Source: a virus. From it: a DNA stretch of 24,654 bases. Shown piece after piece: positions 1 through 24,654 of this stretch. A program made the translations under genes and the position numbers. Numbering within the stretch: the stretch's first letter is position 1; every line of letters starts with the position of its first letter. The stretch spans positions 1 to 24,654 of IMG/VR virus record IMGVR_UViG_3300021356_000157; one strand, given 5' to 3'. The notes under the pieces were generated by a model that had not been told where the DNA came from, searched no databases, and saw only the letters and a list, made by a program, of their open reading frames with translations.

Positions 1-1566
1 GCAATATTCTTTTGTATGTTTATCTTGTCTAATAGCTTTTTGAAATCCATTTTCTTCTATTACCCAGTGATAGCAATTATATTTTTCGTGCCATAACTTT
101 ATAAGATTAAATGCTTCTTCTAATCCACCACCGTGATGATTTTCTAAATCAACCATTGTTAATTTAACTTGACCATTCTTTGTTTCTACAGCCCATAAGA
201 AACCTGCTTGATAACCTGTAGCTGCTGGGTCAAGTCCTGCTACTAAATAAGAACCAGGTGGAACATAACCTAATTTCATATTTGGGTCATAACATTCTTG
301 TATTTGTTCAGGGTTAAATAATCTTAAGCTATCGTTAAATGCTTTATTAAGATATACCATTTCAAAGTTCTTTAGACCACCAGTAGTCATAGCGTCTTTC
401 TTTCTGTTCATTAACCATTTAAAAGTTCTTTTACCTGACCACAACATACAGTCTACGTGTTCTTCTTCTTCAAACTCTGCTATATCACACATACTATCGT
501 GAGCTTCTTCTACTATATGTTCCCAAGCATCATTCTCTAAAATTGCAGAATATAAATCTTCAGGGTGCTGTCTAGAACCTATAAGCACCATAGCTGTATG
601 TTCCTCTTTTCTAGAACCTAAAGTAGTTGTCCACCAATTTTTAGTATTCTCTCTTGATGCTGGTTGCATAGTAGAACTATGGTCCTCAATGTCATCTGCA
701 ATAATTAAGTCGCAGTCACGAGAAAGTATCTTACCACCACGACCAATACCAATCATTGTTGGAGATTTAATACCAGACACAGTTCTAGTAGATACTGTAA
801 ATCCATTCCTAGACCACATCTTTCCTGCTCTAGTTGCAGGTTTAAATGTACCACCAGGTCCACAAAAATCTTCTTTTAATTTTTCGTTTTGTTCTAAGGT
901 ATCCATAACAGACATTACAGAGTTCATAGCAATATCTTCGTTACCACCTACCCACATAATTCTTATGTTAGGATTTCTACAAATAAGCCATATAACAAAA
1001 TGTATTAACAACTCAGTTTTACCGTGTCGTGGTGGACTTAGTATCATTTGCTGACCACCATTAAGTAAAGCTTTGTTAATAGATTTTATCCATCTATGAT
1101 GAAAATTTGCTGTTTCAAAAGGAATACCTTGTTCTGTTAAAAAGTATCTGTCTCTAAAATTTTGGAAATCTTCTAATGATTGTTTAGCATCATCAGATAC
1201 TTCCCAGTTCTCAGCTTGTTTATCTTTTTCGTAATCTTCCTGAAATGCACCTAACAATCTAGATATGTGTGCTGCAGTGCAACCTAACTCTTTAGCAATT
1301 TCTTGTCTATCCATTCTTCCTTGTATAAGGTCTAATGCATATCCTTGATTTACAAACTTATCGTATAAAGCACCACGTCTAACTTGTGTAACTTTACCTT
1401 TGTTAGCTTCTTTTACTTCAGGTTCATATTCTCTACCTTGCTCTTTGTAACGTGCTTTTCTTTTTTGCTCACGCCACATACAAGTATCGGAACAGTATTT
1501 TCTTTTATTTGCTGGTAGTTTTTCTTCGCAATCAGGCGAAATACATATTATATTTTTAGCTACCAC
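1..1566 (-). CDS. terL: Terminase large subunit, partial (C-terminus off the left edge)
   Basis: This is the ATP-driven DNA-packaging motor with its headful or cos nuclease. It reads as one open frame of 522 codons with no stop before the window edge. The Walker A motif SPPRHGKT lies at about residues 177-184 and Walker B LIIADD at about 287-292. A GSRQHPEDLY segment is typical of the coupling region, and GLDPAAT at about 444-449 supplies the first nuclease Asp. Unusually, the N-terminus has a four-Cys zinc finger (C8, C13, C25, C29) and a helix-turn-helix (about 86-106, DRQEIAKELGCTAAHISRLL) ahead of the ATPase. I chose a GTG start at 1566 because a stop lies three codons upstream, a GTAGG sits just before it, and the first in-frame ATG would cut through the zinc finger. 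It overlaps the upstream gene by 7 bases. The ATPase call is firm; the exact start is less so. Confidence 0.93.
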   Translation of the reverse strand, partial: MVAKNIICISPDCEEKLPANKRKYCSDTCMWREQKRKARYKEQGREYEPEVKEANKGKVTQVRRGALYDKFVNQGYALDLIQGRMDRQEIAKELGCTAAHISRLLGAFQEDYEKDKQAENWEVSDDAKQSLEDFQNFRDRYFLTEQGIPFETANFHHRWIKSINKALLNGGQQMILSPPRHGKTELLIHFVIWLICRNPNIRIMWVGGNEDIAMNSVMSVMDTLEQNEKLKEDFCGPGGTFKPATRAGKMWSRNGFTVSTRTVSGIKSPTMIGIGRGGKILSRDCDLIIADDIEDHSSTMQPASRENTKNWWTTTLGSRKEEHTAMVLIGSRQHPEDLYSAILENDAWEHIVEEAHDSMCDIAEFEEEEHVDCMLWSGKRTFKWLMNRKKDAMTTGGLKNFEMVYLNKAFNDSLRLFNPEQIQECYDPNMKLGYVPPGSYLVAGLDPAATGYQAGFLWAVETKNGQVKLTMVDLENHHGGGLEEAFNLIKLWHEKYNCYHWVIEENGFQKAIRQDKHTKEYC

Positions 1567-1814
1567 TTGTGCCTACAAGCCCAATAGCCTGCAGTAAATT
1601 TATCTTTTTTAGCTGAGCAATTATGTCTAGCGTGAAATGACCTTCTTCTTGCTGTATTCTTTTTTCCATCGCCACTAACACCTTGCTGTCCAAATCTAAC
1701 TAACTTAACTTTATTACCTTTTTTAGCAAGAACAGCGTGTGACTTGCTAGCTTTAGGTGTACGCTTAGGTTTGTTATAACCTGAAAATTTTTCTCCTCTA
1801 TATGTAACAGCCAT
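1560..1814 (-). CDS. Small basic protein of a marine-phage family, function unknown
   Basis: An 84-residue, very basic protein rich in Lys, Arg, His and aromatic residues. The core GQQGVSG is followed by RRRSFHARHNC and a C-terminal AGYWACRHKW. From memory, this pattern recurs in small hypothetical proteins of T4-like cyanophages and other marine phages; I could not search for it. It has two Cys (in RHNCS and WACR) but no full zinc site. Its ATG overlaps the stop of the preceding gene (TAATG), and its own stop overlaps the terminase start, so translation is probably coupled. The charge suggests nucleic-acid or capsid contact during packaging, which is inference. Confidence 0.85.
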   Translation of the reverse strand: MAVTYRGEKFSGYNKPKRTPKASKSHAVLAKKGNKVKLVRFGQQGVSGDGKKNTARRRSFHARHNCSAKKDKFTAGYWACRHKW

Positions 1815-1948
1815 TATTTTTTCTTTGGTTTTTTCTTATATAACTTTTGTGATTTAGCTGTATGCTTAGCACCAGTATGATATTGACCATTAGGCATTCT
1901 ATGTTTTTTACCTGTGTACAATTTTCCTGATTTTGTATATAGTTTCAT
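1814..1948 (-). CDS. 44-residue basic protein with a YTGK-HRMPNGQYHTG motif
   Basis: The frame translates to a 44-residue protein that is nearly one third Lys/Arg. The central stretch YTGKKHRMPNGQYHTGAKH precedes a lysine-rich tail (KKKPKKK). I recall similar YTG..HRM.NG..HTG.TH miniproteins in marine phages near structural genes, with no known role. The start ATG overlaps the upstream stop (ATGA) and the stop overlaps the next start (TAATG). This coupling on both sides, plus the recognisable motif, supports a real gene despite its size. A virion-internal or packaging role is a guess from position and charge. Confidence 0.75.
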   Translation of the reverse strand: MKLYTKSGKLYTGKKHRMPNGQYHTGAKHTAKSQKLYKKKPKKK

Positions 1949-2079
1949 TTCCAACCTTTTTGCATTTGCTTATATGCTTTTTTAGATATAGTACTATTCT
2001 TTTTTGACCTAGACTTACCTTGTACTTTTCGTCTATGTATATTAGCTACTAAACTATTTTTACCTTTACTGTGTGGCAT
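1945..2079 (-). CDS. 44-residue basic protein beginning MPHSKGKNSL
   Basis: A 44-residue Lys/Arg/Ser-rich protein (HRRKVQGKSRSKKNST) ending in KKAYKQMQKGWK. No domain is recognised. It sits in the coupled chain of small genes upstream of the terminase: its start lies 14 bases inside the preceding gene, and its stop shares ATGA with the next start. The regular charge, the absence of internal stops and the perfect coupling argue for a real gene. The function is unknown; nucleic-acid binding would fit the charge. Confidence 0.7.
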   Translation of the reverse strand: MPHSKGKNSLVANIHRRKVQGKSRSKKNSTISKKAYKQMQKGWK

Positions 2080-2260
2080 CTGCATTCTCCATTTGTTCGT
2101 TATAATCTTGTACAAACTCTTTAATTAATTTATCTAAATTTTCCATATTAGGTGGAGTTTGTGTAATCATACTACCACAGTTCTCTACCAGGTCCATACC
2201 CCAAGATTTTAAAATATTAGGATTTTCAAATATGTTTTTACTTTTTTTTCTTTTTGCCAT
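2066..2260 (-). CDS. Hypothetical 64-residue protein
   Basis: A 64-residue protein with a short basic N-terminus (MAKRKKSKN) and an acidic helical C-terminal half (NLDKLIKEFVQDYNEQMENA). No domain is recognised. It follows the zinc-ribbon gene by 8 bases and overlaps the next small gene by 14 bases. It lacks a strong ribosome site, so translation may depend on termination of the gene before it. A structural or packaging-accessory role is possible from position only. Confidence 0.7.
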   Translation of the reverse strand: MAKRKKSKNIFENPNILKSWGMDLVENCGSMITQTPPNMENLDKLIKEFVQDYNEQMENADATQ

Positions 2261-2268
2261 AAGATTTT

Positions 2269-2418
2269 TTACTCTTCTTCTTCGACATTTTTTTTCCGTA
2301 CAATTTTAACTCCTACTTGCTTGTTATATTCTATACAACCAAGATTAGTACATTTTTTTATAAATTCTACTACTTCTAAAGGTCTTCTACAACTTTTACA
2401 AGTTGTGTATTTAGCCAT
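2269..2418 (-). CDS. 49-residue zinc-ribbon miniprotein
   Basis: A 49-residue protein with four cysteines in ribbon order: C7 and C10 (TCKSC), then C24 and C29 (CTNLGC), followed by a basic strand and an acidic EEEE tail. This is the layout of a single zinc ribbon and suggests a DNA-, RNA- or RNA-polymerase-binding module. It lies between the nuclease gene (17 bases away) and the 64-residue gene in the late minus-strand unit. It is one of about ten such miniproteins in the window. The partner is unknown. Confidence 0.72.
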   Translation of the reverse strand: MAKYTTCKSCRRPLEVVEFIKKCTNLGCIEYNKQVGVKIVRKKNVEEEE

Positions 2419-2435
2419 CTGTTTATTATACTATA

Positions 2436-2993
2436 TTATGAGGTAGAGGCAGGGTTTGCCTCCTTACCCTCTTCTACCTCTTGCAAAATATGAAAACTCA
2501 AATTGATAGTGCGTACTACGCCAGTCGCGAGCAGGTCATCCACAGGCACGATTAAGTTGCGTGAAAAAAAATTTTTATTTTCAGCCTCTATAATCCTGTA
2601 TTTATCTTCCCTCAACCAGTCAACAATAAAGGGTATTAGTTGTTCAGGATTCCAGTAATAAAGTTGATTAGTTGGGTAAGCCCAGTAAAACATATAGTCA
2701 GTAAAGGTCTTGAATTGACAACCTGTCTGCATTGTGCCGTCATCCTGTACTATCTGTATTTCTAAAGCTACATTACCTGTATCTTTAGTTTGTGTGTCAG
2801 TTTTAACTTCTACATACTTCATACCTAGTTCATTATTAATTATGAATAGGTCAGCACCCTTTAATTGTTCCTCTCTTCGTGTCTTTTTTACTATAAACTT
2901 AGTGGAGCCATCATCAGTCTGTCGTTCATAAAATAACTTAACTAATCGTTCTCCTTTTTCTCCTATTGCTAGTTGCTCTTTAAAATCAAACAT
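2436..2993 (-). CDS. PD-(D/E)XK-superfamily nuclease-like protein
   Basis: A 185-residue protein with the layout of a small restriction-like nuclease. An N-terminal helix carries GEKGERLV (about 11-18), followed by KGADLFI with the candidate catalytic D48, then KYVEVKTD with E62 and K64 as the ExK pair. The spacing of about 14 residues between D and E fits the superfamily (compare Hjc-type resolvases and VRR-NUC proteins). It may cut branched DNA before packaging or degrade host DNA; the sequence does not decide. The ribosome site AAAGGAGGAT, 2-3 bases from ATG 2993, is close to ideal. It is the first gene of the leftward unit, next to the 1-kb non-coding gap. Confidence 0.72.
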   Translation of the reverse strand: MFDFKEQLAIGEKGERLVKLFYERQTDDGSTKFIVKKTRREEQLKGADLFIINNELGMKYVEVKTDTQTKDTGNVALEIQIVQDDGTMQTGCQFKTFTDYMFYWAYPTNQLYYWNPEQLIPFIVDWLREDKYRIIEAENKNFFSRNLIVPVDDLLATGVVRTINLSFHILQEVEEGKEANPASTS

Positions 2994-3023
2994 CTATCCT
3001 CCTTTAACTTGCTTAAAATTATA
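2994..3023 (-). promoter_or_regulatory. Putative -10 element and ribosome site for the leftward unit
   Basis: Reading leftwards, a perfect TATAAT (3023 to 3018) lies about 24 bases before the nuclease ATG, and the ribosome site AAAGGAGGAT occupies 3005-2996. No convincing -35 hexamer lies at the right distance (the bases there read TATGTA). The ribosome site is firm; the promoter is only a candidate. Confidence 0.4.
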
Positions 3024-3050
3024 ATAGTAGTATAGTTTTATACATAGGCA

Positions 3051-3085
3051 TTTGAAATCAGTAGCTCATAAGGAATGGTTTCAAA
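3051..3085. other. Hairpin 1: 9-bp stem, 17-base loop
   Basis: TTTGAAATC (3051-3059) pairs with GGTTTCAAA (3077-3085), with one T-G wobble, around a 17-base loop. It stands upstream of the leftward promoter candidate. The folding was judged by eye. Confidence 0.5.
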
Positions 3086-3105
3086 GAACATACTTAGAAG
3101 GATAA

Positions 3106-3144
3106 AGCCGATTAGCTACACGGTGGTAACTAGCGTTAAAGGCT
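3106..3144. other. Hairpin 2: interrupted stem
   Basis: AGCC (3106-3109) pairs with GGCT (3141-3144), and TTAGCTA (3112-3118) can pair with TAGC plus TAA (3131-3139) across a small bulge. The loop is CACGGTGGTAAC. The stem is interrupted and this is weaker than its neighbours. Confidence 0.35.
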
Positions 3145-3204
3145 ATTACTTCACATATTTAATTTTTAAGGAAAAGCAAACATAATGTTCACTAAACTTA
3201 AACA

Positions 3205-3257
3205 CTTGGTTGGGAGGGAGTGACACAGGGTTCGCTGTACGCACTACACACTCCAAG
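3205..3257. other. Hairpin 3: two alternative short stems
   Basis: GGAGTG (3217-3222) pairs with CACTCC (3249-3254). Alternatively CTTGG (3205-3209) pairs with CCAAG (3253-3257), sharing two of the same bases. A small ACAG/CTGT stem lies inside the loop. An A-run/T-run dyad follows at 3267-3284. This could be a structured RNA with a weak terminator, but the pairing is short. Confidence 0.35.
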
Positions 3258-3331
3258 CGTACTATAGAAAAAAGTTCTTTTTTTCTTTCTCTTTACTAGC
3301 AATAGTGTGCTAATATAGGACAATAGGAACG

Positions 3332-3397
3332 GTGGTGTAGATTATCAATCTATACCTTCTTGATTGTTCACAATGCCTGTAAACAAACCTACACCAC
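3332..3397. other. Hairpin 4: 9-bp stem with nested hairpin
   Basis: GTGGTGTAG (3332-3340) pairs perfectly with CTACACCAC (3389-3397). Inside, CAATC and GATTG form a nested 5-bp stem around a 10-base loop (about 3346-3365). The region has no ribosome site or ORF, so the arms are probably selected as DNA or RNA structure. Confidence 0.55.
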
Positions 3398-3675
3398 TTT
3401 CCTTCCTCACAAAATTACCAGCAATCTTTTCTCTACTTACGTAATGATATATAGGGGTAGCCACATTAAATCCCCCCTCTAACACACAGGCGTACTATAA
3501 CGCACAGTGCAAGTACGATAGGGTACTATCTACTAACTTATATGTAATACTTACACGACAATACTATATAGTTACTTAATTTGTCCTACCTTTCCTTAGA
3601 AACGATACCCTTTGTTAAACACCATACATAATTCGTACTAGCTAACCGAAAGCTAATATAAAATATAGTCATACA

Positions 3676-3741
3676 CAAAACACACTCATTACTTAAGTAG
3701 CCACAACCCAACCACCACCGCTACTTCTATAGTGTGTTTTG
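3676..3741. other. Hairpin 5: 11-bp and 7-bp stacked stems with a G-free loop
   Basis: CAAAACACACT (3676-3686) pairs perfectly with AGTGTGTTTTG (3731-3741). Further in, AAGTAGC (3695-3701) pairs with GCTACTT (3720-3726). The 18-base loop (3702-3719) is made only of A and C. An all-A/C loop stays single-stranded and suits protein binding, primer priming or RNA-RNA contact. The right arm is followed by a T-rich tract (3743-3758). Confidence 0.6.
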
Positions 3742-3860
3742 CTTTTCCTTATTTTATTATCATCTTTCTATTGTGGGTTATATATATAGTTAATTACCCC
3801 CAACAAGAACATTTGTACAAAGCACAAATAACCTTTTACTACAATAGTAAAGTTAAATTC

Positions 3861-3925
3861 TTTAAGAAGTACTACACGCACTCTCAATGTACGCCTAAGC
3901 ATCCAGTAAGGAAAGTACTTCTATA
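3861..3925. other. Hairpin 6: 9-bp stem, 40-base loop
   Basis: AGAAGTACT (3865-3873) pairs perfectly with AGTACTTCT (3914-3922). Flanking TTTA (3861-3864) can continue with TAAA (3923-3926) after a bulged base. The loop is about 40 bases. It lies just upstream of the TATA-rich promoter candidate for the gene at 4003. Confidence 0.5.
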
Positions 3926-3967
3926 AAGCGGTTTAACTTGACTTATCGTAGTATGTTGGTAATTAGC

Positions 3968-3992
3968 TATATATATCGATATGAAAGGATAA
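3968..3992 (+). promoter_or_regulatory. TATA-rich -10-like site followed by ATGAAAGGATAA mini-ORF
   Basis: TAGCTATATATAT ends a few bases before ATGAAAGGATAA (3981-3992), a complete three-codon ORF (Met-Lys-Gly-stop). If the TATATA at about 3968-3975 is a -10 element, transcription would start at or near A3981. No good -35 is seen; TTGACT at 3938 is too far. The same leader 8-mer stands before two other genes (4786 and 5616). The AAAGGA inside it also serves as a ribosome site, 13 bases from ATG 4003. Confidence 0.35.
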
Positions 3993-4002
3993 GTGATTAA
4001 TT

Positions 4003-4452
4003 ATGGCTACAAAAAAACCTATTCATAGGTTCTACACAAAAGAGGAAGAAAATATATGTCAAGTATATCCATCTTCTAAAAAATACTTACCTAAGGGTTA
4101 TGTCTTAGTTAAGCTAAGAGGTTCTTCCTCTTTTGAATTTTCCCCCGAAAGCGAGGGTAAGACACGCTATATGATAGCAGTGCAAGACACTCAGGGAAAA
4201 TTCAAGAACTTAGGGATACTTAAACAATACGAGGCAGTTATTCAATTGCAAGAATTGTTCAAAGCATATCCCAAAGTTCTTACTCGTAAGGCTTTCAAAC
4301 CTACTAAAGCAGGCACAATGTCATCTGCTTTTATGGAAGAGATAGGTACTAACGCGATATCCGATAGGTTCGAAGAAGTGCCTACTTTACAGGAATGTAA
4401 AGCCTTTATGAATGGTAGGTTCAAAGGTACAGTTCAAGACTATATGTCTTAG
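4003..4452 (+). CDS. Hypothetical 149-residue protein
   Basis: A 149-residue protein with no recognised domain. The N-terminal third is basic and aromatic (HRFYTKEEENICQVYPSSKKYLPKGY), then a beta-rich stretch (YVLVKLRGSSSFEF, RYMIAVQDT) leads to a helical second half. It stands alone, flanked on the left by the structured gap and on the right by a strong intrinsic terminator, so it is probably a monocistronic early gene. The start ATG 4003 follows the MKG mini-ORF by 10 bases. Downstream in-frame ATGs come only after most of the beta-rich region. The function is unknown; position suggests a takeover or regulatory protein. Confidence 0.85.
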   Translation: MATKKPIHRFYTKEEENICQVYPSSKKYLPKGYVLVKLRGSSSFEFSPESEGKTRYMIAVQDTQGKFKNLGILKQYEAVIQLQELFKAYPKVLTRKAFKPTKAGTMSSAFMEEIGTNAISDRFEEVPTLQECKAFMNGRFKGTVQDYMS

Positions 4453-4462
4453 TATCATACTT

Positions 4463-4503
4463 AGTAGTAGTCGGCTTAATTGTCGGCTACTACTTTTTTT
4501 TTA
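4463..4503 (+). terminator. Strong rho-independent terminator
   Basis: A 13-bp stem runs from AGTAGTAGTCGGC (4463-4475) to GTCGGCTACTACT (4482-4494). It has two wobble pairs, a 6-base loop TTAATT, and an immediate run of about ten T. It ends the single-gene unit at 4003-4452. Confidence 0.9.
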
Positions 4504-4628
4504 TATTTGTTTCCTATGTCTAGTTAGTCATATACACCATAATCTGTTCCTATCTAGTCACTCTATATACTCTCACTATTTATATTTCTCTACACTTGAT
4601 TTCAAAATTTATTTTATTTTTTTTTCTT

Positions 4629-4721
4629 GATATATATTTAAATATATATCCTTGGCGTGCATACTGGAGTTATGCATTGGGGTTGTCAAATCCACCTGCT
4701 ATATACTGAAGTAATATTACT
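4629..4721. repeat. Cluster of palindromes: 22-bp perfect, TGCATA hairpin, 12-bp perfect
   Basis: Within the 354-base gene-free stretch 4453-4806, a perfect 22-bp AT-only-centred palindrome occupies 4629-4650. TGCATA/TATGCA (4658-4663 and 4671-4676) forms a 6-bp stem with a 7-base loop, and AGTAATATTACT (4710-4721) is a perfect 12-bp palindrome. An AT-rich tract with spaced dyads resembles operators or an origin unwinding region. Which of these applies cannot be told from sequence. Confidence 0.55.
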
Positions 4722-4742
4722 GAGTTGTGTTAAATTTTTCTC

Positions 4743-4800
4743 AAGTCAAAGTTTTGACTTTTCTTTTAGCTTATATATTTAGACTATGAAAGGCAGGTGA
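4743..4800 (+). promoter_or_regulatory. 18-bp operator-like palindrome, TATATT and MKGR mini-ORF leader
   Basis: AAGTCAAAGTTTTGACTT (4743-4760) is a perfect dyad with a 2-base centre. TATATT (4774-4779) lies 6 bases before ATGAAAGGCAGGTGA (4786-4800), a complete four-codon ORF (Met-Lys-Gly-Arg-stop), so A4786 is a plausible transcription start. The dyad would then cover the -26 to -43 region, where a repressor or activator could act. It also resembles a small terminator (7-bp stem then TTCTTTT). AGGTG gives a ribosome site 8 bases before ATG 4807. Confidence 0.4.
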
Positions 4801-4806
4801 CTATAT

Positions 4807-5241
4807 ATGGCAAAGAAATACAGAAACTCTAGTGTTCCTAGAAACAAAAGAGTATATAACGATAAGGATAAAACTATTGTAGATACAGGTATTCCTAACC
4901 TAAACGGAGTACGCGAGTATGTACAACCAGTTCATAACGCTAAGGATAAGACTTCAGTATGCAAGTACTGTAGCAAGAATTTAGTGCGTGGCTATATATG
5001 CTACGATTGCAGGGAGTTAGAAGCCCCTGTAAAGCGTACCAGTATAGAAGAAAGACTTGCTATAGAAGAAGGCTTAAAACTATTAGCAGAAATTCGTGCT
5101 AATGAAAGCGTTATAAGACAAGATGATATGGCTAATAATACTATAGCGAAAGCTAGTGTATTAGAAACTATAGATAACTTTTGTAAAAGCTGTGGTATTA
5201 ATATTGCACCAGACTTACAGGGTTGCGAGTTTTGTAAATAA
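4807..5241 (+). CDS. Double zinc-ribbon protein, 144 residues
   Basis: A 144-residue protein with two four-Cys zinc ribbons: C52, C55, C65, C68 (CKYC...CYDC) and C126, C129, C140, C143 (CKSC...CEFC). The basic N-terminal 50 residues could bind nucleic acid, and a charged helix (about 78-110) links the two ribbons. Double ribbons usually bind DNA or RNA or bridge proteins; no enzyme motif is present. Gene-free structured stretches lie on both sides, so it is probably a separate unit from the operon that starts at 5630. A phage regulator of host transcription is a fair guess but unproved. Confidence 0.85.
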   Translation: MAKKYRNSSVPRNKRVYNDKDKTIVDTGIPNLNGVREYVQPVHNAKDKTSVCKYCSKNLVRGYICYDCRELEAPVKRTSIEERLAIEEGLKLLAEIRANESVIRQDDMANNTIAKASVLETIDNFCKSCGINIAPDLQGCEFCK

Positions 5242-5250
5242 TATATAGCT

Positions 5251-5325
5251 CGCTATCTACTGCAATTCATAATTCCTGACTAGGTGCCTTTCACTTATTG
5301 CACTACCTAGTCGCAGTAGGTAGCG
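5251..5325. other. Structured element A: 13-bp outer and 8-bp inner stems
   Basis: CGCTATCTACTGC (5251-5263) pairs with GCAGTAGGTAGCG (5313-5325), 13 pairs with one wobble. GACTAGGT (5278-5285) pairs perfectly with ACCTAGTC (5305-5312). The two right arms are contiguous, so the helices can stack, with a 14-base bulge on the left (5264-5277). Confidence 0.75.
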
Positions 5326-5399
5326 TAGTACTCATACACCTATGCTGTGTTCTAAAGTAGTATGTGTAAATGTTATCAGCAGTGTGAGTACTACGCTAC
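5320..5399. other. Structured element B: 15-bp perfect stem, overlaps element A
   Basis: GTAGCGTAGTACTCA (5320-5334) pairs perfectly with TGAGTACTACGCTAC (5385-5399). Inner helices CAC/GTG (5337-5339 with 5382-5384) and GCTG/CAGC (5344-5347 with 5377-5380) extend it. The first six bases, 5320-5325, also belong to the right arm of element A, so the two stems cannot both be complete. Confidence 0.75.
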
Positions 5400-5405
5400 A
5401 TTGGT

Positions 5406-5505
5406 ATGTAGCTTGTAACACATAGTAGTAATTGCGTGTAGCGAATAATTTATTATGGTCGCTTTGTAGGTTGAACTCCTACCAACTGTGTGTTACGAGC
5501 TATAT
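5406..5505. other. Structured element C: 20-bp stem with two internal hairpins, tRNA-T-arm-like
   Basis: Bases 5406-5425 pair with 5486-5505 over 20 consecutive positions (17 Watson-Crick, 3 wobble). Inside are AGCGA/TCGCT (5440-5444 with 5459-5463), topped by ATAAT/ATTAT, and GTAGG-TTGAACT-CCTAC (5466-5482). The latter has the exact 5-bp stem and 7-base loop of a tRNA T arm, with TT then A at the expected loop positions but G in place of the invariant C56. A D arm and a 7-bp acceptor stem are absent, so it is not an ordinary tRNA gene. Confidence 0.7.
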
Positions 5506-5516
5506 GAGGATATAGC

Positions 5517-5538
5517 AAGTGTTAGTAAAATGACACTT
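5517..5538. other. Structured element D: 8-bp stem, 6-base loop
   Basis: AAGTGTTA (5517-5524) pairs with TGACACTT (5531-5538), with one wobble, around the loop GTAAAA. It lies between elements C and E in the same non-coding stretch. Confidence 0.6.
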
Positions 5539-5546
5539 ATACGTGG

Positions 5547-5614
5547 AGTGAAGCCGTAGTAGTAGGAGTAATACTTTCCCCTGTTGTATGTACCACCGAA
5601 ACTACGGCTTTGCT
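5547..5614 (+). other. Structured element E just upstream of the operon ribosome site
   Basis: AAGCCGTAGT (5551-5560) pairs perfectly with ACTACGGCTT (5601-5610). AGTG and TGCT extend the stem by four more pairs (two wobble), and GTAATAC pairs with GTATGTAC in the loop apart from one bulged base. The stem ends at 5614, two bases before ATGAAAGGATAG (5616-5627) and five bases before the AAAGGA ribosome site. It could control access to the first gene of the operon. Confidence 0.65.
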
Positions 5615-5615
5615 A

Positions 5616-5627
5616 ATGAAAGGATAG
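5616..5627 (+). other. Three-codon mini-ORF (Met-Lys-Gly-stop) leader
   Basis: ATGAAAGGATAG stands two bases before the start of the zinc-ribbon gene at 5630. It matches the leaders at 3981 (ATGAAAGGATAA) and 4786 (ATGAAAGGCAGGTGA). The AAAGGA in it is also the ribosome site for ATG 5630, with 5-base spacing. Whether the mini-ORF is translated is not known. Confidence 0.4.
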
Positions 5628-5629
5628 AT

Positions 5630-5785
5630 ATGGTATGTGATAATTGTAGGCAAGGTACTTATACCAAGCTAGCAATACATAGCAATGTTAAGAGTAGTGT
5701 GCATATTATTGTGCAGTGCTTTGAGTGTGGCTATCAAACTATAAAGAAAGAGAATAGTAAAAGAAGATTGGAGAATATTGTATGA
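5630..5785 (+). CDS. 51-residue zinc-ribbon miniprotein
   Basis: A 51-residue protein with C3, C6 (CDNC) and C30, C33 (CFEC) forming one zinc ribbon, then a basic tail (KKENSKRR). I chose ATG 5630 rather than ATG 5588 in the same frame, because the longer form would start inside the loop of hairpin E without a ribosome site. AAAGGA lies 5 bases before 5630. It opens the plus-strand operon and overlaps the next gene by 4 bases (ATGA). A nucleic-acid or polymerase-binding adaptor is a reasonable guess. Confidence 0.78.
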   Translation: MVCDNCRQGTYTKLAIHSNVKSSVHIIVQCFECGYQTIKKENSKRRLENIV

Positions 5786-6009
5786 AAGAACCATACGAGA
5801 TGATAAGTACAAGTAACGAAGATACTAATGTACTTACAATAGACTTCACTTTCACTAGTGAAGTAGATAAGGAAAGTGCAGTAGCTTGTATAGACAAGCT
5901 GGTATCAATGCTAGATGATAGTACTGATGCTACTGCAAAAGAACTGCTTGACCATAAGCCTACTTTCTTTGTAACTAGCAGATGGAATGCTATAGAAGAG
6001 AGTGAATAA
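5782..6009 (+). CDS. Hypothetical 75-residue acidic protein
   Basis: A 75-residue acidic protein with a beta-rich start (NVLTIDFTFTSEV), a helix (KESAVACIDKLVSMLDDS) and an aromatic C-terminal part (TFFVTSRWNAIEE). No domain is recognised. It is coupled on both sides: ATGA with the ribbon gene before it and TAATG with the 41-residue gene after it. It is in the early operon, role unknown. Confidence 0.75.
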   Translation: MKEPYEMISTSNEDTNVLTIDFTFTSEVDKESAVACIDKLVSMLDDSTDATAKELLDHKPTFFVTSRWNAIEESE

Positions 6010-6134
6010 TGGCTATTAAAGACCACATTGGACACGAAGTAGAAGTTGTTACTTATGGTAATGGTATCAATGGAAACGCAAGTGTTGAGTGTAATGATTG
6101 TTATGAAGTTATTTCATACGAGGAGGAAGAATAA
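6009..6134 (+). CDS. 41-residue miniprotein with one CxxC
   Basis: A 41-residue acidic protein. The N-terminal part (HIGHEVEVVTYGNGINGNASVEC) looks like a small beta sheet and carries one CNDC pair, followed by a polyglutamate end. A single CxxC cannot make a four-Cys ribbon alone, so it may dimerise around zinc or use the histidines (H6, H9). TAATG coupling occurs at both ends, and the encoded GAGGAGGAAGAA supplies the ribosome site for the next gene. Confidence 0.65.
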   Translation: MAIKDHIGHEVEVVTYGNGINGNASVECNDCYEVISYEEEE

Positions 6135-6274
6135 TGGAAGAAGTAGAAATCATACAGCAACTATGGGAGTGCTTACGCAGAGGATATACCTATCGTGAGG
6201 CACAACTTCATATGAAAGCGTATGGCGAAGGAAAGAATACAGTTAAGAAAGTAGTAGTGATAGAAGATGCCTAG
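6134..6274 (+). CDS. Hypothetical 46-residue protein
   Basis: A 46-residue protein, mostly helical (EVEIIQQLWECLRRGYTYREAQLHM), with a basic-to-hydrophobic C-terminal strand (TVKKVVVIEDA). The RRGYTYREA stretch could be a degenerate helix-turn-helix. It is coupled by TAATG to the preceding gene and overlaps the next by 8 bases, and a good GAGGAGG site lies upstream. The function is unknown. Confidence 0.65.
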   Translation: MEEVEIIQQLWECLRRGYTYREAQLHMKAYGEGKNTVKKVVVIEDA

Positions 6275-6488
6275 TACAAAAGAGAGTGATATAGTATCTT
6301 ATTTTCATTGTAAAACTTGCTTACCTACCATACCAAAAGGTGTAGCACCTAAGGACTTTAGTAAGCAACAAGCAGGTTGGACTACTTATGGTATGCAAGT
6401 ATGGTGCAATCGTTGTGATAAGGAAATAATGGCTATTGACTTTGGTAAGGTTGCAGAACTATTAAACGAGGAGAAGAAAGATGAGTGA
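6267..6488 (+). CDS. 73-residue zinc-ribbon protein
   Basis: A 73-residue protein with C15, C18 (CKTC) and C47, C50 (CNRC) in a ribbon with a 28-residue insert rich in Lys, Gln and Gly. An acidic helix follows (KVAELLNEEKKDE). The pattern, with WTTYGMQVWCNRCD before the second pair, resembles small zinc-ribbon proteins found in many phages. It starts 8 bases before the end of the preceding gene and overlaps the next by 8 bases. The binding partner is unknown. Confidence 0.78.
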   Translation: MPSTKESDIVSYFHCKTCLPTIPKGVAPKDFSKQQAGWTTYGMQVWCNRCDKEIMAIDFGKVAELLNEEKKDE

Positions 6489-6837
6489 GTATATAGAACC
6501 TAACGATTGGGTTGTAGTAGAAAACCCTATAAAACATAGAGAGATAAGTGTTCTCGCCTCTATAAAATTTAGAGAACAACAAAGCAAAGCAGATGGTGTC
6601 TTCTTTATAGATACATTACTAGACACAGGAATAACTAATGACCTATGGATATGTGATTTCTGTAATGCACAGATACCAGTACAAGATGATGAAGGGAAAC
6701 CTTTGTCAGTAATAATATGGAATAACAGTAGAGCCTTATGTGAAAAGTGCTTAACAGACTTTAAGGGTAAGTATTCTACTGAACAAGACCAAACCTACAA
6801 CTGCGAGTGTGGTTGTAGTAGAGAGGATAAAAAATGA
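6481..6837 (+). CDS. 118-residue Cys-rich protein, one ribbon plus a CxCxC tail
   Basis: A 118-residue protein with a zinc ribbon formed by C58, C61 (CDFC) and C87, C90 (CEKC), then a C-terminal CECGC cluster (C108, C110, C112). The N-terminal 50 residues are helical without Cys. The tail cluster could bind a second metal, but three Cys alone would be incomplete. It overlaps the genes on both sides (8 bases and ATGA). It is the fourth zinc-ribbon gene in a 2-kb early stretch. Confidence 0.78.
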   Translation: MSEYIEPNDWVVVENPIKHREISVLASIKFREQQSKADGVFFIDTLLDTGITNDLWICDFCNAQIPVQDDEGKPLSVIIWNNSRALCEKCLTDFKGKYSTEQDQTYNCECGCSREDKK

Positions 6838-7541
6838 GTGATAAATTCGAGATGCCTAGTGAAGATAAGTATAACGAATTTGCTGAACAAATGGTAGAGA
6901 AGATAGAGAACGCAGAAAGATTAGGACTAAAAGATTTTTCTAAACTTACTGCACTAACTCAATTGGAAATGCAAGGCATAGGAATGTTCTATCCTGCTGA
7001 AGTAGATGAAGATGGTAATACCAAACCTAGTAGAAGGAACGGCAAGTATCATATTGCATCTAGCGATACCATAGAAACTATGAAGTGGGTAGAGAAACAC
7101 CTATGGCAAAATCGTATGAAAGACTTTGCTACTGGGGTTATGCTATTCGCATCTAATATGATAGCAGAAATGTCTGAAGGCGAACATAATGAGGTGCTTA
7201 TGCAAAGCAAGCAACTATTCAAAGCTGAGTTTCCTAACGATAAGGAACCATCAGACTTTATGTTAGCTTCGTATGTCATACAACTAGTACTAGAAATGAT
7301 ACTAGAAAATGAGAAAGCATTTGGAAAGATGTACAAACAAGTAACTACTGTACACGAAGAACCAGAGCTAATAACCATAGGTGATATTAGAACTGTTAGT
7401 GCAATAGTACAAGGTGGTTATACAAGCGACACTGTTACTAAGGAAGAGGCTATAGAAAGCCTACAGAAAACAGTAACAGACAAGGATATAGAAAAGTTCT
7501 TGAAAGAAGTAACCGAGAACGAAGAAAGTGAGGAGGAATAA
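6834..7541 (+). CDS. Hypothetical protein in the MoxR-VWA operon, 235 residues
   Basis: A 235-residue acidic, mainly helical protein ending in a Glu-rich tail (VTENEESEEE). No catalytic motif, membrane segment or Cys cluster is seen. The middle region (SDTIETMKWVEKHLWQNRMK, then a long FMLASYVIQLVLEMILENEK helix) suggests a helical bundle. It is coupled by ATGA to the preceding gene and by TAATG to the next, and it lies two genes before the AAA+ ATPase, so it may be an adaptor or substrate of the MoxR-VWA pair. That is inference from order only. Confidence 0.85.
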   Translation: MSDKFEMPSEDKYNEFAEQMVEKIENAERLGLKDFSKLTALTQLEMQGIGMFYPAEVDEDGNTKPSRRNGKYHIASSDTIETMKWVEKHLWQNRMKDFATGVMLFASNMIAEMSEGEHNEVLMQSKQLFKAEFPNDKEPSDFMLASYVIQLVLEMILENEKAFGKMYKQVTTVHEEPELITIGDIRTVSAIVQGGYTSDTVTKEEAIESLQKTVTDKDIEKFLKEVTENEESEEE

Positions 7542-7996
7542 TGGCTAAGGATACTGTACGAGTAACACAACATATAGCTATTACTAAGTCTATTCTTGAG
7601 TATCTTAATACACTTGCTATTAAGAACAAATACAATAGACAGTTAGCAGAGTGGGTATTTGCTGCTAACCCTATGGGAGAACTAGATTGCATTGACGCTA
7701 GGTTTCCTATATTTCTAAAGATGTCAATGCCTCATTACCATAAGGAAGGTGTGCCTACAGATATGCACTATCGTACCATATGGGAAGTGGTGCTGATGAA
7801 AGACAATGAAGGTTCCCATACAGTTATTGTAGATATACCTAAGGAAGCATTTGATATGCTACCAGAAGTACCTGCAGTACAAAACATAACTGATGATGTT
7901 ATGGAAGTATGGAACAATGTACAAGCAGAAGAGCTAACTACAAACTTTATACAAGATGTAGAAAAGATGTTAGCTGATAATAGAGAGGAAGAATAA
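7541..7996 (+). CDS. Hypothetical 151-residue protein upstream of the MoxR gene
   Basis: A 151-residue protein with a helical start (ITKSILEYLNTLAIKNKYNRQLAEWVF), a beta-rich middle (MHYRTIWEVVLMKDNEGSHTVIVDI) and an acidic helical end. No domain is recognised. It is coupled by TAATG to the preceding gene, and its stop is one base before the ATPase start. Close linkage with the ATPase suggests a shared function, but the sequence gives no direct clue. Confidence 0.82.
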   Translation: MAKDTVRVTQHIAITKSILEYLNTLAIKNKYNRQLAEWVFAANPMGELDCIDARFPIFLKMSMPHYHKEGVPTDMHYRTIWEVVLMKDNEGSHTVIVDIPKEAFDMLPEVPAVQNITDDVMEVWNNVQAEELTTNFIQDVEKMLADNREEE

Positions 7997-7997
7997 T

Positions 7998-8684
7998 ATG
8001 AAAGAAGGACACATTTGGAAATTACTTGCAGAAGTAATTCCTTATACACCAAGAATATTGTTGTTCGGTATACCTGGTACAGGTAAAACCTTTCAAGCAA
8101 ATACTCTTGGACTAAAAGAAAATCAAGAAGTGTATAACATTACACTTACACACGATAGTACGGCAGCAGAACTTATGGGTCACTATGTAGCAACTGACAA
8201 TGGTGGCTTTGAGTGGCTTGATGGCGTAGGTGTTCGTGCTTGGAAAGAAGGTGCAAGACTAGTCATTAACGAGATAGACCACGCTGGTGTAGATGTTATG
8301 ACTTTCTTACACGCTTTGCTAGATGACCCTAAGTTTGCGAAGTTCACACTACCAAACAAGGACAAGGAAACTGTTAGACCTAAGGAAGGGTTCCAAGTTG
8401 TAGCAACTATGAACGGAGTTCCTGCTGACTTACCTGATGCACTTAGAGATAGGTTCCCAGTTAATCTAGCCATTAACGAAGTACACCCATCTGCGTTGGA
8501 AAGTCTGCCTAAGAAATTACAGTCAGTATATCAAGACTATAACGAAGGCAACTTCTCAGTTCGTAAGTGGTCTGCATTTGCAGAACTACTAGACAAAGGT
8601 TGTGAGTTATCTACTGCTGCTAGTGTAGTATTCACTGATAACTGTGCTGATATTATTGATGCACTAACAGATAGTGATGAATAA
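7998..8684 (+). CDS. MoxR-type AAA+ ATPase
   Basis: A 228-residue single AAA+ module. Walker A is GIPGTGKT at 24-31 and Walker B RLVINEID at 87-94. The sensor-1 Asn is in VVATMNG (about 135-140), and the arginine-finger region is DALRDRF (about 148-153). The HDSTAAELMGHY segment and the DLPDALRDRF block are typical of the MoxR/CobS/CbbQ group, which remodels partner proteins together with a VWA-domain protein. The next gene encodes exactly such a protein and overlaps this one by 8 bases. T4-like cyanophages carry a related cobS, but here chelatase function is unsupported because no cobalamin gene is present. Confidence 0.92.
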   Translation: MKEGHIWKLLAEVIPYTPRILLFGIPGTGKTFQANTLGLKENQEVYNITLTHDSTAAELMGHYVATDNGGFEWLDGVGVRAWKEGARLVINEIDHAGVDVMTFLHALLDDPKFAKFTLPNKDKETVRPKEGFQVVATMNGVPADLPDALRDRFPVNLAINEVHPSALESLPKKLQSVYQDYNEGNFSVRKWSAFAELLDKGCELSTAASVVFTDNCADIIDALTDSDE

Positions 8685-10389
8685 CTTATTTAGAAAAAGT
8701 GCTACAAATGTAGGTGGTTATGTTCCACCTACATTAGTAAATCTTTCTTTGCGTGGTGATAAGGTTAGAAAGTTTAGAGTTCGTAGAGGTACTAGCTTAG
8801 TACCTACTAGCAGAAACGAATTGATACTTCCTTATTACCAATGTGCTAATGAATACAACGAACAGGTATTGCTTAATACTGCAATAACAAAGATGAAGTT
8901 GTTTAGAGATATGAAGTTTCGTACTAAGGAACTAGACATATTACACATAGCACAGTTCTTATTTGCTAACAAGTATCATAGAGAAAGTGCTAAGAGAAGA
9001 GCTAATAAGATAGCAAAGTCATTGGGTTATAGAGACTACTGGGAGTATGACAAATACTTAACCGATGTAGAAGGAGTAAGAGAACTAACTAAAAACGAAA
9101 GAAAGTTTATGTCTCTTATGTACAACACATTAGGTATGATGAGGCAAGAACAATCAGACTTGATAGCCAAAGAGGTAATTAAGAAAATACTTGCTGATGA
9201 AAGCATATTAGAAGTATATAAGTATTATGTTAAGAAAACTGCTTTTGCAGGACAAGCTAGACTTATAGACTACGAAGATGCTAAGTCATACATTAAGTCA
9301 ATACTAGAAATGAGATACCCTGTAGGTAGTAAGGTACCTACTATGATAGTAGACCAAGATTGTTCTAGAGTATATAACATACTGAACTCATTGTTCTTTG
9401 GTATTTACGAAGCACAGTCTTACATTACTTGGACAAGTTTTCGTGGTTCTATGTATTACGATAGAGATGAAAACCATTGGCGTCATAGGAAAATAACTAC
9501 TTCTTCTATTAGAAGAAGAGTTAATAAACTAGTAAGAATGCTTTCTAATCCATTTGAAGCAGTAAGAAGTAGTATGCGATTAACAAAGATGCTTACTTCT
9601 GAAGGCACTATTAAACTAGATGGCGAGGAATACCTAGCACAACTAGAAGAAATGGATAGTATTGCTGAGGACTTTGATGGTATTACATTACCAGAAGGAA
9701 TTGATGATGAACTTGCTAAACAAATTATGGACGATAGTGAGCAACAATATGAAAGACACTTCATTAATTACTGGAGTGGCGACACTTCTGGTATGCACGG
9801 AGTAGCTAAGATATTCAAATTCACACCTACTAATACTATACACAAAGCAGTTAGAGAAATTGCTAAGCGTAATAGTGATAGAGGTGTTGTTCCTAAACAT
9901 ATGCATCGTATGACTACTGACAAGAAAGTCTTTGCAAATAAGACTACAGTAGCAGGTGGCTCAATGATGATAGATTGTAGTGGCTCTATGGCTTTTTATG
10001 AGGAAGACATACGAGAAATTATTGACTATCTACCTGCATCTAACATAGCTGGCTATGTAGGATACAACAGTAAGATAGATGGCTACGATGGTATGATAAA
10101 GATTATCGCTAAAGATGGTCGTATTGATACTCACGCTATACGAGACCTAGAAGAGTATGGTGCTAACTCAGTAGATTTAGATGGTCTAAAGTGGCTAGCA
10201 CAACAACCAGAACCTCGTATATGGGTAAGCGACCAACAAGTAGTAGGTGTAAATGAAAGTGGTACTGCAATAAATCTAAGCAAAGAAAAGAGAGATGAGA
10301 TTGCTAGGTTTATGAGAAGACATAACATAATACCTATTCGTGTAGTAGAACAAGTAAAGAAATTATCCAAACAATTAGGTACTAAGTAA
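8677..10389 (+). CDS. VWA-domain protein, probable partner of the MoxR ATPase
   Basis: A 570-residue protein. The C-terminal third is a von Willebrand A fold with a MIDAS metal site: MMIDCSGSM gives DxSxS at D433, S435, S437, and WVSDQQ at about 516-521 supplies the later Asp. The N-terminal 400 residues are helical and basic, with no other motif, and an acidic stretch (about 315-360) precedes the VWA part. CoxE, CobT and related VWA proteins act with MoxR ATPases to load metals or remodel complexes. I chose ATG 8677 over the adjacent GTG 8674. It ends the early operon. The size and N-terminal region do not match a family I can name. Confidence 0.85.
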   Translation: MNNLFRKSATNVGGYVPPTLVNLSLRGDKVRKFRVRRGTSLVPTSRNELILPYYQCANEYNEQVLLNTAITKMKLFRDMKFRTKELDILHIAQFLFANKYHRESAKRRANKIAKSLGYRDYWEYDKYLTDVEGVRELTKNERKFMSLMYNTLGMMRQEQSDLIAKEVIKKILADESILEVYKYYVKKTAFAGQARLIDYEDAKSYIKSILEMRYPVGSKVPTMIVDQDCSRVYNILNSLFFGIYEAQSYITWTSFRGSMYYDRDENHWRHRKITTSSIRRRVNKLVRMLSNPFEAVRSSMRLTKMLTSEGTIKLDGEEYLAQLEEMDSIAEDFDGITLPEGIDDELAKQIMDDSEQQYERHFINYWSGDTSGMHGVAKIFKFTPTNTIHKAVREIAKRNSDRGVVPKHMHRMTTDKKVFANKTTVAGGSMMIDCSGSMAFYEEDIREIIDYLPASNIAGYVGYNSKIDGYDGMIKIIAKDGRIDTHAIRDLEEYGANSVDLDGLKWLAQQPEPRIWVSDQQVVGVNESGTAINLSKEKRDEIARFMRRHNIIPIRVVEQVKKLSKQLGTK

Positions 10390-10397
10390 GTATCTCG

Positions 10398-10434
10398 TAG
10401 CCTAAGTAGTTAGTCTCTATTCCTGCTTAGGCTA
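10398..10434 (+). other. 12-bp hairpin after the VWA gene
   Basis: TAGCCTAAGTAG (10398-10409) pairs with CTGCTTAGGCTA (10423-10434) over 12 positions with one wobble and a 13-base loop. There is no T-run, so it is not a terminator by itself. It may protect the 3' end of the operon mRNA or be a processing site. Confidence 0.6.
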
Positions 10435-10449
10435 TAGGATATTTATTAT

Positions 10450-10504
10450 GAAGGTGGTAGGGGTTTGTCCTTTCGTTACCCTACTACCTTCCCCCCCTTT
10501 TTTT
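10450..10504 (+). terminator. Intrinsic terminator of the early operon
   Basis: GAAGGTGGTAGGG (10450-10462) pairs with CCCTACTACCTTC (10479-10491), 13 pairs with one wobble. Six C and then seven T (10498-10504) follow. The C tract between stem and T-run is unusual, but the overall layout is that of a rho-independent terminator. Confidence 0.72.
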
Positions 10505-10509
10505 ATTTA

Positions 10510-10560
10510 TTATGCATATGCATAAGCATTTTATTTTTTTTCTCTTATGCATATGCATAA
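10510..10560. promoter_or_regulatory. Two identical 16-bp palindromes, operator-like
   Basis: TTATGCATATGCATAA occurs twice (10510-10525 and 10545-10560), each a perfect palindrome. The centres are 35 bases apart, so they lie on nearly the same helix face at about 3.3 turns. A CATAAT that could act as a -10 overlaps the end of the second copy (10556-10561), though no -35 is evident. The next gene encodes a small HTH protein, which could bind here and regulate its own unit. Confidence 0.65.
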
Positions 10561-10580
10561 TCAATATTGTGTGCTAGCAT

Positions 10581-10835
10581 ATGAATATGAGTACGAACAT
10601 AGACATAAACAAATTGCTTGAAAAAGCACTAGAAAAGAACAGAGGTGGAGTTTCTGCTTGGTATGAAAGAGTACCTAAAGAAGCTGAGCCTTTCCTTAAT
10701 GGAATAAAAGATATGGTTGCAGAAGGTAAGCGACCTATACCTAGTAACATAGTTAGAATACTGAACGATGAGTTTGGTTTTGAAATCTCTAGAAGTAGAG
10801 TTTCAGTATGGTTACAGGGTTTAGCTAATGAATAA
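10581..10835 (+). CDS. Small helix-turn-helix protein
   Basis: An 84-residue protein (82 if the second ATG, 10587, is used). The C-terminal half reads as a helix-turn-helix (SNIVRILNDEFGFEISRSRVSVWLQG, about 56-81), with ISRSRVSVWL as the probable recognition helix. The N-terminal half is charged and helical. No clear ribosome site precedes either ATG; the transcript may be nearly leaderless. It begins a separate transcription unit just after two 16-bp palindromes and overlaps the phosphoesterase gene by 8 bases. Likely roles are autoregulator or early-late switch; a terminase small subunit is less likely because it is far from terL. Confidence 0.75.
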   Translation: MNMSTNIDINKLLEKALEKNRGGVSAWYERVPKEAEPFLNGIKDMVAEGKRPIPSNIVRILNDEFGFEISRSRVSVWLQGLANE

Positions 10836-11865
10836 AGAATTAGCAAAACTTTTAGCTGAAGCAGAAAGCGAACAGATAAAAGACCTTAAGCGTACTAATC
10901 AACGCTTGCTAAAGCAGATTGATAAGTTAAAAGATAAGAAAGCTGACTTAGTTGAAGCAGTATATACAGGTGCAAGAGATGGTATCTCAATGCTTGACAT
11001 ACCGAAAGTTAAAGCACCACCTAAAACAAAGGGAAAAGGAGAAGAAATATGTGTTCCCTTACTTAGTGATATACAGCTTGCAAAAAAAACACCTACTTAC
11101 AACAGTGAAATAGCTGAAGAAAGAGTTGTTAGATATGCAGAAAAGATAATTAAATTAGCACGCATACAGAGAGCAAGCCATACTATTAAGAAGTGTGCAG
11201 TTCTTTGTCTTGGCGATATCGTGGAGGGTGAACTCATATTCCCAGGACAAGCCCACGAAATTGACAGTTCCTTATATAAGCAAGTTACTGTTGATGGTCC
11301 ACGAATACTTTATAAATTCTTTAGTACATTACTAACAGACTTTGAAGAAGTAGAAGTCTATTGGGTAATAGGTAATCACGGTGCTTTAGGGGGTAGGTCA
11401 AGAAGAGACTACAACCCTGAAAGTAATGCTGACCGTATGTTAGGAAAAATATTAGAGACTATGTTTGCTAATGAAAAGCGAATTAAGTTTATAGTACCTG
11501 ACAAGACTTGGTACCTAGTAGCAGACTTAGGCAAGAAAGCAAAGTTTCTTTGCTTTCACGGAGATAACATTAGAGGCAGTATGGGATTACCTTTCTATGG
11601 ATACAATAAAAAAATCTTAGGTTGGAAATCTCTAGCAGCTAATAACTTAATGGAAGACTTTACTCACGCAGTATGTGGTCACTACCACACACCAACAAAC
11701 TTGTACATAAATGATACAAGAGTGTGGGTTAATGGTAGCACTGAGAGCCACAATGGTTATGCACTAGAACAGTTAGCTAGTATGGGTAGACCATCACAGC
11801 ACTGTCTATTTGTAAAACCTAACAAGGGGGTTACTGCTGAGTATTTAGTAAACCTAGAGGAGTAA
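10828..11865 (+). CDS. Calcineurin-like metallophosphoesterase
   Basis: A 345-residue protein. A basic coiled coil (about 10-45) and a Pro/Lys linker precede the metallophosphoesterase domain from about residue 75. The metal-binding motifs are in order: SDIQ (D81, Q83), GDIVEG (D130), GNHG (N183, H184), HGD (H244, D246) and GHYH (H285, H287). The first motif has Gln where most families have His (DxH). I recall the same change in other phage phosphoesterases. It may be a nuclease of the Mre11/SbcD kind or a phosphatase. Its position beside a ssDNA-binding-like gene favours DNA processing. Confidence 0.88.
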   Translation: MNKELAKLLAEAESEQIKDLKRTNQRLLKQIDKLKDKKADLVEAVYTGARDGISMLDIPKVKAPPKTKGKGEEICVPLLSDIQLAKKTPTYNSEIAEERVVRYAEKIIKLARIQRASHTIKKCAVLCLGDIVEGELIFPGQAHEIDSSLYKQVTVDGPRILYKFFSTLLTDFEEVEVYWVIGNHGALGGRSRRDYNPESNADRMLGKILETMFANEKRIKFIVPDKTWYLVADLGKKAKFLCFHGDNIRGSMGLPFYGYNKKILGWKSLAANNLMEDFTHAVCGHYHTPTNLYINDTRVWVNGSTESHNGYALEQLASMGRPSQHCLFVKPNKGVTAEYLVNLEE

Positions 11866-11866
11866 T

Positions 11867-11998
11867 ATGTCACACATATGTATGAGTTGTGGTAGTCCTT
11901 TATATGCACACAAGGGTTTTCTTAAATGTGTTAACCCTATGTGCAGGAAATATAAAGAGAAAATGTTCACATTAAATACTAACGAAGCTAGTATATAA
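11867..11998 (+). CDS. 43-residue zinc-ribbon miniprotein
   Basis: A 43-residue protein with C5, C8 (CMSC) and C21, C26 (CVNPMC) in ribbon order. A basic stretch follows (RKYKEK). It starts one base after the phosphoesterase stop, with GAGGAG just before. The CxxC...CxxxxC spacing is the same as in the 49-residue protein at 2269-2418, so the two may be distant relatives. The role is unknown. Confidence 0.75.
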   Translation: MSHICMSCGSPLYAHKGFLKCVNPMCRKYKEKMFTLNTNEASI

Positions 11999-12018
11999 GA
12001 TACAAGAAGGAGGCGTTA

Positions 12019-12792
12019 ATGGCGTTTAATTTAGATAACTACGAAACAGTAGAAGACAGGCTAAAAAAGTTTTGGTCTGATAATCCTAATGGTAGGATTG
12101 CTACATTCATTAGCAACATAAGTGAAGATGGACATATGGTTGTTATAGGGTGTGAGGTATATAAGAATGAAGAAGATGAAAGACCTGTAAGTACAGGGTA
12201 TGCACAAGAATACAAAGGTCAAGGTGGCTTTGCTAATAACGAGGCTTGGTTAGAAAACTGCGAAACCTCTGCTATAGGTAGAGCATTAGCTAACTGGAAA
12301 TATCAAGGTTCTGATAAAGCTAGACCTAGTAAAGAAGAAATGAAAAAGTCAAGTGGCTCAAGCACGCAGAGTGCAACCAATAAACCAGCACCAAAGGAGG
12401 GAGTAGTAGCCGCCTCATCTACTACTCCATCTCCTGCTAAGGGTCCTATTAAGGAACTGACTGATGCAGGATATAGCGTTAAAGAAAGAAACCATCCAAC
12501 AGGTGAGTTAGCTATAGATGATATAGGGTTATGGTGTCCTTGTGGTGGTGCAGTTAAGTATGTACCTGTAGCTGAAAAGAAATCAGATAAGTCACCAGAC
12601 TTTAGATGTATTATGGCATCTAAGTGTACAGCAGGAGATACTGTAGATGGTAAAGTATTTTCTAAGTCTTGGTGGGTAGATAATAAAATTACTCCTAAGT
12701 CTTGGAATGACTATGCAGGTGTACAGAATGGTATATTTATGCCTAAAGCTAAATCATTAGATGATGTTAAGGAAGGCGAAGCACCTTTCTAA
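12019..12792 (+). CDS. ssDNA-binding or annealing protein (Erf/SSB-like) with a zinc ribbon
   Basis: A 257-residue protein. The N-terminal domain (about 1-100) has YETVEDRLKKFW..NPNGRI and NCETSAIGRALAN, a pattern I associate with Erf-like annealing or ssDNA-binding proteins of many phages, especially actinophages. A low-complexity Ser/Thr/Pro/Lys linker (about 104-142) follows, then a zinc-ribbon segment (C173, C175, C197, C203). The acidic end DDVKEGEAPF resembles the SSB C-terminal tip, which recruits partner proteins. AAGGAGG lies 8 bases before ATG 12019. It probably coats or anneals ssDNA during replication or recombination; the family call is from motif memory only. Confidence 0.78.
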   Translation: MAFNLDNYETVEDRLKKFWSDNPNGRIATFISNISEDGHMVVIGCEVYKNEEDERPVSTGYAQEYKGQGGFANNEAWLENCETSAIGRALANWKYQGSDKARPSKEEMKKSSGSSTQSATNKPAPKEGVVAASSTTPSPAKGPIKELTDAGYSVKERNHPTGELAIDDIGLWCPCGGAVKYVPVAEKKSDKSPDFRCIMASKCTAGDTVDGKVFSKSWWVDNKITPKSWNDYAGVQNGIFMPKAKSLDDVKEGEAPF

Positions 12793-12917
12793 TGTGTAAA
12801 AGATGTGGCAATAAGCTATCAACAGGGTGGCGTAATGGTGATAAAGATGAAGACCTAGTAGCTTGTCATACTTGTCAGAAACAATGGGAAGTATCAGATT
12901 ACTATGGTGAACATTAA
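12792..12917 (+). CDS. 41-residue zinc-ribbon miniprotein
   Basis: A 41-residue protein with C2, C5 (CKRC) and C25, C28 (CHTC) forming one ribbon, plus three Trp or aromatic positions near the end. The ATG overlaps the stop of the ssDNA-binding-like gene (TAATG). It is the last plus-strand gene, just before the convergent hairpin at 12930. Confidence 0.72.
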   Translation: MCKRCGNKLSTGWRNGDKDEDLVACHTCQKQWEVSDYYGEH

Positions 12918-12929
12918 TAACCGTATATA

Positions 12930-12971
12930 AGCAAGAGCCGAGGTAGAAAGGATAACACCCTCGGCTTTGCT
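12930..12971. terminator. Hairpin at the convergence of plus- and minus-strand units
   Basis: AGCCGAGG (12936-12943) pairs perfectly with CCTCGGCT (12959-12966), and AGCAA with TTGCT extends the stem across a bulge. The loop is about 15 bases. It sits between two convergent units, so it probably ends transcription from both sides, though neither side has a good T-run. Confidence 0.6.
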
Positions 12972-12978
12972 ATTGAAA

Positions 12979-13188
12979 CTACTTACTTGCTTTCTTTGGA
13001 GTAGGCGATACTTTATTCTTAGCAAAAGTTTTTAATACTGATAGTACTGCAGCACCACCAGCTAAAGCAGCAACTTCTAATGTACTAATATCAACACCTA
13101 ATGCTGGTGTGATTACTAATGTAGAAGCAAATGTTTCAACAAATGTCCAAAGGCATCTCTCTAATAAGTCTTTATATTCTTCACTCAT
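12979..13188 (-). CDS. Holin, r1t-like
   Basis: A 69-residue membrane protein with two predicted transmembrane segments (about 12-32 and 38-58) and a charged C-terminal tail (KNKVSPTPKKASK). The layout, with LWTFVETFASTL and then AALAGGAAVLSVLKTFA, matches the r1t-type holin family. It follows the amidase gene, overlapping it by 4 bases. The family makes membrane holes that release the endolysin; timing is expected late. This is the last gene of the minus-strand late unit. Confidence 0.85.
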   Translation of the reverse strand: MSEEYKDLLERCLWTFVETFASTLVITPALGVDISTLEVAALAGGAAVLSVLKTFAKNKVSPTPKKASK

Positions 13189-13808
13189 TTTATTAGTCTC
13201 CCTAACCTTAATTTATTTTCAATGTTCTCTAGTTTAGCAATAATTATATCTAATTTCTTTTCATATTTTAAAGGAACATATACATCAGGTGGACTTTCAT
13301 TACTGATTGTGCTAACAGGTGTAGCATTTTTTTCTATAATCCATTGTCTAGTTGCATCTCCTGGACAATCAGTTTGCTTAAAATCTGAATGAGCTTTAAG
13401 TTCTCCACCAACTATTTCAGCTAATCCTTTAATGGAGGCAAGAGCTTCAGCAGAAGGTTTGTCGGTAGGGTTGGAGCCACCAAGCCAACACACAGCAATA
13501 TAATGCTTGTTGTTGTAATTAATTTCTTGCCTACTATTACCACCTTGTGCTGCACTTCTGTTTCCCCAACCTCTTCCTTCATATATTTGTCCTGTATCTC
13601 CTACTAAAAAATTATAAGCTACATCATTCCAACCTCTGTCTTTTTGATGTAGCTTTTGTATCTTAACTACTTGGTCTATCTCTGCTTGGTTTCCTACTGC
13701 TACTGGATAAGCAGACCAATGAACTACTAAACCTTTTACTTCTCCTAACTTAGAATACTTTGTCTTTGCAGGTTTAGCACCCCACATTTTTCTACTTATT
13801 ATTTTCAC
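13185..13808 (-). CDS. Endolysin: PGRP/Amidase_2-type N-acetylmuramoyl-L-alanine amidase
   Basis: A zinc amidase that cuts the MurNAc-L-Ala bond of peptidoglycan. With the start used here it has 207 residues. The zinc ligands are H30 (VVHWSAY), H140 and C148 (KAHSDFKQTDCPGD), and Y65 lies in WNDVAYNF. The domain spans about 3-160, followed by a short helical tail with no cell-wall-binding repeat. The frame is open back to ATG 13856, but I prefer GTG 13808, because the domain begins naturally at KIISRKMWGA and the extension overlaps the Cys-rich ORF at 13792-13881. ATG 13823 is the alternative. Confidence 0.9.
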   Translation of the reverse strand: MKIISRKMWGAKPAKTKYSKLGEVKGLVVHWSAYPVAVGNQAEIDQVVKIQKLHQKDRGWNDVAYNFLVGDTGQIYEGRGWGNRSAAQGGNSRQEINYNNKHYIAVCWLGGSNPTDKPSAEALASIKGLAEIVGGELKAHSDFKQTDCPGDATRQWIIEKNATPVSTISNESPPDVYVPLKYEKKLDIIIAKLENIENKLRLGRLIK

Positions 13809-13881
13809 AGTTATCACTTCCATATTTGCAGTTACATATCTGCACAAATGAACCATCTTCCTTTTGTTTTACCGTACACAT
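13792..13881 (-). CDS. Possible 29-residue Cys-rich miniprotein
   Basis: A 29-codon ORF (MCTVKQKEDGSFVQICNCKYG...) with four Cys (C2, C16, C18, C25), enough for one zinc site. It starts 2 bases after the preceding gene's stop and overlaps the amidase start by 17 bases. Its size makes it uncertain, but its spacing fits the tiled gene order and it would explain the odd N-terminal extension of the amidase frame. Confidence 0.45.
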   Translation of the reverse strand: MCTVKQKEDGSFVQICNCKYGSDNCENNK

Positions 13882-13883
13882 AG

Positions 13884-14060
13884 TTACATTATAAACGCTG
13901 CAATAACTACAGCTACTGTTCCTACTAATCCTAGTATCTTATGAAACTCTGATTTATCTAATTTAGTATCTAATTGATTTTCTATTTTGTCTAACTTTTC
14001 TAATATCATTATATTTAATTCCTTCTGGGTAAAGCCATTACTATATTTTTCGTTAGACAT
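13884..14060 (-). CDS. XhlA-like lysis accessory protein, 58 residues
   Basis: A 58-residue protein with a heptad-rich helix (LNIMILEKLDKIENQLDTKLDK) and a single C-terminal transmembrane segment (about 43-58, ILGLVGTVAVVIAAFIM). This is the layout of XhlA/hemolysin-type proteins that act with holins. It is coupled by TAATG to the preceding gene and lies two genes before the amidase. A second membrane partner in lysis is the likely role. Confidence 0.72.
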   Translation of the reverse strand: MSNEKYSNGFTQKELNIMILEKLDKIENQLDTKLDKSEFHKILGLVGTVAVVIAAFIM

Positions 14061-14197
14061 TATGGTAGGTCATCTTCCTGAATAGGTTCTATCCAATCCC
14101 ATTCTTTATCCCAGTCATTTGGTGTAGCTAATCTTTTAATATAAGAACTAATTTCTTTTAAAAAATACCCTATTAAGAAACCTATTATAAAATCCAT
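14060..14197 (-). CDS. 45-residue single-span membrane protein
   Basis: A 45-residue protein with an N-terminal membrane segment (about 2-13, DFIIGFLIGYFL) and an acidic, Trp-rich tail (NDWDKEWDWIEPIQEDDLP). It starts the lysis cluster and is coupled by TAATG to the XhlA-like gene. The acidic cytoplasmic or periplasmic tail is unlike ordinary holins. It could be an antiholin or a membrane anchor; neither is shown. Confidence 0.65.
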   Translation of the reverse strand: MDFIIGFLIGYFLKEISSYIKRLATPNDWDKEWDWIEPIQEDDLP

Positions 14198-14205
14198 AAG
14201 CAAGA

Positions 14206-14901
14206 TTATAACATACGCTTAGGTCGTTGTTTAAAAACTTTAGGAAATATCTTTTTAATATTGGTGTGATAATTAATTGACCTATCTGTATATTGCATAT
14301 ACTTCAATATCTTTTCAGTTGGTTCTATTTCTTTTAAAGAAACTTGTTTATTAAATAGTATTGAGTACATATCTTTATTAACATCAAATATTATTTTTGC
14401 AGGTTTAGTTTTATCTTCTTGTACATAAGCTGCATTAATTGCTCTTAACCAACCATAAGGATACATACCACCATTTACAAATATTGCATTATCTATATCT
14501 ATATTGTGCTGTGGTTGCAATAATGTAAGTTCTAATTCTTTATCATCAGTAACAAAAATAATTGGTGTAGCAAATTGTAGTACACAAGTACCTTTGTTAC
14601 TAGATAACACTTGTAATTTATCAGTTAAAAAATCGTGCATCAATCCTGTAACTGCATGAACTGATTTATCTATTTGATATTTATAATAAGGTTCTCCATC
14701 TTTCATACCAAACTCTACTTCTACTGATGCAAGACTATTTATAGAATACATTCTGTTATATAATCCACCTACTGCAGGACAACCAAAATCATTTCTATTT
14801 ATTTTTTTAAAAGGTTGTTTTAATGAAGGATGAAAATGTTGATTATCAGGTATATAAAAATAACCTACTTTTGTTTTACCTAACTTAGGATATACATTCA
14901 T
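14206..14901 (-). CDS. Hypothetical protein, divergent fourth member of the tandem family
   Basis: A 231-residue protein. Overall it looks unlike its neighbours, but it keeps the order of features seen in the three paralogues upstream: a CPAV...YSI block followed by a beta strand (SVEVEF), a middle QPQHN segment and an LRAINAAYVQED stretch. The end is basic (KVFKQRPKRML). It overlaps the preceding gene by 4 bases. It may be a distant relative or simply a neighbour with a similar fold. It lies between the paralogue array and the lysis genes. Confidence 0.75.
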   Translation of the reverse strand: MNVYPKLGKTKVGYFYIPDNQHFHPSLKQPFKKINRNDFGCPAVGGLYNRMYSINSLASVEVEFGMKDGEPYYKYQIDKSVHAVTGLMHDFLTDKLQVLSSNKGTCVLQFATPIIFVTDDKELELTLLQPQHNIDIDNAIFVNGGMYPYGWLRAINAAYVQEDKTKPAKIIFDVNKDMYSILFNKQVSLKEIEPTEKILKYMQYTDRSINYHTNIKKIFPKVFKQRPKRML

Positions 14902-15605
14902 TTATAATCTTTTTTGGACCAAGTTAGGTTTCTGTAGTTGTTAAATATAGTTGCATTAAATGTAGTTTCTTGCATTATTTCATGTTCACCTAGTTTTAAT
15001 GTAGATACTTCATGTTTCCAATTATCTCTTTTAAAGGGTATCATTTGTACTATTGGAGTTCCTTTAGGTATTACACCTGTAAATCCTTTTTTAAAATGTA
15101 AAGACAAATGAAAGTTTAATGCTTTAGCATCAGTATCTACTACTGCAGGTATAGCTTTAAACACTCCATTAGGATATGCAAATGGTTCACAGAATAAAGT
15201 AGAATATCCTTTAGGAGTTTTAACAATATAGTTCCATATATAAGTTACTACTTGTGAATGATAGCCTTCAGGTGGTTGCATAAGTCTTGTATTAGAATGA
15301 TGTATTCCTACTACCAACTCATCAGAGTTCCAAACTAAATCAAAATTATTACTATCATCTGTGCTGTTACTTTGTACAAATATATCTTTTCTTGTTTCTA
15401 ATATATATCCTGCATTTATTCCATCTATGAATGGTAAACATTTTTTAAATGTCATATTTTTATTTTCTTCTGTAAATTGAAATTTATTTCCAGGAGAATA
15501 TAAAGGCGTATCTTTATACCAATCAGGTTTATATAGTGATGCAGGTTTAGGAGGTGGTTGCATCTCTAACCATTTAGGTTCTACTGCTACAAATTTAATT
15601 TTCAA
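14898..15605 (-). CDS. Tandem-family protein 3, TTG start
   Basis: A 235-residue beta-rich protein. It shares with its two upstream relatives a PKPA..Y.P.W region, a CLPFIDGINAGYI block (about residues 56-68), TPKGYS, and the end motif IPKGTPIVQMIPFKR. The frame is open to ATG 15647, but I prefer TTG 15605: AGAGGA lies 7 bases before it, and the N-terminus then matches the paralogues (KIKFVAVEP). The family resembles, from memory, DUF6065-type proteins of phages. The function is unknown; position after the tail-fibre genes suggests a virion- or host-surface-related role. Confidence 0.78.
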   Translation of the reverse strand: MKIKFVAVEPKWLEMQPPPKPASLYKPDWYKDTPLYSPGNKFQFTEENKNMTFKKCLPFIDGINAGYILETRKDIFVQSNSTDDSNNFDLVWNSDELVVGIHHSNTRLMQPPEGYHSQVVTYIWNYIVKTPKGYSTLFCEPFAYPNGVFKAIPAVVDTDAKALNFHLSLHFKKGFTGVIPKGTPIVQMIPFKRDNWKHEVSTLKLGEHEIMQETTFNATIFNNYRNLTWSKKDYK

Positions 15606-15798
15606 TGGGTAATCCTCTATGTTCTTTAAAGAAATCAGAAAAAACATTAGGTTGATTTATTCTATGTAAACTAATCATCTTTCCAAACTTTGTGCAGTTG
15701 TTGTTTGAACAATATATAAACACTCTCCATTGTTTATAACTAAGCCCACAAGTACATGATTGATATCCTGTATATTTTTTCCAAGAACTATTAATCAT
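15595..15798 (-). CDS. 67-residue zinc-ribbon protein inserted in the paralogue array
   Basis: A 67-residue protein with C15, C17 and C30, C35 as a probable zinc site (CTC...CSNNNC), then a helical tail. I chose ATG 15798 because an upstream ATG in the same frame (15840) lies deep inside the preceding gene. It overlaps the genes on both sides (8 and 11 bases). A zinc-ribbon gene between two paralogues of another family is an unusual placement. Confidence 0.68.
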   Translation of the reverse strand: MINSSWKKYTGYQSCTCGLSYKQWRVFIYCSNNNCTKFGKMISLHRINQPNVFSDFFKEHRGLPIEN

Positions 15799-16537
15799 TA
15801 TTATTTTTGTTAAAGAATTTACGATACGCTGTTCCTGCAAATGTTCCTAAATTATTAAAATCTGCGGTAACTAATTTTTTAATATCAAACTCTACTAACT
15901 GTAAATCATATTCTTCTCTCTTGTAAGGTATAACATAACATAAAGGTTCTCCTTGTTTAATAAGTGTTTCAAATACACCTTTTTTTAACATAAGTTGTAT
16001 GTTTAATTGATGAAATTGGTCTGTGTGTAGTATGCCATAAGCTGTTTCCCAATCAGGATTATGATGCCAAAACATTGGAAGTTGTTGTATGCTGTAACCT
16101 TTAGGTGTTTCTATACACCAAACATTATCTAATTTAAATATAAATTCATGTTGTGGATTTTTTAAATGTGCAAGATATTGTTGTTGTGAATGTATAACTA
16201 TAGGTATATCAGGTATAGCTGTTTCAAAATGATACACATCTTGTTCTTTGTTGTATCTTAAATATATATCACAGGGTGCAGGAATAACATATCCAGTATT
16301 AAATACATCAACAAAACTAGGACAAGTCTTTGCTGTTCTTTTCATAGAGTTATTACCTAAGTATTTATACATATCATTTTCATCAGGAAATGGTGGTTGC
16401 ATTTTACTTGGTACGCCTTTCCAACCATCTGGTATAAACTCACTTGCAGGTTTAGGTTGTACTATTTCGCTATCAATAATTCCTGGTATAGGTGAACTAA
16501 ATTTTATAAAAGGTTTTTTATTTTTGTTTCCTAGCAT
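15791..16537 (-). CDS. Tandem-family protein 2
   Basis: A 248-residue protein of the same family as the two next to it. Shared blocks are PKPASEFIPDGW, AKTCPSFVDVFNTGYVIPAP with CDIYLR after it, TPKGYSIQQLPMF, and the end motif KQGEPLCYVIPYKRE. I chose ATG 16537 over ATG 16621 because the latter lies far inside the preceding gene and gives an N-terminus with no family match. It overlaps that gene by 20 bases. The pattern of beta strands with a terminal G-x-P-hydrophobic-IP-K-R block suggests a jelly-roll or related fold. The function is unknown. Confidence 0.83.
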   Translation of the reverse strand: MLGNKNKKPFIKFSSPIPGIIDSEIVQPKPASEFIPDGWKGVPSKMQPPFPDENDMYKYLGNNSMKRTAKTCPSFVDVFNTGYVIPAPCDIYLRYNKEQDVYHFETAIPDIPIVIHSQQQYLAHLKNPQHEFIFKLDNVWCIETPKGYSIQQLPMFWHHNPDWETAYGILHTDQFHQLNIQLMLKKGVFETLIKQGEPLCYVIPYKREEYDLQLVEFDIKKLVTADFNNLGTFAGTAYRKFFNKNNND

Positions 16538-17297
16538 CTCTATAACTTTCTTGTCTTTTATCTCTAGAATAATTTTTATCAGATAAAAATTTTCTACTAG
16601 CATTTTTAAAACTAGACACACCCCTGTGCCACCCTTCTAATATTTTAGTTCTGTATTGGTTATAATCTCCTATAGACATTGAATAACTTTCTCTTTTAAA
16701 AGGAATATAATAACCTAATGGAGTTCCTGCTTTTATAACAACTTCATTTTCTTTTGATGTATACAATATTTGTACTGATATTTCAGGCATTTTATCTGCT
16801 TCAAATACACCATAAGCTAAATGCCAATCAGGATTGTAATCATAAAACATAGGTACTTGTCTAACACTGTAACCATCAGGAACAATTATGTTATAAGGGT
16901 AAGTTAATTTAAAAACATGTTTTACATTTCCTTTGTGATGGTATACATATTGATGATTGCCATGGTCCTCCATACTAAACAATGGATTAGACAATCTGTA
17001 TTCCCAAGTTCCATCTTCTTCTACTCTTAACCATATATCACAAGGTGCAGGTAGAACAAAACCTTCATTATATATGTCTACAAAACTTGGACATAATTTA
17101 GCAGTACGAATGTTAGGTATCTTTTTTCTTATATATCCATCTACAGAAAAACTTTCAGCAGGTAACTTAACTTCTGCAGGCATATTTCTAAACCATTCAG
17201 GCATATACTCTGTAGCAGGATAAGGTCTAAATTCTTTTATGTTATCAAAACCATCATATTCAGATACGAATATAATTTCTGTATTATTTTTTTTCAC
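16518..17297 (-). CDS. Tandem-family protein 1
   Basis: A 259-residue protein, closest to tandem-family protein 2. It has PYPATEYMPEWF, AKLCPSFVDIYNEGFVLPAP with CDIWLR after it, VPDGYSVRQVPMF, and KAGTPLGYYIPFKRE. The C-terminal 40 residues are basic (SRKFLSDKNYSRDKRQESYR). The start is GTG 17297, with AAGGTGG three bases upstream; an ATG four bases earlier is immediately followed by a stop. It follows the fibre-associated gene by 18 bases. The family is unknown; I recall similar proteins in other marine phages. Confidence 0.83.
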   Translation of the reverse strand: MKKNNTEIIFVSEYDGFDNIKEFRPYPATEYMPEWFRNMPAEVKLPAESFSVDGYIRKKIPNIRTAKLCPSFVDIYNEGFVLPAPCDIWLRVEEDGTWEYRLSNPLFSMEDHGNHQYVYHHKGNVKHVFKLTYPYNIIVPDGYSVRQVPMFYDYNPDWHLAYGVFEADKMPEISVQILYTSKENEVVIKAGTPLGYYIPFKRESYSMSIGDYNQYRTKILEGWHRGVSSFKNASRKFLSDKNYSRDKRQESYRDARKQK

Positions 17298-17315
17298 ATT
17301 CCACCTTTTTTTATT

Positions 17316-17789
17316 TTAAGTAAATTGCTGTCTTACCAAAAACCAACCAGTTGTATTGTCAGCTTGATATTCTTCTTCTCTCCATTCATAATAGTATACT
17401 GCAGATGTATCTGCTTCACATGCTGTAACAAATTCTTCAGGATAACCTGTAGGATAATCACTATCTACTAATCCATCTAATGGATAAGTTATTGGTGCAT
17501 CCCAATCTTTATCTGTATCATTCCATACATAACTAGCGTATGGTTTAGGAGGTAAAAACTCATTTGTTTCAGCATTGTAAGTATCTCCTATTGCAGCAAA
17601 TTTATTACGAAAATTATTATTGTAAGAAGTTTGTAACCAAGTGCCTGATTTATGTAATACATTTTGAATAAAATCTTTACCTAATTGTTCATCTTCTGTA
17701 CCTGTATTTTCAGGGTCAATAATTTCATTACCAATAACTAATACTTCATCAACTATATTAGCTTCATCTATGTGTGCAAAGTGTGCCAT
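17316..17789 (-). CDS. Tail-fibre-associated or fibre-tip protein
   Basis: A 157-residue protein with an acidic, aromatic sequence. MAHFAHIDEANIVDEVLVI, GTWLQTSYNNNFRNKFAAIG and FLPPKPYASYVWND recall a family common in cyanophages and other marine phages, where it lies next to tail-fibre genes. It starts by TAATG coupling directly after the glycine-rich fibre gene. It probably forms part of the fibre tip or a chaperone for it. The family recollection is from memory. Confidence 0.78.
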   Translation of the reverse strand: MAHFAHIDEANIVDEVLVIGNEIIDPENTGTEDEQLGKDFIQNVLHKSGTWLQTSYNNNFRNKFAAIGDTYNAETNEFLPPKPYASYVWNDTDKDWDAPITYPLDGLVDSDYPTGYPEEFVTACEADTSAVYYYEWREEEYQADNTTGWFLVRQQFT

Positions 17790-18688
17790 TAGAATGTAAT
17801 ACTTCCTGAAGATGTAAATCTGTACCAGTTGTAATCTCCATCAGTTCCAGTAGCAACTGTTCCTGTAGTAGCTGTTGCAGTTTCAAGTGTTCTAATAATA
17901 ACTATACCTGAACCTCCACTACCACCATAGTGATAACCACCTGCATTAGCGTGACCAGTTCCACCACCGCCTCCGCCAGTGTTTCCTGACCCACCGCCAC
18001 CAGTTCCTTCACCACGATTGCCTGAACCTCCACCGCCAGAACCACCGCCACCTGCAAATTGTTGACCTGGTGCATAAATTCTATAATAAGCACCTGAACC
18101 TCCACCACCACCTCTAGTAGTAGCTGAACCATCTATTGATGAAGATGTACCTGAACCACCTGAACCGCAAGATGTACCTGATTGATTATTACCTACAGCA
18201 CCTGCACCACCTCCACCACCTAGACCTGAACCTCCATTATTGCCTTCTGATGGTATATAAAAACCTGCATTTCCAACTCCAGAACTACCACCTCCAGAGC
18301 CACCTTCACCACCTTGTGCTGAGCCACCACCTGATGCTATAAAAACTCTTTCTCCTGTAGTAGCATTGCTTATTCCACTAGGACTTCCTGCCATACCACC
18401 ACGACCATAAGTTCCTCCTCCACCACCACCTGCACCAACAGTAATAGTGTATTCTTGATTTCTTTTAAGTGTTACAGTTCCTTCTCTATATCCTCCTGCA
18501 CCACCACCTGAACCAGTGCCGCCTGCACCACCGCCACCACCGCCTATTGCTAAGCAAGTAATGTCAAATTTTGCTGACCATTCATCATCATCAATTAAAT
18601 TTTTTTGTTCATCTAAATTAAATACACCTGAAAGTGTACCTGTATCTGAAGGTGGGTTACCTATAATACCATATTTAGGTTTAGCCAT
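17789..18688 (-). CDS. Glycine-rich tail fibre or adhesin
   Basis: A 299-residue protein. A short N-terminal part (about 1-45) is followed by about 210 residues with long Gly runs (GGGGGG, SGGGGSG, GGAGG) separated by short polar segments. It ends in GGSGGSGIVIIRT and a 40-residue beta end. The YTITVGAGGGGG segment and the GIVIIR ending are typical of phage glycine-rich domains. In phage S16 gp38, such runs form a polyglycine-II sandwich holding receptor-binding loops, so a similar host-recognition tip is likely. One Cys lies in the variable part. It is coupled to the next gene by TAATG. Confidence 0.83.
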   Translation of the reverse strand: MAKPKYGIIGNPPSDTGTLSGVFNLDEQKNLIDDDEWSAKFDITCLAIGGGGGGAGGTGSGGGAGGYREGTVTLKRNQEYTITVGAGGGGGGTYGRGGMAGSPSGISNATTGERVFIASGGGSAQGGEGGSGGGSSGVGNAGFYIPSEGNNGGSGLGGGGGAGAVGNNQSGTSCGSGGSGTSSSIDGSATTRGGGGGSGAYYRIYAPGQQFAGGGGSGGGGSGNRGEGTGGGGSGNTGGGGGGTGHANAGGYHYGGSGGSGIVIIRTLETATATTGTVATGTDGDYNWYRFTSSGSITF

Positions 18689-18696
18689 TTACTCTC

Positions 18697-19023
18697 CTAT
18701 GTAATTTCTAATACGCCAAGTGTTAATTCTAAGCTGCTTGTTGCTGAAGCCCAAGCTCTTAATTCATCTCCATCTTCAAGTACAAGTTTTCCTCCAATAG
18801 GATTAACTGCACTATCAGCAGGTACTGAAAGAGTTGAAACAACTGCTGCTGCTGTTGTAGCTGAAGTATCATACAAATCTACATTTAAATCTGCTGCACT
18901 TGTGCCATCTACATTAGCTACTTGACAATGTATAATAATAGCTGTAGCACCTGAAGGACTATATACTGATACATCAGCAGTATCTCCTAAAGCTACAGTT
19001 TTATTTACAAATGTTTCTGCCAT
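18697..19023 (-). CDS. Small virion protein, beta-sandwich-like
   Basis: A 108-residue Ala/Ser/Thr/Val-rich protein with alternating hydrophobic strands (AIIIHCQVANVD, AVVSTLSVPAD, LELTLGVLEIT). The composition fits a small beta-sandwich such as a fibre- or tail-decoration protein. It is located between tail genes and the glycine-rich fibre. No specific family is recognised. Confidence 0.75.
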   Translation of the reverse strand: MAETFVNKTVALGDTADVSVYSPSGATAIIIHCQVANVDGTSAADLNVDLYDTSATTAAAVVSTLSVPADSAVNPIGGKLVLEDGDELRAWASATSSLELTLGVLEIT

Positions 19024-19042
19024 TTTATCTCCAATTAATTAA

Positions 19043-19246
19043 TTAATTATCTCCCATCACTATAGCACGGACACTTGTCTGTGTCACGCTTGTTACTGAA
19101 AGACCTTCGTAACTTATTCTTAGTGCATAACTAAGAGTTCCACCACCAGCATCAGGTAACAAATCTATATCTTCATCAATAGGTTTATTACCAATAGTGT
19201 CTATTCCTAGACTTCCACCTTCTTTAAGCATAAGAAGCATACTCAT
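19043..19246 (-). CDS. Hypothetical 67-residue virion-region protein
   Basis: A 67-residue protein with a short Met/Leu start, an acidic middle (DEDIDLLPDAGGG) and a beta-rich end (LRISYEGLSVTSVTQTSVRAIVM). It starts 1 base after the preceding gene's stop. A TTAATTAATTAATTA tract separates it from the following gene. It is probably structural by location. Confidence 0.7.
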   Translation of the reverse strand: MSMLLMLKEGGSLGIDTIGNKPIDEDIDLLPDAGGGTLSYALRISYEGLSVTSVTQTSVRAIVMGDN

Positions 19247-19247
19247 A

Positions 19248-19859
19248 TTATCCTCCCAATGCTAAAACTAAACCTACACTTGCACCTAAATTAAGCTGAC
19301 TTAAATTAACTTGTTTAGCTGTAGTAGTGTCATTATCGTAAACTAAAATATAATCATTTTCGTTATCTACTGTAATTGAAGTACCATCAGTAGCATTTTC
19401 CATCATTGCATCTGCTGATGATGCATTAATAGCTGCTATAGCTGCAGCACCATCTGTATTAAAATCTGATATAGCTGTTGTTAATGATGTAATATTTGTA
19501 GCTACTCTATCATTTTGGTCATCTATATGCTCAGCTAATACAGCCATTCTAACTGTAGTACCTGATGTATGCTCAGGTAAACTTGAAGCTGCATATCTTC
19601 CTTCAACATCTCTACCTACATTAGTAACTGTAGTTCCTGAACTTTCTTTAATAACTATAACTTCTCTTGAACCTGATGTATCAGGGTCAACTACAAGATA
19701 ATACCAAGTATCTTCATCTGCTAATGTTGCACTAATTGTACTAACACCACCAGCAGAAGGTGCTTGTGATAATGTTGTTCCTACTCCACTAGCACCAATC
19801 AAACTAGAAGCTAGTGTGCTTTCATAAAAATTTACTATTTGTGTAGCTCTATCTGCCAT
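19248..19859 (-). CDS. Tail or fibre structural protein, 203 residues
   Basis: A 203-residue Ala/Ser/Thr-rich protein. The stretch SREVIVIKESSGTTVTNVGRDVEGRYAAS with SLPEHTSGTTVRM resembles the attachment segment that many phage tail-tip and fibre proteins share (a beta unit reading E..V-R...G-..A..H..G). The end is a helical Ala-rich part and a short hydrophobic tail. The start overlaps the preceding stop (TAATG). It is likely a fibre-base or tail-tip protein. Confidence 0.76.
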   Translation of the reverse strand: MADRATQIVNFYESTLASSLIGASGVGTTLSQAPSAGGVSTISATLADEDTWYYLVVDPDTSGSREVIVIKESSGTTVTNVGRDVEGRYAASSLPEHTSGTTVRMAVLAEHIDDQNDRVATNITSLTTAISDFNTDGAAAIAAINASSADAMMENATDGTSITVDNENDYILVYDNDTTTAKQVNLSQLNLGASVGLVLALGG

Positions 19860-21838
19860 TATGCTCCGTATCTCATTATACCAAAGGCTGCAATACCAGG
19901 AGTGTGTATAGATGTTATATCACTAATCACTGGTTGTCTTGTTCCTCTGACAGTTATTATAGCATATTGTAACACACTTCCTCTTTCAGGGTTAGATTGT
20001 ATTGGATAACTTATTCTTTCTACAACACCTTTAATAACTTCTGAAGGAGAATATATTTCTAAAGTTACTGAACTACCTTCTAGATTTCTTAATGATGAGT
20101 ATAAAGTATCACCTAAACCTTTAACCTTTATAGGTTTTCTATTAGGTCTTTCAACTCTATCTGAAATATTTATTGGTATTTGTGCTACTACTAGCTCTGG
20201 TCTAGCCAATGCACGAAACTGTATTGATTTAACTTGTGGTGTAGCTGTATTAGTTTCATTACTATTAATAATAACTTTACCTACTATGTACCTAGATACT
20301 TCCTGTATCTGTTTTTCTTCATCACCATAGCCAGATGCTTGTAGTAAAGCTCTAGTAAAAGAACTATCATCAGGGTCATCTAGTGCTTCAAACTTAGTAG
20401 AGTATCTTAAATCTACACTTGTTCCACCAGGCAGGGTGAAAGTGCTAACCTCTGCACCAATAAACTGTTTATGCTCTGCTGTATAAAAATCTGCTGCAGA
20501 CATTATTAAGTAACCTGTACTTACATAGTTATCTGTTTCTTTATAAACACCTGCACCTGAAACTGAAGCTACAAATTTACCACTGCTTTGTGTTACACCG
20601 TATACAAATCCACCAGCATCAAATTCTAAATCTCTAGCTAAACCTCCAGTAGGTAAGTAATATCTCCACAAATAAGACTTACTTCCATCTTCTTCTATTC
20701 CTACATAAACACTATCTCTAGATACAAACATAGAATGTGGTGTTGTATCTACACTATCTACTACCCATTCTTTAACTAATTGTCTATTAGCTAGTACATA
20801 CAAGTCATCAGCTACTACTAAATCAGCACGATATAATCTACCTACATTTCTTGTAAATTCTTTTGTACCAAAAAATACTATGCCTTCTGCAGCAGCTATT
20901 GTATGTACTTCTTCAAATGGTATCTCTGTTTGTCCTTTAAGCTCTGGAGTACCAGCTACATCTTTAATAGAATATATATTTCCACTTTCATTAGCAGCAA
21001 GTATTACTGAACCTGCATCTACCATACTAGTAAATAAATCTGTTTCACCTGAAACTATTACTTGACTACCACCTGTTACTAATTGGTTATTGTAATTTTT
21101 AGAAACTGGGTCTGCCCACCACAAGTAGTGAATACCATCAGAAGTTTCTCCTGATATAAATAAATAACCTTTTTCTATAAACACACCATTTAAAAAACCT
21201 GTAAGAGTAGAACCTAAACTTTCTATAGACCAAGTAGAACCATCATAATGTTGTAACTCTAAGTTAGTTCCTGAACCAGCAGTAACAAATAGTTGTTTAC
21301 CAAATGGTGCTATTCCTGTAATAACATAAGATGCAGTTAACGATAGTGACCAGTTATCTCCACCGTCACTACTTGTATAAACTTTAGTATCATCTACTAA
21401 CCACAAGTATTCATTAGCTCCATCTTTTGTTCTTACTAAATAATTGTTAGTACCAGTTAATGTAAGTGCAGAAGTTTTTTCTGTTGTACTATGCAACAAG
21501 TGTATGTGATAAGATACTTCATCATCACCGTGAAATACATCAACACCTTTACTATCCCAAAATCTAGTTACATCATTTGGAGTACCATTAGCTCTATGTG
21601 CAGTATCTAATCCTTGTCCACCTTTAAAATTATTTCTTGAATATATACGACCTAAGTTAGATGTAAAATCTTCAGGGTTTTGTTTAACATTTATTTGACC
21701 ATCTTCAACATCTGATGATTGTATAGTCATTTCTCTACCAGGTCCTATAGCACTACGATATAAGTTTGTATTAATTCTTATATCGTATCCGTATCTTTTA
21801 GGATTTCTGACGCTTAGGGTATTAGCTATCCTGACCAT
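19859..21838 (-). CDS. Large tail protein with beta-propeller-like domain
   Basis: A 659-residue protein, the largest in the late region. A run of short beta repeats from about 120 to 450 suggests a propeller. An Asp-box (SSDGGDNW, about 156-163) is the clearest unit, with further W-ended repeats such as YDGSTWSIE and HYLWWADP. The C-terminal part (about 470-659) is beta-rich and not repetitive. Such proteins usually sit at the tail tip or tail hub and may bind host glycans. It is coupled on both sides by TAATG. No catalytic sialidase signature was recognised. Confidence 0.8.
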   Translation of the reverse strand: MVRIANTLSVRNPKRYGYDIRINTNLYRSAIGPGREMTIQSSDVEDGQINVKQNPEDFTSNLGRIYSRNNFKGGQGLDTAHRANGTPNDVTRFWDSKGVDVFHGDDEVSYHIHLLHSTTEKTSALTLTGTNNYLVRTKDGANEYLWLVDDTKVYTSSDGGDNWSLSLTASYVITGIAPFGKQLFVTAGSGTNLELQHYDGSTWSIESLGSTLTGFLNGVFIEKGYLFISGETSDGIHYLWWADPVSKNYNNQLVTGGSQVIVSGETDLFTSMVDAGSVILAANESGNIYSIKDVAGTPELKGQTEIPFEEVHTIAAAEGIVFFGTKEFTRNVGRLYRADLVVADDLYVLANRQLVKEWVVDSVDTTPHSMFVSRDSVYVGIEEDGSKSYLWRYYLPTGGLARDLEFDAGGFVYGVTQSSGKFVASVSGAGVYKETDNYVSTGYLIMSAADFYTAEHKQFIGAEVSTFTLPGGTSVDLRYSTKFEALDDPDDSSFTRALLQASGYGDEEKQIQEVSRYIVGKVIINSNETNTATPQVKSIQFRALARPELVVAQIPINISDRVERPNRKPIKVKGLGDTLYSSLRNLEGSSVTLEIYSPSEVIKGVVERISYPIQSNPERGSVLQYAIITVRGTRQPVISDITSIHTPGIAAFGIMRYGA

Positions 21839-22887
21839 TATGAACTTGGATAGGCAATACTGTTTATAGTTACTGGTTCAGGATATCTAGCTCTTAAATC
21901 TTTTCTAGCTTGTTGCATAAGTTGTTGCTTATATTGCAATAAACTATTACGAATATTTGAAGCGGAGTTAACAGGAAAGTTTTGTACAGCCATTTGGTCT
22001 GTAATATAACTTGTTGTTGCAGTAGGAATATCTCTACCAGCTAACATTTGTGCAGCAGCACCAGCCATAATAATTGGCTCATATTCTGTTTGCAATCCTA
22101 TAGAAGTTAGAGTTGTATTCTCAATATCACCTGAATATGTATAACTATCTTTGTCTAAAAACTTTTTCTTAAATGTTACGTGTACTTGAAATCCACTAGA
22201 TATACCATATGTTTGTAATGCGTGTACAACATTTGGACCAGCATTATAAGTTATAGTTCTTTCTACTCCATTTTCATCATTGTATGTATAAGGATTAGGT
22301 AAGTCTACTAACTCTACTGAAACACCACGCCATTGTACTGATGTGCTATCTGCATTACCATCCCATTGAGTGTATTGTGATATAGCTTTAATGGGTGCTA
22401 CTAAATAGTTATAAGTACCAGGTGTATCATAGCTACCAAGAATTGTATACCCTTCTTTATTTGTAACAGTTAAAGTTTCTACTGCAAATAATGTTGGATA
22501 CAAAGTTTCTATTTGGTCTACTACTGCATCATAAACATTTTGTCTAGGAAAAACAGGAGAAATTTTTAATGTATCTCCAGCACTATGTTGTTGTAAAGAT
22601 GTACCTCTTACTGCTCTCTGTACTGTTATTTCATTAGTAACAGCATTAAGAGATTTACAATACATAAGTTCTCTACCAACTTCAATAATTGTTCCAGCAT
22701 CTAATGCATCTTCTTCTTCAGTAGATAGCATATTGCCTTCAAAAGAAAGTGTAGTTTGTATTGGATTGCCATCTTCGTTTACATCATTACTAATAGCACC
22801 TGAGATGTAAGTATAACTATTTACATCATCCATAGGTTCTAGATATTCTCTAAAAACTCTATCTACGAGATTACCAATATTGCTCAT
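21838..22887 (-). CDS. Virion structural protein, possibly tail tube or head-tail connector region
   Basis: A 349-residue protein. The N-terminal part has a beta unit (AGTIIEVGRELMYCKSLN, then ITVQRAVRGTSLQQHSAGD) like those in tail and fibre proteins. The middle alternates strands and the end is helical and basic (LLQYKQQLMQQARKDLRARYP). The position between the capsid-side genes and the large tail protein suggests a neck or tail protein; the exact role is not shown. It follows the next gene upstream by 8 bases. Confidence 0.72.
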   Translation of the reverse strand: MSNIGNLVDRVFREYLEPMDDVNSYTYISGAISNDVNEDGNPIQTTLSFEGNMLSTEEEDALDAGTIIEVGRELMYCKSLNAVTNEITVQRAVRGTSLQQHSAGDTLKISPVFPRQNVYDAVVDQIETLYPTLFAVETLTVTNKEGYTILGSYDTPGTYNYLVAPIKAISQYTQWDGNADSTSVQWRGVSVELVDLPNPYTYNDENGVERTITYNAGPNVVHALQTYGISSGFQVHVTFKKKFLDKDSYTYSGDIENTTLTSIGLQTEYEPIIMAGAAAQMLAGRDIPTATTSYITDQMAVQNFPVNSASNIRNSLLQYKQQLMQQARKDLRARYPEPVTINSIAYPSS

Positions 22888-22895
22888 TGGCTCTC

Positions 22896-23234
22896 CTAAC
22901 TTGTTCTAAATATTAATGTGATGTTTCTATCAGCTACTTCAGTACCATCAGAAGTTATTCTTAGATAACCTGATGAAGCAAATGCCCAACCACTAGGGTC
23001 TACTCTTACAACATCTCCTGCAGTAACTACATATGAAACTTCTGTTCCATCTGTTTCTACTACATCTATCCAGTTAGTTCCATCAAAAGAAAAGTCAAAA
23101 CTTACATTAGCACCTGTCATAGATGCAGGAAATGCAATACCGCAAAGTAAAAGACCATCTGATTTAACTGCTACTGAATTACTTGCATCTTCTGATACAT
23201 CTATTAAAGCTGGTTTACCAATTGTTCTTATCAT
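22896..23234 (-). CDS. Small virion protein, possibly capsid decoration
   Basis: A 112-residue beta-rich protein with an FDGTNWIDVVETDGTEV segment that looks like an Ig- or carbohydrate-binding-like fold. I chose ATG 23234 (MIRTIGKPALI) because AAGGA lies 4 bases before it, while the frame-extending ATG 23255 lacks a ribosome site. It directly follows the capsid gene, a usual place for head-decoration proteins, but it could equally be a tail component. Confidence 0.72.
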   Translation of the reverse strand: MIRTIGKPALIDVSEDASNSVAVKSDGLLLCGIAFPASMTGANVSFDFSFDGTNWIDVVETDGTEVSYVVTAGDVVRVDPSGWAFASSGYLRITSDGTEVADRNITLIFRTS

Positions 23235-23307
23235 ATCTTCCTTACTATAGCACAAGAAAAGGGAGGAAGGTGGAGTTCCCCCCTAATCTTGTAAACGTTA
23301 CCTACTA

Positions 23308-24405
23308 TTAAGCAGGTGTAATGTCGCTAATCAAGCAATGGTTTTGAGGTGGACCGAAGTCAAATCCCATTTCCATATAAACTGCTTTAGCAACACGTGC
23401 ATAGTCATCTTGGTCTATGTCACGTACAAACACAGTTCCTTTACCAGGAATGTTTGTAAACACAGGTGAGACGAATGCAAGGTCCACAATAAATGCCTTG
23501 TTATCAGGCAAGATATCAGGGTCTAGCACCATCAAACCGATGTTGCCAAATGGTGTGATAACTGTATCAATATCAACACCTCCAACGTTTCTATCCCTTG
23601 GTAGGATTGCTGGTGTAATAACACCTGAAACTGTTGGATTAATTAATTCTTTATTTAAAGAAAGTAATTGTGCAGGGTTGATTAACAATACTGGTTGTTT
23701 CATAGCTGCTTTTGCATCATATAGTGTTTTCAATGCACCAGCTATAGTATCCCAGTGAAGTACTTGGTCTGTACCTGTACCGTCACCGTTGGTATCATTG
23801 TAATATGTATTACCGCCAGTTAAAGCACAGTGTGCCAAGAGACCTCTCATTTGTCTATCGTCTGTACCTGCGAAGTCTGCTGCAGTACCATCATTGTAGG
23901 TACCGTTAATAGCAAACCACTCTACTTCTTTTGCTACTTTGTCTAATGCAAGTTCCATTTGCTCTGCAAACTCATCAGTAATTGGGGAACCGCCAAACAA
24001 TGCTAGTTTATCACCAGCAGTGTTTCCTGCGTTTCCATCTGAAAAGTTGAAGGCATTGGCACTAACATCAAATACATTTTGGTGGTTAGTAGCTGCCATA
24101 GCTGTGTATGACATTTTGACACCTTTTTGGAAAATCTGAGTAACAGCTGTGTATGATACTCTATCTCTTCCAAGATATTCTGTAGGTTGTCCACCTTCAG
24201 TTCCAACTGTTGGAGCTGAAGTAATGGATGCTGTGTCAGCAGTTTGGAATTGCCAAAAGGTAGATTGTAAAACTTTTCCACCACCTGACATTCCGCCTAC
24301 AGCAGCTGTAAAAGGTGTTCTTTGACCACCAACTCTAAATAATTCACCAGCAAAGTTGTTGATGTACTTAGAGTAAATTGGGTTGGCTGAACCTAATGCT
24401 GCCAT
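23308..24405 (-). CDS. Major capsid protein
   Basis: A 365-residue protein with the features of an HK97-fold major capsid protein. A short N-arm is followed by TPFTAAVGGMSGGGK and a beta-rich E-loop region (TSAPTVGTEGGQPTEYLGRD). ELALDKVAKEVEWFAING begins the spine-helix block, and a P-domain/A-domain part (VLLINPAQLLSLNKEL, VITPFGNIGLMVLD) follows. The pattern agrees with SU10/DUF5309-type capsid proteins as I remember them. TAGGAG lies about 9 bases before ATG 24405. The scaffold-like gene immediately upstream supports the call. Confidence 0.88.
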   Translation of the reverse strand: MAALGSANPIYSKYINNFAGELFRVGGQRTPFTAAVGGMSGGGKVLQSTFWQFQTADTASITSAPTVGTEGGQPTEYLGRDRVSYTAVTQIFQKGVKMSYTAMAATNHQNVFDVSANAFNFSDGNAGNTAGDKLALFGGSPITDEFAEQMELALDKVAKEVEWFAINGTYNDGTAADFAGTDDRQMRGLLAHCALTGGNTYYNDTNGDGTGTDQVLHWDTIAGALKTLYDAKAAMKQPVLLINPAQLLSLNKELINPTVSGVITPAILPRDRNVGGVDIDTVITPFGNIGLMVLDPDILPDNKAFIVDLAFVSPVFTNIPGKGTVFVRDIDQDDYARVAKAVYMEMGFDFGPPQNHCLISDITPA

Positions 24406-24422
24406 TTTTGTTATCTCCTAAC

Positions 24423-24654
24423 TTACTTTTGTTCTTGTCTTTTAACGCCTTCCATCATTTGTAATTTAGCTTTGATGGATGACCTAATGTCTCCGTCAGA
24501 CTGCTTAAGAACTTCTTGAAATGCGTCCATAATATCTTGCGAATCATTTGACACTCCTAAGTTCTGTAAGTTTTGAACTCTTTGTTGTGCTGCCACTGTG
24601 TTATCAACAACGCTAGCTTCTTCTGCAGTTTGTGGTTCGGCTGCAACTTCACTG
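24423..24654 (-). CDS. Scaffolding protein, partial (N-terminus off the right edge)
   Basis: The last 76 residues of a protein continuing beyond the window. It is Gln/Glu/Ala-rich and helical (VAAQQRVQNLQNLGV, then FQEVLKQSDGDIRSSI) and ends with the basic KLQMMEGVKRQEQK. An acidic coiled protein with a basic end, directly before the capsid gene, is the usual layout of a capsid scaffold; the basic tail would bind the capsid shell. There is no enzyme motif in the visible part. Confidence 0.72.
   Translation of the reverse strand, partial: SEVAAEPQTAEEASVVDNTVAAQQRVQNLQNLGVSNDSQDIMDAFQEVLKQSDGDIRSSIKAKLQMMEGVKRQEQK

Follow-up and report, generated by a model that had tools for sequence, protein, structure and literature searches.

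A non-coding region of 1,009 bp that separates divergent genes at positions 2994-4002 of the window (the whole stretch of virus DNA that we analyzed, 24,654 nucleotides of IMG/VR record IMGVR_UViG_3300021356_000157) probably encodes a large, structured phage RNA on the + strand, with a pseudoknotted core and, as a clade-specific docking arm, a hairpin whose loop consists of A and C only. This RNA is probably ~950 nt long. In the model that we favor, the region would function through this RNA itself, neither as an mRNA nor as a site on DNA. Near the 5' end of the RNA, two core hairpins would pair with each other through their loops, as a pseudoknot or a kissing interaction; a conserved purine-rich motif and, after it, clade-specific side arms would come next. 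The A/C hairpin would be one of these side arms, its long stem keeping the invariant loop single-stranded so that a protein, of the phage or of its host, could dock on it, or else a G/U-rich stretch of RNA from its own copy or from a second one.

The core domain lies at about 3036-3235 on the + strand, where the window matches our model R1 with 145.7 bits. This structured core occurs in at least 119 virus contigs, and it is present exactly once in all of 20 records, which measure 30-53 kb. For each of the six frames, at least 88 of 91 cores contain stops, which marks the core as non-coding. IMG/VR contains relatives of both flanking genes, and the gap between them measures 981-1153 bp in 15 distinct relatives in which both genes exceed 60% protein identity. 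Six more distant relatives (L018-L021, L043 and L044) keep the divergent flanking genes around a gap of 650-987 bp, and the core model had no match in these six gaps. We did not find the core or the region in INPHARED or, using exact patterns, in GTDB species genomes. Judging by titles and the openings of abstracts, which do not prove absence from print, we also found no published description of this RNA element.

Compensatory changes define the structure of the core. In hairpin P1, TTTGAAATCA (3051-3060) faces TGGTTTCAAA (3076-3085) on the + strand, and in the 85 of 110 sequences that fit the extraction pattern (35 distinct arm pairs) a sequence's own arms form 8.20 of 10 possible Watson-Crick pairs, compared to 5.90 for swapped arms and 6.51 for the highest of 200 swaps. 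The P1 loop, GTAGCT (3061-3066), forms a loop-loop pseudoknot with AGCTAC (3114-3119) in the P2 loop; across 23 sequences, GTAGCT/AGCTAC alternates with CCTGCT/AGCAGG. In an alignment of 29 sequences all five pairs of this pseudoknot are formed (100%), with changes on both sides in three of the five, and the helix takes the forms GTAGC/GCTAC, CCTGC/GCAGG, CTAGC/GCTAG, CCAGC/GCTGG and CTGGC/GCCAG among the phages. The P2/P3 domain (3105-3151) is made up of AAG (3105-3107) with CTT (3149-3151), CCG (3108-3110) with CGG (3121-3123) and TAGC (3131-3134) with GCTA (3142-3145). This last helix is paired in 80/80 cells (20 distinct sequences), counted, as are helix 3332-3397 and the 3' arm described below, over the sequences that fit the patterns used.

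Taken as a whole, the named core structure comprises 18 pairs, the loop-loop pseudoknot included and P-e and the outer part of P1 excluded, and 99.2% of 522 cells are paired in 29 sequences. The corresponding values were 84.6% for shuffled controls and 20-49% when partners were slid. Cells changed on both sides number 72, compared to 25.1 in shuffles, and nine pairs show double changes. Further pair types, at 16 compared to 15.4 in shuffles, are not in excess, which counts against the structured-RNA reading. These counts come from alignment A1, which holds 29 of 31 representatives and excludes L059 (which contains N) and L109, where, within positions 11705-11984, ~100 nt are inserted into the core after the P3 block and before the purine motif. 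A G-test on column pairs that assumed no structure (110 unique sequences, effective number ~29) also placed 3134:3142, and 3061-3063 with 3117-3119, among its top pairs, all 100% canonical; some other top pairs are non-canonical and reflect clade history, as expected of so simple a statistic.

Wobble pairs point to the strand of the core. When P1 was scored on Watson-Crick pairs only, which is strand-neutral, its wobbles were 42 G-T to 2 A-C, and the ratios in three other helices were 4:0, 16:0 and 15:3. The 16:0 reflects a single wobble that is fixed in all 16 versions, and the helix with 15:3 is short and has many unpaired cells. Because G-T exceeds A-C, we assign the core RNA to the + strand on this sequence criterion. 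The entire + strand from 3036 to 3990 folds with a z of -4.9, and 0/20 shuffles were equally stable; folding of the - strand is good as well (z -5.1). Immediately upstream of the core, the + strand hexamer TATAGT (3031-3036) is a weak candidate for a -10 element. It is present in 66 of 110 unique sequences, with other hexamers from a list chosen post hoc in 26 more and none in 18, and the + strand of the region had no match to a sigma-70-like promoter. Upstream of the core, the majority clade has a further conserved hairpin, GGGGTTTC..GCGTAGGCGAAAGGAGGAAACTCCTAC..AAAACCCC (L063, ~7355-7425), whose L061 version has the changed arms GGGTGAA/TTCACCC; the RNA may therefore begin further upstream in that clade. 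We infer that the core and the A/C arm share one transcript and where that transcript ends.

The A/C hairpin lies at 3676-3741 on the + strand. Its 11-bp outer stem pairs CAAAACACACT (3676-3686) perfectly with AGTGTGTTTTG (3731-3741), and its 7-bp inner stem pairs AAGTAGC (3695-3701) perfectly with GCTACTT (3720-3726), presenting the 18-base loop CACAACCCAACCACCACC (3702-3719). A preliminary description of the DNA had singled out these stacked stems and their G/T-free loop, and they exceed chance: the + strand fold has a z of -6.6, with 0/200 shuffles equally stable, and a comparable hairpin (perfect 11-bp and 7-bp stems inside 60 nt) arises in ~1% of simulated windows (n=300, first-order Markov). 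The real window contains two, at 3676-3741 and 10509-10561. A run of at least 18 bases of A/C or G/T only is less rare, occurring in 13.7% of simulated windows. Pairs further out (3658-3665/3751-3758 and 3648-3652/3764-3768) prolong the hairpin into an arm of ~120 nt (3648-3768, + strand; fold z -6.2) with the loop at its tip. We rejected the hairpin as an intrinsic terminator (GC-rich stem, short loop, T run); the sole terminator-like site in 2900-4100 is at 3334-3356.

RNAalifold, run on the whole region, did not recover the hairpin because its arms align badly, and we therefore compared own with swapped arms. Among the seven of 11 hairpin versions picked by lineage for this comparison, the longest contiguous Watson-Crick match between a phage's own arms was 11, 11, 12, 9, 16, 13 and 12 pairs, compared to a mean of 7.3 (range 5-11) across lineages. 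In all seven, the own arms paired with each other at least as well as with any other lineage's arms, one cross-lineage value of 11 equaling the window's own 11. A gapped, strand-neutral score gave 22.67 for own arms and 16.59 across dissimilar lineages (n = 82), with a cross-lineage maximum of 22.3, close to the own mean. The compensatory stem changes for which the preliminary description had proposed to check sister phages are thus borne out.

While the stems vary far more than the loop, the loop itself hardly changes. A 22-base loop core is present in 15 viral contigs, and the 18 loop bases have the same letters in 8 of 11 distinct hairpin versions. The absence of G and T, also anticipated for sister phages, is kept in 9 of the 11 and so is not absolute. 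The L002-type loop has a single A-to-C change, L031 gains a G through a single A-to-G change, and in L010/L011 the loop is rewritten to CCCAAGCCACCCACCCCC, with a T at its 5' edge. By comparison of these versions, the loop letters themselves are conserved, beyond a mere lack of structure. An invariant loop on compensated stems is what would be expected of a sequence-specific site, so the earlier idea of a single-stranded landing site keeps its pattern; nothing suggests the primase that had been named as one possible ligand, and that first reading missed the larger context, in which the hairpin is one clade-specific arm of a structured RNA region of ~1 kb.

We consider the A/C loop to be probably a clade-specific docking site, with a protein, the purine-rich core motif (striking in L010 only) or another RNA as candidate partners. 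An internal G/U-rich partner, the core sequence GGTTGGG (3207-3213), which could face CCCAACC in the loop, is at most a tentative idea, since this pairing is inconsistent across lineages. The contiguous pairs number 8 in the window and 13 in L010 (at most 10 with other lineages' motifs), and they drop to 5-6 in L009, L013 and L029-31 because the motif or the loop changed without compensation. For a partner in trans, the best complementary sites within the window carry 3 mismatches in 14.

The wobbles of the A/C arm number 8 G-T to 14 A-C, and a C-A mismatch recurs in the inner stem (5 of 11 versions) that would be a G-U on the opposite strand. Such counts do not favor a + strand RNA, and they would suit an arm that acts as DNA, as a cruciform or single-strand hairpin serving as a replication origin, nicking site or packaging signal. 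A protein would then read the loop, which is indeed invariant while the stems change, and the variable stems would merely expose it; the position of the region between divergent modules, adjoining the terminase gene, fits as well. We regard this reading as unlikely, however, as the surrounding core is RNA by wobble bias and pseudoknot covariation. In addition, most core-bearing phages lack the arm, which therefore is not a general origin, and no replication initiator was found among the window proteins scanned (10 proteins per scan).

A G-quadruplex predicted on the - strand is a serious rival, if one of equally low probability, because all 11 hairpin versions, the rewritten L010 loop included, retain four runs of at least two G. 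The functional strand of the arm would then be the - strand, on which the loop, GGTGGTGGTTGGGTTGTG, might form a stem-capped, two-tier quadruplex, as RNA or as template DNA, that stalls a polymerase or binds a protein. ViennaRNA used the quadruplex in 11/11 versions (-25.6 to -46.2 kcal/mol with it, -16.4 to -33.7 without), and the inner-stem C-A mismatches turn into G-U pairs on this strand. The statement in the preliminary description that the loop cannot fold consequently holds for the + strand but not for this complement, at least as predicted for RNA. However, the evidence for the quadruplex is itself a prediction, and in 8 of 11 versions the spacers vary as little as the G runs do, which is more conservation than a quadruplex needs. 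The core wobbles, too, favor the + strand.

Returning to the + strand RNA, the core is present in far more phages than the A/C hairpin, and most of the family lacks the A/C arm; L034, L165, L167 and L170 have a different module at its position. Some blocks elsewhere in the gap are better conserved than this hairpin. The purine-rich motif GGGAGGGAGTGACACAGGGTT (3212-3232, + strand) matches at least 119 stretches of viral contigs, and a second conserved block, 60-odd bases upstream of it, at least 120, mostly in the same contigs among the matches listed. Further downstream on the + strand, the helix GTGGTGTAG/CTACACCAC (3332-3340/3389-3397) has 140 Watson-Crick, 4 G-T and 0 A-C pairs in 144 cells from 16 versions. 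It shares its 5' strand with an alternative, terminator-like hairpin (3334-3356, + strand), which gives GGTGTAG two possible partners, CTATACC (3350-3356) and, when it pairs inside GTGGTGTAG, CTACACCAC; both options are retained in 16/16 versions, a switch-like arrangement. Two spaced + strand motifs, TTACCAGCAA (3415-3424) and TTAAATCCCCCC (3466-3477), lie 50-51 nt apart in cross-clade examples. Among 92 distinct loci having 600 nt downstream, the former is present in 58, the latter in 39 and both, in order, in 35. At the 3' end, an extended arm (3777-3980, + strand; z -5.2) contains the nested helices 3780-3798/3958-3976, 3846-3857/3932-3943 and 3865-3873/3914-3922, with the compensatory changes GTTAAA/TTTAAC, GCTAAA/TTTAGC and GTCAAA/TTTGAC.

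The left flanking gene (2436-2993, - strand) encodes 185 aa, and the gene for the terminase large subunit, TerL (1-1548, - strand), is cut off by the left window edge; its product is 59% identical to the TerL of L063, which matches annotated terminases in INPHARED. TerL lies to the left of the core, on the opposite strand, in 91/91 matches. Among the 43 loci having 4.5 kb on the left, it adjoins the core in 40, and an 84-aa basic protein is encoded in 38. The right flanking gene (4003-4452, + strand; 149 aa) is present in the A/C-loop clade. It is very doubtful that the RNA is a long cis-acting leader controlling this right-hand gene, riboswitch-like or at the level of translation: RNA and gene run in one direction and the structure stops right before the gene's AAAGGA ribosome-binding-like site, but the members do not share one downstream gene (13 of 117 core contexts match the 149-aa gene, and the first right-hand ORFs form several unrelated clusters) and the purine motif commonly precedes the first right-hand ORF by 420-940 nt. 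An actinobacterial host, considered on the basis of WhiB, was rejected, with WhiB in 0/20 records; the best cultured-phage matches are at 23-25% for TerL and 27-30% for the capsid, and many of these phages are actinobacterial. As to habitat, contigs with numbers of this type are in many cases marine.

Because the RNA sits beside TerL in 40 of the 43 loci with enough flank, it could be tied to packaging. A speculative and rather improbable extension of our model is a new class of giant RNA whose conserved loop-loop pairing would build a multimeric particle, of RNA alone or of RNA and protein, tied to packaging of the genome. Clade-specific arms, the A/C loop among them, would be its interchangeable tips, on which cargo or partner proteins dock. 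The pRNA of phi29 is a phage RNA of about 120-174 nt with interlocking loops that is linked to the packaging motor. The RNA described here would resemble it in its interlocking loops, and its link to packaging would be the adjacency of the TerL gene; it differs in its probable length of ~950 nt.

The region is long, conserved, covarying and non-coding, as is characteristic of large ornate phage ncRNAs, and by analogy it is best read as a new family of such RNAs, of the same general kind as GOLLD and ROOL. PMC12286853 describes both as phage RNAs whose function is unknown; they are often encoded near tRNA islands and assemble into RNA cages by way of kissing loops and A-minor contacts. GOLLD (giant, ornate), from phages and prophages, often exceeds 800 nt and has one well conserved and one variable domain; ROOL (rumen-originating, ornate, large), at 659 nt in the solved case, has multiple pseudoknots and kissing loops. 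The present RNA would be like GOLLD in being large, structured and phage-encoded, with a conserved and a variable domain and loop-loop pairing, and like ROOL as a large phage-encoded RNA with a pseudoknot formed by paired loops. In contrast to the placement of GOLLD given there, it lies beside TerL, with no tRNA in the window or in 27 loci of 7-15 kb, and its conserved domain is 5' rather than 3'. The kissing loops of the GOLLD cage are intermolecular; the loop-loop pair of the present RNA, identified by covariation, may form within or between molecules. The present RNA also recalls Ocean-V, Ocean-VI, wcaG and manA, which PMC2864571 presents as structured metagenome motifs known mainly from environmental sequence. 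Rfam 15 gave no gathering-level match for the window or 14 family loci and nothing up to E 5 in L063 7000-8400; the present RNA thus matches neither the GOLLD nor the ROOL covariance model, nor the phage pRNA family, nor those metagenome motifs that are in Rfam, a comparison that excludes Ocean-VI, which has no Rfam accession in the table of PMC2864571.

Large phage RNAs like GOLLD and ROOL are few and structurally spectacular, and they have no known function. A further, unrelated family that occurs once per record among uncultured phages, beside a packaging gene, would add an independent example whose position is itself a strong clue, and the A/C arm would offer a concrete handle, as its invariant 18-nt loop could serve as bait for finding a partner. 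Elsewhere in the window, positions 7998-10389 hold an AAA ATPase gene, identified by Pfam, followed by a 571-aa gene (8674-10389) that had no Pfam hit and that, from the look of its sequence, may be VWA-like, possibly making a MoxR/VWA-like pair with the ATPase. The second stacked hairpin (10509-10561), again with perfect stems of 11 bp and 7 bp, lies in the gap downstream of this gene.
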